From Terriglobia bacterium (GTDB taxonomy: Bacteria > Acidobacteriota > Terriglobia > UBA7540), in contig JASHON010000073.1 of assembly GCA_030041095.1 (NCBI GenBank), positions 62,001-126,000 on the forward strand: 64,000 nt of DNA. The letters run 5' to 3'. Below the pieces are notes generated by a model. It worked only from the letters and a program-made list of their open reading frames with translations, was not told the DNA's origin and ran no database searches. The position numbers and the translations under genes were made by a program. Shown piece by piece: positions 1 to 64,000 of the stretch; positions within the stretch are counted from its first letter, which is position 1; the number at the start of each line of letters is the position of its first letter.

Positions 1-1029
1 CGTCGCCATCGTGGTGTCCCCTGGAAAGGTGGTAAGCAACGCGCCGTGCGCCCAGCCGAGCTTAACGGCTTCCTCGGGACTCTCGCCGGCCAGCAAGCCG
101 TAGAATAACCCTGCCGCAAACCCGTCGCCTCCGCCGACGCGGTCGAGAACATCAAGCTCGATGGTGGGCGCCCGGTACGTTTTCCCATTAATCCAGGCCA
201 CTGCGCTCCAGCCATGCCGGTTGGTGGAGTAAACCCCGCGAAGGGTCGTGGCGATCACTTTGATGCGCGGATAGCGCTGTGTCACCTGCCCAATCATTTC
301 CAGAAAAGCGGCTGGATCGAGTTTCGATTTGCCCAACACTTCCGGGCCCTGGATGCCCAAGCCTTTTTGGAGATCTTCCTCGTTCCCAACCAGTACGTCG
401 GCGTTGGCAACAATACGGCCAATCACTTCCGGCGCTCGGGCCACGCCGCCCGAAACCCTCCAAAGTTTCTCCCGGAAGTTGAGATCGAAGGAATTAACGG
501 CGCCCACCGCTGTCGCCGCGCGCATGCCTTCGATGATGAGCTCGGACGTGGTGGGCGAGAGCGCGGCGAAGATGCCTCCACTGTGGAACCAGCGCACGCC
601 TCCTGAAAATATGGCGCTCCAGTCGAAATCTCCCGGCTTCAGGAGAGCGGCCGCCTCGTTTGCGCGGTTATAGAAGACCATGGGCGCTCGTACGCCGTAC
701 CCTCGGTCACTGTAAACTGCAGCGATGTTTGGTCCCTTCACCCCATCGTAGTCGAACCACTTGTAAAAGGGTTTCACACCCATCGCTCTCACCCGCTCGG
801 CCACAAGCTCACCGACCGGGTAGCGAACCATCGCGGTCGCAATCGCTGTGCTCAGACCGAAGCAATCCGATAGGTTCGCGGCGACGTTGAACTCGCCGCC
901 ACTCACGTGAATCTCGCACTCTGTAGCTTTTCGAAACGGGATAATTCCCGGGTCGAGCCGGTGAACCAGGCCGCCGAGCGAGACAAGATCCAAAGCCCTG
1001 CGTTCCGGAATGTTGAGTGCGTCCGTCAT
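1..1029 (-). CDS. kdgK: PfkB-family sugar kinase, probable 2-dehydro-3-deoxygluconate kinase (3' end beyond window)
   Basis: Reading the minus strand from ATG at 1029 gives 343 uninterrupted codons that run off the left edge, so the C-terminus is missing. The start has a GGAGG Shine-Dalgarno a few bases upstream. The protein opens with a substrate-side region (SLGGLVHRLDPG, GGEFNVAANL) and carries the PfkB signature 2 as DRVGGGDGFAAG, containing the catalytic base Asp and the anion hole. The GNEED segment in mid protein is typical of KDG kinases. The family phosphorylates 2-keto-3-deoxygluconate to KDPG in hexuronate breakdown; ribokinase-like or fructokinase specificity cannot be excluded. 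A UxaA-type sugar-acid dehydratase (36407-37972) could supply KDG, but it is 35 kb away. Confidence 0.85.
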   Translation of the reverse strand, partial: MTDALNIPERRALDLVSLGGLVHRLDPGIIPFRKATECEIHVSGGEFNVAANLSDCFGLSTAIATAMVRYPVGELVAERVRAMGVKPFYKWFDYDGVKGPNIAAVYSDRGYGVRAPMVFYNRANEAAALLKPGDFDWSAIFSGGVRWFHSGGIFAALSPTTSELIIEGMRAATAVGAVNSFDLNFREKLWRVSGGVARAPEVIGRIVANADVLVGNEEDLQKGLGIQGPEVLGKSKLDPAAFLEMIGQVTQRYPRIKVIATTLRGVYSTNRHGWSAVAWINGKTYRAPTIELDVLDRVGGGDGFAAGLFYGLLAGESPEEAVKLGWAHGALLTTFPGDTTMAT

Positions 1030-1196
1030 GAAACCTCCAGAGTGGTTGCAGGCGAGAAACGCCGACCATCAGACTTGCGATGGCCAAATTCGGCCGGGAG
1101 CCAAGGGTGCAAAGTCAAAAAAAGGGCATTCGACCGGGGACTCTTCAGCTCACTTGTAATGGTCAAGCGTCAACAGTCGATCGAAAATCGGCCATT

Positions 1197-2333
1197 TCAC
1201 CGTCGAAACAGCTTCGCATACTGCTGTTCCAGAAAGTTATCGGTCATGCCTGCAATATAGTCGCAAACCACCCGAGCCACAGGCTGCTGCTTTGTCTGGG
1301 CAAAGTAATAGGGTGGAAGGGCGCGCGGCCGGCCCAGATAGTATTCGAACAGGCGCTGGAGATGAATGACAATCCGGCGACGCTCGCGGCTGACCTCTGG
1401 ATGGGAATAGAGCCGGCGCTTAAGGAACGACTTGAGGCGATGAATCTCTTCTCCCAGCCGCGGACTCAAACCGGCCTGTCTGGCTTTCAGCTCGCGGATC
1501 CGCGCTGCGGACCGCACCTTTTGCTTCTGCAGCCGCTGGCGGGTCGCGGCAATCAGGTCCGAGACGAAGCAGTCCACGAGGCCACGTAGCGCTTCGTTAA
1601 AGCGGAGCTTCTCACTCTGCTGCGGGTGTTTTTTCTCAATGGGATGAATGAGCCGTTGGAAGAGCGGAACGTTATCACAAATCAACCGCAAGTCAAGGAG
1701 ATTGGATTCAAATCCATCATCGAGGTCAGCGCAACTATAGGCAATTTCATCCGCAGGGTCGATCAACTGGGCTTCGAGCGGTGGCCGCTCGTCCAGCCGG
1801 TATTCACTAAGCTCCGGATAGAGGTCGGCATCGTAATCGCGGGAGTGCTTGACGATTCCTTCGCGTACCTCGAACGTGAGATTCAGACCCGGAAAAGAAA
1901 TGTATTTCTGCTCGAATTGTTCCACAATCCGCAAGGCGTGAAGGTTGTGGTCGAACCGGTCGTGGTGTGCCGTCATCAGGCGGTTAAGCAATTCCTCGCC
2001 GGCGTGGCCGAAGGGAGGATGGCCCACATCGTGCACCAGCGCCAGAGCCTCGACTAAATCGACATTCAGATTCAGCGCACGGGCGATGGTACGGCTGATC
2101 TGAGCCACCTCAAGCGTGTGGGTGAGCCGCGTCCTGAAGTGATCGGAATATCGGCGCGCAAAGACCTGTGTTTTGTCCTCCAGCCGCCGGAAGGCTCGCG
2201 AATGCACGATCCGGTCACGGTCGCGCTCGTAATCGTTACGATAAGGATGTGCAGGCTCCTTGTACCGCCGCCCCAGTGACTCCGCAGCATTCATGGCGTA
2301 GCTGGCAAGGTTATTCCGGGGCCGGCTTTTCAT
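1197..2333 (-). CDS. dgt: deoxyguanosinetriphosphate triphosphohydrolase-like protein (HD domain)
   Basis: A 378-residue HD-superfamily phosphohydrolase. The N-terminal region has the dGTPase hallmark RDRDRIVHSRAFRRLEDKTQ followed by the HTLEVAQISRTIAR helix, the HD dyad in ALVHDVGHPPFGHAGE, and a later EIAYSCADLDDGF segment supplying the last metal-ligand Asp. Members hydrolyse dNTPs to the deoxynucleoside and triphosphate. The reading frame is open for 40 codons further upstream, but the start at 2333 is preferred: it has GGAG six bases before ATG, the upstream extension is not family-like, and the resulting length is normal. It is followed on the same strand by no close gene, so it is probably monocistronic. 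Confidence 0.92.
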   Translation of the reverse strand: MKSRPRNNLASYAMNAAESLGRRYKEPAHPYRNDYERDRDRIVHSRAFRRLEDKTQVFARRYSDHFRTRLTHTLEVAQISRTIARALNLNVDLVEALALVHDVGHPPFGHAGEELLNRLMTAHHDRFDHNLHALRIVEQFEQKYISFPGLNLTFEVREGIVKHSRDYDADLYPELSEYRLDERPPLEAQLIDPADEIAYSCADLDDGFESNLLDLRLICDNVPLFQRLIHPIEKKHPQQSEKLRFNEALRGLVDCFVSDLIAATRQRLQKQKVRSAARIRELKARQAGLSPRLGEEIHRLKSFLKRRLYSHPEVSRERRRIVIHLQRLFEYYLGRPRALPPYYFAQTKQQPVARVVCDYIAGMTDNFLEQQYAKLFRR

Positions 2334-2486
2334 GGGCGTCTCCACGGAAGGTGCGCAGGAAGGAGGATCAAGATTCGGAATATAGCATAACCCTCCTTCC
2401 CGCGCACGATGCGCGGAGGAGACCGAAGAAAAACGCAGGCGGTCTGCTCGCACTTAACCATTCACCGCGTGTCTTGTTGCGAGGCC

Positions 2487-4475
2487 CTAAGCGCCTGCTG
2501 GCGGGTTACTTGGCTTTAGCAGGGTGGCGAGGAACCAGTGCATCCCGAACGGATCCGTTACCCACGACATGCGCTCCCCATAAGGTTGGTCTGCGGGCTG
2601 GCGGACCGCCTTCGCACCCGCCTCGAGGGCTCGACGGTGCGTGGCGTCAACATCCGGAACAAAAAGGAAGATCGCACCCGGCATGGGCTGATACGGGCCG
2701 TGCGCTTCGCCCATCTCAATCATGGCGTCGCCCAGCCTGACCGACGCGTGACGGATCACTCCCGTCTCATCCGCATATCGAGCAACTTCCTCAGCGTCGA
2801 ACGCGCGTTTCAGGAAATCGATAACTTGAGAGGCGCTCCGGGGGTGCAGATAAGGCGTAACGCTGCGCAGCCCCTCCGGAACAGAGCGGCCGGCGAGCGG
2901 CGTCGCAAGATACCAATGGTTGCCGAAGGCGTCCTTGACGCTCGCTCCGCGCTCACCGTAGTCGTGGTCCGTGGGCTCGTTGAGTGAGGTCGCCCCGGCT
3001 GCAAGCGCGCGCCGGTAAACTCGATCCACGTTTTCCACATAACAATGCAGCGCGGCGGGAGTTTCGGGGTAAGGCATGTCCGGCGATCCCCCTAACATCA
3101 GCATCGAGTTTCCGATCCTCACTTCGGCATGCATGATGCCGCCGGACGGTCCCGGCTGCCGAAATGTTTCCGAAGCGTCGAATACGTCTTTAATGAAATC
3201 CATCAACTCGACAGATCGGCGTATGACGAGGTAAGGCGTTACTGAGGTGAATCCCTCGCGGCGCCAAGTAACCGCTTCACGCTCGGGAGCGGACAACTTG
3301 CTCGCTGCTTCCCTTTCTTGAATGAATGCCGCGGTGCGCCGCTCGATCTCTTCGCTCGTTACATCTTCGATATGTGAAGAAACGATCCAAACATGTCCGA
3401 ACGGATCCTGGAACTGGCCGGAGCGGTCTCCGTAGAATTGGTCTGCAACCGGACGCAGCACTTTTGCGCCCGCGGCAACTGCCGCCGCTGCAACTTCATC
3501 AACGTTGTCCGTGTAGACGTGGATTCTCACCGGTGTGCCTCCAACAGATTCCGGGCTGCGCCGGCCATAGCTGGGCGCCTCCCCGGCCAGCATGAGCACC
3601 GAATCCCCAAGCGTGAGCTCAGCATGCGCGATCCGGCCGTCGGGATCCGTCAGCCGCATCAACTCAGCCGCCCCAAACACGCGCTTGTAAAAATCAATCG
3701 CCTTGAGGCCGTCGCCTTCAATCAAGTAGGGCTGCACGGTTGGGAAGTTCTCGCGGACCTGCTTCACACGATCTTCCTGGAGCGGCATTGAGATGCCCCA
3801 GCGATGACCGAACGGGTCTTCAAGCAAGCCGTGCCGCTCTCCGTAATCCCGGTCTGCTACGGCAACAAGAACCTTCGCTCCGGCCGCAACCGCCCGGTTG
3901 GCCCAGGCGTCTGCGTCGTCAACGTAAAGGTGAATCATGACCGGCGTGCCATCCAACGATTGCGGGCTCACGGTCCCGGATTCAGGAAATTCGTCTGACA
4001 GCATGATTCGAGAGTCACCGAGCTGGAGTTCGGCGTGGCCTATTTTGCCGTCGGGCATGCGCAAGCAGATCACTTCCTCCGCCCCAAACGCCTTCTTGTA
4101 AAATTCGATGGCCTCCGCCGCGTCTCTCACAATGAGATACGCTGCAACGGCACGATGGCCCTCAGGCACCGGACGGACTTTGTCCCCCTGGGGGGCTTTC
4201 TGCGCTGTACTTTGCATCAGTAGTCTCCTTTCAAGCTCAGCCTTAAGATTCATTCGAAAACCCTCGCGAGGCAGGCCGGCGAGGTCGCGCGCAATAACCA
4301 GAATCTGTTCCAGCCGACTGCTTGTCCCGCGCTGCGCGGGCCGGACAGACTCGTAGAACCGTTCTGCCGCCAGGCGCCCCGAGATCGTTGCGTCAGCCTC
4401 GCCGGCCTTCCTGCGTGCCGCCAGGAACGATTCGATCGCGGCGTCGAGTTGTTCGCTGAGAGGGAGTTTAGCCAC
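2487..4475 (-). CDS. tandem four-domain VOC (glyoxalase/bleomycin-resistance, PhnB-like) protein with N-terminal helical segment
   Basis: About 662 residues. Residues 1-95 form a charged helical segment ending in a PREGFRMNLKAELERR motif, like short N-terminal domains I recall in partner proteins of ECF sigma factors. Four PhnB-type VOC domains follow at roughly 105-235, 245-370, 410-535 and 540-655; each starts with a PYL strand and a DFxK/EFYKKAFGA helix and ends with a DPFGxxW or DAFGNHW signature. VOC domains bind metal and small hydrophobic or toxic molecules; no substrate can be named. Two GTG codons compete for the start. The one at 4481 abuts GGGGAGG, while that at 4475 has it five bases upstream, so 4475 is chosen. 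The gene overlaps the ECF sigma gene by 8 bases, indicating translational coupling. Confidence 0.85.
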   Translation of the reverse strand: MAKLPLSEQLDAAIESFLAARRKAGEADATISGRLAAERFYESVRPAQRGTSSRLEQILVIARDLAGLPREGFRMNLKAELERRLLMQSTAQKAPQGDKVRPVPEGHRAVAAYLIVRDAAEAIEFYKKAFGAEEVICLRMPDGKIGHAELQLGDSRIMLSDEFPESGTVSPQSLDGTPVMIHLYVDDADAWANRAVAAGAKVLVAVADRDYGERHGLLEDPFGHRWGISMPLQEDRVKQVRENFPTVQPYLIEGDGLKAIDFYKRVFGAAELMRLTDPDGRIAHAELTLGDSVLMLAGEAPSYGRRSPESVGGTPVRIHVYTDNVDEVAAAAVAAGAKVLRPVADQFYGDRSGQFQDPFGHVWIVSSHIEDVTSEEIERRTAAFIQEREAASKLSAPEREAVTWRREGFTSVTPYLVIRRSVELMDFIKDVFDASETFRQPGPSGGIMHAEVRIGNSMLMLGGSPDMPYPETPAALHCYVENVDRVYRRALAAGATSLNEPTDHDYGERGASVKDAFGNHWYLATPLAGRSVPEGLRSVTPYLHPRSASQVIDFLKRAFDAEEVARYADETGVIRHASVRLGDAMIEMGEAHGPYQPMPGAIFLFVPDVDATHRRALEAGAKAVRQPADQPYGERMSWVTDPFGMHWFLATLLKPSNPPAGA

Positions 4476-5022
4476 CCGCACCTCCCCTCTTGCTTCCCAT
4501 TTGCACGCGAAGGTTTTCGAGCGCTCGGAACTGGAGCTGCTTCACGGCGCCTTCGCTGCGGCCTATTTCATTCGCAATCTCGCGGATGCTCTTCTCTTCC
4601 ATGAAGCGCATCTCCACCACCCTGCGCTGGTTTGTGGGAAGGGAGCTCACTAACCGAAAGAGCCTGGCGCGCCCTTCGATCCGGTCAAGATCGGGAGGCA
4701 GGGCGTGCTCCACAGGATCGCCGGCGTTAGCGGCTCCGCGCTCGCGTGCCTGCTGCTGGGCGTGGTCAACGATAGCGTTTGCCGCGATGCGGAAGAGCCA
4801 CGAGACGAACGGCGCGCCACGCCATTCGAACGTGCTCAGCTTGGCGAGCGCCTTTTGAAAAACCTCGGAGGTAATATCCTCTGCCTGAGCTCGATTGCGC
4901 ACACGGCATTCGACGAACGCGTAGACGCGCCCGAAGTGGGCCTCATACAGGTCCGCAAACCGACTCGGATCCTTCTGGGCTGCCTCAATCAGAAGCTGCT
5001 CTTCAGCTTCCAGCGTTTTCAA
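4468..5022 (-). CDS. ECF-type RNA polymerase sigma factor
   Basis: 184 residues with the two-domain ECF layout. Region 2 spans about 20-95 (FADLYEAHFGRVYAFVECRV, AEDITSEVFQKAL, FVSWLFRIAANAIVDHAQQ) and region 4 about 120-178 (SLPTNQRRVVEMRFMEEKSI, IANEIGRSEGAVKQLQFRAL, the -35-binding helix-turn-helix). It would direct RNA polymerase to a small regulon. The start is TTG at 5022, with an AGGTGAGG about eight bases upstream; there is no earlier start in frame. Its 3' end overlaps the multi-VOC gene, so that protein is a plausible modulator or target. No zinc-finger anti-sigma (HxxxCxxC) or membrane anti-sigma gene is adjacent. The ECF subgroup was not determined. Confidence 0.93.
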   Translation of the reverse strand: MKTLEAEEQLLIEAAQKDPSRFADLYEAHFGRVYAFVECRVRNRAQAEDITSEVFQKALAKLSTFEWRGAPFVSWLFRIAANAIVDHAQQQARERGAANAGDPVEHALPPDLDRIEGRARLFRLVSSLPTNQRRVVEMRFMEEKSIREIANEIGRSEGAVKQLQFRALENLRVQMGSKRGGAGG

Positions 5023-5077
5023 GCCTTTGGCCTCACCTACGAAGCTTCATGAGTAAAACGGCGGGATCGGGAAAAGG

Positions 5078-6121
5078 TTACGGATGCTTCGGAAGCGCGT
5101 ACGTTCCCGCAGCCTCTGCCAACGACGGAGCCTGCTCACCCTCATGCAAGGAAGGGTAGGCATTCGCCAAGCCAAAGACTTCTGCCGAAAGCAGGACCAA
5201 AGTGATCCAGATGAGGTCAGCAGTCAGGAGGTGAAGCAGTTGCATCCACAGCGGTGTGAGAGACAAAACATTGATCAGGCCAAACATGAACTGCAAAGCC
5301 ACCAGACCCAGCAGCCATCCAGCCAACCGCTTCGAGGCCGCGCTCGTTGCCGTGCTGAGAGCATAAACCGCAAGCGCCACCAACAGGCTGCCCAGCAAGA
5401 CCGCCATCACCGGATGGATGATCCGCAAGCGCACGATAGGACTGGGAGCATTCGAAAAATCCCAACTGAAGCCTTGCGCAAGCGACCGCGCGGGAAAGAG
5501 CGTATCCGCAAGCGCCGTGAGCGTGCCCGTGATCGCAATAACGAGCATCCCAGCCAAGCCCGCGCCGTAAGCAAAATAGATTGCTGTCTTCCTTTCAGGC
5601 ATGCCGCCTTCGGATTCCGATGGTTCGCGTAACAGCCCAGAATGTCGCATCTTGCCGGCAGCCCACGCGACAAGGGCGATTGAAGCAAGCAGGAGAAAAG
5701 TATTGACGAGATGCAACGAGAGGATAACTACCCTTCCCATGGAAACGCGGTCTCCCACCTCTCCGAACAAGACGAGCGCAGCTCCTACCAACCCTTCCGT
5801 TATCGTGAAAAAGCCCGCAGCCGCTGCAAGCCGCCGGACGAGTTCTCCCCGCTCAAACCGCCGGAATGCAAGATAAACCAATCCCGCTACCAGCAGCACG
5901 TCAACCCCGCTGCTGGCCCGGTGTGAAAACTCGATCAAGGTAGCCAGCTTCTGGATCCGAGGAATCAAATTGCCGCCACAGAGCGGCCAGTGGTCACCGC
6001 AGCCGGCGCCGGAGCCCGTCGAGCGCACCACCGCTCCCCATAAAATCACCGCGACGTTGTAACCCAGCACGATCCAGGCGTATCGGGCGAAGGTCTTCGG
6101 AAACTTGCCCGTTGGGTTCAT
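5078..6121 (-). CDS. ctaA: heme A synthase, COX15/CtaA family
   Basis: 347 residues, eight predicted membrane helices. The N-terminal half has the family motif VRSTGSGAGCGDHWPLCGG with its Cys pair, then EFSHRASSG carrying a heme-ligand His, and SLHLVNTFLLL. The C-terminal half repeats the pattern with RIIHPVMAVLLGS and LLHLLTADLIW. These four His are the expected heme B/heme A axial ligands. CtaA oxidises the C8 methyl of heme O to make heme A for cytochrome c oxidase. GTG at 6124 could also start it; ATG at 6121 gives the usual MNPTGKF-type leader. It is on the same strand 55 bases upstream of the ECF sigma gene. No ctaB or cox genes are in view. Confidence 0.95.
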   Translation of the reverse strand: MNPTGKFPKTFARYAWIVLGYNVAVILWGAVVRSTGSGAGCGDHWPLCGGNLIPRIQKLATLIEFSHRASSGVDVLLVAGLVYLAFRRFERGELVRRLAAAAGFFTITEGLVGAALVLFGEVGDRVSMGRVVILSLHLVNTFLLLASIALVAWAAGKMRHSGLLREPSESEGGMPERKTAIYFAYGAGLAGMLVIAITGTLTALADTLFPARSLAQGFSWDFSNAPSPIVRLRIIHPVMAVLLGSLLVALAVYALSTATSAASKRLAGWLLGLVALQFMFGLINVLSLTPLWMQLLHLLTADLIWITLVLLSAEVFGLANAYPSLHEGEQAPSLAEAAGTYALPKHP

Positions 6122-6146
6122 CACTTCGGAATGGTAGCATACCGCT

Positions 6147-6301
6147 GAGGCTGCTGAAAAAACGGCTTACCAGGCTGCGGAAAAACTCTTCCGGGAGTTG
6201 ACGTAGTGCCGGCTTCCAGCCGGCAACTCCCTTCAATTCGACGGAGGCCGGCAAGATGCCGGCGCACCGTTCGCGGCGTCGTCGAGTTTTTCAGCAGCCT
6301 G
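6147..6301. repeat. inverted-repeat element with AGGCTGCTGAAAAAC ends
   Basis: Left arm AGGCTGCTGAAAAAAC (6148-6163) and right arm GTTTTTCAGCAGCCT (6286-6300) are complementary over 15 bases. Just inside the left arm lies a second related copy, AGGCTGCGGAAAAACT (6172-6187), and the interior holds GCCGGCTTCCAGCCGGC and GCCGGCAAGATGCCGGC palindromes. There is no coding potential. It resembles a small non-autonomous (MITE-like) or REP-type element and is related to the element at 63409-63541. Confidence 0.7.
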
Positions 6302-6384
6302 TTACGGCGCTGTCAGGTTCGGCAGCGCTCTCTTGGTCTCCAGGCATCGATTTAGCTGGCCGGGCGCCCGAATAATGGAATCAG

Positions 6385-7536
6385 TTGGCAATGAACGTAT
6401 TTGAGCCGCTTCTTTGGATGGGTTGCGCCTGGCTGATCATTCGCATGATCAAAACCCGAAACCAAAAGCTCTGGCTGTGGTTTGGAGTTCTGGCCGGGCT
6501 GGGCCTTGAGAATAAGTACTCCATGGCCGTGTTTGGCTTTGGAATCGTCGTAGGGCTCTTGCTCACTCGCGGGCGAGAGGCATTGCGAAGACCGTGGATC
6601 TGGCTCGGCGGCTTCGTTGCCCTTGCCATCTTTCTTCCGAATCTCATCTGGAACGTCGAGCACCATTGGCCGTTCATCCAGTTGATGCATAACATTGCGG
6701 CTAGCGGCCGCGACATTCATTACGGCCCGCTCGCGTTTCTTGCGCAGCAAGTATTTATGATGTCGCCGCTGAATTTTCCAATTTGGCTGGCAGGGCTCTG
6801 GTTCGTGTTTTTCGCGAGCGATGGCAAGGCCTATCGAATGCTGGGTTGGGCCTTCCTCGTGGTAGTGGGAACGATGATGGTCCTGAAGGGCAAAGACTAC
6901 TATTCAGCCCCCGCGTATCCCATGCTTCTCGCTGCGGGCACTGTCGTCATCGAGCGCGGTCTACAAACCAGAAAGTGGCTGAAGATTGGCGTTGTCGCCA
7001 TACTCCTCGGGGGCACTGCGCCGGTTGTACCCATGTTGCTGCCGGTGTTGCCGGTTATAGGCTATCTCCGCTATCAGGAGCGGCTTGGGTTCACTCCCCC
7101 GGCTACTGAAAAGAGCCATCTTCGCTCGCCACTTCCACAATACTACTCGGACGAACTGGGCTGGAAAGAGATGACGGCGGCGGTCGCGAGCGTTTACAAT
7201 TCCCTTCCGGCCGAGGAGCGTACCAAAACCGCCATCTTCGGACAGAATTATGGTGAAGCGGCGGCCATCGATTTTTTTGGCGGGCAATACGGCTTGCCAA
7301 AAGCCATTTCGGGTCATCAAAGCTATTTTCTGTGGGGACCGCGAGAATATACGGGCTCAACCATGATCATTCTTGGTGATCAGCGAGCCCGGCTGGAGCA
7401 TTTCTTCAAACGGGTAAAGCTCGCCGGGCATTTTGGCGTTCCGTACGCACTCGAGCAAGGCCCCATCTGGCTCTGTCGTGGCCCGCGTGGGTGGAACCTG
7501 AAACAGGTATGGCCACGCTTGAAGAATTGGGACTGA
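6385..7536 (+). pseudogene. N-terminally truncated GT39/ArnT-type membrane glycosyltransferase
   Basis: The 383-codon open frame encodes a polytopic membrane protein resembling the middle and C-terminal part of dolichyl-phosphate-mannose-type (PMT/ArnT, GT39) glycosyltransferases: MNVFEPLLWMGCAW, GLENKYSMAVFGFG, the KGKDYYSAPAYPMLLAAG loop and a soluble C-terminal tail. Full-length relatives have roughly 120-150 more residues at the N-terminus, including the acidic catalytic loop, and none of that is encoded here. The frame is closed by TAA at 6373 just before the homology ends, and the only starts are TTG (6385) or ATG (6391) inside the conserved region, without a good ribosome site. The inverted-repeat element at 6147-6301 sits where the missing part should be. 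It is probably a non-functional remnant; a shortened membrane protein is the alternative. Confidence 0.65.
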
Positions 7537-7826
7537 GCCCGTGTGTGGATTTGGAAGTTTGACTTACGAAAGATGGCTGAGGCGAGAAAGGTTATGCAGT
7601 TTCAGCACGAATAAAAGCAAAAGGATCGATTCGTTAGAGCCGTTCACCGGTGCTTCCTGCTCGGCGCCGGCGGAAGGGTGCGAGGACCTCTCAAGGCTGC
7701 CCCTGAATCCGCATCAGGCGGCCGCCCGGCCTGCAAGCGTCGCTTCGCCAGCGAGATCTTCCGGTTCATCCGCTTGCCGAGCTTTTGATTTAGAAAGCCT
7801 CGGTTACCCATCTCGAGAAAGACCGT
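7537..7826. other. intergenic, no feature recognised
   Basis: The stretch between the GT39 remnant and the convergent end of the RDD gene shows no convincing gene. The only plus-strand open frame here (7541-7936) has no family motifs and runs antisense into the RDD coding region. Confidence 0.5.
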
Positions 7827-8882
7827 TCAATGCCGCTCAGCCGGCAATTCGCGCTCCACCAGCACAGTGCCTGAAATGTGATCGTGCCAGGCCAGCGTGT
7901 CGCTATCCATCGCGGCCCAGAGAAATCCCACCATGAATGCCACAGTTGAGACCAGGTAGCCGAAGGCACGCAACAAAGAATCCTTACCGCTGGGATAGAC
8001 CCCGTCGAAATTCCGGATTGACAGCCCCATGGCAGCCTGACCTGGCGTCGAAAATGTCAATGCTTCGAAGGCGGCGAAGTACGCGAAAAGCCAGAAGGCG
8101 GCAATGAAGCCCAGGACGGCGAGGATTGCAGGCGTCAACTGAAGACGTCCACCCAACAAACGGAGGGAGCCGGCAAACACTCCCTCGATTGCCGCAAGAA
8201 TGGCAGCGTCCACGACTCCTGCACGAAACCGTTTACCAAGCGGCGCCGGGTTAACTTCGTCTGAATTGGCCGAGGCGCTCCGGCTCCCCAAGGTGATGAC
8301 CGGCTCGACTGCGGACCGCATCTCACCTTTCTTCTGAAGCGGACCTAAGACCGTTTCTTCGTGCTGAATCGCAGGAACGCTCCGGCGATGGCCGGCGGCG
8401 CTGAGGGAAATTGAATCGAGCCTGACTTTCTCGTGCGTTCCTTGCCGGCTCTCCAGACTTACGTCGAACTGCCGCTCCGGGGAGGCGGACCCCCCGCCAG
8501 GGTACGGTGAAACCGCCGCCGGCGCCAGGTTGGGCTCGAAATCGAACGCCAGCGTCTGGCTCGGGGCGTTTCCGGCTATGGCTTCCCGGGGGCGCCCGGA
8601 TTGCTCCACTCGCTCTGCCAGTTCGCTTGCTCCCGAGGTAGCGGTTGGAGTGTCAAACACGTTATTCCTTACTGGCGGATGAGGACGCAAGCGGGGAGGG
8701 TAGCCCGCGCCACGTGAGCTTGCAAGTATCTGGCGGCCGGCGTCCATATCGCCCAGCGTCATCGGTTGCGAGGAATCCGCCGGCAACGAATCCGGAACTG
8801 GCGAAGCGTCGAGGGGATGTCCGCACTTCTTGCACGTTCGTAGATCACCAAAACTGACGAACCCACAGTGGGGACACTTCAT
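7827..8882 (-). CDS. zinc-ribbon RDD-family membrane protein
   Basis: 351 residues in three parts. Residues 1-25 are a zinc ribbon with paired CPHC and CKKC knuckles. Residues about 26-215 are a low-complexity, Pro/Ser/Ala-rich linker. Residues about 225-345 are an RDD domain with three membrane helices: RFRAGVVDAAILAAIEG carries the first Arg and Asp of the RDD name, and STPGQAAMGLSI and AWHDHISGTVLVERE are standard RDD landmarks. The function of RDD proteins is poorly defined; some act in ion exchange. ATG at 8882 is 66 bases from the divergent lptD start, so the two promoters must share this short spacer. Confidence 0.85.
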   Translation of the reverse strand: MKCPHCGFVSFGDLRTCKKCGHPLDASPVPDSLPADSSQPMTLGDMDAGRQILASSRGAGYPPRLRPHPPVRNNVFDTPTATSGASELAERVEQSGRPREAIAGNAPSQTLAFDFEPNLAPAAVSPYPGGGSASPERQFDVSLESRQGTHEKVRLDSISLSAAGHRRSVPAIQHEETVLGPLQKKGEMRSAVEPVITLGSRSASANSDEVNPAPLGKRFRAGVVDAAILAAIEGVFAGSLRLLGGRLQLTPAILAVLGFIAAFWLFAYFAAFEALTFSTPGQAAMGLSIRNFDGVYPSGKDSLLRAFGYLVSTVAFMVGFLWAAMDSDTLAWHDHISGTVLVERELPAERH

Positions 8883-8948
8883 CTGAACATCCTAATTCAC
8901 CAGTATGGTATCAAATGGCTTGGCGAAAACAAACGGCGTTCAAGTAAA

Positions 8949-11318
8949 ATGGCTGCTAGGCTCATGCTCGATCCGTCCAGCGGAGCGCAACCCCGATCCC
9001 GTTCGGTGATCGGGGCTCTTCTGCTTGTCTTATTCACGTCAGTGGCCAGCCGCGGTCAGGGGCAGGCGTGTTCCACTGCTCCGCCGTTTCAGGATCCTCA
9101 AAGCACGCTGGTCATCCTCTCGGATCACCGCCAGATTATTAAGAACGTTATGTTTTTACGCGGACACGTCATCATCACTTACCAGGACATGCGTCTGACG
9201 GCAGACCGTGCCACATATAACCGTACTACAGGGGATATGGAAGCCGCGGGGCATGTGGTGTTTGACGATCCCCATGGTCACGTAGACGCCGCCCAAGCTC
9301 ATTACAATGTGATGACCGGAAAGGGATGGTTTTTGCACGCCCACGGATACATTCGATTTTCGACGCGCGACGAGACAGGCAAGACGGAGGCTACGCCGCT
9401 CTTCATTCGTGCCGAGGAGCTGGTGCGGGTGAACGAGGATACCTATTCAATCGACAAGGGGAACTTCAGTACCTGCGAAAAAGAGCGGGACGGGCTGGCC
9501 TTTGGAATGGGAGAGGCCCGGCTGGAGATTGGGCACTCGCTGAGAGGGCAGCAAGCCGTGTTCCGTTTCCTGGGCCTTCCCGTTTTTTATCTGCCCTTTC
9601 TTGCAGTTTCCGCTTCGCGCACACCACGCCACAGCGGATTCCTGCTGCCCGAAATTGGCTCTGACACGCAAAAAGGATTCATGCTTGGAAGCGGTTTTTA
9701 CTGGGTGCTCAATCCCAGCGCGGACCTGCTGCTGGGCGCGGAATATTACAGCCTGCGGGGCCTAGGAGTATCCGGCCGATTCCGCGCGACCCCCAGCGCT
9801 ACGAGCACCCTCGAAGCAAACTTTTTTGCGATTGACGACAGCGCCAGCGGACCGTTGCGCGATATCCGCACGCCGGGCGGCAGCTTTAATATTACGGGAG
9901 ATTCCGCCAATCTCGGCGATGGGTTCCAGGGCGTCGTTGACGTGGACTACGTCAATTCCCTGGCTTTCCGGGAAACCTGGGCCAACAACTTCAATGCCGC
10001 TGTCTCATCTGAAGCGAGTCAAATGGGCTTTCTAACTCGAGACGCCGGGCCTTACAACCTCAGCCTTTACGCGTCGCGCTACCAGGACTTTCTTTCCGCG
10101 GCTCCGGTAAATGAGCAATCTATCATCATCCGCCAATATCCAACGGTTTCCTTTTCAGGGCTCGACAACGAGCTTGGGACTTCACCGTTCTATTTCTCTT
10201 TCGACACCTCCGCCGGCGGCGTCGGACGGTCGGAGCCCGGCTTTAGCACTCCCACCATCAGCGAGCGCATCGACGCCGCCCCCGAACTCACCCTACGCCT
10301 GAAACCTCTTTGGGGTTTCGATCTGACGCCGACCTTTGGAATCAGAGACACCTTTTATGGAACCAGTTTCAAACCGGACCGCGGCGGTCTCAATCGGGCG
10401 TTGGGTGATGTTTCCGTCGACCTGCGTCCACCCTCTTTAGAGAAGGTTTTCAACCGCCCATTCTGGGGACATCGCGTCGAGCACGTCATCGAATCGGACA
10501 TTCACTATCACCTGGTGAAATCTCCCGACCCGCGCGATATTCTCGATGTTGTCCCGTTTGACACGCTGGACCTGCTCACCGAAGATAACGAAATTGACTA
10601 TTCTGTGACGAATTCCATCCTGTGGCGCAAGGACGCCCCGCCAGGCAAGCCCAAGCCGCAGGCTCGGGACCTGCTTTCGTGGACGCTCACGCAAGCCTAC
10701 TTCTTTGATCCTACATTTGGCGGCGCCATCAGCCCGGGAGCGCAAGTGGCGATAGAGCCGACGCTGAATCTAACGGGGTTTTCGTTCCCTGAAGGCCGGA
10801 ATCTTTCACCCATCGATTCGATCCTGAAATTCTCGCCCACATCGAATCTCGATGCCGAATTCCGCACGGATATAGACCCGCAGAGGGGCGGCGTGTTGAA
10901 CGCCGGCGCTACGTCCCGGTTCCACGTTCATTCTTTAGACGTGGCTTTCACGGACTTTTTTATCAATCACACCAAGCTTCTCCCGGCGCCCATCGCTCCG
11001 ACCATCCCGCTGGAATTGCTTCCCACGTTCAATCTCTTGGATCTCATGGCCAGCTATAGCGGCTTCATTCATAAACGCCTCTCGGCCGCATTCCGGGTGG
11101 ATTACAACCTGTCGCAAGGAATTGCCGAAGACTACGTGGAGCAGATTAGCTACAATTTTGGCTGTTTCGCCCTCAATGGGCAGGTGCAACGCTTCAATCT
11201 CGGCTTCATCCGGAATGAAAACGCCTTTAGTGTTTCCATCAGCCTGGGCCGCATTGGCACATTCGGCAGCTTTAAGCCGGGCCAATTCATCGAGCGTCAA
11301 TTACAGCAGTTCCCGTGA
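8949..11318 (+). CDS. lptD: LPS-assembly outer-membrane protein LptD (OstA family)
   Basis: About 789 residues. A signal peptide is visible near residues 18-38 (a hydrophobic VIGALLLVLFTSVAS core followed by a Gln-rich cleavage region). Next comes an OstA/LptA-like beta-jellyroll (about 45-200; VILSDHRQIIKNVMFLRG, LTADRATYNRTTGDMEA, GHVVFDD). A long C-terminal beta-barrel region follows, with the conserved LPFLAVSASRTPRHSGFLLP motif and many alternating aromatic strands to the end. LptD inserts lipopolysaccharide into the outer leaflet of the outer membrane. An open frame reaches back to 8868, but that would overlap the divergent RDD gene; ATG at 8949 or 8964 suits the signal peptide better. 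lptE is not adjacent. Confidence 0.88.
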   Translation: MAARLMLDPSSGAQPRSRSVIGALLLVLFTSVASRGQGQACSTAPPFQDPQSTLVILSDHRQIIKNVMFLRGHVIITYQDMRLTADRATYNRTTGDMEAAGHVVFDDPHGHVDAAQAHYNVMTGKGWFLHAHGYIRFSTRDETGKTEATPLFIRAEELVRVNEDTYSIDKGNFSTCEKERDGLAFGMGEARLEIGHSLRGQQAVFRFLGLPVFYLPFLAVSASRTPRHSGFLLPEIGSDTQKGFMLGSGFYWVLNPSADLLLGAEYYSLRGLGVSGRFRATPSATSTLEANFFAIDDSASGPLRDIRTPGGSFNITGDSANLGDGFQGVVDVDYVNSLAFRETWANNFNAAVSSEASQMGFLTRDAGPYNLSLYASRYQDFLSAAPVNEQSIIIRQYPTVSFSGLDNELGTSPFYFSFDTSAGGVGRSEPGFSTPTISERIDAAPELTLRLKPLWGFDLTPTFGIRDTFYGTSFKPDRGGLNRALGDVSVDLRPPSLEKVFNRPFWGHRVEHVIESDIHYHLVKSPDPRDILDVVPFDTLDLLTEDNEIDYSVTNSILWRKDAPPGKPKPQARDLLSWTLTQAYFFDPTFGGAISPGAQVAIEPTLNLTGFSFPEGRNLSPIDSILKFSPTSNLDAEFRTDIDPQRGGVLNAGATSRFHVHSLDVAFTDFFINHTKLLPAPIAPTIPLELLPTFNLLDLMASYSGFIHKRLSAAFRVDYNLSQGIAEDYVEQISYNFGCFALNGQVQRFNLGFIRNENAFSVSISLGRIGTFGSFKPGQFIERQLQQFP

Positions 11319-11360
11319 GAGGAATTGTTTATTCCAAGCGTTGAACTCATAATTTCATCT

Positions 11361-12332
11361 ATGCCATTTCCCATTCATCGTCTGCGAAGGCTTCGCCGCA
11401 CTCCGGCCCTGCGCGAGTTCGTGCGCGAGACGCGGCTCACCGCCAAATCGCTGGTTGCACCGCTGTTTGTCTGCCCGGGCTCGCGTGTGAAGCAGGAAAT
11501 TCCCGCCATGCCCGGGAATTTCCGCTGGTCGGCGGATCTGCTGGTCGAGGAATGCCAGGCCGCATATGACCTCGGCGTCCCAGGCGTCATTTTGTTTGGC
11601 ATTCCTGAATCCAAGGATCACGTTGGCTCGGGCGCTTACGACAACGACGGCATCGTGCAGCGGGCCGTCCGCGCCCTCAAGAAGGCGTTGCCGGAGCTTG
11701 TGGTCATCTGCGACGTGTGTTTGTGCGAATATACCGATCACGGACACTGCGGTGTCCTGAAAAACGGCGAAGTCATAAACGACGAGTCGCTCGAGTTGAT
11801 CGCTAAGACGGCTTTGAGCCTGGCGGAAGCGGGTGCGGACGTGGTCGCGCCTTCGGATATGATGGATGGCAGGGTTGGACGCATCCGCGCTGCGCTGGAC
11901 GATGGCGGCCTGACACATGTCCCGATCCTCGCTTATTCCGCCAAATACGCTTCGGCCTTCTACGGTCCTTTCCGCGAAGCTGCGGGTTCCGCTCCGCGCT
12001 CGGGCGACCGAAAATCGTACCAGATGGATCCGGCCAATCAGCGGGAGGCAATGAGGGAAATTGTGCTGGATATCGACGAAGGAGCGGACATCATCATGGT
12101 TAAACCGGCGCTGCCCTGCCTTGACGTCCTCGCCCTCGCGCGCAACAAGTTTGACGTTCCGTTGGCGGCTTATCAGGTGAGCGGCGAGTTCTCAATGATC
12201 GTCTCCGCCGCTCGCATGGGATGGATCGACCGCGAGCTGATCATGATGGAAAGCCTTCTGGCCATTAAGCGCGCAGGCGCGGATTTGATTCTCACTTATT
12301 TTGCCAAGGAAGCCGCGCCCCTGCTACGGTAG
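11361..12332 (+). CDS. hemB: delta-aminolevulinic acid dehydratase (porphobilinogen synthase)
   Basis: 323 residues, normal length. HemB condenses two 5-aminolevulinate molecules to porphobilinogen in tetrapyrrole synthesis. The two active-site lysines are K195 ([15 protein letters not shown]) and K248 ([12 protein letters not shown]). The Cys-rich segment [14 protein letters not shown] (residues 117-130) supplies the three-Cys zinc site, so this is a zinc-type enzyme. The C-terminal [10 protein letters not shown] segment is the usual family signature. The frame opens at a TTG (11325), but ATG at 11361 begins the typical [17 protein letters not shown] leader. It lies 42 bases after lptD and 17 before rsmB, suggesting one transcription unit. 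Confidence 0.97.
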
Positions 12333-12349
12333 GTGCGAGGTCTCGCGTC

Positions 12350-13684
12350 ATGCCCGTCTCCGCCGCTCGCGCGGTTGCCTTTCGCATTCTTCGGCGCGTC
12401 GAAGTCTCGCAGTCCTTCGCCGTTGACAGCCTTCAAAGCGATGAAGTTTCCCGATTGAGCCAGGGGGACCGTAATCTTGCGACGGAACTGGTGATGGGAG
12501 TGCTGCGCTGGCGCGGAGAGCTCGATGATCAGATCGAACGCATTTCCGGAAAACCGCTCTCGTACTTTGATGCTGAAATTCTGGAGATCCTGCGGCTCGG
12601 AGTCTATCAGGTGCGCTTCCTCAGCCGCATTCCGAAACGCGCTGCCGTGAACGAGGCTGTCGAGTTGACGAAAGCCGTGCGCCACGCGTCTGCCAGGGGC
12701 CTGGTGAATGCTGTTCTGCGCAAATGTGAAGAGTCATCGATCGCAACGGCCGGTCCTGAGGATCCGCAATTTGCCGAAAGCGCGCGGCGATCAATCCCTG
12801 GCTGGATGCGGGAGCGGTGGGAGAAGCATTTCGGTGCTGAAATCACCGCGAACATCGTGTTCGCCAGCCAGTCGCTTCCGCGCACTCATCTTCGCGTCGG
12901 CGGAGACATCCGTGAAAAAGAGGCGATCCGCCGGGAACTCGCCGCAGCGGGAGTCGAGACCAGGCCCGGCGCCTTTGCGCGCCGCTGCCTGGTGATCGAA
13001 TCGGGCGCCGTCCAGGATTCTCCGCCATTTCGTGAAGGGCGGGTGACCATTCAAGATGAGGGGTCGCAACTGGCTGCGGAGCTCGTGAATCCGCGTCCGG
13101 GCGAAGCACTCCTCGATCTTTGCGCGGCCCCCGGTGTGAAGAGCGGCCAACTCGCCGAATCGCTCCAGGAAGGAGCCATCGTGGCTTGCGATCGCAGCCT
13201 TCGCAGGCTGCGGCTGATGGACAAGGTGATTCCGGCCAACTGGCCTCGTGCCGTGCGACTCCATCGCGTTGCGCTGGATGCCACAGCGCCGTTGCCGTTT
13301 CTTTCGCGATTCGCGGCGGTGCTGGCAGACGTTCCTTGCTCCGGCACCGGGACGCTTGCGCGAAATCCTGAAGTAAAATGGAGGCTAAAGGCCGCGGATC
13401 TGGAGCGGCTTGCGGAGACTCAGGCCGCGATCCTTCGTACGGCCCTGGCTTCGATGGCCGCGGCCGGCCGGGTGGTCTACGTGACGTGTTCCCTCGAGCC
13501 AGAAGAGAATGAAGACGTGATCGCCCAGGTGCTCGCCGGCAGACCAGACTGTTCGCTGGCCGGGGCGAAACAACTGCGGCGCGAGTTTCCGCACATGGCA
13601 GCTTTGGTTGACGACGACGGTTTTTTCCGCACGCGGCCTGGCGACTACCCGCTGGACGGTTTTTTCGCCGCGGTGATTCAGTGA
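12350..13684 (+). CDS. rsmB: 16S rRNA (cytosine-967-C5)-methyltransferase RsmB
   Basis: 444 residues. The N-terminal 140 residues are a NusB-like helical RNA-binding domain (ARAVAFRILRRVE, IPKRAAVNEAVELTK, GLVNAVLRK). The C-terminal Rossmann-fold methyltransferase begins near 230 with the SAM-binding LLDLCAAPGVKSGQLAE. Both catalytic cysteines are present, in ADVPCSGTGTLARNPEVKW and VYVTCSLEPEENEDV. The enzyme methylates C967 of 16S rRNA. ATG at 12350 follows GAGG. Its stop overlaps the next gene's possible GTG start, so translation is likely coupled. Confidence 0.95.
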   Translation: MPVSAARAVAFRILRRVEVSQSFAVDSLQSDEVSRLSQGDRNLATELVMGVLRWRGELDDQIERISGKPLSYFDAEILEILRLGVYQVRFLSRIPKRAAVNEAVELTKAVRHASARGLVNAVLRKCEESSIATAGPEDPQFAESARRSIPGWMRERWEKHFGAEITANIVFASQSLPRTHLRVGGDIREKEAIRRELAAAGVETRPGAFARRCLVIESGAVQDSPPFREGRVTIQDEGSQLAAELVNPRPGEALLDLCAAPGVKSGQLAESLQEGAIVACDRSLRRLRLMDKVIPANWPRAVRLHRVALDATAPLPFLSRFAAVLADVPCSGTGTLARNPEVKWRLKAADLERLAETQAAILRTALASMAAAGRVVYVTCSLEPEENEDVIAQVLAGRPDCSLAGAKQLRREFPHMAALVDDDGFFRTRPGDYPLDGFFAAVIQ

Positions 13685-13689
13685 TCATG

Positions 13690-14325
13690 ATGATCCACGA
13701 AATCCTTCCTGTCGGCATGCTTGAGTGCAACTGCTCCGTGCTTGGGGATGAATCGAGCAAGGAGGCAGTGGTCATCGATCCCGGCGACGAGATCGAGCGC
13801 GTCCGCGAAGTGCTCGATCGCCACAGATTGCGCGTGCGCGCCATCGTCGCAACCCATGCCCACATCGATCACGTGGGCGGCATCAGTGAGCTGCAGCGGC
13901 AGACCGGCGCGCCCGTCCTGATGAACGCTGCCGATGGGCCGCTGTATCAGAACCTCGCAGTTCAGGCGGCGTGGTTAGGCGTTCACCCTCCGAAGATCTC
14001 AGAGGTGAGTCAGTTCCTTAAAGAGGGAGACTTGGTCCGCGCGGGCTCCCTTTCGCTCGAAGTGTTTCCTACGCCCGGTCATTCGCCGGGCAGCCTTTCT
14101 CTACATTTGCCGGGTGAGCGCCCCGTCATCTTCAGTGGAGACACGCTTTTCAAGGGAAGCATCGGACGCACCGATCTCTGGGGTGGTGACAGCGCGGAAA
14201 TCATGCGATCCATCCGGAATATCCTCCTGCGCTTTCCAGACGAGACCCGGGTTTTCCCCGGGCATGGCCCTTCGACGACGATCGGAGAAGAACGCGAGCA
14301 CAACCCGTTCCTTCGAATGCTGTAG
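13690..14325 (+). CDS. MBL-fold metallohydrolase (glyoxalase II-like)
   Basis: About 211 residues of metallo-beta-lactamase fold. The metal-binding motif is THAHIDHVGG; further ligands are His in PTPGHSPGS, Asp in IFSGDTLFKGSIGRTD, and His in VFPGHGPSTTIGEE. This set matches the short glyoxalase II-like/YcbL group that hydrolyses thioesters such as S-lactoylglutathione. Three starts are possible (GTG 13681, ATG 13687, ATG 13690); the first overlaps the rsmB stop. The last is given because it leaves the canonical IHEILPVGMLECNC leader. The exact substrate is not deducible. Confidence 0.88.
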   Translation: MIHEILPVGMLECNCSVLGDESSKEAVVIDPGDEIERVREVLDRHRLRVRAIVATHAHIDHVGGISELQRQTGAPVLMNAADGPLYQNLAVQAAWLGVHPPKISEVSQFLKEGDLVRAGSLSLEVFPTPGHSPGSLSLHLPGERPVIFSGDTLFKGSIGRTDLWGGDSAEIMRSIRNILLRFPDETRVFPGHGPSTTIGEEREHNPFLRML

Positions 14326-14382
14326 TCCTGATACAGTAAGCTTTGCGCAGTCAGGGAGTTCTCGAGCGAAAAGAGGAATTTC

Positions 14383-15366
14383 ATGGGCTCAAAAAAGGGC
14401 ATCATTGTAGGCGTGGACTTGGGTGGCACCAGCATGAAAGCGATCGCGGTGGACCGGAAGAACACCATTCTGGCAACCGCAAAAGCAAAAACACCGTCCG
14501 CTTCAAAACCCAAAGCGGTTATTGCTGAAATCGCCGCTCTGGTGAAGAAGGCGGCGAATGGCGCAGGTTACAAGCTGAAGCAAGTGTCGGCCGTCAGTGT
14601 GGGCGCGCCGGGCCAGGTGGACGGCACGAGCGGAATGGTCTGCGAAGCGGCCAACCTGGGATGGAAAAACGTTTCGCTGGGAACTGATCTCGAGGCATGC
14701 GTGGGCGCGCCGGTGGCCGTCGAAAACGACGTGAATGCCGGCACCGTCGGTGAGCACCTGCTCGGCGCCGGAGAAAGCGTTTCTGAGATGGTCGGAGTTT
14801 TCGTGGGCACAGGCATCGGTGGCGGCATCATCTCGCGCGGCAAGCTTTTCCCCGGCAGCCGCGGCTGGGCTGGCGAGGTGGGCCACACGGTCGTCGATCC
14901 AGGTGGGCCGGTGTGCAGTTGCGGGCGACGTGGGCACGTGGAGGCCTTTGCCAGCCGGACCGCGATCGAGCGCGCAGTGTGGGAAGCCATCAAAGCCGGC
15001 AAGAAAAGCCTGATCCCGGAGATCCTCAAGGAGCGCCAAAAGGACCGCATTACCAGCAGCATCATTCAAACCGCCCTTAGCCGCAACGATCCCGTCATGC
15101 GGGCGGTCATGGAACGCGCGGAATTTTACCTGGGTGTTTTGACGGCAAACTTGATGAACATTCTTGATCCGGAGTGCGTGGTGATCGGCGGCGGCATCGC
15201 CGAACGGCTCGGCGAAACTTTCGTAGCGCCCATCCGCAAAACCGCTTACGAGTTTTCGCCCCGCTCCCATGCGGCAAGAAAACTGAGAATCGTGGCTGGA
15301 GCGTTGGGGGATAACGCCGGAGCCCTCGGCGCCGTGATGCTGGCCCGCCAGCGCCTGCACTTGTAA
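14383..15366 (+). CDS. ROK-family sugar kinase (glucokinase-like)
   Basis: 327 residues. The phosphate-binding loop is VGVDLGGTSMKA (residues 9-20), the catalytic Asp lies in VENDVNAG (D116), and the glycine-rich FVGTGIGGGI loop follows. The ROK zinc site is EVGH (H168) plus C178 and C180 in CSCGRRGH; the position normally occupied by the third Cys is H185. The family phosphorylates glucose or related hexoses with ATP; specificity cannot be fixed from sequence, so no symbol is given. ATG at 14383 has an AGAGGA site. It lies 57 bases after the MBL hydrolase and 18 before mnmE. Confidence 0.9.
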   Translation: MGSKKGIIVGVDLGGTSMKAIAVDRKNTILATAKAKTPSASKPKAVIAEIAALVKKAANGAGYKLKQVSAVSVGAPGQVDGTSGMVCEAANLGWKNVSLGTDLEACVGAPVAVENDVNAGTVGEHLLGAGESVSEMVGVFVGTGIGGGIISRGKLFPGSRGWAGEVGHTVVDPGGPVCSCGRRGHVEAFASRTAIERAVWEAIKAGKKSLIPEILKERQKDRITSSIIQTALSRNDPVMRAVMERAEFYLGVLTANLMNILDPECVVIGGGIAERLGETFVAPIRKTAYEFSPRSHAARKLRIVAGALGDNAGALGAVMLARQRLHL

Positions 15367-15384
15367 ACACAACCTCGCTGACGT

Positions 15385-16872
15385 ATGGCCGAAGACACCA
15401 TCGTTGCTGTTTCCACGCCTCCCGGCCGGGGCGGAATCGGGGTGATCCGGCTTTCGGGAAACCGGGCGCTCGAAATCGCTTCTGTTCTCATCCGCCTTCC
15501 GCAGTTACCTCTGAAAGCCAGGCACGCCACTCTCGGTGAATTCGTGGACGCGGCGTCAAAGCAGGTTCTCGACCGCGTTATGGTCACCTTCTTTCGCGCA
15601 CCGCATTCGTATACCGCCGAGGACGTGGTGGAAATCTCGTGTCACGGAGCCCCGGTTGTTCTCCACTGCCTGGTTGAGTGCTGCATCGCGAAGGGTGCCC
15701 GTCTCGCTGAGCCAGGAGAATTCACCCAGCGTGCGTTCCTCAACGGCCGGATCGATCTGACACAGGCCGAAGCGATTCGAGACCTCATCGACTCCCGAAC
15801 GCTTTTCCAGGCGCGCATGGCCGCTCAGCAAATGGAAGGAGCCGTTTCCGCTCGCCTGCGGCCCGTCAAGCAAACCTTGATTGATCTCATTGCTCGCATG
15901 GAAGCAGGGATCGATTTTGCTGAGGATGAGGTGCCCGTCGCGGCCAACGATGGAATTGCAGCGCAAATCGCAGGCATTCGTGACGCCCTGGAAAAGATGG
16001 AACAAGGATACGAATTCGGCAGATTCGTCCGCGAAGGAATCAGCCTGGCGATCGTGGGACGCCCGAATGTGGGCAAATCCAGCCTGTTCAATTGCCTGCT
16101 GAACGAAGAAAGGGCGATCGTGACAGACTCGCCCGGAACCACGCGCGACCTGGTCTCAGAAACCGCATCGATAGGAGGCATTCCTGTGCGGCTGGTGGAT
16201 ACGGCCGGCATCCGGGAAACTGTCGATCAAGTGGAAAGAATCGGTGTGGAAAAATCGCTTCAGGCCATTGCGGATTCCGATCTGCGCCTATTGGTGCTGG
16301 ACGCGGCCGAAGGCTGGTTGGTAGAAGACGAGAAACTGTTTCGCAAGATCCGGCCTCTTGGCCGTTTGGTCGTCGCCAGCAACAAATCGGATTTGCCCTC
16401 CCGATTGGATGAACGTCAACTCAAATCGAAAATTGCGGAGGCTGACGCGCTGCCCGTGGGCGCTCATGATCGTCTGACGGATTCCGGAAGCCCTCGCCCT
16501 GGTGCGTTCGCTCCCGCTGAGGAGCCACGGAACGGTTTGCTGTTGCCGGCTGGACTCGCCGTCGTTAAAACCTCCGCACGAACGCGAGCCGGCATCCACA
16601 CGCTTCAGCAAGCGCTCCTGTCGCTTCTAACCCCGAACCAATCTTCCGAAGTGGAGAGCGAAGTCATCACCAACCTTCGGCACCAGCAATCCATCAAGGA
16701 GGCCATTCGGTTTTTGGAAAAAGCCGGTCAGGCCGCTGCCTGCGCCGTGCCTCACGAGATGCTGCTCCTTGATCTTTACGATTCCCTCCACTCCCTCGAT
16801 GCCGTCACAGGCGCAACAACCACCGAAGACTTGCTCGGTGTGATATTTTCCACCTTCTGTGTCGGGAAATAG
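15385..16872 (+). CDS. mnmE: tRNA modification GTPase MnmE
   Basis: 495 residues; with MnmG it installs the carboxymethylaminomethyl group on wobble U34 of tRNA. The N-terminal folate-binding domain (1-120) has the [15 protein letters not shown] opening. The G domain begins near 220, with G1 [10 protein letters not shown]2 SPGTTRD, G3 DTAGIRE and G4 NKSDL (333-337). The C-terminus FCVGK keeps the catalytic Cys of the FCIGK motif. Between NKSDL and the G5-like TSARTRAG there are about 35 extra residues, rich in Gly, Pro and Ala. The family length is usually about 450-460, which this insertion accounts for. Confidence 0.96.
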
Positions 16873-16971
16873 CAGAAATCGGTGAGGTGAAATAGGTCCT
16901 GCAGCAAAGCCGTTCGTTCTTTTGTTTTTCGATGAATTTCCGCCATAATAAGGTCATCAGGACTCATCGCT

Positions 16972-18048
16972 ATGCCGAAACTGATGACACGTCCTGACCC
17001 GGAAGAGTTGTTGCGCCGGGTACAGGCCGAAGAAGAATTTCGTAACCGCGGCCGGCTGAAGATTTTCCTGGGATACGCGCCGGGGGTGGGAAAGTCCTTT
17101 CGTATGCTGGATGAAGGCCGCCGGCGCAAGGCGAAGGGCGAGGATGTCGTCGTTGGCGCGATTCAGCCCACTTTCCCTCCAGCCATCGAAAAGCTGCTGG
17201 ACTGCATGCAGGTGATCCCGCTCAAGAAGCTGAATGGCGTGCCGGTGATCGACGTGCCCGCCGTTTTGCGCCGTCATCCGCAAGTGTGCCTCGTGGACGG
17301 TTTGGCTTACGACAACCCTCCCGGAAGCGCGCACGCCAAGCGCTGGCAGGATGTTGAAGCGCTGCGCGCCGCAGGCATTTCCGTGATCGGGTCCGTGAAC
17401 CTGCAATTTATCGAAGAATTGCGGGATAAGGTGGAGAAAATTACCGGGAAAGAAGTGACGGAAACCATTCCTCTGGGTTTCGTCAAGACAGCGGATGAGA
17501 TCGAAGTGGTGGATGCGCCTGCTGACAGGTGCGCGGGCCATCCAGGCGAGCCCACTCACCAGCAAAACCTTCTCGTGCTGCGGGAAATGGCGCTGCTTCT
17601 TGCGGCCGAAGTCGTGGACGATCAGCTCGAAAAATACCGCGAGCGGCATGGAATCGAGCCCGTCGGCGGCGCTCGAGAACGCATCATGGTCTGCGTCAAA
17701 CCGGGCACGGTCGCCGAGCGGATGATTGAAAGCGGCCATCGAAATGCCGAGCGCTTCAGCGGCGAGCTTTTTGCAGTGACCGTCAACGAGCCGGACCTGA
17801 CGCCGGAGGATCGCGCGTCGCTGGATCGGGCTCTCTCGCTTGCCCGTAAGCTTGACGCCCAGGTCGTCCGCCTGGAAAGCGAGGAGCCCATGCACGCAAT
17901 CATGGAGTTCGCTCGCCAGCATGGCATCACTCAAATCTTCATTGGTCACAGCTCCCACGAGCACTGGACGCATCGTGTTTGGGGCAGTTTCGTAGACCGG
18001 CTCATCCGCGAAGCCGAAGGAATGGATGTGCGTGTGTTCCCCAATTAA
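16972..18048 (+). CDS. KdpD N-terminal sensor domain + universal-stress-protein domain, no kinase (copy 1)
   Basis: 358 residues. Residues about 28-235 are a KdpD sensor (N-terminal) domain with the Walker A loop GYAPGVGKS (34-42) and the PPGSAHAKRWQDVE segment. Residues about 250-358 are a USP-like domain (RIMVCVKPGTVAERMIESG, ITQIFIGHSS). The KdpD membrane helices and histidine-kinase core are absent. The Walker B region reads CLVDGLAYDN where family members have VDELAHTN, so the conserved acidic residue is Gly. The protein may bind nucleotide or cyclic-di-AMP as KdpD homologues do, but catalysis is doubtful. It is followed 10 bases later by a paralogue. No kdpABCE genes are nearby. Confidence 0.85.
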   Translation: MPKLMTRPDPEELLRRVQAEEEFRNRGRLKIFLGYAPGVGKSFRMLDEGRRRKAKGEDVVVGAIQPTFPPAIEKLLDCMQVIPLKKLNGVPVIDVPAVLRRHPQVCLVDGLAYDNPPGSAHAKRWQDVEALRAAGISVIGSVNLQFIEELRDKVEKITGKEVTETIPLGFVKTADEIEVVDAPADRCAGHPGEPTHQQNLLVLREMALLLAAEVVDDQLEKYRERHGIEPVGGARERIMVCVKPGTVAERMIESGHRNAERFSGELFAVTVNEPDLTPEDRASLDRALSLARKLDAQVVRLESEEPMHAIMEFARQHGITQIFIGHSSHEHWTHRVWGSFVDRLIREAEGMDVRVFPN

Positions 18049-18057
18049 CGCCTGCCC

Positions 18058-19206
18058 ATGAATGACCCCATCCCTTCAACCGGCCGGGGCTCACTTAAGA
18101 TTTATCTGGGCTACGCTGCCGGCGTGGGCAAAACCTATGCCATGCTCATCGAGGCGCGAGCGCTCGTGCGCCAGGGTGTTGACGTGGTGATAGGCTACTT
18201 CGAACCTCACGGACGCAAGGATACAATCGAGCTCACGGAGGGTCTTGACGAGATCCCGCGCAAAGAAATCCAATACCGCGGAGCGACGTTTTACGAAATG
18301 GACGCCGAAGCCATACTTCGGCGTCGGCCCTCCGTCTGCGCTGTGGATGAATTCGCACACACGAACGTGCCCGGCTCAGCGCGAACCAAGCGATGGGAAG
18401 ACGTTCAGGTGCTGCTGGATGCCGGCATCTGCGTGCTCACCACCATGAACGTTCAGCATCTCGAAAGCCTGAACGACCATGTCTGGGCGGTTACGGGCGT
18501 GCGTGTGCGAGAAACAATTCCCGACTGGGTGGTAAAGCAGGCGGACGAAGTGGTGATGGTTGATTTGCCGCCCCAGGCGCTGCTCAACCGGCTGAGGCGC
18601 GGCGTCGTTTATACGCCGGAGAAAGCTCAGCAGGCGTTACAGAACTTCTTCAAAGAGTCCAGCCTCGTGGTTTTGCGCGAGCTTGCGCTGCGCCAAACAG
18701 CCTACGAGGTAGATGTCCGCCAATCCGTGCAGGACGAAGCCTCGAGCGTTATGCCTGCGGCCGGAACCAGCGGTCTTGCCGGCGTCGAGCCTGCTGCCCC
18801 TGCTTCCGACCGTCTGCTGATTTACGTCTCCGCAGATCCGTCCACAGCCATGCTGATCCGTCGCGGTCGCCGCGTGGCGGATTACCTGCAAGCTGATTGT
18901 TTCGCCGTAGCTGTTCAGCCCGATGCCACTTTGCACCGCGTACCGCCGGCGCAACGGGACACTCTCGAGCGCCACTTAAACCTTGCTCGCATGCTTCATA
19001 TCGAAACTCGCGTGCTGCAGGGCGAAAATCCCGCCGAAACCTTAGTGGACTTCGCCAGAAGAAACCAAGTGACCCAGATTCTTCTCGCCCGCGCCCAGCA
19101 GGGGCCACGAGTGCCTGTCCTCGGCCAAAGCCTGGTTCAGAAAGTGGTGCGTCTCGCGCACGACATGCAGGTTACGATTGTGGCTGAGCGGCGCCGCGAG
19201 GAATAG
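18058..19206 (+). CDS. KdpD N-terminal sensor domain + universal-stress-protein domain, no kinase (copy 2)
   Basis: 382 residues with the same architecture as the preceding gene: KdpD sensor domain about 12-230 with Walker A GYAAGVGKT (18-26) and a complete VDEFAHTNVPGSARTKRW Walker B region, then a USP domain about 255-380 (RLLIYVSADPSTAML, VTQILLARAQQGPRVPVLG). It ends where KdpD would enter its first transmembrane helix. The two copies have diverged well beyond a recent duplication. It is probably a soluble cytoplasmic nucleotide or second-messenger-binding protein; KdpD sensor domains of this type are involved in potassium signalling. The pair reads as one operon. Confidence 0.87.
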   Translation: MNDPIPSTGRGSLKIYLGYAAGVGKTYAMLIEARALVRQGVDVVIGYFEPHGRKDTIELTEGLDEIPRKEIQYRGATFYEMDAEAILRRRPSVCAVDEFAHTNVPGSARTKRWEDVQVLLDAGICVLTTMNVQHLESLNDHVWAVTGVRVRETIPDWVVKQADEVVMVDLPPQALLNRLRRGVVYTPEKAQQALQNFFKESSLVVLRELALRQTAYEVDVRQSVQDEASSVMPAAGTSGLAGVEPAAPASDRLLIYVSADPSTAMLIRRGRRVADYLQADCFAVAVQPDATLHRVPPAQRDTLERHLNLARMLHIETRVLQGENPAETLVDFARRNQVTQILLARAQQGPRVPVLGQSLVQKVVRLAHDMQVTIVAERRREE

Positions 19207-19462
19207 CGCGGGGCTCGCGCTTCGCATCGTAAGGCAGCGCGTTGCCCGAGCCTCCGCTTTCCCGTCCGCGCGCCGAACGTAGAATTCGCGCTTGCCGGCC
19301 GGCGCCCTCAACCGTGCAATCTGTGGAATCTCCATCGGCAACGATAACAACGATAACTTCGTCGGGCTCTACATCGCGCAGGTAATCGAGCAAGGCGCAA
19401 GGGTCGATTCCTCGTTGAAGTCCGGAATAATCACGGATACCCGAGGCCGGTCGAAGCCCAGG
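19207..19462 (-). pseudogene. N-terminal fragment of a family-2 glycosyltransferase (TIGR04283-like), frameshifted
   Basis: On the minus strand from about 19460, one frame reads DRPRVSVIIPDFNEESTLA, the classic GT2 opening. About 50 bases on, homology continues in another frame as LLDYLRDVEPDEVIVVIVAD, then GDSTDCTVEG and ARILRSARGR, which is the following GT2 segment with the DGDSTD nucleotide-binding motif. At least one frameshift separates them, and the rest of the roughly 220-residue protein is missing. The fragment abuts the left end of the insertion sequence, which probably cut or replaced its 5' flank, and it ends at the kdpD-like gene. Confidence 0.7.
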
Positions 19463-19464
19463 CT

Positions 19465-20880
19465 TGTCCAAATTAGGTTTTTGAAAAAGGCGGAATCTCC
19501 GGTAAGTTGAGGTTTTGTGTTGCCGCACGATTAATCTCAACTGAAGGAGGTTCCACCGTGAATCGAGTATGCAGCATCTTCTCTCAAATACTCCAGCTTT
19601 TCCCCCGCCTGGAGTTTGAACAGATGGTTCGCAAGCACCGGGCCGAGCGTCATGCCCGAGGCTTCACCTCCTGGGGACAATTTGTGGCCATGCTGTTTTG
19701 CCAACTCGGACAAGCTCAGTCGCTGCGCGAAATTTGCGGGGGGCTGGCCGCTTGTGAGGGCAAGTTGAAGCACTTGGGTGTTCCGCAGGCCCCCCGGCGC
19801 TCTACCTTGGCTTATGCCAATAAGCATCGCCCCTGGGCGTTATATCAAGCGATTTTTGAGCGACTCTACGCGCGCTTCCAGGCTGAACTCGCTCCGCGCC
19901 GCAAATTTCGTTTCCGCAATCGGCTCCTCAGCATCGATGGCACCTTGATTGACTTGTGCTCGACGGTCTTCGACTGGGCGGCCTATCAGCGGAGCAAAGG
20001 AGCGGCCAAGCTGCACCTGGTCTTGGATCATCGAGGCTACCTGCCCCAATTCGCCGTGATCACCGAAGGGAAGCGCTCCGAGGTCGCCGTGGCCCGCACC
20101 TGGGAGTTCGAACCCGGCACCATCTTGATTTTCGATAGGGGCTACGTCGATTACTGCTGGTACGAGCGCCTGACCCAGCGAGGAGTTTTCTTCGTCACCC
20201 GGATGCGGACCGACGCGGCTTACCAGGTGATCGAGAAAAGGTCCCGGCCGCAAAACCGCTCCATCCGCCGCGATCAGATCATTCGGTTGGGCAGTCGGAA
20301 CTGGCGGCGCATGAAAGTGAACCTGCGGCAGATCGAGGTCTGGGATGCGGAGCACCAAAGGATGCTGGTGCTGCTCACCAATCACCTGCAGTTCGCCGCC
20401 ACGACGATCTCCGAAATCTATCGCCAGCGCTGGCAGATTGAGCTTTTCTTCCGGGCGTTGAAGCAATCCCTCCGGGTCAAAACTTTTGTCGGCACCAGCG
20501 CCAACGCTTTGAAGATCCAGATTTGGACAGCACTGATTGCGATACTGGTGTTGAAGTATTTGCAATGGCGCGCCCGTTTTGGCTGGTCGCTGTCGAACCT
20601 GGTGGCTCTGCTGCGCCAGCAACTGTTTGTTTATCGGGACCTTTTCACTTGGCTGGATGAGCCCTTCGAACCTCCGCCGGCGCTGCAAGGAATTCATGAC
20701 ACTCAACTTTCTCTCGGTTTTAGCCCGGTTTAATTGGACAGCACCGTGAAAAATTCCGTGCCCCTGCCGACCCGTTCCCCTCCGCCGCCGGGGGAACCTG
20801 GTTTTCAAACCAGCCTTCAGGGGCGAAGTTTGTTCAATAGAATCAACAAGCGGTTTGCTGGCCCGAAGCTAATTTGGACA
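19465..20880 (+). mobile_element. IS4-family insertion sequence, complete
   Basis: Perfect 12-base terminal inverted repeats TGTCCAAATTAG (19465-19476) and CTAATTTGGACA (20869-20880) bracket a single transposase gene, giving an element of 1416 bases, a normal size for IS4. No clear target-site duplication is visible in the flanks. It has the broken glycosyltransferase on its left and a dispersed repeat on its right. A second, imperfect TTAATTGGACAG sequence follows the transposase stop. Confidence 0.88.
19558..20733 (+). CDS. IS4-family DDE transposase
   Basis: 391 residues. The DDE catalytic triad is readable: first Asp in LLSIDGTLIDL, second in LIFDRGYVDY (the IS4 DRGY motif), and Glu in the YREK-type signature YRQRWQIELFFRALKQ, which has the exact Y-x2-R-x3-E-x6-K spacing. 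An N-terminal FTSWGQFVAMLFCQL region matches the DUF4372-like leader of the group. The frame is open from 19507, but AAGGAGG at 19544-19550 places the start at GTG 19558. The coding frame is intact, so the element may be active. Confidence 0.93.
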   Translation: MNRVCSIFSQILQLFPRLEFEQMVRKHRAERHARGFTSWGQFVAMLFCQLGQAQSLREICGGLAACEGKLKHLGVPQAPRRSTLAYANKHRPWALYQAIFERLYARFQAELAPRRKFRFRNRLLSIDGTLIDLCSTVFDWAAYQRSKGAAKLHLVLDHRGYLPQFAVITEGKRSEVAVARTWEFEPGTILIFDRGYVDYCWYERLTQRGVFFVTRMRTDAAYQVIEKRSRPQNRSIRRDQIIRLGSRNWRRMKVNLRQIEVWDAEHQRMLVLLTNHLQFAATTISEIYRQRWQIELFFRALKQSLRVKTFVGTSANALKIQIWTALIAILVLKYLQWRARFGWSLSNLVALLRQQLFVYRDLFTWLDEPFEPPPALQGIHDTQLSLGFSPV

Positions 20881-21038
20881 GCCCTGAGGCGCAGCCCCGC
20901 CCTGAATAATTCGATCACTGGTGCTGCCGGAAAGGCAAGCCCTTCCGCACGTCAGGCGGCACAGCCGCATCGTGCATGGGCGACACTCCTCAACAAGTAC
21001 AGAAGTTTCAAGGCCAGTGCGGCCTTGGGCGACTGGTG
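20734..21038. repeat. IS right end and dispersed repeat B, copy 1 (about 20885-20995)
   Basis: After the transposase stop the IS runs to 20880. From about 20885 the sequence GAGGCGCAGCC...GCCCTGAATAATT, GATCACTGG, GGAAAGGC and GCACGTCAGGCGGCACAGCC recurs as the reverse complement at about 63683-63795 and, in its second half, at 22860-22965. No gene was recognised in this stretch. Confidence 0.65.
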
Positions 21039-21371
21039 TCATCGGGTTCTGCCATTTTCAGCCGCCATTCGGCTGGGCCTCACTGGCGTCGCGGCGCCTT
21101 CCCCAACCACCGTCGTCCATTCGCGTACGCTCCAGTGTTTCACAAGACCGTTCAGGACGTACGGATCAGCTTGGGCAAACTGCTCCGCCACCGTGGGCGA
21201 ATCTCCTTTGAACAAGAGGACGCCGCGATCCATCGGATTGGCCAGCGCGCCTCCCAGCACCAATTCGCCTCGCTCGCTCGCCTTCCACGCCCTATCGAGA
21301 TGAGCTTCCCGAAATTCTGCCCGCCGTTCGGCGTAATCATCAGCCATTTCGTAGAATAAAAGATAGTGCAT
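21039..21371 (-). CDS. YciI-like (YCII-domain) protein
   Basis: 110 residues of the small dimeric ferredoxin-like YCII fold: HYLLFYEMADDY at the N-terminus, the REAHLDRAWKASERGELVLG segment with the conserved His, DRGVLLFKGDS, then the ADPYVLNGLV motif containing the conserved Asp-Pro-Tyr, and a WTTVVG strand. YciI proteins are suggested to be hydrolases or decarboxylases, but substrates are mostly unknown. The start at 21371 has GAGGTG upstream; the longer frame lacks family-like sequence. It is divergent from the M48 peptidase gene with 38 bases between the starts. Confidence 0.88.
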   Translation of the reverse strand: MHYLLFYEMADDYAERRAEFREAHLDRAWKASERGELVLGGALANPMDRGVLLFKGDSPTVAEQFAQADPYVLNGLVKHWSVREWTTVVGEGAATPVRPSRMAAENGRTR

Positions 21372-21409
21372 TGAATTCACCTCGCTCGAACCATTATCAT
21401 CCAGTCTGC

Positions 21410-22651
21410 ATGATGCCGGGCACAGAATCCGAACCAGGCAGCGAAGCCAAGGCGAAGCAGTACGCAAGGGAACACTTTCGCCTCACGCTGATTTCTTTTG
21501 GGACCGATCTCGCCGTCCTGCTTGCCTTTCTCCTTTCGGGTGCGAGCGTTGGGTGGGCGCGGCGAGTGGCTGCGCCTTCAGGATGGCGTGCGGCAGCCAC
21601 GGCCGTGGTGTTGCTGTACGGGATCGGGCTGGGAGTTTTGCTCAAGCTGTTCGGACTACCGATTTCCATTCTTTCACGGCGAATCGAAATCCGTTACGGA
21701 TTGAACCGGCAACGCTGGCGGGGCTGGCTTTGGGACGAAACCAAGGGAACGCTGTTAAGCGCAGCGCTCGGGCTGGGCGGGCTGGAGCTGGTTTACGCGC
21801 TGCTGCGCGCGGCGCCGCGAACGTGGTGGTTGTGGGCGTGGGGTGCGTTTACCGTTTTCGCCGTCATTCTCGTTCAGCTCGCTCCTGTTCTGTTGTTTCC
21901 GCTTTTCTTCAAATTCCGGCCGCTTTCGGCTGAGGGAGCAGAAGCCGAGCTGGTGAACCGGCTGAGCCGGCTCGCTGAGCGCGCCGGCGCTCGCATTCGC
22001 GGCGTTTTCGAATGGAAACTGGGCGAAAAGAGCGCCAAAGCCAATGCCGCGCTCACCGGACTTGGAGCTACGCGCCGCGTGATGATCAGCGATACCCTGC
22101 TTGGATCAGCGCCGCACGAGGAGATTGAAGCGGTTTTTGCCCATGAGCTTGGTCACCACGTCCACCGGCACATCTGGCTCGGCCTCGCCTTTCAGACAGG
22201 CTTGTCGTTTTTCGGGTTCTGGATGGCTGCTGCGGCTTTGAAGTTTTTTGCGCCGCCGCTTCAATTGAAAGGCATTCAGGACGTCGCGGGGTTGCCGCTG
22301 CTTTTGCTTGTGGCTACGGTCCTCTCCGCGCTCCTGCTTCCGCTGGGCAACGCGTTTTCGCGCCGAATGGAGCGCCAGGCGGATGATTATGCCTTCGCCG
22401 CCCTCGGCGATGCTGAGCCGCTGGTGCGTGGCCTCGAACGCCTCGCAGCCCAGAACCTTGCAGAACGCAATCCTCCACGCTGGAAAGAACTGATCTTCTA
22501 TTCGCACCCGTCGATCTCGACGCGAGTCACCCGCGCCCGTGCCTGGCAGGCAGGCCATAGCGAGACGCCCTGGAGAGGCGAGAGACGAGCAGGATATCAG
22601 CAATCAGCTAGCGGCGATCAGAGGGCAGGAGAGACAAGAGACCAGAGATGA
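21410..22651 (+). CDS. M48-family membrane metallopeptidase (Ste24/CAAX-protease-like)
   Basis: 413 residues. Several N-terminal membrane helices are followed by the zinc site HELGHH in VFAHELGHHVHRHI, and the third ligand Glu in RMERQADDYAFAAL about 80 residues later. Two further helices separate the two motifs, as in Ste24/HtpX-like enzymes. The N-terminal SRRIEIRYGLNRQRW segment is the M48 N-terminal domain marker. Such proteases cleave membrane or prenylated peptides; in bacteria they likely serve envelope quality control. The tail after STRVTRARAWQAGH is low-complexity Arg/Gly/Gln encoded by purine-rich repeats, so the stop is probably displaced from the ancestral one. Confidence 0.9.
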   Translation: MMPGTESEPGSEAKAKQYAREHFRLTLISFGTDLAVLLAFLLSGASVGWARRVAAPSGWRAAATAVVLLYGIGLGVLLKLFGLPISILSRRIEIRYGLNRQRWRGWLWDETKGTLLSAALGLGGLELVYALLRAAPRTWWLWAWGAFTVFAVILVQLAPVLLFPLFFKFRPLSAEGAEAELVNRLSRLAERAGARIRGVFEWKLGEKSAKANAALTGLGATRRVMISDTLLGSAPHEEIEAVFAHELGHHVHRHIWLGLAFQTGLSFFGFWMAAAALKFFAPPLQLKGIQDVAGLPLLLLVATVLSALLLPLGNAFSRRMERQADDYAFAALGDAEPLVRGLERLAAQNLAERNPPRWKELIFYSHPSISTRVTRARAWQAGHSETPWRGERRAGYQQSASGDQRAGETRDQR

Positions 22652-23155
22652 GAGACGAGAGGCGAGCAAGATGCCCGCGGCCGGCGATCAGCTTTCAGCG
22701 TCGAGCGGGCACTGCGCTGTTCCGCACCGGTTTGCTGAATGCTGACTGCTGATTTCTGGTAACTGATCGCTCCTTGCGGGCCACGGTGGTGACGAAGAGA
22801 CAAGCCGTATCCCTGTTAACGGTGGGCAAGAGGGCGAGGAACAACCTGGCCCAAGGAATTGGATCACCGGCGGTCTTGGAAAGGCAAGGCTTTCCTCAAG
22901 CCTGGCCGCACGTCAGGCGGCGGAGCCGCATCGTGCCTGGGCGACACTCCTCGGCAAATGCAGAGACTCGAGGGCTGGCAAGATGCCGGCGCTGCGCGAT
23001 CGTAAATTCCTGCGCGGCAGCCGCGCCTGTCGCCGGCTTTGCCGCCCGGCGTGTTAAGGTTCAAACCGGACCGGCGCCTGTCGGTGGCCGTAACCTATGC
23101 TAAGATTTTAGATACGCTCTGTCAGCCGAAGAGTCGCAAGGAGCCGTCGCTTTTT
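22652..23155. repeat. intergenic repeats: purine-rich tract and dispersed repeat B, copy 2 (about 22860-22965)
   Basis: This stretch has no gene. It begins with GAGAGACGAGAGGCGAG-type near-repeats, then AGCTTTCAGC / CTGACTGCTGATTTCTGG motifs, then repeat B with GGAAAGGCAAGGC, GCACGTCAGGCGGCGGAGCC and TGGGCGACACTCCTC, and finally GGCAAGATGCCGG. The upstream part of the longer rimO frame (from 23039) lies here but does not resemble protein. Confidence 0.6.
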
Positions 23156-24601
23156 ATGCCAAAAGTGGGACTGGTGAGTCTGGGTTGTCCCAAAAATACA
23201 GTGGATAGCGAGGTCATGCTGGGTGTCCTCAGACAGTCAGGCTATGAGATCACTCCCCAACCTGAAGACGCAGACGTGTTGATCGTCAATACTTGCAGTT
23301 TCATTCAACCGGCCAAGCAGGAATCCATCGACACAATCCTCGAGATGGCAGAATACAAGAAGCGTGGCCGGGCTCGCAGGCTTGTAGTGACCGGATGCCT
23401 GGTGGAACGTTACCGGCGCGACATTTTGAACGAGTTTCCGGAAGTGGACTACGTTCTGGGAACAAACGAGATTGAACGAGTAGTGGAAGCCTGCGATCTG
23501 CGGAGCTCGGGACGCGAAGCGCGCGCGCAAGCTGAGCCGTATCTCTATCATCAGGGAACGCCGCGCGTTCTCTCGACGCCGTCTCATTCCGCCTTCATCA
23601 AGATCGCCGAAGGCTGCGACCATACGTGTTCTTTTTGCGTGATCCCGCAAATGCGCGGAAAGTTTCGCTCGCGCCGGTTCGATTCCATCATTCACGAAGC
23701 TGAAAACTTGATCCGCGGCGGAGCGCGCGAGCTCACGCTGGTGGGGCAGGATAATACCAATTACGGCGAAGACCTTGGGCTGCGCGACGGGCTGGCCCGG
23801 CTTTTGAAGCAGCTTGCGTCGCTCGACGGCTTGGTCTGGCTGCGCTTCCTGTATTGTTACCCGAACCGCGTGACGGACGCGCTCATCGAAGCGGTGGCCA
23901 GCTCACCGAAGATTGCCAAGTATTTTGATATTCCCTTTCAGCATGCCAGCCGCCCGGTGTTGAAGGCCATGCGGCGCGGGAGCGATGGCGCCCAATTCCT
24001 GAGATTGATCCGAAAGATTCGCGCGGCGATCCCCGGCGTGGCGCTTCGTACGTCCCTGATCGTCGGATTTCCGGGCGAGACTGAAGATGATTTCCAAGCT
24101 CTGCGGGAATTTGTTTCTGAAGCGTCGTTCGACCGGCTGGGCGTCTTTCAATATTCGAATGAAGAATCCAGCGCATCCTTCTCTCTGCGCGCGCAGGTGC
24201 CGGCAGCAACGGTCCGGCGGCGCAAGAACACCATCATGGCCGTACAGCGGCGAATCTCGCGAAATAAGCTGAAGAAGCTGGCAGGGCATCGGCTACCTGT
24301 ACTCGTGGAAGGGCGCTTGCCGGAGATGCCGTTGCTTTTTTCCGCCCGGCTTGAATCCCAGGCGCCCGAAGTTGACGGCCGCGTGCTCTTGAACGATTTT
24401 GAAGGCCCTGAGCCCCGGGCGGGCGAATACCGCTGGGCTCGTGTCACTCAGGCGTCTGATTACGACGTGGTGGCAACGCTCGAGCCGGATTATTTTGCCG
24501 ATCCGGCCGTTCCGTATCAGGATCATCAAACTATCCAGGGGCTGGTCCAAATTCAGTCCTTTGCCGCTCGAAGTCCCGCATATGCGCTGCCCCATCTGTA
24601 A
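23156..24601 (+). CDS. rimO: ribosomal protein S12 methylthiotransferase RimO
   Basis: 481 residues; RimO adds a methylthio group to the conserved Asp of ribosomal protein S12. The N-terminal MTTase domain carries its [4Fe-4S] cysteines in LVSLGCPKNTVDSE (C11), NTCSF and VTGCLV. The radical-SAM domain has CDHTCSFCVIP, the CxxxCxxC cluster. A C-terminal TRAM-like domain follows from about 385. ATG 23156 follows AAGGAG and begins the standard PKVGLVSLGCPKN leader; the 39 upstream codons are discarded. About 30 residues after the usual end (ASDYDVVATL) are extra, and they overlap the yacG start. Confidence 0.96.
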   Translation: MPKVGLVSLGCPKNTVDSEVMLGVLRQSGYEITPQPEDADVLIVNTCSFIQPAKQESIDTILEMAEYKKRGRARRLVVTGCLVERYRRDILNEFPEVDYVLGTNEIERVVEACDLRSSGREARAQAEPYLYHQGTPRVLSTPSHSAFIKIAEGCDHTCSFCVIPQMRGKFRSRRFDSIIHEAENLIRGGARELTLVGQDNTNYGEDLGLRDGLARLLKQLASLDGLVWLRFLYCYPNRVTDALIEAVASSPKIAKYFDIPFQHASRPVLKAMRRGSDGAQFLRLIRKIRAAIPGVALRTSLIVGFPGETEDDFQALREFVSEASFDRLGVFQYSNEESSASFSLRAQVPAATVRRRKNTIMAVQRRISRNKLKKLAGHRLPVLVEGRLPEMPLLFSARLESQAPEVDGRVLLNDFEGPEPRAGEYRWARVTQASDYDVVATLEPDYFADPAVPYQDHQTIQGLVQIQSFAARSPAYALPHL

Positions 24602-24782
24602 GCGGGAAACCCCGTGGGAGGGAAACCCCTACCGGCCGTTCTGCAGCGAACGCTGCAAGATGATTGACCTGGATAACTGGCTTTCCGGCAGATACCGCAT
24701 TTCCACGCCGCATTCGAGCGCGCCGGAATCCGAGAATGGAGGAGAAGGCGACGCCCAGCCCAAAGACGGAGACGGTGAATGA
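24582..24782 (+). CDS. yacG: DNA gyrase inhibitor YacG-type zinc-ribbon protein
   Basis: 66 residues. The four zinc Cys are in RCPICKRET and RPFCSERCKMIDLDNWLSG, the exact YacG signature including the LDNWLSGRY helix. The C-terminal 20 residues are acidic and disordered. E. coli YacG binds GyrB and inhibits gyrase. Its ATG lies inside the 3' end of rimO in another frame (20-base overlap), and its stop overlaps the pgpA start, so the three genes form a tightly packed operon. Confidence 0.9.
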   Translation: MRCPICKRETPWEGNPYRPFCSERCKMIDLDNWLSGRYRISTPHSSAPESENGGEGDAQPKDGDGE

Positions 24783-25257
24783 AAAGGGGCACGCGGTTGC
24801 CGTGCGCATTGCTACGCTCGGCCGATTAGGTTCGTTCCCGCTTGCTTCAGGCACGGTCGGAGCTGCAATCGGTCTTTTGGCGGCTGTGTTGCTCGGCCGC
24901 TTGCCGTTTGGCCCGCGAGAGAACCACATTTTATTTGGCGCCGCGGTTGCGGCGGTATTTTTTGTTGGCGTGTGGGCGTCGGGACGCGCTGAAAAGGAGC
25001 TGCAGACGGAAGATCCAAGCTCCGTGATTATTGACGAGGTGGCGGGCCAGATGATCACATTTCTGGTCAATCCTGCCTTGAGCTGGGGCTGGCTGATCGC
25101 CGGGTTTCTGCTCTTCAGGTTTTTCGACGTCCTCAAGCCATTCCCGGCGCGGCGAGCTGAGCATCTGGGCGGGGGCTGGGGCATTATGGCGGATGACGCC
25201 ATGGCGGGAGCGTATAGTTTGCTGGCGCTATTTTTACTCGGATTTGCGGTACGATGA
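24775..25257 (+). CDS. pgpA: phosphatidylglycerophosphatase A
   Basis: 160 residues with four membrane helices. The opening RIATLGRLGSFPLASGT and the SSVIIDEVAGQMITFL motif are typical of PgpA; FRFFDVLKPFPARRAEHL and GWGIMADDAMAGAYS complete the conserved set, including the catalytic acidic residues. The enzyme dephosphorylates phosphatidylglycerol-3-phosphate to phosphatidylglycerol. GTG 24775 with GGAG five bases upstream gives the family length and overlaps the yacG stop; ATG 24736 is an alternative adding 13 residues. The stop overlaps the next ATG (ATGA). Confidence 0.92.
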   Translation: MNEKGHAVAVRIATLGRLGSFPLASGTVGAAIGLLAAVLLGRLPFGPRENHILFGAAVAAVFFVGVWASGRAEKELQTEDPSSVIIDEVAGQMITFLVNPALSWGWLIAGFLLFRFFDVLKPFPARRAEHLGGGWGIMADDAMAGAYSLLALFLLGFAVR

Positions 25258-26348
25258 GCGTGTGGAAGAAGCGAGGCGGCGTGCAAAAGACAACGATCAA
25301 GGAGCCTCATGCAGCCGGCGAAAGGCCTGTGATTGCGGACGTAAACCCGCGCGCGGCCATCGCAGGCGGCGAAATCTGGATTAAGGGAAGCGGCTTCACG
25401 GAAAACGGTCGAACGCGGCCCAAAGTGCGGTTCGGTGACCGGCTGGCAAGCCTCATGCTCTGCTCTCCGACGCGCTTAGTGGTGAGGACTCCGGAAGGTG
25501 TGACGAAGGGCGAACTCACGATTGAGGCAGGCTCTTCCGTCAGCCGGCCGGAATCCGTTGCCGTGGGAACGCTGATCGCGGAGAATCTGCATCCTGTCGC
25601 GAATCCTGCAGTAGACGCTGCCGGCAACATCTTTGCTACACTCAGCGGAAGCCGCGGTCAGAAAACGCCCGTTTCGGTTTATAAAATCGATCACAATCGC
25701 AACGTTCGCTCCTTCCTGAGCGACTTCATGAATCCCACCGGCCTGGCTTTCGACCAGGAGGGCCTGCTTTATATCTCCAGCCGCATGGAAGGCACCATTT
25801 ACCAGGTGACACCGCAGGGCCACAGAACGATCTATGCGGAGGGCATGGGAATCGCAACAGGGATTGCTTTCGACCGCGAAGGGAACCTGTACGTGGGCGA
25901 CCGCAGCGGCACCGTCTTCAAGATCAATCGGGATCGCCAGATTTTCGTATTCGCGACGCTCGAACCTAGCGTGGCTGCGTACCACCTGGCGTTCGGCGCG
26001 GACGGGAATCTTTACGTCACCGGGCCTACCACATCGAGTTTCGACCGTGTGTACCGCATTTCGCCGTCGGGCGACGTGTCCGTCTTCTATCAAGGGCTGG
26101 GCAGGCCGCAGGGATTGGCTTTTGATACGCAGGGCAATCTGTACGTGGCTGCATCCCTCGCTGGACGACGCGGGATCGTGCGCCTTTCGCAGGACGGCGA
26201 AGGCTGCCTGGCCGTTTCCGGCCCAAGTATTGTTGGCATCGCATTTGCGAGTCCACGAACGATGATTCTGGCTTCCACTTCCTCTCTCTATCAACTCACC
26301 ATCGATATTGAGGGAATGCCTTTGCCGGTAGGCAGGACCAGTCATTAG
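25254..26348 (+). CDS. IPT/TIG-domain NHL/SMP-30-like beta-propeller protein
   Basis: 364 residues. An IPT/TIG immunoglobulin-like domain (about 24-105: PVIADVNPRAAIAGGEIWIKG, TRLVVRTPEGVTKGELTI) precedes a six-bladed propeller (about 110-355) with repeated PTGLAFDQEGLLYIS, TGIAFDREGNLYVGD, HLAFGADGNLYV and PQGLAFDTQGNLYV blades. NHL-like propellers are binding scaffolds or lactonases; no catalytic metal set could be assigned. No signal peptide is evident. The ATGA overlap with pgpA indicates translational coupling, which is odd for a propeller protein and a lipid enzyme. Confidence 0.8.
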   Translation: MSVWKKRGGVQKTTIKEPHAAGERPVIADVNPRAAIAGGEIWIKGSGFTENGRTRPKVRFGDRLASLMLCSPTRLVVRTPEGVTKGELTIEAGSSVSRPESVAVGTLIAENLHPVANPAVDAAGNIFATLSGSRGQKTPVSVYKIDHNRNVRSFLSDFMNPTGLAFDQEGLLYISSRMEGTIYQVTPQGHRTIYAEGMGIATGIAFDREGNLYVGDRSGTVFKINRDRQIFVFATLEPSVAAYHLAFGADGNLYVTGPTTSSFDRVYRISPSGDVSVFYQGLGRPQGLAFDTQGNLYVAASLAGRRGIVRLSQDGEGCLAVSGPSIVGIAFASPRTMILASTSSLYQLTIDIEGMPLPVGRTSH

Positions 26349-26492
26349 TGGCCAGCGTTCTGTTACCAGCAATCAGCCATCGGCAAACGGAGATTAGCAT
26401 CCCGCGTCCGGCGCTCGCTTCCGCAATGGCTGGCTGAAAGCTGACTTCCGAAAGCTGGTGGCTGAATGCCGGCCGCCGATGATTCTTTATCC
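26349..26492. repeat. intergenic tract with AGCTGAAAGCTGA-type sequence
   Basis: Short gap with ACCAGCAATCAGCCAT and GGCTGAAAGCTGACTTCCGAAAGCTGG, the same degenerate family as at 22680-22770 and 61170-61260. No gene was recognised. Confidence 0.5.
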
Positions 26493-27728
26493 ATGGACGC
26501 CGAAATCATCGCTGTAGGCTCCGAGCTCCTCACCCCTGACCGAGCGGACACGAATTCACTTTTACTGACCGCCAAGCTCAATTCGCTTGGCATCGAAGTT
26601 CGATTCAAAACTATTGTAGGAGACGACCTGCCGCGCCTGGAGGAGGCCCTGCGGACAGCTCTTGGCCGGTCGCAGTTGATCCTGCTGACAGGGGGGCTGG
26701 GCCCGACTGAAGACGACGTCACGCGCAACGCAGTTTCCGATGTCCTGGGCCGTCCATTGCGCGAAGATCCGGAAATTCGCCGGCGCATCGAGGAACGATT
26801 TCGAGGATTGGGCCGCGAAATGCCACCCAACAACTTGCGCCAGTCGATGATCCCGGAGGGCGCTGAATGGTTCCCGAATCCACAAGGCACCGCGCCCGGC
26901 ATCTGGCTGGAGAGCGGTGCGATCGTCATCATCCTTCTTCCCGGCCCACCGCACGAGTTGGAAGCGGTGTTTGATTCAGCCTGCGCGCCGCGCCTCGAGC
27001 GTTTGGCGCCGCCGCAGCGCATCCAAACCCGCGTGCTTAAGATTGTGGGTCTGCCGGAGTCTGAAGTGGACCGCCGGATTGCGCCTCTCTATCTCCCTTA
27101 TGGGAATCCGGTCACCACCATTCTCAGCAGGCCGGGTGTGATTGAGGTTCATCTGCGGGCCCGGACAACGTCAAAAGAAGAAGGCGAAGCTTTGCTGGCC
27201 GAATTAGGAGACCGCATTGAGCTCGCCCTGGGCGATTACGTTTTCTCGACGCGCGGCGAGTCGCTCGAAGAAGTGGTCGGGATGTACGTGGTGATGAAGG
27301 GACAGACGCTCGCCGTCGCCGAAAGCTGTACGGGCGGGCTGCTCAGTGAAAGGATTACCGGCATTCCCGGAAGCTCGAACTTCTTTCTCGGCGGGGTGGT
27401 GTGTTATAGCAACGAACTGAAGACTCGCCTTGCGGGTGTACCTTCTCAATTGATTCAGGAACACGGGGCGGTATCAAAGCAAGTGGCCCAGGCGCTTGCC
27501 GAAGGCGTGAGGCGCCGATCGGCGGCTACGATCGGCATCGGCATCACGGGCATTGCCGGGCCCGGAGGTGGAACGCCCGAGAAGCCCGTGGGACTGGTCT
27601 TCATAGCGCTGGCCGACGCACAGGGAACCCAGATTCGTCAATTTCGCTTTCCAGGCGACCGGGAGCGCGTCCGCTATTGGGCGTCGCAAATGGCGCTGGA
27701 GATGATTCGCCGCCGCGTGCGGGAGTGA
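26493..27728 (+). CDS. cinA: CinA-family nicotinamide-nucleotide amidohydrolase (competence/damage-inducible)
   Basis: 411 residues in the two-domain CinA layout. The N-terminal MoCF/COG1058 domain (1-165) has AEIIAVGSELLTPDRADTNS and LLTGGLGPTEDDVTR. The C-terminal PncC amidase domain (about 255-411) has the catalytic LAVAESCTGGLLSERIT and GIAGPGGGTPEKPVGLVFIA. It deamidates nicotinamide mononucleotide in NAD recycling and may hydrolyse ADP-ribose. ATG 26466 is also in frame, but 26493 begins the canonical MDAEIIAVGSELL leader. Confidence 0.95.
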   Translation: MDAEIIAVGSELLTPDRADTNSLLLTAKLNSLGIEVRFKTIVGDDLPRLEEALRTALGRSQLILLTGGLGPTEDDVTRNAVSDVLGRPLREDPEIRRRIEERFRGLGREMPPNNLRQSMIPEGAEWFPNPQGTAPGIWLESGAIVIILLPGPPHELEAVFDSACAPRLERLAPPQRIQTRVLKIVGLPESEVDRRIAPLYLPYGNPVTTILSRPGVIEVHLRARTTSKEEGEALLAELGDRIELALGDYVFSTRGESLEEVVGMYVVMKGQTLAVAESCTGGLLSERITGIPGSSNFFLGGVVCYSNELKTRLAGVPSQLIQEHGAVSKQVAQALAEGVRRRSAATIGIGITGIAGPGGGTPEKPVGLVFIALADAQGTQIRQFRFPGDRERVRYWASQMALEMIRRRVRE

Positions 27729-27760
27729 CAGCGAGCCAATTGTCACACGTCTAACTCAAG

Positions 27761-29041
27761 ATGCCAAGCCTCCTTATTCGGCATGGGCGCGTGATTTCTC
27801 CGAAAGATGGGATCGATGGAGAGTTCGATCTGCTCATCGATGGGGGAATCATTCGCAAGATCGAGCCCTCCCTCACCGGCGCCGCTGCGGACGTGCTGGA
27901 TGCCCGCGGCCTGGTGGTTTCTCCGGGCTTCGTTGATCTTCACGTCCACCTGCGCGAACCGGGTGGCGAAGAATCCGAGACACTGGAGACGGGCCTCCGC
28001 GCCGCCGTGGCGGGTGGTTTTACGGCCGTGTGTCCCATGCCCAACACGCGTCCGGTGTGCGACCAGCCCGCTTCCGTGCTGCAATGGATCGAGCAAAGTC
28101 AACGCCTGGCTCTGGCTCGCGTGTTTCCTATCGCCGCCGTCTCCGCCGGATCCATGGGAGAAACGCTGACGGATTTCGAATCGCTGGTCCGCGCCGGCGC
28201 CGTCGGTTTTTCCGATGACGGAAGGCCCGTGAAGACCGCCGGCCTGATGCGCGAAGCGCTGAATCGAGCGAAGGCGTGCAGCGTCCCTATCATCGACCAC
28301 TGCGAGGAGCCGACGCTGAGCGCCGGTGGAGTTGTGAATGAAGGCCCCGTGGCGGAACGGCTCAAGGTGAAAGGAATTCCTGCGTGCGCTGAGGATGTTT
28401 GCACGGCTCGCGATCTCCTCCTGGCTGCTGCAACAGGAGGGAAGCTGCACATCGCTCACATTTCCACGGCTCGAGGAGTCGATCTGGTCCGAAGAGCCAA
28501 GCGTGAAGGAGTTCCTGTAACTTGCGAAGTGACTCCGCATCACTTCACGCTTACCGAAGACGCTTTGGCGGACTGCGGGACGAATGCCAAGATGAATCCG
28601 CCGCTTCGCAACGCGCGAGATCGAGACGCGGTGCTGGACGCGCTCGGTGACGGCACGATTGACGCCATCGCTACCGACCACGCTCCGCATGCGCCGGCGC
28701 TTAAGAGCCAGCCGCTGGCGGTTGCGCCTTTCGGCGTGACCGGACTCGAAACCGCGCTGGCGCTGGCCATCACCCGCCTTGTCGTGCCAGAGCTGATCTC
28801 TCTTCCCCGCCTTATCGAGCTCATGAGCTGCGCTCCAGCGTCGATTATCCGGCAGCCCCTGGGGACATTGCGCGGGAAGGGACTTGCTGACATCACGGTC
28901 TTCGATCCCAACCACGAATGGACGTATCGCGCGGCCGAAGGAAAATCCAAGAGCCGCAACTCGCCTTTCGACGGCTGGAAACTGCGCGGCAAAGTGAAAG
29001 CAACCATTGTGGGAGGGCAAGTGGCTTACCGAGGCGAATAG
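27761..29041 (+). CDS. pyrC: dihydroorotase
   Basis: 426 residues, type I dihydroorotase. Zinc ligands are H61 and H63 in GFVDLHVHLREPG, later His in PIIDHCEEPT and LHIAHIST, and the Asp in IDAIATDHAPHAP. The enzyme cyclises carbamoyl aspartate to dihydroorotate in pyrimidine synthesis, usually in complex with PyrB. pyrB is not in the window upstream, where cinA lies instead. The length and the amidohydrolase TIM-barrel landmarks are normal. Confidence 0.96.
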   Translation: MPSLLIRHGRVISPKDGIDGEFDLLIDGGIIRKIEPSLTGAAADVLDARGLVVSPGFVDLHVHLREPGGEESETLETGLRAAVAGGFTAVCPMPNTRPVCDQPASVLQWIEQSQRLALARVFPIAAVSAGSMGETLTDFESLVRAGAVGFSDDGRPVKTAGLMREALNRAKACSVPIIDHCEEPTLSAGGVVNEGPVAERLKVKGIPACAEDVCTARDLLLAAATGGKLHIAHISTARGVDLVRRAKREGVPVTCEVTPHHFTLTEDALADCGTNAKMNPPLRNARDRDAVLDALGDGTIDAIATDHAPHAPALKSQPLAVAPFGVTGLETALALAITRLVVPELISLPRLIELMSCAPASIIRQPLGTLRGKGLADITVFDPNHEWTYRAAEGKSKSRNSPFDGWKLRGKVKATIVGGQVAYRGE

Positions 29042-29126
29042 CGCTCATGCCGGCAGCCTCCGCGGTCTGCTGCCCGCGAGACGGGTGGCAGCGCTCTTCC
29101 TGAAAAATTCAAGGGGAAAGGACCCT

Positions 29127-30419
29127 ATGAACCGAAGTGAAATCATCCAGAAGCAAGAGCAATACATTTTCCCCTGCGTGACCACGTACTATTCTGAGCC
29201 GCTGGTGGCCGACCACGCGCAGGGGAAGTACGTATGGGACATCGAGGGCCGCCGCTATCTTGATTTCTTCGGTGGCATTCTCACCATCAGCGCCGGCCAT
29301 TGCAATCCAAAGATTACCGCAAAGATGAAGGAGCAAGTGGACCGGCTGCAGCATACTTCTTCGGCCTATTCGAACGAGCAAACTGTGGCACTGGCAGAAA
29401 AGCTTGCCGAGATCACGCCCGGGCGGCTGCAGAAGAGTTTTTTCACCAATAGCGGCACTGAGGCTAACGAAGCCGCCGTGCTGGTGGCGCGCATGGCGAC
29501 GGGAACCTTTGAAGTCGTCGCGCTGCGCCACGGATATAGCGGACATTCGCTTCTCACTAAATCGTTGACCGCTGTTGCGCCCTGGCGGCGCGCCGGAGTG
29601 ATCAGCGTTGGCGTGGCTCATGCCATCAGTCCCTATTGTTACCGTTGCCCTCTGGGGCTCACTTATCCGAGCTGCGGCGTCCGCTGTGCGGAAGACGTGG
29701 AAGACGTGATTCGTACGTCCACTTCAGGCCACATTGCCGCGTTTCTTGCCGAACCCATCCAGGGCGTGGGCGGCTTTATCACCCCGCCGAAGGAGTATTT
29801 TAAGATTGTCTTTAACATCGTGAAGAAATACGGCGGCCTGTTTATCGCCGATGAAGTGCAGACTGGCTTTGGCCGAACGGGAAAGAAGTGGTTTGGCATC
29901 GAGCATTGGGAAGTGGAACCGGACATTTTGACCACAGCCAAAGGCATGGCCAACGGAACGCCGGTCGGCGCGACTGTCGCCACTCCTGAAGTTGCCGACG
30001 CTTTCCAGGGCATGACGATTTCCACGTTTGGCGGCAATCCTGTGACGGCCGTGGCCGCGCGCGCTACAATTGCTGTCATTGAAGAAGAGAAGCTTCTGGA
30101 TAACGCCCATGAGATGGGCACACTTCTCCGAGCCAGGCTGGAAGAGCTGAAGAAGAAGCACGCGCTCATCGGCGACGTGCGTGGCATGGGCCTGATGCAA
30201 GGCGTGGAGTTGGTGAAGGACCGGACGAGCAAAGAGCCGGCGCCCAAGGAAACGAACGCCCTGATGGAGCGGTGCAAGAATAACGGCCTTCTGATTGGCA
30301 AGGGAGGGCTTTATGGAAACGTGCTCAGAATCTCACCGGCGCTCAACATTGCCCGGGAGGATATTGAGGAAGCCGCCCGCATCCTGGATGAATCATTCGG
30401 AGAAATCAGAATTAATTGA
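29127..30419 (+). CDS. class III PLP aminotransferase (AGXT2-like)
   Basis: 430 residues of fold-type I, class III. The PLP-binding Asp is in GLFIADEVQTGFGRTG and the Schiff-base Lys in ILTTAKGMANGTPVGA. The opening QEQYIFPCVTTYYSEPLVAD and the Cys-rich insert YCYRCPLGLTYPSCGVRCAE resemble the alanine-glyoxylate aminotransferase 2 / phospholyase-like branch. The amino donor and acceptor cannot be set by sequence alone. ATG 29127 has GGGGAAAGGA upstream; the frame is open for 40 codons more, overlapping pyrC. It lies between pyrC and alaS on the same strand. Confidence 0.9.
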   Translation: MNRSEIIQKQEQYIFPCVTTYYSEPLVADHAQGKYVWDIEGRRYLDFFGGILTISAGHCNPKITAKMKEQVDRLQHTSSAYSNEQTVALAEKLAEITPGRLQKSFFTNSGTEANEAAVLVARMATGTFEVVALRHGYSGHSLLTKSLTAVAPWRRAGVISVGVAHAISPYCYRCPLGLTYPSCGVRCAEDVEDVIRTSTSGHIAAFLAEPIQGVGGFITPPKEYFKIVFNIVKKYGGLFIADEVQTGFGRTGKKWFGIEHWEVEPDILTTAKGMANGTPVGATVATPEVADAFQGMTISTFGGNPVTAVAARATIAVIEEEKLLDNAHEMGTLLRARLEELKKKHALIGDVRGMGLMQGVELVKDRTSKEPAPKETNALMERCKNNGLLIGKGGLYGNVLRISPALNIAREDIEEAARILDESFGEIRIN

Positions 30420-30459
30420 GCGAAACTTTCTCTTGTGGAGCAAAGTTGGCACTTGAGCT

Positions 30460-33204
30460 ATGAATTCAAACGAAATCCGCTCGCAATTCTTGAGTTTTTT
30501 TGAGTCCCGCGGCCATCGCGTGGTGCGCTCGTCTTCGCTCGTTCCCGCTAACGATCCGACGCTGCTTTTTGCCAACGCCGGGATGAATCAATTCAAAGAC
30601 GTTTTTCTCGGCCGCGAAAAGCGAGACTATGCCCGCGCCTGCTCTTCGCAAAAATGCGTGCGAGCCGGCGGCAAGCACAACGATCTCGAACAAGTGGGCC
30701 GCACGTTTCGCCATCATACCTTCTTCGAGATGCTTGGCAACTTCTCCTTTGGCGACTATTTCAAGAAAGAGGCGATTGCCTGGGCCTGGGAACTTGTCAC
30801 CGAAGTTTACAAGATTCCTCGCGAAAAGCTTTACCTCACGATCTTCGTGGATGCAGGATCGGGGCCGGGCGATTCCGGCGCAGTTCCTGATGACAAAGAG
30901 GCAGAAGAGATGTGGGCAACGATCGTGCCGCACGATCGCATCTTTGGCCTGGGCATGAAGGAAAACTTCTGGCAAATGGGTGAGACCGGACCTTGCGGCC
31001 CCTGCTCTGAAATTCATTACGATATGGGCGCGGCAGCCAGCACCGAAGGCCACACGGGCTGCAAGTTTCCCTGCGATTGCGGCCGGTACGTAGAGCTGTG
31101 GAATCTGGTCTTCATGCAGTACAACCGGGACGAGCAAGGAAAAATGACGCCGCTTCCCCGCCCTTCCATCGATACGGGCGCAGGCCTCGAGCGCCTCGCA
31201 GCGGCGCTTCAGGGAAAAATTTCGAATTTTGATACAGACCTGTTCACGCCGCTCATCGACGAAGCCGCCGAGCTCGCCAACGTGGAATATGGCGCCAGCC
31301 AGGAAACCGATGTTTCGCTGCGCATCATCGCCGATCACAGCCGCGCCGCCACGTTCCTCATTTCCGACGGCGTCTTGCCTTCCAACGAAGGCCGCGGCTA
31401 CGTTCTGCGCCTGATCATTCGCCGCGCGCTCTATCATGGCCAGACGCTGGGCTTGAACGAGGCGTTTCTCTACAAGATGTCGGGAGAAGTCGTCGAGCTG
31501 ATGAAATCAGCCTATCCGGAGTTGGTTGAGATTGCGCCGCACGTCGCCAAGGCGATCAAGATTGAAGAGGAGCGGTATGCGAAAACCACCCGCCGGGGAC
31601 TTGAGGAACTGGATTCAGCGAGCGTTCGACTGTTTCCGCCAAGGGGCGAGGTAACGGCGTTTGGAGAGTACAAAGAGCGCTACCGGCGGGGTGGTGCGAC
31701 ACCCGCGGGAGAGGTGTTGGGCAGAGAGTTGTTCAGGCTCCATGACACTTTCGGCCTGCGTCCCGATTTTGTTGCCGACATTGTCAGGAATTACGGCCTC
31801 GCCGTAGACTGGCGCGGCTACGGCGAAGAAATGCAGAAGCAGCGCGAGCGCGCCCGTGCAAGCTGGAAAGGCGAGGATAGGAAAGCCGCTTCGCCTGTCT
31901 ATGCGGAACTGGCTGAAAGACATCCGACGGCGTTCGATGGTTACAGCCAAACGGAATCCTCGGAGTGCACCGTGCTGGCGCTCGTACAAGGCGGCGCTAG
32001 CGTCTCACGCTTGCAGCCTAAAGAAAAGGCAGAGATCGTTCTCGATCACACCCCGTTTTATGCCGAGGCAGGCGGACAAGTGGGCGATACGGGACAGCTT
32101 TATGGCGAATCCGGAGAGGACGTGGCGGTGGTGACGGATACGCAGCGGCCGGTGACGGGCGTTGTTGTCCACAAAATCACCGCGCTCGGGCCGATTGAAG
32201 TTGGCATGAGGCTAACCGCGCGCGTGGATGCCGATCGCCGCAACACGATTCGCCGCAATCACACGGCCACACATTTGTTGCACGCCGCGCTGCGCGCCAC
32301 GCTGGGAACTCACGTGAAGCAAGCCGGATCGCTCGTTGCGCCGGACCGGCTGCGCTTCGACTTCACGCACTACGCTCCGCTCGAAGAGCAAGACCGGCTC
32401 GATATCGAAGACCTTGTGAACCAACACGTCCTCGCCAACGAAAAAATGCGCACTGATGTGGAGGATCTTGATTCAGCTCTCAATTCAGGCGCCATGGCGC
32501 TGTTCGGCGAGAAATACGGAGACCGCGTGCGGGTGGTCTCCGTGGGCGACGGATCGTTTTCCAAAGAACTTTGCGGCGGAACGCACGTGACCCGCACGGG
32601 AGATATCGGCTTGTTCAAGCTCGTCTCGGAAGGCAGTGTTTCCGCCGGAACAAGGCGCATCGAAGCCGCGACGGGAACCGGCGTGCTCGAATCCTTGCGC
32701 AAGGCAGGCGAAACACTCGTGCGGCTCAGCGAAACGCTGCGAGCCAAGCCCGATGATTTGCTTTCCGCAGCCGAAAAGCTTATCCAGGAAGAAAAACGGC
32801 TCCGCAAAGAACTCGAAGCGCTTGAGCTGAAACGTGCCCTTCAATCCGCCGGCGATCTGCTCGGTCAGGCTCGCGAGGTGAAGGGAGTTCGCGTTCTGGC
32901 CGCTCGCGTCCAAGCGCCTGACCGTGCCGCCATGCGGCAAATGGTGGATGGCCTGCGTGGCAAGCTGGGCACAGGTGTCATTGTGCTGGGCAGCGCTCTG
33001 AACGGCAATGTGGCGCTGGTGGCTGCGGTTTCCAAAGACCTTACCGCAAAACTCGATGCCGGCAAGATCGTCAAAGAGGCTGCCGCCATGGTTGAAGGCT
33101 CCGGCGGTGGCCGCAAAGACCTGGCCGAGGCCGGCGGCAAAAACGCCGGCAAACTCGATGAATGCATGGAGTCCGTTCCCTCCATTGTTGGCAAGATGCT
33201 TTGA
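30460..33204 (+). CDS. alaS: alanyl-tRNA synthetase
   Basis: 914 residues, class II synthetase. The catalytic core has motif 1 around FFESRGHRVVRSSSLVP, motif 2 in GRTFRHHTFFEMLGNFSFGDYF, and the DTGAGLERLA motif 3 region. The editing domain zinc ligands are in RNHTATHLLHAALR and LCGGTHVTRTGD, followed by a coiled coil and a C-terminal DHHA1 domain with GSGGGRKDLAEAGGK. It charges tRNA-Ala and clears mischarged Ser/Gly. The start ATG at 30460 begins the usual EIRSQFLSFFESRGH leader. Confidence 0.98.
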   Translation: MNSNEIRSQFLSFFESRGHRVVRSSSLVPANDPTLLFANAGMNQFKDVFLGREKRDYARACSSQKCVRAGGKHNDLEQVGRTFRHHTFFEMLGNFSFGDYFKKEAIAWAWELVTEVYKIPREKLYLTIFVDAGSGPGDSGAVPDDKEAEEMWATIVPHDRIFGLGMKENFWQMGETGPCGPCSEIHYDMGAAASTEGHTGCKFPCDCGRYVELWNLVFMQYNRDEQGKMTPLPRPSIDTGAGLERLAAALQGKISNFDTDLFTPLIDEAAELANVEYGASQETDVSLRIIADHSRAATFLISDGVLPSNEGRGYVLRLIIRRALYHGQTLGLNEAFLYKMSGEVVELMKSAYPELVEIAPHVAKAIKIEEERYAKTTRRGLEELDSASVRLFPPRGEVTAFGEYKERYRRGGATPAGEVLGRELFRLHDTFGLRPDFVADIVRNYGLAVDWRGYGEEMQKQRERARASWKGEDRKAASPVYAELAERHPTAFDGYSQTESSECTVLALVQGGASVSRLQPKEKAEIVLDHTPFYAEAGGQVGDTGQLYGESGEDVAVVTDTQRPVTGVVVHKITALGPIEVGMRLTARVDADRRNTIRRNHTATHLLHAALRATLGTHVKQAGSLVAPDRLRFDFTHYAPLEEQDRLDIEDLVNQHVLANEKMRTDVEDLDSALNSGAMALFGEKYGDRVRVVSVGDGSFSKELCGGTHVTRTGDIGLFKLVSEGSVSAGTRRIEAATGTGVLESLRKAGETLVRLSETLRAKPDDLLSAAEKLIQEEKRLRKELEALELKRALQSAGDLLGQAREVKGVRVLAARVQAPDRAAMRQMVDGLRGKLGTGVIVLGSALNGNVALVAAVSKDLTAKLDAGKIVKEAAAMVEGSGGGRKDLAEAGGKNAGKLDECMESVPSIVGKML

Positions 33205-33252
33205 TTCACCGTTTGTACGGCCGACCTTTTGTCATTCATAATTCAAAGAGTT

Positions 33253-34074
33253 ATGGACGTTTTCGCAGAAGTCGTTGCACTACGAAAGGCGGGACGGCGC
33301 GGCGCGCTGGCCACCATCATTCAGGTGCAGGGATCGATCCCCAGCTACGAGTCCTCCAAGATTCTTATCCGCGACGATGGCTCGATTGTGGGGACGGTGG
33401 GCGGAGGATGCGTGGAAGCTGAAGTGTGGACGGCGGCTCAGGATGTGATGCGCGACGAGAAGCCGCGCCGTCTGCACTTCAATTTGAACGACCGGCCCGA
33501 AGACGATGCAGGCCTGGTTTGCGGCGGATCGTTGGATATCTTCATCGAGCCGGTGCTCAGCACGCCAACCCTTTATCTTCTCGGCGGCGGCCACGTTTCA
33601 CTGAGCGTCTCCAAAGTGGCTGAAATTGCCGGATTCGACATCGTGGTGATTGACGATCGCGAAGCCTTTGCCAGCAAGCAGCGTTTTCCAAATGCGGCTG
33701 AAGTCTTCGCCGGACCCTGGAAGGAGATATTTCCCAAGCTTCACGTCAACGATTTCTCCTACATTGTGGTGGCCACGCGTGGACACAAGGGCGACCTGGA
33801 ATGCCTTCGCTGGGCGGTTAAAACGCCTGCGCGCTATGTTGGCATGATCGGAAGCAGGCGCAAGTTGATTGTGTTTCGCAACGTCTTGGAGAGTGAAGGA
33901 GTGCTTGAGGCGCAGCTCGATCGCGTCCATTCGCCCGCCGGCCTGAATATTTCCGCGCTCACGCCCGAAGAAATTGCCGTCTCCGTCGTGGCGGAGATGA
34001 TCTCGCTCCGCCGAAGCGCCGCGACGGCCCATGCGGGTAACCCGCTGGCGGAAAGCGTGCCGCACAGCGCGTAA
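33253..34074 (+). CDS. XdhC/CoxI-family molybdenum-cofactor chaperone
   Basis: 273 residues. The N-terminal XdhC_CoxI domain has GRRGALATIIQVQGSIPSYE and DGSIVGTVGGGCVEAEVW. The C-terminal XdhC Rossmann domain has LYLLGGGHVSLSVSKVAEIA, VVATRGHKGDLECLRW and YVGMIGSRRK. XdhC proteins bind Mo-cofactor, promote its sulfuration and insert it into xanthine-dehydrogenase-type enzymes. The start at ATG 33253 is chosen over the TTG at 33229. It overlaps no gene, and mocA follows within 10 bases. No molybdo-hydroxylase structural genes are in the window. Confidence 0.92.
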   Translation: MDVFAEVVALRKAGRRGALATIIQVQGSIPSYESSKILIRDDGSIVGTVGGGCVEAEVWTAAQDVMRDEKPRRLHFNLNDRPEDDAGLVCGGSLDIFIEPVLSTPTLYLLGGGHVSLSVSKVAEIAGFDIVVIDDREAFASKQRFPNAAEVFAGPWKEIFPKLHVNDFSYIVVATRGHKGDLECLRWAVKTPARYVGMIGSRRKLIVFRNVLESEGVLEAQLDRVHSPAGLNISALTPEEIAVSVVAEMISLRRSAATAHAGNPLAESVPHSA

Positions 34075-34081
34075 CCGGTTG

Positions 34082-34678
34082 ATGACTTCGCACTCGATTG
34101 CGGCACTCGTCCTTGCTGCCGGAACCTCCTCGCGCATGGGCCGCGACAAAGCCCTCCTCGATTATCACGGCCGCTCGTTTCTTGAAAATATAGTCCAAAG
34201 CGTCCGAATCGCAGGACTGGATCCGATTATGGTTGTCTTAGGCTATCATGCGGAAGAGATTCGCTGCTCCGTTCAGCTTCCGGGCGTGCAGATGGTTCTG
34301 AATCCGGATTATCAGCTTGGCCAGACGACGTCACTGCAGGCCGGCCTTCGTCAGCTTCTGAGTACGGACGCTGGAGCGGTGCTTCTGTGTCTCGTTGACC
34401 ATCCCTTGATCTCGCCGGAAGTGATCCGGCAACTTTGCCGCCTGTACCTGGATTCCGGCGCTCCGCTCGTTATCCCAACCTATCGTCGCCGGCGAGGCCA
34501 TCCGGTGCTGATCGCGCGCGCGCTGTTTGACGACTTATTGCGCCTGCGGCCTGACCAGGGCGCTCGTTCGCTTCTCCAAAAACACTATCCTGCGGCTCGT
34601 TGGCTGGAAGTGGAAGATCGGGGAGTGATCGTTGACGTCGACACGCCGGAAAGTTACGAAGCGCTAAAGGCCGGTTGA
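34082..34678 (+). CDS. mocA: molybdenum cofactor cytidylyltransferase-like NTP transferase (MocA/MobA-like)
   Basis: 198 residues, Rossmann-like nucleotidyltransferase. The signature LVLAAGTSSRMGRDKALL holds the NTP-binding loop, followed by the GQTTSLQAGL motif, VDHPLISPEV with the metal Asp, and the RRRGHPVLIARALFDDLL segment common in MocA. MocA makes the CDP form of molybdopterin used by xanthine-dehydrogenase-family enzymes, which fits the adjacent xdhC. ATG 34082 gives the correct leader; the frame is open upstream inside xdhC but is not family-like. Confidence 0.88.
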   Translation: MTSHSIAALVLAAGTSSRMGRDKALLDYHGRSFLENIVQSVRIAGLDPIMVVLGYHAEEIRCSVQLPGVQMVLNPDYQLGQTTSLQAGLRQLLSTDAGAVLLCLVDHPLISPEVIRQLCRLYLDSGAPLVIPTYRRRRGHPVLIARALFDDLLRLRPDQGARSLLQKHYPAARWLEVEDRGVIVDVDTPESYEALKAG

Positions 34679-34686
34679 GGCGTGAT

Positions 34687-35664
34687 TCATTTGGCCGTGT
34701 TTTGGAAGATCTGACCAAGCAGGCTTGGTGGACCGGAGCCTTCGAGCTCCACTCTTGCTCCCGCGTTGTTGATCTGGAGTCCCTGCACGAACCGTTGAAC
34801 GGATATCGGAAGCTTATCCAGCGCGGCGGGCGCATTCTGCCATGCATTCAGAAGCCGGCTGAGCGTCCCGGCGGTTATCGAATTCTCGCAGACGATCGAG
34901 ATATGAGCTCTAAAATTCGTGGACCATCCTACGCGATAAAGCACGGCCTCGATGGGCTGAAAGAGCGAAGTCAAGGAAGATGCGTTCCCGCTGCTTCCCA
35001 GGAGCCACGGCGTTGCAAGCTGCGCAGCTCCCGCGCCCGTCGTGATGCCCCATTGCGGATCAGAGCCTTCCAATTCGGAAGCCCAATTGGAGAACTCTGT
35101 CCTCGAGCTCAGCGTCGGTTTGTTGCCGGCATAACCGTCAATCAGAGTCTTCAAGTCTTCCAGCCGGCCAAATGCAGCGGTACTGGAATCAAGAAAGGCG
35201 AAGTAGATCCCGTTCCGCGTGCCCGTAGGATAACCAGCCAACTCGTATCCCTCGTAATCGACCACCGGAATGCGCTTCTCTGAGATCATGTTCCGGATGG
35301 CCGCCGTGTCAAAGTCCCCTTGCGCCAGCCCGAAAAAGGACGAAGCGTCCATTTTCCCGTTGCGCCAACCGAGCACTACTTCGTCAATATCCTTTTCCGG
35401 ATCGGCGCCGAGCGTGCTGAATAAGGTCTCAAAATTCTTCGCTCGCTGATTGAACAGGAACAAATGAATTTGCCAGTAGCCTGGCAACGTGCGGAGTTGC
35501 GAAAGATCTGCAAAGGTGAGTTGGGTCGTATCCGGCGGGAAGACAGCCATCGCCTCGCGCCCTAATCCTTGCGCCCGCAACGGCCGGCCGAAGAACAGAG
35601 TGGCAAATGCTGCCAATAAGACTTCAGTGAAAAGCCAAACGGGATGGTCTTGCGAAACGCGCAT
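34687..35664 (-). CDS. secreted protein of unknown function
   Basis: 325 residues. A signal peptide (VWLFTEVLLAAFATLFFG, cleavage near RAQ) precedes an otherwise soluble domain. Readable features are TQLTFADLSQLRTLPGYWQI near the N-terminus, DIDEVVLGWRNG, and a C-terminal RLLNAWQNAPAALDKLP stretch followed by RVELEGSGPPSLLGQIF. I do not recognise a known domain; the pattern resembles acidobacterial proteins with DUF3352-like repeats, which is only an impression. TTG 35673 is also in frame. It is convergent with mocA, with 8 bases between the stops. Confidence 0.75.
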   Translation of the reverse strand: MRVSQDHPVWLFTEVLLAAFATLFFGRPLRAQGLGREAMAVFPPDTTQLTFADLSQLRTLPGYWQIHLFLFNQRAKNFETLFSTLGADPEKDIDEVVLGWRNGKMDASSFFGLAQGDFDTAAIRNMISEKRIPVVDYEGYELAGYPTGTRNGIYFAFLDSSTAAFGRLEDLKTLIDGYAGNKPTLSSRTEFSNWASELEGSDPQWGITTGAGAAQLATPWLLGSSGNASSLTSLFQPIEAVLYRVGWSTNFRAHISIVCENSITAGTLSRLLNAWQNAPAALDKLPISVQRFVQGLQINNAGARVELEGSGPPSLLGQIFQNTAK

Positions 35665-36406
35665 CCTCAACAACCAGTCTATCAGACTCAGCGCTCCCAG
35701 TTCGCAAGTTCGATTTGCTGCGACCGGCGCCGTTCCGCTTACGATGCTGCACTCCTGTGCCCGGCAATCCAGCAGAAGACGACCTCGAGAGGGTTGGAAG
35801 ATCTTGCCGCATCATAGACCAGAGAGAAGCCTGCAGGATTAGCGCGAGCAGTGAAGGCGAAAGAGGGAGAGCCTGACTTGCATTCTCATCCTCCCGGGGC
35901 GATTGGCGTCTTAATGGGCACTCTTAATAAGACGCAACCGCTCCGGGAGATGATTTGTGACCGCGGGGAGGGGGAACCGCGGGCGTGGCTGCAAGACCTC
36001 CCGGCCCTGTTCAGCCGCGCATTCTTATATTTGGCAAGCCGATAGCCAAACTTGGAAGTATTTAAGCCCTTGCGAATCTGAGAGTCCCAGCTCCACGTGC
36101 CGGACAGGACCATGGAAAAAGTACATTGCCTGTGTATTAATTACCCTATAAACCACAAGGGCCGAAAATGATACTGAATTTGCGTCGCTCTTTCCCTCGA
36201 TCTTATTTAACATGTTGAAAAATAATCTAATCTTAGCCTTGGCCATCCTGCGGCCGCGATGGACGTATAAGGGCAGGCTCCGGTCTTTGCTCCCACTAAT
36301 TTACCAGGCGCTAATTCCCAACGGCGTTTCCCTGCTTGACCCGCGCGTTTCGATAGCCTAACTTCCTAAAGTAGGCTGCATCAGCCGGCCTGCGAGGGAA
36401 TCTTCG
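35665..36406. other. long intergenic region with a 59-base hairpin and an AT-rich tract
   Basis: About 740 bases lie between two start regions. At 35891-35949 there is a nested imperfect hairpin with an outer stem CTCCCGG/CCGGGAG and inner stem GCGTCTTA/TAAGACGC; no T-run follows. From about 36110 to 36260 the sequence is clearly AT-richer than its surroundings. A 73-codon minus-strand frame (36025-36246) lies in it but has no ribosome site or family motifs. The region must also hold the promoters for the divergent unknown gene and the dehydratase. Confidence 0.55.
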
Positions 36407-37972
36407 TTGGAAACCACGCCACTTGAACGCGCAGCGCTCGTCGTAAGACCGGAAAGCGACAACGTGGCCGTTGTGACGAGCGAGAGCTTGGAGGCAGGGA
36501 CCTCGCTCGCTTACGGCGGCGCCGTTGTAACGCTATCGGAAAGAATTCTGAAGGGTCAAAGCTTTGCCCTCCGCTCCATCGGGCGCGGGATGGCCGTCAT
36601 CACTCTTGGGGATCCGACCGGAATTGCGTCGAAGGATGTGAAGCCCGGCGATCCGATCGATGAGCGCAATCTTGAAGACCGGCTCCCGCCGCTGCGAGTT
36701 CGCTACCGCGATCACACGGAACCAACGGCGCTGGATCCGGAGCTTTCTGCCCTTCAGTTTGAAGGATACGTCCGGCCGGACGGCGCGGTGGGGATCCGCA
36801 ACTATGTTGCCGTCGTAACCTCCGGCATGTGCTCGTCCACGGAAGCGCATGAGATCGCCTCACGCGCCATGCAAAACGTTTACTCGCGCGAGAAGTTCCC
36901 TAACGTCGACGGCGTCGTCGCGATCTCCCAGGAATCAGGATGCGGAATGCCGGATGGCAGAGCAGTCGATCTGCTGAATGGTCTCCTCGCCAACACGCTT
37001 CGGCACCCGAATGTCGGCGCCGCCATTTATATTGATTTAGGCTGCGGAAAGACGTGCGTGGAATGTTCTGCGCCGATTTTTCAGGAATCGGTACAGGATT
37101 ACAAACAGCGCGTTGTGAATCTGGTCATCCAGCATTCCGGCGGCAGCCGGAAGACCGTCGAGCGGGGTGTGGAATTGGTGGAAAAGCAACTCCATTTTGC
37201 CAATCAGTTCGCCCGGCGACGCGTTCCCATTCAAAAATTGATCGTTGGAACAGAATGCGGTGGTTCTGACCGCTGGTCTGGCGTGACGGCTAATCCCGCC
37301 GTCGGCGTAGCCAGCGATATGTTCGTCAAGGCCGGCGCTGCCGTTCTTTTACCGGAGATTCCCGAATTGCAGGGATCTGCAATGGTGGACTTGGCGCAGC
37401 GCGCCCGCACGCGCGTCGTGGGACGGAAGCTGATGAAAGCGCTGAAGCGCTTTCAAGCCTACGTGGAATCGTTCGGTGATGATTTCCGCGATAATCCCTC
37501 GCCGGGAAACAAAAAAGGCGGACTCTACAATATTTTCGTCAAATCGGCGGGAGTTAAAACCAAGGGTGGAACTGCCATTGTCGAGGACCTTCTGGAATAT
37601 GGCGAGTGGCTGGGCGAGCGCAAAGGGCTTTACGTGCTCTATACACCCGGTTACGACCAGATTTGTACGCCGGCGCTTTTCTTAAGTGGGGCGCAAGTGG
37701 CTCTCTTCACCACGGGGCGCGGCACGGGAATCGGCTGCGCGCTGGGTCCGGTGGTGAAGATTGCGTCGAACACTCCGCTTGCCCGAACGAATGGCGACAT
37801 TGATATTAATGCCGGCACCATCCTCGACGGCGAGGAGACGCACGAGAGCGTTGGGAAAAGGATCTTCCAGGATACCCTCGACGTTGCTTCAGGAAAGAAG
37901 CAAACACGGGCCGAGGAATCCGGCTACCACAACGAATTCAAGATCTGGGAGTCGCTCTGGCCATCACTCTGA
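36407..37972 (+). CDS. UxaA-family sugar-acid dehydratase (altronate/galactarate dehydratase)
   Basis: 521 residues: an N-terminal SAF domain (about 5-95, AALVVRPESDNVAVV, LGDPTGIASKDVKPGD) joined to a C-terminal UxaA/GarD domain (from about 120). The latter has GYVRPDGAVGIRNYVAVV, VAISQESGCGM, LGCGKTCVEC, GTECGGSDRWSG and FTTGRGTGIGC. Its cysteines are those proposed to bind the catalytic iron. Family members dehydrate altronate or galactarate to keto-deoxy sugar acids; the substrate is not resolved. The start is TTG at 36407, supported by GAGGGA eight bases before it and by the SAF domain starting at once; no ATG lies near. Confidence 0.87.
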   Translation: METTPLERAALVVRPESDNVAVVTSESLEAGTSLAYGGAVVTLSERILKGQSFALRSIGRGMAVITLGDPTGIASKDVKPGDPIDERNLEDRLPPLRVRYRDHTEPTALDPELSALQFEGYVRPDGAVGIRNYVAVVTSGMCSSTEAHEIASRAMQNVYSREKFPNVDGVVAISQESGCGMPDGRAVDLLNGLLANTLRHPNVGAAIYIDLGCGKTCVECSAPIFQESVQDYKQRVVNLVIQHSGGSRKTVERGVELVEKQLHFANQFARRRVPIQKLIVGTECGGSDRWSGVTANPAVGVASDMFVKAGAAVLLPEIPELQGSAMVDLAQRARTRVVGRKLMKALKRFQAYVESFGDDFRDNPSPGNKKGGLYNIFVKSAGVKTKGGTAIVEDLLEYGEWLGERKGLYVLYTPGYDQICTPALFLSGAQVALFTTGRGTGIGCALGPVVKIASNTPLARTNGDIDINAGTILDGEETHESVGKRIFQDTLDVASGKKQTRAEESGYHNEFKIWESLWPSL

Positions 37973-38011
37973 CTCGCACTTCATAGCTCATGGTTACAGC
38001 ATTTGCGCGCC

Positions 38012-38449
38012 TTACGCCGGTTGCAACTGCGACGTACAATGCGGGCACCGAACGGCAGGGATCGGTATATCCGACGCGCAGTAAGGGCACGGCTTCGTCG
38101 TGGGGGCTGCGACGGGCTCGGGCTTCTTCAGGCGGGCAAACCAACGCACCACCAAAAACATGGCGAAGGCAACAATGAAGAAGTCGAGAACTACGTTCAC
38201 GAAGTGGCCGTAAGCAATCACCCCGGCGCCTGCCTTGCGCGCATCGGCCAGCGACGCGTAGGACTTCCCGCTAAGATTGAGGTAATAATTGTTGAAGTCG
38301 ATGTGGCCCAGAATCAGGCCCAGCGGCGGCATGATGATGTCACTGACGAGTGAGGTGGTAATCTGACCGAATGCCACGCCGATGACCACGCCGACGGCCA
38401 TATCGATCACAGAGCCTTTCATGGCAAACGCTTTGAAATCTTTCCACAT
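38012..38449 (-). CDS. mscL: large-conductance mechanosensitive channel MscL with C-terminal zinc ribbon
   Basis: 145 residues. The N-terminal 105 are a standard MscL: amphipathic WKDFKAFAMKG, TM1 with VIDMAVGVVIGVAFG, a periplasmic loop with YYLNLSG, and TM2 VNVVLDFFIVAFAMFLVV. The channel opens under membrane tension to release solutes during hypo-osmotic shock. The tail is unusual: after a Pro-rich linker there are two zinc knuckles, CPYC and CPHC, about 12 residues apart, replacing the usual helical bundle. ATG 38449 has GGAGG seven bases upstream. Confidence 0.93.
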   Translation of the reverse strand: MWKDFKAFAMKGSVIDMAVGVVIGVAFGQITTSLVSDIIMPPLGLILGHIDFNNYYLNLSGKSYASLADARKAGAGVIAYGHFVNVVLDFFIVAFAMFLVVRWFARLKKPEPVAAPTTKPCPYCASDIPIPAVRCPHCTSQLQPA

Positions 38450-38496
38450 TGCTGGAGCCTCCCGATTATTCGATTCGAATTAACGTTCCGTTTCAG

Positions 38497-39612
38497 TTAT
38501 TTCTCAACACCTGCGATGGGATAACCGCGCCAAACGTATTCAAGAGCTTCGGGCAAGGTTTCTTCTTTCACGCCGTGGTCAACGTGCCCGGCGTTTCGAG
38601 CAAAGACGAACTGGTAATGGTAGCCCCGCGCAGCAAGCGCTTTGGCCATATCTTCGTTGGCCACAACCCAATCGTGCATGCCGTCCCGCATGCTGTTAGG
38701 ATTCAGCAGGTCTCGATCACCCACTTCCATCCACACTCGGAGAGGCTTGCGCGCGCTGCCAGGGATGAGCGGTGAATGAAGGTCCCACGCGCCGTCCGGA
38801 GTTTCCGGATTATACGGCCACTGCTGATTGACGAATGTGCCCGAATAGGTCAGGACACGGTGGTAAAGCTCGGGGTGGTACCAGGCCATGATGAAGGCGC
38901 ACGCGCCGCCAGAGCTGCCGCCCATGGTGGCCCGCCCGTCCGGATTGCTGGTGAGCTTCACGCGAGCTTTCGCTTCTACAAGGGGCAGCACTTCTTTCTC
39001 AACGAACTCTGCATATTTGCCGGACATGGTGTCGTATTCGAGGCCGCGTTCGCTTCCTTGCGCGTCGCCGCTACCATTGGAGATGGAAATGGCGATCATC
39101 ACCGGCACTCGATGCCTGGCGATCAAGTTATCGAGCGCGGTGAACAACTCGTAGTCAGGCCCGTCGGCCCCGACGATGAACGGCGCAACCGTCCCCGGAA
39201 CATATTGCCTGGGAACATAAACGAACACGCGGCGAGTGTAGGGAGCGGGGTGACTGGTGGTTACGATCAGCCTGGCTGGATTCGAAGGATCCGGCGTGCC
39301 AAAGGTATGGGGATCGCGCGCAATGCCAGGATAGAACTTGCTGTCAGAAGATTTCATCGTAAATTCATACACGTTTCCGTGCGGAATGCCACGGCGCCGC
39401 AACATTTCCGGAGCGGGCCGGTGTGTGGGCCCGATGATGAAATTTCCGTCCTCATTTGCCGGGGGAACGGCGCCATCCGGTAACTCCCTTGCCGCCACAA
39501 AGCCCGGGGAATGAGGGTTGCGCGTTGGCGGAGTCTGCCGCGACTGCCCCAGTGCCAAAGTCGAACCCGCCAAAAGAACGGTCAGAATTGCAGCGTGCTG
39601 TGCTCGAAACAA
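38497..39612 (-). CDS. secreted esterase of the enterochelin-esterase/esterase D (alpha/beta hydrolase) family
   Basis: 371 residues. A signal peptide (AAILTVLLAGSTLALG) is followed by a linker and an alpha/beta-hydrolase domain. The nucleophile elbow is ATMGGSSGGACAFI, with Ser as nucleophile. The oxyanion and strand regions are PAPYTRRVFVYVPRQY and GADGPDYELF, and the catalytic His is in FARNAGHVDHGV. The frame is open to 39906, but that extension would cross the start of the divergent BNR gene. TTG at 39612 with AGGGAGGA just upstream gives a clean signal peptide. Substrates could be ferric-siderophore esters or acylated glycans. Confidence 0.87.
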   Translation of the reverse strand: MFRAQHAAILTVLLAGSTLALGQSRQTPPTRNPHSPGFVAARELPDGAVPPANEDGNFIIGPTHRPAPEMLRRRGIPHGNVYEFTMKSSDSKFYPGIARDPHTFGTPDPSNPARLIVTTSHPAPYTRRVFVYVPRQYVPGTVAPFIVGADGPDYELFTALDNLIARHRVPVMIAISISNGSGDAQGSERGLEYDTMSGKYAEFVEKEVLPLVEAKARVKLTSNPDGRATMGGSSGGACAFIMAWYHPELYHRVLTYSGTFVNQQWPYNPETPDGAWDLHSPLIPGSARKPLRVWMEVGDRDLLNPNSMRDGMHDWVVANEDMAKALAARGYHYQFVFARNAGHVDHGVKEETLPEALEYVWRGYPIAGVEK

Positions 39613-39832
39613 CAGGATTCCTCCCTGAGTTTGACCATGAACCCGTACCAGAAAGCCCCCTTCCGCTCGGAAAGCGGAAAACCAGCCAGCCGTGCCTGCC
39701 AGGAAACTATACCACGCCCGGCACAGAAGGTATTCGCAAAGAGCCCTCCCCGTCAACTGGCCATTCCTTGCTTTCCATTTTGCTGCAAGGAAAGTTAAGA
39801 TAAGCGTTCCAACTTGACGGGGAGGCACTTCG

Positions 39833-42800
39833 ATGGGGATTAAACGTGTCGCGTGCGGAGCGGCGCTTATTGCGGCTTTGGCCGTGATGATCGCGGCAAG
39901 CGCCAATGGCAGACCGGCAAGCGCGGGCTCTGCGCCCGAACCCTATAACGCGAAGCTTTTCAGTGGAATGAAATATCGCCTGATTGGACCGTTTCGCGGC
40001 GGCCGCTCGCTTGCCGTGACGGGCGTCGTGGGCGAGCCGGGCGTTTATTATTTCGGAGCTGTCGCCGGCGGCGTATGGAAGACAGTGGATGCCGGCGTCT
40101 CCTGGAAGCCGATTTTCGACAAGGAGCCCATCGCTTCAATCGGCGCCATCGCTGTGGCGCCCTCCGACCCGAATGTCATCTACGTGGGCACCGGCGAATC
40201 CTGCATTCGAGGTGATATTTCCTACGGCGACGGCGTTTACAAATCGACAGACGCCGGGAAAACGTGGAAAAACGTTGGACTCAAGGACACGCGGCACATT
40301 GCGGCGATCGTTGTTGACCCCCACGATGCGGAGATCGTGCTGGTGGCGGCGCTCGGCCACGCGTACGGTGATAACGCAGAGCGCGGAGTGTTCCGATCGA
40401 CTGACGGAGGAAAGACGTGGACTAAAGTCCTTTACAAGGATGATAAGACCGGAGGCATCGACGTGGTTTTCGACCCCACCAATTCCAGCATCGTCTACGC
40501 CGCCCTCTGGCAGGCTTACCGCACGCCTTACAGCCTTGTTGACGGCGGACCCGGCAGCGGCCTTTATAAATCCACGGACGGCGGCATTACGTGGAAGCCT
40601 CTGACAGGGCATGGGCTTCCCTCTGGAATTCTCGGGAAAATCGGAATCGCCATCTCCGCCGCAAATCCCGATCGAGTCTACGCCCAGATTGAAGCAAAAA
40701 AGGGCGGCTTGTACGTTTCCGACGATGCTGGGGGCACGTGGCAATTCGTGAATGGCGATGATCGCTTTCGCCAGCGCGGCTGGTATTTCACGCACATTTA
40801 TGCCGATCCGGAAAATGCGGCCACCATCTATGAATTGAATACGGGCACCTACCGGTCAACCGACGGCGGCAGAACTTTCGCTCCCATCGGAGAACCTCAC
40901 GGTGACTGCCACGACCTTTGGATCGATCCGACGAACCCCCGGCGCATGATCGAAGGTAATGACGGAGGCGCCGCGATCACGGTGGATGGTGGAAAAACCT
41001 GGAGTACGGAAGACAACCAACCGACGGCACAGTTCTACCACATCATCACGGACCACCGCTTTTTTTACCGCCTCTACGGCTCGCAGCAGGACAATTCCTC
41101 CGTCTCCATCCCCAGCCGCACCGATCATGGATTCATCGGACGCCGGGATTGGTACCCGGTGGGCGGCGGCGAAAGCGGCTATATTGCCATCGATAGGCGG
41201 AATCCCAACATCATCTACGGCGGCAGCTACGAGGGCGTTATCACCCGGTACAATACGAGAACCGGGGAAGAGCAGGATATTTCTCCATGGCCTGAAGTCA
41301 CGGACGGGTTGGGAGCGTACGGGCTGAAATTCCGCTTCCAGTGGACCGCTCCCATCGTCACCGATCCTCATAATCCCTCGGTTCTGTATTACGGCGGGAA
41401 CGTTTTGTTTGAGACCACCGATCGTGGAGCAAGCTGGACGGTGATCAGTCCGGATCTGACTCGCAATGACAAGAGTAAACAGCAGATCTCCGGCGGCCCG
41501 ATCACCAAGGACGATACAGGAACGGAATATTACGACACCATCTTCACGATTGCTCCTTCTCCTGTTGCCGCCGGCGAAATCTGGTGCGGAAGCGACGATG
41601 GCCTCGTGCACCTCACGCGCGATGGCGGCAAAACCTGGACGAACGTGACTCCCAAAGACATGCCCGCCTGGAGCCGCATTGACCTGATCGACGCCTCGCC
41701 GTTCGATGCCGGAAGCGCATACCTGGCCGTGGACAACCACCAGAATGACGACTTCAAGCCTTACATTTACAAAACCACCGATTATGGACAAACCTGGACG
41801 CCTATCGCGAGCGGCATTCCCGACGGAGCTTTCGTGCACGTCGTTCGCGAGGATCCTGTACGCAGAGGATTGCTCTTCGCCGGAACAGAAACCGGCATCT
41901 ATGTTTCATCCGATGACGGAGCGGAATGGCAGTCCCTGCAATTGAATCTGCCGCACACGCCCGTTTACGACCTGGCGATCCATGGCAACGACCTGGACGT
42001 GGCGACGCACGGGCGGGCATTCTGGATTCTGGATGACATCACGCCGCTGCGCGAGATCACCAGCCAGATTGCGTCATCCAACGTTTATCTTTATCCGCCT
42101 GCCACGGCCTACCGCACTCGCACCGGCGGAGGCGGGTCCGAGGGCGCCGTTGGGCACAATCCGCCGCCCGGCGCCATCATCTACTACTACCTCGGCGCCG
42201 CGCCCGCCAAGCCCACAATCACCCCGACGGTCACGCTTGAAATACTGGACAGCCAGGGGAAGGTAGTTCGCCAGTTCACCAATCTGCCGAAGAAAAACCA
42301 GCTCGGCACCGAGGGCCCTCCCGAGGAGCCACGAAGCCCGAAGCCCAGAAATGTGCTTCCGGCCAAGGCGGGGCTCAACCGTTTCGCGTGGAACTTGCAA
42401 TATAAAGGCCCGGATGAAATTCCGGGTGCTGGAGCTGTCTATTCGGACTGGGGCCCGGTTCGGCCCATCGCGGTTCCGGGAAAGTATGAGGTACGGTTAA
42501 CGGCGGAAGGAAAAACGCTGACACAGCCGTTCGTCGTGAAATTGGATCCGCGCGTCAAGGTATCGGTTGCGGATCTTCAAAAGCAGTTCGACCTGGCTAT
42601 GAAGATCCGCGACGAAACGAGCGAAGCGAATGATACCGTGAACCAAATTTTGAATCTGCAGCGCCAGCTTCAGGCTCTCGATCAACGCCTGGCGTCCGAC
42701 CCTGGGCACGAAACGGTGGTGGCCGCCGCCAAGCGAATCGACGCGGAAGCCACCGAAGTAGCCCACGCGCTCTATCAGCCAAAAATCCACGCGTCGGAGG

Positions 42801-43033
42801 ATTCGCTCAACTACCCGATCAGGCTCCGCTATCAGCTCGCGGCGCTCGGCGACGTCGTCGAAGGCGGGAACGAAGCACCGCCCGCGCAATGCGAATCGCT
42901 CTATCAAACCCTCACACGAAAGTTGGATGCCCAACTTGCGCGCTGGAGGGAAATTCAGACCAAGGATATCGCCAGGCTGAACGCCATGGCGCGCAAACAG
43001 AACGTTGAGCTCGTCGGAGTTTCCGCCAAGTAG
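39833..43033 (+). CDS. secreted BNR/sortilin-like beta-propeller protein (VPS10/YCF48-type repeats)
   Basis: 1066 residues. A signal peptide (ACGAALIAALAVMIAA) is followed by about 700 residues of BNR/Asp-box repeats of the form S-x-D-x-G-x-T-W (STDAGKTW, STDGGKTW, STDGGITW, SDDAGGTW, STDGGRTF, TRDGGKTW, TTDYGQTW). These build two propellers like those in sortilin and xyloglucanase-type proteins. A C-terminal part (about 760-1066) has a beta-sandwich region and a helical AMKIRDETSEANDTVNQI segment. Function is unknown; peptide or glycan binding is likely. GGGGAGG at seven bases before ATG 39833 fixes the start. The divergent esterase shares the 220-base upstream region. Confidence 0.88.
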   Translation: MGIKRVACGAALIAALAVMIAASANGRPASAGSAPEPYNAKLFSGMKYRLIGPFRGGRSLAVTGVVGEPGVYYFGAVAGGVWKTVDAGVSWKPIFDKEPIASIGAIAVAPSDPNVIYVGTGESCIRGDISYGDGVYKSTDAGKTWKNVGLKDTRHIAAIVVDPHDAEIVLVAALGHAYGDNAERGVFRSTDGGKTWTKVLYKDDKTGGIDVVFDPTNSSIVYAALWQAYRTPYSLVDGGPGSGLYKSTDGGITWKPLTGHGLPSGILGKIGIAISAANPDRVYAQIEAKKGGLYVSDDAGGTWQFVNGDDRFRQRGWYFTHIYADPENAATIYELNTGTYRSTDGGRTFAPIGEPHGDCHDLWIDPTNPRRMIEGNDGGAAITVDGGKTWSTEDNQPTAQFYHIITDHRFFYRLYGSQQDNSSVSIPSRTDHGFIGRRDWYPVGGGESGYIAIDRRNPNIIYGGSYEGVITRYNTRTGEEQDISPWPEVTDGLGAYGLKFRFQWTAPIVTDPHNPSVLYYGGNVLFETTDRGASWTVISPDLTRNDKSKQQISGGPITKDDTGTEYYDTIFTIAPSPVAAGEIWCGSDDGLVHLTRDGGKTWTNVTPKDMPAWSRIDLIDASPFDAGSAYLAVDNHQNDDFKPYIYKTTDYGQTWTPIASGIPDGAFVHVVREDPVRRGLLFAGTETGIYVSSDDGAEWQSLQLNLPHTPVYDLAIHGNDLDVATHGRAFWILDDITPLREITSQIASSNVYLYPPATAYRTRTGGGGSEGAVGHNPPPGAIIYYYLGAAPAKPTITPTVTLEILDSQGKVVRQFTNLPKKNQLGTEGPPEEPRSPKPRNVLPAKAGLNRFAWNLQYKGPDEIPGAGAVYSDWGPVRPIAVPGKYEVRLTAEGKTLTQPFVVKLDPRVKVSVADLQKQFDLAMKIRDETSEANDTVNQILNLQRQLQALDQRLASDPGHETVVAAAKRIDAEATEVAHALYQPKIHASEDSLNYPIRLRYQLAALGDVVEGGNEAPPAQCESLYQTLTRKLDAQLARWREIQTKDIARLNAMARKQNVELVGVSAK

Positions 43034-43066
43034 CGCGAGTGGGCCGGGCCGCGACCAGGGCACGCG

Positions 43067-44392
43067 TCAGCCTTCAATCAGCAAAGCGCCAGGATCTTCG
43101 ATCAACTCCTTCACGCGCACCAGGAAGCGGACGGCTTCGAGACCATCCACGATGCGGTGGTCGTAACTGAGCGCCACATACATCATCGGACGCAGAACCA
43201 TGGCGCCCTTTACGGCGACGGGCCGTTCTTCGATCTTATGCAGGCCGAGAATTCCCGTCTGGGGCGGATTCAGAATTGGCGTGGAGAGGAGAGAGCCAAA
43301 CACACCGCCATTGGATATGGAGAAAGTACCGCCGCGCAAATCGTCCAGCGCGAGCGTGCCCTCCTGAGCCTTGCGAGCAAACTCCTTGATGGCAAGCTCA
43401 ATTTCCGGGAACGACAACCGGTCCGCGCCGCGCACCACCGGGACCACCAACCCCTCCTCGGCTCCGACTGCAACGCCGATGTCGTAGTAGCGCTTCAGCA
43501 CCATTTCGTTCCCCTGGATTTCCGCATTAAGCCGGGGAAACTCACGCAATGCAATCACGGACGCCTTCACAAAGAACGAGACCACGCCAAGGGTGGCGCC
43601 GTACCGCTCTTTGAAGGTTTGCTTCTGCCGCTTTCGAAGCTCCATGACGGCAGCCATATCAATTTCGTTAAATGTGGTCAAGATCGCTGCCGTGCGCTGC
43701 GCATCGACCAGCCGTTGAGCGATGGTCTGCCGGCGGCGCGACATCCGCACTCGTTCTTCCCGTTCGAGCGGCACGACCCTGGTGGCGCCGGCTTCCGCGC
43801 CCGGCTTTGGCGGCAAAGGCAGGAGCGTTGAAACGGACTTGCTCTCCGTGCGCGGCCTTTCCTGCGGCTCGATGAGATCCTTCACCTCTTGCGGCGTGAC
43901 ACGCCGGCCGGGCGACGAGACAGGGATATCAGACAGGCTGAGCCCTTGCTCGCGGGCGAGCCGGCGAGCGGACGGCGTCGCAACTTCCTCGGCAGAAAGC
44001 TGCGGCTGGCGCGACGCCGGCGCAGCGCCGTTTTCGGCGGCCGGGTTTGGTTCTGCGGCTGGAGGAGTGTTCGCGGCTGGCAGCCTCGCCTCAGCCATCT
44101 CTTCCCTGCCCTTTTTTCCGCTTTCCGTCTGCGCCATCTCCTTTTCTTCAGCGCCGGATTCCTCAATCACTCCCAGCACGTCGCCGATTCGCACATCTTC
44201 GCCTTCCTGCCGCTCGATTCGCGCCAGAATGCCCGCATGCTCCGCGCCCACTTCGAGATCCACTTTATCCGTTTCAAGCTCTACCACCACGTCGCCGGGA
44301 TTCACCCGGTCACCCGCTTTCTTCCGCCAGTGACCCACGGTGGCTTCGAGAACAGACTCACCCAATTCCGGGACGACAATATTCACCGGCAT
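43067..44392 (-). CDS. sucB: 2-oxoglutarate dehydrogenase E2 (dihydrolipoyllysine succinyltransferase)
   Basis: 441 residues. The lipoyl domain (1-78) has the lipoylated Lys in ELETDKVDLEV. A Pro/Ala/Glu-rich hinge and an E3-binding domain (about 145-180; TPSARRLAREQGLSL, GRRVTPQEV) follow. The catalytic domain (about 215-441) ends with LSYDHRIVDGLEAVRFL, holding the His/Asp pair. It transfers succinyl from E1 to CoA. AGGAG ten bases upstream supports ATG 44392. It lies 24 bases downstream of sucA in the same operon. The E3 (lpd) gene is not in view. Confidence 0.95.
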   Translation of the reverse strand: MPVNIVVPELGESVLEATVGHWRKKAGDRVNPGDVVVELETDKVDLEVGAEHAGILARIERQEGEDVRIGDVLGVIEESGAEEKEMAQTESGKKGREEMAEARLPAANTPPAAEPNPAAENGAAPASRQPQLSAEEVATPSARRLAREQGLSLSDIPVSSPGRRVTPQEVKDLIEPQERPRTESKSVSTLLPLPPKPGAEAGATRVVPLEREERVRMSRRRQTIAQRLVDAQRTAAILTTFNEIDMAAVMELRKRQKQTFKERYGATLGVVSFFVKASVIALREFPRLNAEIQGNEMVLKRYYDIGVAVGAEEGLVVPVVRGADRLSFPEIELAIKEFARKAQEGTLALDDLRGGTFSISNGGVFGSLLSTPILNPPQTGILGLHKIEERPVAVKGAMVLRPMMYVALSYDHRIVDGLEAVRFLVRVKELIEDPGALLIEG

Positions 44393-44416
44393 CTTCTTCA
44401 AACTCCTCAATCTGAA

Positions 44417-47233
44417 TTATGCTTTCTGCAACAGCACCTGCTCTTCCGAGCGCACTTCCGGACGAGCAAAAGCGTTTCGTAGAATCTTTTCCTGCGTCAA
44501 CGAGTGCCAGGCGGACGACCCTTCGGCCGGGCTTGAGCTCCTCGTCCGTCCAACGTAATGAAGCGGCCAACGTCCATCGATCAGCCGCGCCAACTGCAGC
44601 CGAACGAATTCCCAGGCGCCCATATTCCTGGGCTCTTCCTGCAGCCACACCACTTCTTCCAACGACGGATAGCCCGCCAACACAGACTTGATTTCATCGT
44701 CGGGTAGGGGATAAAGCTGCTCGATACGTGCGAGTGCAATCCACTCGCTCTGCTTCGGAGTGCGATGAGAGACGAGGTCCGCCCAAACTTTGCCGGTGGA
44801 AAAAATCAGCCGCCGAATTTTCTCCCGGTTCGCCTGGACATCCGCGTCATCAATCACCGGCTGCCACCCGCCTTCGGCCAAATCACGCGGAGACGAAGCC
44901 GTCAGCGGATGGCGCAAGAGGCTTTTGGGAGTAAAGATGATCAGCGGCAGCGGATCTTTAACAAGCAGCAGGGCCTGCCGCCGCAACAGATGAAAATACT
45001 GCGCGGCCGTCGTGCAATTTGCCACGCGCATATTCACGGAAGCCGCGAGCTGCAGGAAGCGCTCCGGACGGCCGCTCGAGTGATCCGGCCCCTGCCCTTC
45101 GAGTCCATGAGGAAGCAGCAAGACGATGGATGGCGTCAGGCCCCATTTTGCCCGCGCCGAAACGATGAATTCATCGATCACCGTCTGCGCTCCGTTCGCA
45201 AAGTCTCCGTACTGCGCTTCCCACATCACCAACCGCTCGGGCGCGTTCACGTTGTATCCGTACTCAAACGCCAGGACCGCATTTTCAGAAAGTGGGCTGT
45301 TGCAGATTTCAAATGCCGCCTTGGCCTGCGCGAACGCTTGAAGAGGAACGTGGCGAGCGCCCGTATTCACGTCATGAATCACCGCATGCCGCTGGCTGAA
45401 CGTGCCCCGCTCCACATCCTGGCCGCTGACCCGGATGGCGATGCCTTCGGCCAGGATTGAAGCCCACGCCAGCTCTTCCGCAGACGCCCAATCAATCACC
45501 CTCTCGTCTACCTTGGCCAGCAGATTCCGCTTCCGGGAAACGGCTCGCTCCAGCTTCCGATTCATCGTGAATCCGTCCGGGAAATGCAGGAGCGCTTCGT
45601 TCATCTCGCGCAGGCTCTCGAGAGAAACGGCCGTCTGCGTTTGCCGGGCTGCGCCGGGTTGTGCAGGCTCTGGAACCGGCTCAACCAGGTGCGCTTCAGG
45701 CACGAGTGAGTCATAAGCGGCCTGAAGGCCGTTCAGATGCTTGCGAACAAGCTCTTCCGCAAATCCCCCCTGAATCACGCCGCGCGCGAGCAGCGTTTTC
45801 ATCCAAAGCTGCCTCACGGTGGGATGGCTTGAGATTTTCTGGTACATGAGCGGCTGCGTGAAGCCGGGCTCGTCGCCCTCGTTGTGGCCATAGCGGCGAT
45901 AGCCCACCAGGTCTATGAGGAAATCCTTGCGGAAGAGCGCGCGAAACGCAAAAGCCAGCCGGGCGGCTTCAATCGCCGCTTCAGGATCATCCGCATTCAC
46001 ATGCACGATCGGGATGCGGAATCCGCGCGCGAGATCGCTCGCAAAGATCGTGCTGCGGCCCTCTTCCGGCGGCGTAGTGAATCCGAGCTGGTTGTTGGCG
46101 ATAATGTGGATGGCCCCTCCCGCATGATATCCCGGCAGGCGATAAAGATTGAGCGTTTCCGCCACCACCCCCTGGCCGGGAAACGCGGCGTCGCCGTGAA
46201 TGAAAATGGGGAGCGTTCGCGTTGGATTGAATTCCGGCGCTCCGGGCCGGTCAACGCGAGTTCCGCCGGCCCGCGCCATGCCCAACACCACGGGATCCAC
46301 GGCCTCCAGATGACTCGGATTGGGCGCCAGGGAGATTGTAAAATCGCTGCCCGCCTTTCCTTCCGGAGAAAGGCTCGCCCCCGAATGGTACTTTACGTCA
46401 CCTGTCCATCCCACGTCCCCACGGTATTTGCTGGTCTTAACAGGGTCTTTGAATTCTGCCAGAATTTGCGTGTAAGGCTTGTTCAGCACGTGCGCCAGAA
46501 CGTTCAGCCTTCCGCGATGCCCCATGCCAATCAAAATCTGCCGGGCGCCCTCTGCCGCAGCCGCCTTGACGATCTCATCCAGCACGGGCACAAGAATGCC
46601 TAAACCCTCGATCGAAAAACGCGTTTTGCCGGGAAACGTTCGATGCAGAAACTGCTCGAGCGCGCCTTCCTGAGTGATGCGTTCGAGGATTCGTATCTCG
46701 TCCAGCGGATTCGCCGGTGGTCGGAACGAACCGGCTTCCGTCGCGCCGTGCAGCCAATCGCGCTCCTCCGGATTGCGCAGGTGCGCGTAGTCATAACCAC
46801 TGTGCGAGCAGTAGATTTTCCGAAGCTCCTGTATCGCCTCCCACGCGTTCGCCGCTCTTTTGCCCGAAGGACCCGAAACGACGCTCGCGGGAAGCCGGCG
46901 CAAATCGTCTTCAGTAATGCCGTGGTTTTCCGGAACGAGCGATGGATCGCCAGGCAATTCGCTGCCCAGCGGGTCAATCTGCGCGGCGAGATGGCCAAAC
47001 TTGCGGATGGACTCCGCAAGATTCGCCGCAGCGACAATCTTTCTTACGTCCAGCGCTGCGGGCTCGCCCGTTCCGTTCGCCCGGCCTGCCGGAGTCGTAA
47101 CATCGGGCAAAGGGTTTTGCTCGAAAAATGATCGCGTCGCGGCGTCCACCGAATGCGGATCGGTGCGGTACCGCTCGTACAATTCCTCGACGTAGCCCGC
47201 GTTGACGCCTTGAAAATCCGCCCATCCACTCAT
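44417..47233 (-). CDS. sucA: 2-oxoglutarate dehydrogenase E1 component
   Basis: 938 residues. The N-terminus SGWADFQGVNAGYVEELYERY is the standard E2-anchoring leader. Further landmarks are GMGHRGRLNVLAHVLNKPY (TPP site), HGDAAFPGQGVVAETLNL, HVNADDPEAA with the metal-binding region, RRYGHNEGDEP, and RHAVIHD and NCTTAAQYFHLLRRQ in the pyrimidine-binding half. It decarboxylates 2-oxoglutarate and passes succinyl to SucB. ATG 47233 is chosen because the family leader begins there; ten more codons are open. It is divergent from map with 160 bases between. Confidence 0.97.
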   Translation of the reverse strand: MSGWADFQGVNAGYVEELYERYRTDPHSVDAATRSFFEQNPLPDVTTPAGRANGTGEPAALDVRKIVAAANLAESIRKFGHLAAQIDPLGSELPGDPSLVPENHGITEDDLRRLPASVVSGPSGKRAANAWEAIQELRKIYCSHSGYDYAHLRNPEERDWLHGATEAGSFRPPANPLDEIRILERITQEGALEQFLHRTFPGKTRFSIEGLGILVPVLDEIVKAAAAEGARQILIGMGHRGRLNVLAHVLNKPYTQILAEFKDPVKTSKYRGDVGWTGDVKYHSGASLSPEGKAGSDFTISLAPNPSHLEAVDPVVLGMARAGGTRVDRPGAPEFNPTRTLPIFIHGDAAFPGQGVVAETLNLYRLPGYHAGGAIHIIANNQLGFTTPPEEGRSTIFASDLARGFRIPIVHVNADDPEAAIEAARLAFAFRALFRKDFLIDLVGYRRYGHNEGDEPGFTQPLMYQKISSHPTVRQLWMKTLLARGVIQGGFAEELVRKHLNGLQAAYDSLVPEAHLVEPVPEPAQPGAARQTQTAVSLESLREMNEALLHFPDGFTMNRKLERAVSRKRNLLAKVDERVIDWASAEELAWASILAEGIAIRVSGQDVERGTFSQRHAVIHDVNTGARHVPLQAFAQAKAAFEICNSPLSENAVLAFEYGYNVNAPERLVMWEAQYGDFANGAQTVIDEFIVSARAKWGLTPSIVLLLPHGLEGQGPDHSSGRPERFLQLAASVNMRVANCTTAAQYFHLLRRQALLLVKDPLPLIIFTPKSLLRHPLTASSPRDLAEGGWQPVIDDADVQANREKIRRLIFSTGKVWADLVSHRTPKQSEWIALARIEQLYPLPDDEIKSVLAGYPSLEEVVWLQEEPRNMGAWEFVRLQLARLIDGRWPLHYVGRTRSSSPAEGSSAWHSLTQEKILRNAFARPEVRSEEQVLLQKA

Positions 47234-47396
47234 CAAGTGAATCTCGCCTCTGGTCGAATACAAACCCGATTTCTCATTTTAGCCCAACCGGCCGCGGAAA
47301 GGCCGCTTCTGCCATGCCGCGCTGAAAATGAACGTTGCGGGACTGGCTTGGCATGCTATTCTCGGATTTGCGAAGTCGCTATCCGATTGGCAAAAG

Positions 47397-48143
47397 ATGT
47401 CCGTCGAATCCAGAACCGATCTCGAAGCCCTGAAAGCGATCGGCAAAATTGTCGCCATCGTGCTTCAACGGATGATGAAACATCTTGCCCCCGGCATCAC
47501 CACGGCAGAGCTCGATCGGATTGCGGCAAGCGCTTTGTCCGAATACGGCGCTCGCGCCGCACCGCCCTTAGTCTATGGCTTTCCCGGCGCCACATGCATC
47601 AGCGTCAATGACGAGGCCATTCACGGTATTCCGGGTGAGCGCGTTATCAAGCCGGGCGATGTGGTCAAGCTCGACGTGACCGCGGAAAAGGACGGCTACC
47701 TGGCGGACGCTGCCCGCACAGTTCCCGTGCCGCCCGTCTCGGAGGCAGCCCGCTCGCTCGCCGCTTGTGCGGAAGTTGCTTTCCGCAACGCGCTTCCCGC
47801 GGCGCGGGCCGGGCATCGCATTTGGGAAATTGGAATGGCGGTGGAAGCGGAAGTCAAGCGAAGTGGTTTTTCCGTTATTCGCGAGCTTTGCGGCCACGGG
47901 ATTGGCCGCACCATCCACGAGAATCCCTGTGTGCCCAATTACGCCGATCCCTCTGCCCGCGGACGCCTGCATGAAGGATTGGTGATTACCGTTGAGCCCA
48001 TCATTGCCGCCGGCAACGGCCGGCCGGTGCTCGAGAAAGACGGCTGGACGATAAAGACTGCTGATGGCAGCCTCGCCGCGCATTACGAACATACGCTGGT
48101 CATTACATCCGGTGCTCCGATTCTGCTGACCGAAGCCGCGTAA
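47397..48143 (+). CDS. map: methionine aminopeptidase type I
   Basis: 248 residues. Metal ligands are the two Asp of KLDVTAEKDGYLADAART, His in CGHGIGRTIHENP, Glu in VITVEPII, and Glu in YEHTLVIT; the set is complete. The substrate-side His is in NDEAIHGIPG. It removes the initiator Met from nascent proteins. No N-terminal SH3-binding or zinc extension is present. ATG 47397 starts the usual RTDLEALKAIGKI leader, though the frame is open from 47328. The response-regulator gene follows by 11 bases. Confidence 0.96.
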   Translation: MSVESRTDLEALKAIGKIVAIVLQRMMKHLAPGITTAELDRIAASALSEYGARAAPPLVYGFPGATCISVNDEAIHGIPGERVIKPGDVVKLDVTAEKDGYLADAARTVPVPPVSEAARSLAACAEVAFRNALPAARAGHRIWEIGMAVEAEVKRSGFSVIRELCGHGIGRTIHENPCVPNYADPSARGRLHEGLVITVEPIIAAGNGRPVLEKDGWTIKTADGSLAAHYEHTLVITSGAPILLTEAA

Positions 48144-48154
48144 CGACATCTTCG

Positions 48155-48880
48155 ATGACTCACTCTTCTCCTTCCAAGCTTCAACGTTTACTGCTCATCG
48201 AAGACGAGCCGGGTTTGTTGATGACCTTGACGGACCTCCTGACGGGGGAAGGGTTCGGAGTGGAAACTGCGCAGGATGGCCGAAAAGGATTCGAGTTGGC
48301 CACGTCGGAGCCCTTTGATCTGATTCTGCTGGATGTGATGCTGCCCGGCATGAACGGATTCGATCTCTGCCGTGACTTGCGCCAGCGCTCCGTTCACACT
48401 CCCGTCCTTATGTTGACAGCGCGAGGCGAGCTGGAGGACCGAGTCAAGGGATTAAAGCTCGGCGCTGACGATTATCTGCCGAAACCGTTCGCCATTCCGG
48501 AGCTGCTGGCGCGCATCCAGGCGTTGCTCCGCCGAGCCGCAACTCCGGGCGTAGCTCCTCGCCCGTCCGCGTTTCGCTTTGGCCGAGTCACCGTAGACTT
48601 TCGCAGCACCCAGGTACGCAAAGACGGCAAGCCGGTTGAAATGTCTGCGCGGGAGTTTCAGCTTCTTTGCTATCTCATCGACCATGCCGGTGAAACCATC
48701 TCTCGCCGCCAGCTTCTTCGCGACGTGTGGCACTATGATTTCCCGATCCTCACCCGCACGGTTGACGTTCATTTCGGCCTTCTGCGCCAGAAACTCGATC
48801 CCGAGCCCAAAAACCCGCGATATTTCCTCACCCAACGGGGCCTGGGATACCGCTTTGCCGGAGAGGCGAAGACGTCATGA
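48155..48880 (+). CDS. OmpR/PhoB-type response regulator
   Basis: 241 residues. The receiver domain (about 12-125) has IEDEPG, the phospho-acceptor Asp in [14 protein letters not shown], the Thr/Ser position in VLMLTAR, and the Lys in [10 protein letters not shown]. The winged-helix effector (about 140-238) has [34 protein letters not shown] and [11 protein letters not shown]. No histidine kinase gene is adjacent, so its partner is elsewhere. It overlaps hypE by four bases (ATGA), making it translationally coupled to a hydrogenase maturation gene. Confidence 0.94.
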
Positions 48881-49950
48881 ACGCTCCGCAAAATGACTTC
48901 TCGCTCGTCTGCCCCATCCCGCTTGCCGATTATCCTACCGTTCTCATGGCGCACGGCGGCGGCGGCAAGCTGATGCATCAGCTCATCGGGAAAATGTTCC
49001 AGCCGGCAATCGCCAATCCTTTGCTCGAATCCTCTCACGATGGCGCCGTGGTGGAGTTCGGCGCGCAAAGATTAGCTTTCACAACAGACTCCTACGTGGT
49101 GCGTCCGCTGTTTTTTCCCGGAGGCGATATCGCCCACCTCGCCGTGAACGGCACCGTAAACGATTTAGCCATGTGCGGCGCGCGGCCTCTTTACTTGAGC
49201 GTCGGGTTGATTCTTGAAGAAGGCCTGCTGATGGAGACGTTGTGGAAAGTGATGCAATCCTTGGGGCGCGCTGCAGAAGCCGCCGGTATCACCGTCGTGA
49301 CGGGTGACACCAAAGTTGTGGACCGCGGCAAGGGAGATCAAATCTTCATCAACACGGCGGGCATAGGCCTGGTCCCGGCAGGCGTCAGCGTGCATCCCAG
49401 CCAGGTGCGCGCGGGTGATACCGTTTTGCTCAACGGCGATCTGGCGCGGCACGGAATCGCCATCATGGCGGTAAGAGAAGGCCTTGAATTTGAAGGGACC
49501 GTCGAAAGTGATTGCGCTCCCTTAGCGCGGCCAGTGGCAGCGCTACTCGATGCCGGCATCAAAGTGCATTGCATGCGTGATCTCACGCGTGGCGGTCTCG
49601 CCAGCGCGCTCGTCGAGATTGCGGAAGCAGCCCGCTTCGAAATTGAGATTGACGAAAGCGCCGTTCCCGTTCGCGAGGAAGTGCGGGGCGCGTGCGAGAT
49701 TCTGGGATTCGATCCGCTCTACGTCGCCAACGAAGGCCGCTTTGTAGCTTTCGTTGATGGCGAAGATGCTGGCCGGGCCCTTGCCATCCTGCGCCAGGAT
49801 CCGTTGTGCCGGGACGCGTGCGCCATCGGCCGCGTTCGGGCGCTGGATAACTCGGCCTTCGCTACCGGTCTCGTCACGCTCAAGACACGGATCGGATCCA
49901 CTCGAATTGTGGATATGCTCTCCGGCGAGCAGCTTCCGCGAATCTGCTGA
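48877..49950 (+). CDS. hypE: hydrogenase expression/formation protein HypE (carbamoyl dehydratase)
   Basis: 357 residues, PurM-like ATP-binding fold. Landmarks are [16 protein letters not shown] at the N-terminus, [32 protein letters not shown] and [15 protein letters not shown]. The C-terminus ends exactly in PRIC, whose Cys receives the carbamoyl group from HypF and is dehydrated to thiocyanate, giving the CN ligands of [NiFe] hydrogenases. The C-terminal Cys makes it functional in appearance. No hypA, B, C, D or F is in the window; a maturation protease lies 300 bases on, on the other strand. Confidence 0.95.
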
Positions 49951-49954
49951 CCGG

Positions 49955-50161
49955 CTACCGCTCGATCTTGAAGCCGATTTTGAGCCGTACCTGAAACTCT
50001 TCCACTTTCCCGTCTTTGATCCGCCCGCTTTCACTCACTACCTCAAACCAATCCATGTGCCGCACGGTTTTTGATGCTTCGGCGATGCCCGCTTTCACAG
50101 CCTCGGCAAAGCTCACCGGCGAAGTGCCAACCAACTCCGTGATCTTGTAAGTTCCCGCCAT
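49955..50161 (-). CDS. dodecin family protein
   Basis: 68 residues. The whole sequence fits dodecin: YKITELVGTSPVSFAEAV, a helix with AIAEASKTVR-like spacing, the flavin-stacking Trp in MDWFEVVSESG, and the closing KVEEFQVRLKIGF strand. Dodecins form hollow dodecamers that bind flavins or CoA and buffer them. ATG 50161 has AAGGAG upstream. It converges with hypE with four bases between the stops. Confidence 0.95.
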   Translation of the reverse strand: MAGTYKITELVGTSPVSFAEAVKAGIAEASKTVRHMDWFEVVSESGRIKDGKVEEFQVRLKIGFKIER

Positions 50162-50247
50162 GATTCACGTGTTCTCCTTTTCAAGATGGGCTACAGGTTT
50201 GCTGCCGTTAACTTCCCGCGCCCGGCAAGCGCCAGTATACAGGAGAA

Positions 50248-50715
50248 TTATGCCAACCCAGCCTTTAGTTCCCCAAGAATTGCCTGGACCACGTCAGGCA
50301 CTGCTCTCTCCACCGGCTCTGTCAGCGCTTCTCCTGGCGTGGCAACGTCCTTCACTTCAATGGCGTAAATCTTCACGTCTTCCGGCAACGGCAAGCCTGC
50401 CACCCGTCCCAGCTCCAGCGCCACGGCCAGGCTTGCATCGTGGGTGGAATGAGCGGTGCGGCCTTGCGCGAGATCGGAAATATCGAGCGTGCGGACCGTT
50501 CCAGGTGTCCCGGACTTCGTAATGATGGCATCCACAATGATGGCCTTTTTGTGTCCCGTCATCGCCTCCATCAAGCTGATGCCTCCCGCATAGCAGCGCC
50601 GGATCGCCACGTCTTCGCGGTCTTTCAGCAGCTCTTCCAGGCGGTCAACCACTTGCAGGCCGACGCGATCATCGGAAAGCACAGGATTACCCACGCCGAT
50701 CACCACCACGGACAT
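50248..50715 (-). CDS. hydrogenase maturation protease (HyaD/HybD family)
   Basis: 155 residues. The opening VVVIGVGNPVLSDDRVGLQV is the family signature, with the metal-binding Asp in the SDDRVG turn; further landmarks are CYAGGISLMEAM, AIIVDAIITKSGTPG and a HDASLAVALELG His region. These peptidases clip the C-terminal tail of the [NiFe] hydrogenase large subunit after nickel insertion. TTG 50721 and ATG 50715 both fit; the ATG is used. With hypE it suggests that the organism makes an [NiFe] hydrogenase, although no subunit gene is seen here. Confidence 0.9.
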   Translation of the reverse strand: MSVVVIGVGNPVLSDDRVGLQVVDRLEELLKDREDVAIRRCYAGGISLMEAMTGHKKAIIVDAIITKSGTPGTVRTLDISDLAQGRTAHSTHDASLAVALELGRVAGLPLPEDVKIYAIEVKDVATPGEALTEPVERAVPDVVQAILGELKAGLA

Positions 50716-50880
50716 ATCCAAATCACCGGTCGCGACAGCATCCGCGATCCAAGCTGCCCCCCCTTACCGTTGTAGACGTTCAAAGGAATCGTGGCAGGAA
50801 AGGAGTGCTTGGCTCAGGAAAGGCAAGGATCGCACAGCCGAAACGCCTGCTCAACCCGAATTTTCGAGTTTTTTGCATCC

Positions 50881-51252
50881 TCAGCTTGCGGCGATTCCAA
50901 GCAACTCCAGCTTTTCACGGATGACCTCTTGATCGAAGGGCTTTATCACGTACTCATCGGCCCCTGCTCGCAAAGCTTGCATCACACTCTCAGGAGCTGC
51001 ATGGGCGGTAACCATCATCAGCGGTAAAGCGTCATATTCGGGCTTGGAGCGGACCGCGTTGACGAATGCGTGGCCGTCCATTACAGGCATATCCCAGTCG
51101 ACGAGTACCAGGTCCGGGTGGCCCATTCTTTCCAGGACCCCCAGCGCTTCTTTTCCGTCGCCGGCTTCGCAAACTTCGAACCCTAAGGGCTTGAGCATCT
51201 GCGCGAGGATCATGCGCGTTGTCCTCGAATCGTCAATCACTAACACTCGCAT
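50881..51252 (-). CDS. CheY-like single-domain response regulator
   Basis: 123 residues, one receiver domain: acidic pocket in VLVIDDSRTTRMIL, phospho-acceptor Asp in LVLVDWDMPVMDG, Thr in LMMVTAHAAPE, Lys in YVIKPFDQEVI. There is no output domain. It is the last gene of a chemotaxis-type operon after cheA and cheW and overlaps the cheW 3' end by 13 bases. AAGGAG five bases upstream supports ATG 51252. It may act on the flagellar motor or on another output of a chemosensory cluster. Confidence 0.94.
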   Translation of the reverse strand: MRVLVIDDSRTTRMILAQMLKPLGFEVCEAGDGKEALGVLERMGHPDLVLVDWDMPVMDGHAFVNAVRSKPEYDALPLMMVTAHAAPESVMQALRAGADEYVIKPFDQEVIREKLELLGIAAS

Positions 51253-51611
51253 AAAAACTCCTTGCCGCCGGGGTCTGCGGCTCCTTTGTCGGTTACCTTT
51301 TCGGTGTCGAGCACGTGCATGAGCCGCCCCTCCAGCTTGTGAACGCCTCGAATCGTCGCTCTCGCCGTGGCTTCAAGTGTCGAAGGGGGCGGCTCGAAGG
51401 TCGCGCAATCCGCCTCGACCACGTCGCCAATTTCATCCACCAGAAGGCCCACTGGGCCATCCTCTGTGCGTACTACCACGTTCATGAGAGGCTGGTCCGA
51501 CGGCGCCGCGGGAAGTCCCAAACGCCGGCGCAGGTCAATCGCCGTTACAATTTGTCCGCGCAGGTTGATTAAGCCGCGCACCACGGGCGGCGCGAGAGGA
51601 ACACGGGTCAT
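51240..51611 (-). CDS. cheW: CheW-like adaptor, N-terminally short (possibly damaged)
   Basis: 123 residues. The CheW core is clear from VPLAPPVVRGLINLRGQIVT through DLRRRLGLP, VGLLVDEIGDVVE and a closing RLMHVLDTEKV. About 35-40 residues of the first CheW subdomain, normally preceding VRGxINLRG, are absent from this frame. Going upstream past the ATG the same frame reads KSYQQ before losing similarity, and other frames carry CheW-like sequence (see the cheA entry). It couples receptors to CheA in the family; whether this version folds is uncertain. It overlaps cheA by four bases. Confidence 0.75.
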   Translation of the reverse strand: MTRVPLAPPVVRGLINLRGQIVTAIDLRRRLGLPAAPSDQPLMNVVVRTEDGPVGLLVDEIGDVVEADCATFEPPPSTLEATARATIRGVHKLEGRLMHVLDTEKVTDKGAADPGGKEFLCEC

Positions 51612-53722
51612 TTGCTGGTAACTTTTCGCGACTCGACCGCGGAAATTCTTCGAGGCGAGTGGCCCGTGACCATGGAATCGCCATCCCGGCCGTCACCCGG
51701 ACTCTGGAATACAAGCCACGTCTGGCGGTCTTCAGCTTCCTGATGAACGGTTTCTGCTTTTTCTTCGCCAAGGCCGCGCTCGCGCAGCTCCGAGATCACC
51801 CCTGCGCGCCGGGCAAAGCCCGTCACGTCCAAAATCAGCGCCACGCGGCCATCCCCCATGATGGTGGCGCCGGAGAATGTCTCGATGCCTTCCAGGTGTT
51901 TGCTGAGCGGCTTCACTACGATCTCTTCTGTGTCGTTCACTTCATCGACGACCAGTCCAAACTGCCGGTTATCCGCCTGGAGCACCACGATGTTCGCCTT
52001 AACGAACTCCCTCAATTTGTTCTTCCATGCCGCGTGGGCTGGCCTCGCGGAGTCAAAGTCAGACACCGCGGAATGCGGCGGTTGTGTAGCGCATTCGCCG
52101 GCCGTTCGCATTTCCGCGAGGCCAAGCTCGCGATTCAAATAAACCAACGGCAGCAGGTTCCCGCGCAGGCGGTACACAGGAGCCCCGTGGATGTTCTCGA
52201 TTCCTTTCCTGGCTTCGTCTCCTTCGAGGCGAACCAGCTCCAACAGGCTGGCCTGCGGGATGGCGTAGCGCTCGCCGGCGGAGGTGACGATCAGCGCTGG
52301 GATGATGGCGAGCGTGAGCGGTATCTTGATTTTGAGTGTTGTGCCCTCACCCGGCGTGCTCTCGATATCGACCGTGCCGCCGATCTTTTCCACGTTCGTT
52401 TTCACCACGTCCATTCCTACGCCGCGGCCTGAGACGTTCGTGATCTTAGCTGCGGTGGAAAAGCCTGGCAGGAAGAGGAGCTTGAGTGCATCGCGTTCTT
52501 TCATCGTAGCCGCTTGCTCCGGGTCAATCAGGCCCTGCTCGATCGCCTTTTGTTTCACTCGACGGAAATCCACACCGGCGCCATCGTCCGAGACCTCGAT
52601 ATTGACCTCGCCGCCGTCGTGATAAGCGCGGAGGAAGAGCCGGCCTTCCGCAGGTTTGCCGGCAGCGGTTCGTTTCTCCGGCGCTTCGATGCCGTGATCC
52701 ACCGCGTTGCGGATCACATGGATCAGCGGGTCTTTAATCGCTTCGATGACAGTTTTATCGAGGTCGGTGTCCTTTCCTTCCATTTCCACGCGCACGCGTT
52801 TGCCGGAGGCCACCGCGAGGTCCCGAACGAGGCGCGGCAATCTGCTCCAAACGTGATCGATGGGCTGCATCCTGGTCTTCATGATGCCTTCCTGGAGCTC
52901 CGTGGTGATGAGGTTCAGGCGCTGGGAAGCGTTGAGCAGCGCGGCATCCTGTTGGGTGGCGCTGAATTGCAGAATCTGGTTGCGCGCCAGAACGAGCTCG
53001 CCAACCAGATTCATCAGCTTGTCGAGCTGGCCCACACCAACGCGGATGGTGTTGGCGGCCGCGGCCAAGGCTCGGGATCTCGCCTGCTCCTCGACAGCCG
53101 CACGGACAGCGCTGGGTGGAATCGCCCCTTGTTCCACCAGAATCTCACCCACGTGCCGCGGATCGCCCGCCTGCTGGGCAGCCAGCGCCTTTGCAACTTC
53201 AGCCTCTGTCACCTGGCCTGACTGGATCAGAATCCGCCCGAGAGGCAGAAGATCTTCTAGCTTGTCCGGCTCCTCTTCCATGGCGGCTTCGGTTGCCGCC
53301 TTCGGCGCCGACAGGGCCGCCCGGGTTTCCTGCAGCTTACGAAGAGTTTTGATGAGTGGTGCAAAATCATTATCGCCGTCCCGCCCTGTTGATTCGATCG
53401 CAGTGAGCATTCCTCGCGCAGCATCAACCAGCCCCAGAAGGGCGGTGGTGATTTCTGGCGTCAACCTGAGCTTGCCTTCTCTCAGAAGTCCCAGCAGGCT
53501 TTCCCCGGAATGAGCCAGATTCCCAAGCTTCGAGAAACCTAAAAATCCGGTTGTGCCCTTGATGGTATGAATCGTGCGGAAAACGCTGCTCAGAATTTCC
53601 TTTGAGGAAGGGTCTTTCTCGAGCTCGACCAGGTCACGGTCAAGCTGATCGAGGTTTTCTGTGCTTTCAATCAGGAATTCCTTGACGATATCGTCGTTTT
53701 CCGGAAGCACGATTTGACTCAA
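51608..53722 (-). CDS. cheA: chemotaxis histidine kinase CheA (C-terminal end probably frameshifted)
   Basis: 704 residues. The Hpt domain (about 5-110) has the phosphorylated His52 in RTIHTIKGTTGFLG. A helical LGRILIQSGQVTEAEVAKAL plus VGEILVEQGAI module (about 155-220) stands where P2 would be. Then come the dimerisation helices (VGQLDKLMNLVGELVLARNQ), the ATPase domain (IRNAVDHGIEAPEK, VSDDGAGVD, GRGVGMDVV) and a CheW-like regulatory domain. The last 40 residues after DRQTWLVFQ are not CheW-like in this frame, but in the next frame the same DNA reads RMAIP-like sequence up to TRLEEFPRSS, so a one-base shift at about 51689 is likely. The start is TTG 53722, with GAGGGA very close upstream. 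Confidence 0.85.
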   Translation of the reverse strand: MSQIVLPENDDIVKEFLIESTENLDQLDRDLVELEKDPSSKEILSSVFRTIHTIKGTTGFLGFSKLGNLAHSGESLLGLLREGKLRLTPEITTALLGLVDAARGMLTAIESTGRDGDNDFAPLIKTLRKLQETRAALSAPKAATEAAMEEEPDKLEDLLPLGRILIQSGQVTEAEVAKALAAQQAGDPRHVGEILVEQGAIPPSAVRAAVEEQARSRALAAAANTIRVGVGQLDKLMNLVGELVLARNQILQFSATQQDAALLNASQRLNLITTELQEGIMKTRMQPIDHVWSRLPRLVRDLAVASGKRVRVEMEGKDTDLDKTVIEAIKDPLIHVIRNAVDHGIEAPEKRTAAGKPAEGRLFLRAYHDGGEVNIEVSDDGAGVDFRRVKQKAIEQGLIDPEQAATMKERDALKLLFLPGFSTAAKITNVSGRGVGMDVVKTNVEKIGGTVDIESTPGEGTTLKIKIPLTLAIIPALIVTSAGERYAIPQASLLELVRLEGDEARKGIENIHGAPVYRLRGNLLPLVYLNRELGLAEMRTAGECATQPPHSAVSDFDSARPAHAAWKNKLREFVKANIVVLQADNRQFGLVVDEVNDTEEIVVKPLSKHLEGIETFSGATIMGDGRVALILDVTGFARRAGVISELRERGLGEEKAETVHQEAEDRQTWLVFQSPGDGRDGDSMVTGHSPRRISAVESRKVTSK

Positions 53723-54088
53723 TCCCTCGATCGTGGATGGTTTTATTACGAGTTAATGTCCATGCAGTCCATACATTTACGCCGCGCGCTGGACCCGGAC
53801 TGTGATTCAGACCCCACCCTGAATAATCGGTGATTCCGCGGGAAGCCTTTAACTACGGGGTTTCAATCCTGGCGGAGAGCCACAGGAACCCAGACGTATG
53901 CTGTTTCCGGTTGCACGCGAAACAAGGGCGCCAGCGCAGGAACGGACGCGCTTGGAATCTGAAGATCAGCGGCAGCGGTGGGTCCGTTTGAAGCCGATCA
54001 CCAAGCCAAAAATACCACCACCGAAAGATCGAGTGCAGTGCGCGAAGGTCGCGCTCGAACAGACCATCAGGCGGAAATTAAGTTGTTC
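53723..54088. other. intergenic, no gene recognised
   Basis: Upstream region of cheA. A CCCTGAATAATCGGTGATT stretch near 53819 is a short partial match to repeat B. The open frames here have no family motifs. Confidence 0.45.
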
Positions 54089-54310
54089 CTAGACGCGCAC
54101 CTGGCAATGCATCTGGCTGCCTTCCTGCTTGAACCAAAGCAACGCTCGTTTCGTATCCCGGCACCATTGCCGGACGTCGTATTCGAACGTGGGGCAGTCA
54201 GCCACCACTTCCAGAACGTCACCTCGGGTCATCATCCTCGCAACTGCGAGCATCTTCAGCGTGGGCAGCGGGCTTTTCAGTCCTTTGCAGTCCAGTACCT
54301 TAGAGGCCAT
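54089..54310 (-). CDS. TusA-like sulfurtransferase-fold protein with Ser at the catalytic Cys
   Basis: 73 residues. The opening VLDCKGLKSPLPTLKM aligns with the TusA signature LDxxGLxCPxPxL, but position 13 is Ser, not the sulfur-carrying Cys. A Cys occurs five residues earlier (C8) and two more in VVADCPTFEYDVRQWC. The remaining beta-alpha-beta pattern, with GDVLEVVADCP, is normal. TusA normally relays sulfur by persulfide on the missing Cys, so this protein probably binds rather than transfers, or uses another Cys. ATG 54310 has a strong GGGAGGGAG site; the much longer open frame upstream (to 54514) is discarded. Confidence 0.82.
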   Translation of the reverse strand: MASKVLDCKGLKSPLPTLKMLAVARMMTRGDVLEVVADCPTFEYDVRQWCRDTKRALLWFKQEGSQMHCQVRV

Positions 54311-54550
54311 CGGTCTCCCTCCCGTCTCCCGCCGGGTGCCCCGCCTTTTCCAGCAGTGAGCGTCGAAGTCCTCACTTGCTCGTATCGGCAAAAGATTCGG
54401 CAACTTTCGGAATGAAAAGTCACTTATGCATCTTGCTGACGATACGGCGCAACGAACGTTCACGGGATAAGTGGCTGATACAAAGCGGGCTACACGAACA
54501 AAAACATGGTTCATAATGAGATTTCTAAAGTCGGCTTAATGAAACATGGC

Positions 54551-55369
54551 ATGAAACAACGAATTGTGGGCGTCATTCCGGCGCGCATGGAATCCACTCG
54601 CCTGCCCCGCAAGCCGCTCGTGAGCCTGCGCGGGCATCCGCTTATTGCCTGGGTCTACGGCCACGCGCGCAAGGTTGCGGAGCTTGATGAGTTGCTGATT
54701 GCGACGGATTCGGACGAGATCGTGGAGTGGTGCCGTTCGCTGCGCATCCCGGCCATGATGACTTCACCGGCACACCGCTCGGGCACGGACCGGATGCTTG
54801 AAGTGGTGACCAGGCAGACCAGGGAAGGCTCTCGTGGCAACATCTATGTGAATATTCAGGGAGACGAGCCGTTCGTCAGACCCGAACATTTCAAGCTTCT
54901 TCTGCAGCCTTTTCTCGCCGGGGCCACCGCGAATGCGTCCGCATCCGCGAATCAAGCCGGGCGGCTGGCCCGCGGCGCGGCCAAAGTATCAACTTTGAAG
55001 GTGGCCATCAAACCTGAAGAAGCGGATGATCCGAACGTCGTCAAGGTGGTAACGGATTCGTCAGACCGCGCCCTTTATTTTTCGCGCAGCCGAATCCCCT
55101 TTACCCGAACTGATGCGGGCGAGACAACTTATTACAAGCATCTGGGACTTTACGCTTTTTCAGTGGACGTTCTGGAGGAGTTTCACCATTGGCGGCATCG
55201 GCGGCTGGAGTTGGCCGAAGGGCTCGAGCAATTGAGGTTTCTCGAAAACGGCGTGCCCATTATCGTCCTGGAAACACGGCAGGACACAATCGGCGTGGAC
55301 ACGCGCGCCGATCTTGCGGCAGCGGAAGAATTCATCCTGCAGACGGCGCTGGAGTTTCCGGAATTTTAG
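54551..55369 (+). CDS. kdsB: 3-deoxy-manno-octulosonate cytidylyltransferase (CMP-Kdo synthetase)
   Basis: About 272 residues. The nucleotide-binding opening VGVIPARMESTRLPRKPL is followed by IATDSDEI, the HRSGTDRMLEV segment, NIQGDEPFV with the metal Asp, then RALYFSRSRIPF and YKHLGLYAF. The C-terminus has LEQLRFLENGVPIIVLET and GVDTRADL. It activates Kdo with CTP for LPS inner-core synthesis, consistent with lptD here. About 20 extra, Ala-rich residues lie after the metal motif. Starts at 54506, 54539 and 54551 are possible; none has a good ribosome site, so the one beside the family leader is given. Confidence 0.93.
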   Translation: MKQRIVGVIPARMESTRLPRKPLVSLRGHPLIAWVYGHARKVAELDELLIATDSDEIVEWCRSLRIPAMMTSPAHRSGTDRMLEVVTRQTREGSRGNIYVNIQGDEPFVRPEHFKLLLQPFLAGATANASASANQAGRLARGAAKVSTLKVAIKPEEADDPNVVKVVTDSSDRALYFSRSRIPFTRTDAGETTYYKHLGLYAFSVDVLEEFHHWRHRRLELAEGLEQLRFLENGVPIIVLETRQDTIGVDTRADLAAAEEFILQTALEFPEF

Positions 55370-55632
55370 TGCTCGCCAATCAGATACCGGCAACCTTCCG
55401 GTCCCATCTTTGCTGAATGAACGGCGCCGGCCGGAACGTCAATCCGTCCGCCCGCTTTGACGGTTTCGGTTTTGCCGTGGCAGGTGAGCGTCATTTCGCC
55501 GGAGAGAATGATGTGCGCCGTCAATTCAGAATGCGTGTGATCCGGATAATACGTATTGGGACCGTCTTCCCAAACGTAAGTTCTTGTGCATCCTTCCGCG
55601 CGTAATTGGTGTTCCAGTTTTTTGATGTCCAT
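55366..55632 (-). CDS. small cupin-domain protein
   Basis: 88 residues forming one cupin barrel. The metal site is PDHTHSELTAHIILSGEMTL (two His and a Glu-like position) and the second motif is VPAGAVHSAKMGPEGC. Such single cupins bind a metal or sugar and may act as isomerases, dioxygenases or sensors; no assignment is possible. It converges on kdsB, with the stop codons overlapping by four bases. Confidence 0.87.
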   Translation of the reverse strand: MDIKKLEHQLRAEGCTRTYVWEDGPNTYYPDHTHSELTAHIILSGEMTLTCHGKTETVKAGGRIDVPAGAVHSAKMGPEGCRYLIGEH

Positions 55633-55680
55633 GCAACGCGCTCCGGCAGTATCCTAAACCTGTTTTGAGAGGCTCCTTGT

Positions 55681-56109
55681 CTAGGCCGCGCCACCCGCAG
55701 GCGGTGGTGAAGCAGGAGGTTGGGCCTGCGGCGTGGTCACGATGAGTTCAACTGAGTTGGATATAGGATCCGCCAACAACCTCATTGAAAACAACCGGAG
55801 GAAGTCCATTCCCAGCAGAGTTTGGTTGCTCGATGGCTCGATGACGATCACTCCGACTCGCTGGACGTTATCCAGGGTAGCCGTTCCGAGACAGGTAAGT
55901 CTGTAAGCGGTACTCCCGTCAGCCAGCGTGAGGCTCATCGTTCCGGTTAGTAACAGCCCGATGGGAAAGGCCGTAATCGTCGGCACAGAGAAAAACCCGC
56001 TGAAACCGGTATCGATAAGGCACTCCAGCGTCTGGGACCACCCAAGTGGATTGGAAAGCTGGATCTGAATGCAGGGCTCTTGGTTGTTATTGAAATATCC
56101 AGTCGCCAC
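55681..56109 (-). CDS. retropepsin-like (clan AA) aspartic protease, single domain
   Basis: About 142 residues. The catalytic motif is CLIDTGFSGFFSVP (D-T-G), followed by the flap region TMSLTLADGSTAYRLTCLG and the hydrophobic TLLGMDFLRLF that closes the fold (the L-G-x-D-F type of retropepsins). The C-terminus is Pro/Ala-rich. The longer open frame to 56280 is rejected: GTG at 56109 has GGGGAGG upstream, starting VATGYFNNNQ. It overlaps the preceding 90-residue gene by 23 bases, as expected for a coupled pair. Bacterial single-domain retropepsins are probably dimeric; the target is unknown. Confidence 0.83.
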   Translation of the reverse strand: MATGYFNNNQEPCIQIQLSNPLGWSQTLECLIDTGFSGFFSVPTITAFPIGLLLTGTMSLTLADGSTAYRLTCLGTATLDNVQRVGVIVIEPSSNQTLLGMDFLRLFSMRLLADPISNSVELIVTTPQAQPPASPPPAGGAA

Positions 56110-56359
56110 GCTGCCTCCCCGCGTAGCCGACTCTAAACACTCCAGGCGAGCCAATTTTGATAAGGTGGAACGCCCCTGAAGGTCTGATGGATTTCCCCTT
56201 TTGCAAAGCTCCTTCCGGAGTGGCGTCAATGAACGCCTCCTCCGAACTAACGTCGATGGCAACGAATTTGCCGTTGTCACTTGACTCCAGGCGGGCCTTA
56301 TACTTATCCCTGTAAATCTGTTCCCCTTTTTCCGCGATCACCGTCGGAGTAAACGTCAT
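56087..56359 (-). CDS. small protein paired with the retropepsin
   Basis: 90 residues. Recognisable stretches are EKGEQIYRDKYKARLESSDN, FVAIDVSSEEAFI and GAFHLIKIGSPGVFRVGYAG, a pattern I recall in small genes next to clan AA proteases; it could be an antitoxin-like or substrate/regulator partner. No catalytic motif or signal is seen. ATG 56359 has AAGGGGCGG upstream. It is upstream of and overlapping the protease gene. Confidence 0.75.
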   Translation of the reverse strand: MTFTPTVIAEKGEQIYRDKYKARLESSDNGKFVAIDVSSEEAFIDATPEGALQKGKSIRPSGAFHLIKIGSPGVFRVGYAGRQRGDWIFQ

Positions 56360-56758
56360 GTCCGCCCCTTCTCAAGGGAAACGTCTTCTGCCTGAACCCG
56401 AGACCGAGCGTACACTCATCGCTTGACGGTTGTCAACCGCGCAAAGACGGCGACGGCGGTTGGCCCGGCAGCGTGACAGCAGGCCTGAGAAGGTGCCATG
56501 CTACGCGGTAACATCCCTCTCAAGGTGTGAATTTTTACAAAGCAGCCGATTTTTTCGTCCTTGAGTTGTTTGAAACAAGGCGCCGGAAAAACCAAAATTC
56601 GATAAATTCACACCTTCTCAGTTCAGGGCTCCGAGGTCGCCGTAGTGCCGGCATCTTGCCGGCACGTGCCGCCGGGACGGCGGCGCTACGACCCTGAAAC
56701 TGAGGGGCTACGCAACGCGCTCCTTTCCACTAGCCTCGATGAGGATTAGATTATAGAT
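56360..56758. repeat. two inverted-repeat elements in an intergenic region
   Basis: Element 1: arms AAGGTGTGAATTT (56522-56534) and AAATTCACACCTT (56604-56616), perfectly complementary, 69 bases apart. Element 2: 56617-56704, ends CTCAGTTCAGGG and CCCTGAAACTGAG, interior GCCGGCATCTTGCCGGC and GCCGCCGGGACGGCGGCGCTACG; a second copy sits at 63912-64000. The remainder up to 56521 has no gene. Confidence 0.7.
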
Positions 56759-57481
56759 ATGCAGACACTCCAGAATAAAGTAGCGGTCGTGACGGGGGGA
56801 ACACGGGGAATCGGATTCAGCATAGCGCAAGCCCTGGTGCGGGAAGGTGCGAAGGTCTTCATTTGCGGGCGCACGGAAGAGGGAGTGAAGAGCGCGCTGG
56901 AACGCCTCAGAAGCGATTCCTCCGCCGCCGGCGCCGCCGCGGATGTGCGCCGCTACGGCGATTGCCGCCGGATGATTCATGAGGCGGCCGCGCGATACGG
57001 CGGGCTCGACATTCTTGTAAACAACGCCGGCGTCGGCGTCTTCAAACCGATCGATCAGCTTTCGGCGGAAGAGTGGAATGAAGTGATCGAAACCAACTTA
57101 TCGGGTGTTTTTTACTGCTGCCATGAAGCCATACCGCTCTTGCGGCAACGCGGCGGCGGTTACATATTTAACATTTCCAGTCTTGCCGGAGTCAACGCAT
57201 TTCCCGGCGGGAGCGCCTATAATGCTTCCAAGTTCGGCCTGAATGGTTTCAGTGAGGCAATGATGCAAGACGTGCGCTACGACGGCATTCGCGTGAGCTA
57301 TATCATGCCGGGCAGCGTGGCAACGGAATTTGGAGGCGCGCCCGGCTCGCGGGCTCGCGAATCGTGGAAATTGACGGCGGAAGATATCGCTCAAGCCGTT
57401 CTCGATCTCTACCGGTTCGGCACGCACGCCCTGGCCAGCCGCATCGAAATGCGGCCGTCGCAGCCGCCTCGCAAGAAGTAA
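56759..57481 (+). CDS. short-chain dehydrogenase/reductase (SDR)
   Basis: 240 residues, classical SDR. The NAD(P)-binding motif is VTGGTRGIGFSIAQAL, then LVNNAGVG, NLSGVFY, ISSLAG, the catalytic Tyr/Lys in SAYNASKFGLNGFSEA, and VSYIMPGSVATEF. An Arg/Thr near strand 2 (CGRTEEG) suggests NADPH preference. Substrate and pathway are unknown. It lies just upstream of the HEAT-like gene with 43 bases between. Confidence 0.93.
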   Translation: MQTLQNKVAVVTGGTRGIGFSIAQALVREGAKVFICGRTEEGVKSALERLRSDSSAAGAAADVRRYGDCRRMIHEAAARYGGLDILVNNAGVGVFKPIDQLSAEEWNEVIETNLSGVFYCCHEAIPLLRQRGGGYIFNISSLAGVNAFPGGSAYNASKFGLNGFSEAMMQDVRYDGIRVSYIMPGSVATEFGGAPGSRARESWKLTAEDIAQAVLDLYRFGTHALASRIEMRPSQPPRKK

Positions 57482-57524
57482 TGGGCGTCCGGTGATAGAA
57501 TACAGGGTGCTGCAGGAGATCCCT

Positions 57525-58415
57525 ATGGATATCCAAACTTTGCTCGATACTCCGCCGTGGGAGTGGCCGGAAGATGCCGGAAAGATCATCCGCGACAAGC
57601 TCATGGATTCGAAGGCGGATCCGGAGGACCGGCTGGCCGCAGCGGAGATGGCAGGTGAAATCGTTGTGATGAATGATGAGCTGGCCGATCTGCTGCTTTC
57701 AATTGTCAGCAGCAACACTGAGCCGGAGCGATTGCGCGCCAAGGCGGTGATTTCCCTGGGACCTTCCCTCGATCAGGCTGACTGCGACCAGTTCGATAGT
57801 CCGGAAGATTCCACGATCAGCCCCGCCATGTTTCAGAAGATTAATGATTCGCTCCATCAGCTTTATCTTAACGCGAGCCTCCCAAAGGAAGTTCGCCGGC
57901 GAACCCTTGAGGCGTCCGTTCGCTCACCGCAGGACTGGCATAAGGATGCCATTCGAGCTGCTTACTCAAGCCCCGACCCGGAATGGGTGCTGACGGCCGT
58001 GTTTGCCATGGGGCATATTCGCGGCTTTGGAGCGCAAATCCTGGAATCTCTGGAAAACGAGGATCCCGACATTCACTACGAAGCCGTCCACGCCGCGGGC
58101 AACTGGGAACTGGACGCGGCCTGGGACCATGTGGTCGACCTGCTGCAAGATCCTGAAACCTCAAAACCGCTCCTGCTGGCTGCCATCGACGCCGCAGGCA
58201 GCATTCGTCCAAAGGAAGCGGGGGTGTTCCTCGTGGACCTCGCCGATTCAGGAGATGAGGAAATCGCTCAGGCCGCCGATGAGGCCATGATGATGGCACA
58301 AGGCGCTGAAGGCCTCGACGATGAAGACCAGGAAGATGACGATGATGATGAAGAAGAGGATGATGAAGAGGACGGGGACGAAGCTGAAGAGGGCGAGGAA
58401 GACTGGATCAATTGA
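57525..58415 (+). CDS. HEAT-like repeat protein with strongly acidic C-terminal tail
   Basis: 296 residues. The N-terminal part has the DTPPWEWPEDAGKIIRDKLM opening, then paired helices with HEAT-like spacing (PEWVLTAVFAMGHIRG, ESLENEDPDIHYEAVHAAGN, LLAAIDAAGSIRPKEAG). The last 40 residues are almost all Asp/Glu, ending in EEDWIN. Known relatives are mostly uncharacterised; protein-protein interaction is likely. AGGAG with ATG 57525 favours this start over the GTG at 57492. Confidence 0.8.
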   Translation: MDIQTLLDTPPWEWPEDAGKIIRDKLMDSKADPEDRLAAAEMAGEIVVMNDELADLLLSIVSSNTEPERLRAKAVISLGPSLDQADCDQFDSPEDSTISPAMFQKINDSLHQLYLNASLPKEVRRRTLEASVRSPQDWHKDAIRAAYSSPDPEWVLTAVFAMGHIRGFGAQILESLENEDPDIHYEAVHAAGNWELDAAWDHVVDLLQDPETSKPLLLAAIDAAGSIRPKEAGVFLVDLADSGDEEIAQAADEAMMMAQGAEGLDDEDQEDDDDDEEEDDEEDGDEAEEGEEDWIN

Positions 58416-58457
58416 AGAACGAACCGGCCGAGTACTGACGGCTGCGGGCTGACTGCT

Positions 58458-61154
58458 TCATTCGTGCCGTAGCGCCGCGATCGGATCCAACCTCGCCGCT
58501 CGCCGCGCGGGAATATAGCTTGCGATTAGGGCAATTACCCCCAGGAGTGCCACTGAGCCGACAACCGCCAGCGGATCGGCGGGCGAGATTCCATAAAGCT
58601 GATTCGAAATCAGGCGCGCAAACACAATGGCCGCCGGAACACCGATCACGATGCCCGCGCCGGCAAGCCCCAAGGCTTCCCGCAGGACCATCCCGAGCAC
58701 TTGTGTCCGCCTGGCGCCGAGGGCCATCCGAATGCCAATCTCGCCTGTCCTTCTGGCCACCGCATAAGTCATGACTCCGTAAATGCCGACACACGCCAGA
58801 AGCAACGCGAGGAGCGCGAACACCGTTGCAAGGCGCGAGACAAGACGCTCTTGCGCCAGCGATTCCCTCACTTGCCGGGCCAGAGTGGTGAAACCCAGGA
58901 TAGGAACCTTGCCGTCGACGGCTCGGATAGCCTGCCGCACCGCGCCCACCATCGCATCAGAGTTTCCAGCCGTGCGGATTTCGAGCGCCATTCCGTAGGC
59001 TAAACTGGCAGGCGGCGTCTGCGCGTAAGGCACGTACATCATGTGCGGCATCGTTTCGCGCAGGCTATGGTATTTGCAGTTCCTGGCAACGCCGACAATC
59101 TCAATCTCTCCGTGTTCCGGGCTGATAAAGCTGAGCCTCTTTCCGATGGCTCTCTGATTGCCGAAGTAAAAGCGCGCCATGGCTTCGTTGATAATTGCCA
59201 CCTTGGGCGCTGCGGCACTGTCCAGCAACGTGAATTCGCGCCCCTGCAAAAGTGGAATTCGAAGCGTGCGGAAGTAGCCGGGACCGACGAAATCCAGGTC
59301 CGTCGTCGTCTGTTCGTTGGGCCCGGGACTGTGTCCCTCGACAAACACGCCGCTGCGCCATTGCGCGTCTGTGATCGGCGGAAGCGCGGAGAGGCTGGCG
59401 GAGCGAACACCGGGAAGAGCGCGCACCGCGCCAGTCACTTGATCATAGAAATTCATTAGCCGGTTGCCTCGATAGCCAGCCAGGGTAGGATCAATCGAGA
59501 CCATCAGCACGCCGTTCGCATCGAATCCCGGATCAACATCCTTGAGTTTCTGGAGACTGCGAACGAGCATTCCTGCGCTGCTGACCAGCAGAAGCGCCAT
59601 GGCGACTTCGCCGGCCACCAGTATCTTGCGAGGCTCCCAGCGCGAGCGGCCCGCGCCCGATGCCGCTGCCGGATCGCGCACGCTCGCTTTCATAACGGAT
59701 CCCGGATGAATGCGCGCAGCCTGCCACGCGGGCGCGCTACCGAAAAGAATGGCCGTTAGCAGCGCCAGACAGGCAGCAAAAACCAAGACAGCGGAATCGA
59801 GGCGGAGATTAATGGCGACGGGAGTTCCGGCGCCCGACAGCAACGCAAGCAGGAGATGTTCGCCCCATAGTGCAAACAACAAGCTGGCGGCGCCTCCCAG
59901 GGCGGCCAGAACCAGGCTCTCCGTAAGCAACTGGCGGAGCACTCTCAGCCGGCCCGCGCCTAAGGCGATCCGCACGGCCAGCTCCCGCTGTCGAACCGTG
60001 GCCCTGGCGAGAACCAGGCTGGCGATGTTGGCACACGCAATCAGCAGTACCAGTCCCACCAACGCCATCAGGACGAGCAGCGGCATCGAAAGCCTGCCTC
60101 TCAGGGTCGAGAGGCCCCGGGCAGCGGGCAGCAGGACGATTCGCTCGTCCCGCAAGTTATGCTCGGCTTGGACTGACAGCCGTGATCCCGCCTGCCGATG
60201 CGCGTAGCGTTGATAACGTACGTTGACGGCCGCAAGCGCCTGTTGCTCGCTCACGCCCGGCTTCCGGCGAGCCATCACCTGAAGCTGCCAGCTATTCGGG
60301 TCGTCAAGTATCGACTTTCCGTCCATCACCTGCGCCTGCATCATCATCGGTATCCACACGTCGATGGAATCACCAAGGCTGACGCCGAAGAACGCGCGCG
60401 GCATCACGCCGATGATGGTGAAAGACACGCCGTTGAGCTCCAATGAGTGGCCCACCACGCTGGCATTGTGGCCGAATTGAGTTTCCCAATATCGATAGCT
60501 TATGAGCGCCAATGGGTCTGCTCCGGGCACTCGATCCTCTCCAGAGGAAAACGTCCTGCCCAGCATGGGTCTTACGCCGAGAACCGAGAAATAGTTACCG
60601 GTAACCAATTGACCTGTAGCCAAACCTTGCTCGCGATCCATGCGCGTGACGAGATCGAGGTTGTGAAAGGCCATGACGCCGCTGAACACCTGGTTCCGTT
60701 TGCGGAACTGCTTGAACATCGGGTAGGGAAGATAGTCGGTTGCCTCGTGCGCGGATTGCCAGCGTAAGAGAACCAGTTGTTCCGGATGCGGAACGGGCAG
60801 AAACCTTAGTAGAACAGCATCAACGGCGCTGAAGATGGCCGTGTTGGCGCCAATGCCCAGCGCCAGCGTGATGACGGCGACGGCGGTAAACCCGGGATTG
60901 CGGCGGAGCTGACGTAATCCATAGCGAACATCCTGGACCAACGCCTCAATGAACCGCGCCGCGCCCACGTCCCGGCATTCTTCTTTCACCTGCTCAAGCC
61001 CTCCAAATTCCAAGCGCCCCCGCCTCCGCGCTTCTTCGGGCGTCATTCCGGTTGCGATGTAATCGGCGATCTGCTGCTCCAGATGAGACCGCAACTCCGC
61101 ATCGAGTCGCTTTTCAGTTCGCGCTCTCCGAAATAATCGCTGATCCCAGCGCAT
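58458..61154 (-). CDS. ADOP-type (MacB/FtsX-like) ABC transporter permease
   Basis: 898 residues, eight membrane helices in two FtsX modules. The N-terminus RRARTEKRLDAELRSHLEQQ is the ADOP marker; GLRQLRRNPGFTAVAVITLA starts the MacB_PCD domain. FtsX domain 1 starts near 360 (LMALVGLVLLIACANIASLV) and domain 2 near 780 (LATVFALLALLLACVGIYGV), with RRTGEIGIRMALGARR. The family is strongly expanded in Acidobacteriota and usually lacks its own ATPase gene beside it, as here. It may be part of efflux or envelope signalling. ATG 61154 is used over the TTG at 61160. PadR lies upstream on the same strand. Confidence 0.92.
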   Translation of the reverse strand: MRWDQRLFRRARTEKRLDAELRSHLEQQIADYIATGMTPEEARRRGRLEFGGLEQVKEECRDVGAARFIEALVQDVRYGLRQLRRNPGFTAVAVITLALGIGANTAIFSAVDAVLLRFLPVPHPEQLVLLRWQSAHEATDYLPYPMFKQFRKRNQVFSGVMAFHNLDLVTRMDREQGLATGQLVTGNYFSVLGVRPMLGRTFSSGEDRVPGADPLALISYRYWETQFGHNASVVGHSLELNGVSFTIIGVMPRAFFGVSLGDSIDVWIPMMMQAQVMDGKSILDDPNSWQLQVMARRKPGVSEQQALAAVNVRYQRYAHRQAGSRLSVQAEHNLRDERIVLLPAARGLSTLRGRLSMPLLVLMALVGLVLLIACANIASLVLARATVRQRELAVRIALGAGRLRVLRQLLTESLVLAALGGAASLLFALWGEHLLLALLSGAGTPVAINLRLDSAVLVFAACLALLTAILFGSAPAWQAARIHPGSVMKASVRDPAAASGAGRSRWEPRKILVAGEVAMALLLVSSAGMLVRSLQKLKDVDPGFDANGVLMVSIDPTLAGYRGNRLMNFYDQVTGAVRALPGVRSASLSALPPITDAQWRSGVFVEGHSPGPNEQTTTDLDFVGPGYFRTLRIPLLQGREFTLLDSAAAPKVAIINEAMARFYFGNQRAIGKRLSFISPEHGEIEIVGVARNCKYHSLRETMPHMMYVPYAQTPPASLAYGMALEIRTAGNSDAMVGAVRQAIRAVDGKVPILGFTTLARQVRESLAQERLVSRLATVFALLALLLACVGIYGVMTYAVARRTGEIGIRMALGARRTQVLGMVLREALGLAGAGIVIGVPAAIVFARLISNQLYGISPADPLAVVGSVALLGVIALIASYIPARRAARLDPIAALRHE

Positions 61155-61281
61155 GAACAAGCCCTCAGCCGTCAGCTATCAGCTTTCAGAACCAGCTTCC
61201 AAAGCGACAGTTAACGCGGTCCCGGAGTTTGCTGACCTCTGACGGCTGAAAGCTGATTGCGTGTCACTCGTCACTGCCTGT
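61155..61281. repeat. intergenic tract with AGCTGAAAGCTGA-type sequence
   Basis: The region between the permease and PadR contains CAGCCGTCAGCTATCAGCTT, TCAGAACCAGC and GACGGCTGAAAGCTGATTG, the same degenerate family as at 22680-22770 and 26350-26490. No gene is seen. Confidence 0.5.
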
Positions 61282-61617
61282 CTATTCTGCCGTCTGAAGA
61301 ATCAGTGCAACCGCTCCCGTCAGCTTCTCCCAGTTCTCAACCTCGTTCTGCAATTGCCTGCGCCCTTTGCGGGTGAGCGAGTAGAACTTCCCCTCGCGTC
61401 CCGTATCCGTCATTTTCCATTCCGCCTTCAGCCAACCTCGGTCCTCCAGGCGGTGAAGCGCCGGATAAAGCGAGCCTTGCTGAAGCTGGAAGAAATCCCG
61501 GGAGATCTGCTGAACGCGCTGGGCAATCCCGTAGCCATGAATGGGTCCGAGCGCTGCAATCTTCAGAATCAGCATGTCCAGCGTTCCCTTCAGTAATTCC
61601 ACTCTCTCTTCGCCCAT
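61282..61617 (-). CDS. PadR-family transcriptional regulator
   Basis: 111 residues. The winged-helix has ELLKGTLDMLILKIAALGP, the HGYGIAQRVQQIS recognition region, LQQGSLYPALHRLEDRGWLK (the wing), and a C-terminal FYSLTRKGRRQLQNEVENW. It is placed directly upstream of, and on the same strand as, the ADOP permease, an arrangement common in the phylum; it probably represses that gene in response to a small ligand. ATG 61617 follows GAGGTG. Confidence 0.93.
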   Translation of the reverse strand: MGEERVELLKGTLDMLILKIAALGPIHGYGIAQRVQQISRDFFQLQQGSLYPALHRLEDRGWLKAEWKMTDTGREGKFYSLTRKGRRQLQNEVENWEKLTGAVALILQTAE

Positions 61618-61740
61618 AAGCACACCTCGTATTCCTACCTATACCCTCTGCGCCGCGGAATGTCAAACGGATTTTTGCCGACGTCCGTGGTATATTCAGA
61701 CACTCCGTCAGCAAGATCAACGAAGCTCAGGGGAACGACG

Positions 61741-63366
61741 ATGCGAATCATTAAGCTGGCTGTGCTCTTTTCTGCGGCATTTCTGATCTCTCTGGCGCTT
61801 GCGGGCGCCGAAAGCTACGGTGCAGGCGCGCGCTCCGCCGCGTCAGGCCCCAGCCGCCTCGGGATGGTGCAGTTCCGTGTTTCATGCTCCACGCCTGCCA
61901 GGGAGAGTTTTGACACTGCCGTGGCCCTGCTGCATTCGTTTCAATATGAAGAGGCGGAAAAAGCTTTTGGCGGAATCACCCGGAAGGACCCGCATTGCGC
62001 GATGGCCTATTGGGGCCTTGCGATGTCGCTCGACGAACAGCTCTGGGATTTCCCTGCTCCTGCCACTCTGGAGAAAGGTCACCGGGATGTCGAAAAGGCC
62101 CAAGAGCTGGGCGGCAAGACTGATCGCGAGCGCCAATACATTGCCGCTGCGGCGGCGTTTTATCAAACGAACCCACAGCTCAGCCACGTTGCCCGGTACG
62201 AGGCCTACTCTCGAGCGATGGCGCAGCTTTATGCCCGGCATCCGGAGGATGTGAACGCGGGAGCGTTCTACGCACTCTCTTTGGTGGCGCTCGCCCAGGA
62301 AGGAGTGGACAACCTCTCGAATCGCAAGCACGCCATCGCCATCCTGGACAAATTGTTCGCTGCCCACCCGGACAATCCCGGCGTGGACCATTACCTGATT
62401 CACGCCTCGGACGATCCGCGTCTGGCCGCATTTGGCCTTGCCGCGGCGCGCAACTACGCCAGGCTTGCTCCCGATTCGGCGCATGCCCTGCACATGCCGT
62501 CTCACATCTTCACGCGGCTGGGATACTGGCAGGATTCGATTCAATCGAACCTGGCCTCCGCCGCAGCCGCACGCGAAGCCACGGCCTCCGGACGGGACGA
62601 TGAGTCCACCTATCAGACTCATGCATTGACTTTTCTCGAATATGCTTATCTCCAATGCGGAATGGACGCCCAGGCTCGCCATGTGATTCAAGAGGTCATG
62701 ACAGTGCCCGGTGACAACGCCCACGATCTGGCTGAAATGCAGCAGCTCTTTGAAGTCACCTACGACGTGGAAACTCATGATTGGAACGCTGCGGCCGCGC
62801 TTGCCGTTCCCGCGGGAGACGTTTTCGCGAGAGACGCCGAAGCCATTGACTGGGCGCGCACCATCGGCGCAGCTCGCGCGGGTGATGTGGCGGGCGCTCG
62901 CCAGGATTTCCAGAGGCTGCAGCGAGTTGACGGCACCATGGCTCTTGAAGAAAAGAAAAGACATCTCGGCGCGGATTCGGGAAGGATCGTAGCGCAAATG
63001 CAGGCTCACGCATGGCTCGATTTTGCCGAAGGCCGGCACGATCAGGCCGTTCAGATGATGCGCGCTGCCGCTGCCAAAGAAGGTCCTTACGGCGTGGATG
63101 TTCTCGGCATGCCTGCCGAGGAAATGCTGGGTGACCTGCTCATGGAATTGCGTGAGGCGCAGCAGGCGCTCGACGCGTACCAGGCAGGACTGAAAGAATC
63201 CCCTAATCGCTTGGATGGTCTCTACGGCGCCGCGCGAGCCGCCGGGCTTGCGGGTGACAAAGCCGCCGCAAAATCCTATTTCGCCAAATTAGCCACATCC
63301 TGCAGCCCCGCTGCGGATCGAAAGCCATGCCGCGAGGCGCGAGTATTTCTGGCAAGGAGCTATTGA
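61741..63366 (+). CDS. secreted TPR-repeat protein
   Basis: 541 residues. A signal peptide (LAVLFSAAFLISLALAGA) precedes about nine helical TPR-type repeats, best seen as FQYEEAEKAFGGITRKDPHC, MAYWGLAMSLDEQLW, VNAGAFYALSLVALAQEGVD and the C-terminal AQQALDAYQAGLKESPNRLD. A HYLIHASDDP and SAHALHMPSHIFTRLG segment with conserved His is shared by a family of exoproteins whose function is unknown. The ORF starts at 61660, but only from 61741 is a signal peptide formed. Confidence 0.87.
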   Translation: MRIIKLAVLFSAAFLISLALAGAESYGAGARSAASGPSRLGMVQFRVSCSTPARESFDTAVALLHSFQYEEAEKAFGGITRKDPHCAMAYWGLAMSLDEQLWDFPAPATLEKGHRDVEKAQELGGKTDRERQYIAAAAAFYQTNPQLSHVARYEAYSRAMAQLYARHPEDVNAGAFYALSLVALAQEGVDNLSNRKHAIAILDKLFAAHPDNPGVDHYLIHASDDPRLAAFGLAAARNYARLAPDSAHALHMPSHIFTRLGYWQDSIQSNLASAAAAREATASGRDDESTYQTHALTFLEYAYLQCGMDAQARHVIQEVMTVPGDNAHDLAEMQQLFEVTYDVETHDWNAAAALAVPAGDVFARDAEAIDWARTIGAARAGDVAGARQDFQRLQRVDGTMALEEKKRHLGADSGRIVAQMQAHAWLDFAEGRHDQAVQMMRAAAAKEGPYGVDVLGMPAEEMLGDLLMELREAQQALDAYQAGLKESPNRLDGLYGAARAAGLAGDKAAAKSYFAKLATSCSPAADRKPCREARVFLARSY

Positions 63367-64000
63367 CGAGTAAAAGTCCCGCAGTGTATCGCCGACTCCA
63401 ACGGCTTTACAGGCTGCGGAAAAACGGTTTTTCGGAGCCAAAATCCGCCGAAAATGGCGGTCGCTCGAACGGAGAATCAATAACTTACAAGCCTTGAGGA
63501 GTGCCGTTTGGGGCTCTCGGAGGAGTTTTTCCGCAGCCTGTTTAGCCGCTGGCCGGTGCAACCAAGGGCTAAACGGGCTGCGGGAAAAGGCCCTTTTGTC
63601 ATGCTGAGCGAAGCGAAGCATCTCTGCATTTCTTTGGAAACAGATGCTGGGATTCTTCGCTGCGCTCAGAATCACATATTGGCATGGTGCGGCTGTGCCG
63701 CCTGACGTGCGGCCAAGGACGAGGAAAGCTTCGCCTTTCCGAGAACGCCAGTGATCAAACTATTCAGGGCGAGGCTGCGCCTCGCGCGTAGAGTTTCCAC
63801 ATTTTGGGATTGATCGAAGCCGCTTCGTGTCGGGGCATGACTTTAGTCATGCCGCCGCGAATGCATCCGGAAAGCAACGAAGCATTCACTTTTTAGCAGT
63901 TTTTCTAAGGCCTCAGTTTTGGTATCGTAGCGCCGCCGTCCCGGCGGCAAACGCCGGCAAGATGCCGGCGCCACGGCGAGCGGCGAACCCAAAACTGAAG
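63367..64000. repeat. repeat-only region: four different short elements
   Basis: No gene lies here. In order: a perfect 17-base inverted repeat ACAGGCTGCGGAAAAAC (63409-63425 / 63525-63541); a 78-base element from about 63598 with TGCTGAGCGAAGCGAAG and CTTCGCTGCGCTCAG arms; repeat B copy 3 on the minus strand (about 63683-63795); a perfect palindrome GGCATGACT-TT-AGTCATGCC (63834-63853); and CTCAGTTTTGG ... CCAAAACTGAAG (63912-64000) reaching the window edge. Confidence 0.75.

Follow-up and report, generated by a model that had tools for sequence, protein, structure and literature searches.

An ECF sigma factor and a second protein encoded by an overlapping gene probably form an autoregulated switch in a soil-type member of the Acidobacteriota, with the second protein acting as a soluble anti-sigma factor of the RsbN class and its array of VOC domains as the likely ligand sensor. 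Both genes are located on the minus strand of a stretch of 64,000 nucleotides that was analysed as a whole and is referred to here as the window. The pair and its surroundings are made up as follows:

6124-5078, CtaA-like gene, upstream neighbour of the pair, named from the look of its sequence only
4468..5022, minus strand, BldN-like ECF sigma gene, 184 aa, TTG start, Pfam PF04542 and PF04545
4481..4487, minus strand, Shine-Dalgarno-like purine-rich GGGGAGG inside the sigma gene, 5 nt ahead of the GTG start of the second gene
4468..4475, minus strand, 8-nt gene overlap GTGGCTAA, containing the second-gene start and the sigma stop
4475 (GTG start) to 2487 (end), minus strand, second gene, 662 aa, helical N-terminus and four VOC domains
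2453-1197, HD-domain dGTPase-like gene, downstream neighbour of the pair, likewise named from its look only

The initial annotation had described an ECF sigma gene overlapping a gene for a 662-residue protein whose N-terminus is helical and which contains four VOC domains, and this arrangement is borne out by the 8-nt overlap, in which the sigma stop codon TAA (4468-4470) falls among the opening codons of the second gene, and by four Glyoxalase domains (PF00903, E 7e-53) that Pfam recognizes in the second-gene product. The proposed start at 4475 is backed not only by the GGGGAGG sequence preceding the GTG but also by homologous pairs, as 11 out of 15 keep exactly the same 8-nt overlap of the form NTGNNTRA (ten were counted by script, and L013, ATGGCTGA, was added by eye). 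Homologous pairs of ECF and VOC genes with overlapping stops do recur, a point that the initial annotation had suggested checking. The second gene is probably translationally coupled to the sigma gene.

The sigma factor is closest to BldN. When a profile of the sigma family was compared with all PDB sequences, BldN (6dxo_A) came first with an E-value of 6.6e-35, the second-best being 8.3e-19, and the top match in NCBIfam was the BldN equivalog TIGR02952, with 124 bits and thus under the cut-off of 206 bits; identity to BldN orthologues is 31-32%. The VOC protein is therefore encoded directly 3' of a BldN-like ECF sigma factor. The sigma protein ends 12 residues past the region 4 match and lacks the long C-terminal extension of the ECF41 and ECF42 types.

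The N-terminal part of the VOC protein carries the link to a known anti-sigma factor:

4200..4475, minus strand, residues 1-92, RsbN/ASDIII-like sigma-binding domain, identified by profiles, hhalign and the best PDB match, 6dxo_D

Helices are predicted for residues 6-24, 26-44, 53-65 and 70-92, with an LPRE motif at 68-71; the helix 26-44 is an insert that is also found in L088 and L089, and the consensus helices read QLDxAxEAxLA, then LLxIAxELRDLP and then RxxFKxRLKxELxRR. An AlphaFold model (four sequences, mean pLDDT 68) contained the VOC folds and placed the N-terminal helices at low confidence. Pfam and NCBIfam gave no match above chance for the N-terminal ~92 residues, and a Pfam match to SutA-RBD with an E-value of 0.09 was taken as chance. 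A profile of the segment searched against all PDB sequences had 6dxo_D as its top match, at an E-value of 0.089 that alone is not significant; this chain and the best match of the sigma factor, 6dxo_A, are partners in one and the same crystal. Chain D is RsbN, because its homologues sit just 3' of BldN-like sigma genes. The PDB entry itself labels chain D as BldN, by sequence it is the anti-sigma factor, and the names BldN and RsbN are swapped in PMC7406223.

Among 296 Actinomycetota genomes, the top match of the N-terminal profile (E 5.3e-4) was the N-terminus of a membrane protein encoded directly 3' of an ECF sigma gene; a sigma gene adjoins L142 alone among the seven weak matches in this phylum, and the other six were set aside. 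Many of the partners of BldN-like sigma factors sampled in the Actinomycetota are membrane proteins in which DUF5667 is frequent (of six partners that were scanned, four were above the cut-off, one was below it and one had no match), and their N-termini share the layout of the segment. One such DUF5667 partner (L164, 249-1403, minus strand) apparently has two sigma-binding domains in tandem. Alignment with hhalign of the N-terminal profile against 13 partner N-termini gave a probability of 94.4 and a score of 38.6, compared with at best 13.8 for 200 column-permuted decoys, up to 13.7 for reversed profiles and up to 12.5 for windows from the sigma factor. A single RsbN sequence is matched weakly (probability 8), and the link to RsbN thus runs via intermediates. 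The VOC protein reaches a maximum 19-residue hydropathy of 1.05, against 1.5-2.35 in the DUF5667 partners, contains no stretch hydrophobic enough for a membrane helix and, according to Pfam, no DUF5667. It therefore shares the RsbN domain and is not an orthologue of RsbN. RsbN defines the class III anti-sigma domains, in which sigma region 4 is held by helices 1-2 and region 2 by helix 3 (PMC7406223; PMC8103513). By homology, residues 1-92 may bind and inhibit the sigma factor in the way RsbN does. The idea of a soluble anti-sigma-like N-terminus, put forward in the initial annotation, is thus strengthened by profile-profile homology to RsbN/DUF5667 proteins, by the pairing with a BldN-like sigma factor and by the missing transmembrane stretch. 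Could the segment resemble RsbN by chance or convergence, with the sigma factor being controlled in another way, for example at the level of transcription alone? Such a view would fit a segment that is short and charged and consists of helices, as well as the modest PDB match and the lack of a Pfam match, but a profile-profile score slightly under three times that of any decoy, the fact that sigma type, promoter type and gene order agree independently of one another, and the joint occurrence of segment and sigma factor in all 15 intact cases make it very improbable.

The same relationship is apparent in the region upstream of the pair, where we find a predicted self-regulated promoter:

5077..5082, minus strand (read 5082 to 5077), -35 element CGTAAC, conserved upstream in 15/15 loci
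5054..5060, minus strand, -10 element CGTTTTA, 16 nt past the -35 element, spacing conserved

A CCGTAAC-YTTT sequence precedes all 15 sigma genes at a short distance, with one base off within CGTAAC at each of L009, L013, L091 and L121, and the spacer from CGTAAC to NGTT is 16 nt long in 13 loci and 17 nt long in two. With a matrix built from 12 other loci, the site scores 30.0 bits and the runner-up in the 64 kb window 14.6. The published BldN site is CGTAAC-N16-CGTTGA (PMC2375139); the site in the window, CGTAAC-N16-CGTTTT, equals it in the -35 box and the spacing and differs in the last two bases of the -10 box. These matches suggest that the sigma factor autoregulates its own operon. In the genome from which the window stems, the strict motif occurs once, at the operon itself. 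Across 16 genomes it has 14 matches, compared with 13 for a reversed-pattern control; 11 of the 14 lie at the sigma gene of the module itself, and no sigma gene is present at the remaining three (L183, L185 and L191). Allowing one mismatch in four genomes gave matches no commoner than the control, and we therefore claim no further regulon target. CGTAAC-N16-CGTT also stands directly 5' of the genes for BldN-like sigma factors with DUF5667 partners in L157 and L159, which suggests that this promoter type is common to the wider BldN-like family.

Including the window, 15 pairs are now on record, since a sigma gene followed by a gene for the same N-terminus and two to four VOC domains is present in 14 more Acidobacteriota genomes. 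The N-terminal profile had matches in 10 of 396 genomes from this phylum, namely the window's own, six with further complete modules, one with a truncated module (L124) and two with ferritins (L125 and L126 in G357 and G418) that are false positives; the module is therefore rare and scattered within the Acidobacteriota. Eight further loci with sigma gene and N-terminus were obtained by a whole-protein search covering one genome per species and relatives. Run without a positive control, the profile had a single partial match in 246 Planctomycetota genomes, in a frame of 1191 residues, and none in 349 Pseudomonadota genomes. Homologues away from a sigma gene would have spoken against the proposed partnership; all homologues whose N-terminal segment is intact (15/15) adjoin one. 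At 80 loci chosen by VOC similarity, 81 frames with a single VOC domain had a sigma gene nearby only in the case of the VOC gene situated downstream in module L009, and the three proteins that possess the N-terminal segment are all near a sigma gene. L008 (4049-4888, plus strand) encodes the one two-VOC protein among these loci that lacks the sigma-binding domain; it resembles the core pair described below and has no sigma gene nearby. In the truncated module L124 (G141:C1, ~1390-1710, minus strand), which encodes a three-VOC protein, neither the sigma gene nor helix 1 of the sigma-binding domain is present, and a -35-like remnant, CCGTAACTTTTTGGG, stands directly ahead of helices 2-3. L124 is apparently a deletion and one natural case in which the sigma factor and helix 1 were lost together.

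The remainder of the protein belongs to the VOC superfamily on account of its four PF00903 modules and of fold matches, and comprises the following domains:

3777..4154, minus strand, VOC domain 1, PhnB-type
3363..3746, minus strand, VOC domain 2, PhnB-type
2889..3251, minus strand, VOC domain 3, "core A", shared by all the ASD-VOC proteins found
2514..2870, minus strand, VOC domain 4, "core B" (GEAHGPYQPMP), likewise shared by all of them

In a domain tree, domains 1 and 2 group with free-standing PhnB proteins and domains 3 and 4 fall into two separate core clades (the placement of L092_1 is ambiguous). The original assignment of all four domains to the PhnB type is thus retained for the first two and abandoned for the last two. 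The number of PhnB-type domains per ASD-VOC protein is 0, 1 or 2; L118, L122 and L009 have a separate PhnB gene just downstream, and L009 and L120 an additional C-terminal VOC-like stretch. As the core pair occurs in every protein and the PhnB count varies, it is the core pair that constantly accompanies the sigma-binding domain. Core A keeps His41 and His69, core B is without His69. The nearest solved VOC relatives, TioX, Rv0577 and glyoxalases, do not point to a ligand, and the matches among enzymes include maize glyoxalase I and HPPD. Small molecules are typical ligands of the VOC fold, and it is plausible that the VOC domains sense one; we infer that it may be a toxic one, as had been proposed. 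An enzyme would account for the conservation of the VOC core equally well. The VOC protein might indeed be dioxygenase- or glyoxalase-like and the main product of the regulon, with an N-terminus that tethers it to the sigma factor and a VOC part that does not gate. VOC folds often are enzymes, as illustrated by the two just named, the two histidines of core A are conserved, the extra PhnB domains vary and come either fused or as separate neighbour genes, and the strict promoter motif is found only at the module's own operon in the genome. We nevertheless consider this explanation rather unlikely, because His69 is missing from core B, because a sigma-binding domain would be superfluous for an enzyme and yet is present in all 15 sigma-paired proteins, and because VOC proteins devoid of this domain have no sigma gene nearby.

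Comparison with established systems places the pair closest to BldN-RsbN of Streptomyces (ASDIII), with which it shares the closest sigma factor, a homologous N-terminal helical domain with the motif A-x-x-L-x-x-LP, the gene order and the promoter CGTAAC-N16-CGTT. RsbN, however, is membrane-anchored and has a DUF5667 region, whereas the VOC protein is soluble and has VOC domains, and the genes overlap in the window, whereas those for BldN and RsbN are separated by an intergenic gap. The best reading is therefore one of the same brake and promoter type combined with a different sensor and cell compartment. Soluble zinc anti-sigma factors of the ChrR type (ASDI/ZAS) sense cytoplasmic signals as well. 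They differ from the VOC protein, in which Pfam shows no zinc anti-sigma match and which has only two cysteines, at positions 137 and 478, neither of them in the sigma-binding domain. A cytoplasmic domain of the small-molecule type is also linked to the ECF sigma factor in ECF41 and ECF56, with fused SnoaL, and in ECF42, with a TPR extension and DGPF/YCII neighbours (PMC8999054; PMC8103513), but there the extra domain resides on the sigma factor itself, whereas the window has a minimal sigma factor of 184 aa and a putative sensor on a second protein, one that contains a sigma-binding domain. TioX, Rv0577 and other VOC proteins have the VOC fold in common with the array, and for none of them is a sigma-binding domain reported here.

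We propose that the BldN-type sigma factor would direct transcription of its own operon from a promoter of the form CGTAAC-N16-NGTTTA and that the overlapping second gene would provide an anti-sigma factor binding it through a three-helix domain of the RsbN class (ASDIII-like), a cytoplasmic VOC array having replaced the membrane anchor and DUF5667 region of the RsbN relatives. On the model of RsbN, sigma region 4 would be held by helices 1-2 and region 2 by helix 3. When the core VOC pair binds a small ligand from the cytoplasm, this hold would weaken and the sigma factor would be freed, and more VOC protein would be made; that protein might in addition sequester the ligand or convert it, and bind the sigma factor again once the ligand is gone. 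What had been called a "one-gene sensor" is accordingly better worded as a sensor plus a brake in one gene. More tentatively, the operon itself may be the sole target of the sigma factor, such that the VOC array would combine sensor, brake and effector: it would bind or convert a small molecule and let go of the sigma factor, which would then drive its own production until the molecule has been mopped up. That the VOC protein instead acts positively on the sigma factor has a precedent in sigma-fused ligand-binding domains, which can be required for activity (PMC8999054), but in RsbN the homologous domain acts as an inhibitor (PMC7406223; PMC8103513), and we give positive action hardly any credence.

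No VOC-bearing anti-sigma factor was found in the literature searched, which did not include the 2021 ECF reclassification, and a mention in an ECF group table is possible. The RsbN-type anti-sigma domain is known from Streptomyces, where it belongs to a membrane protein involved in development. If our interpretation is true, such domains would be plugs of general use to which cytoplasmic ligand-binding domains can be fused, and a system this small, with two genes and one readable promoter, would lend itself readily to ligand screens and to service as an orthogonal switch. VOC domains, which are mostly described as enzymes or as proteins that bind drugs, would then gain a role in the control of transcription.
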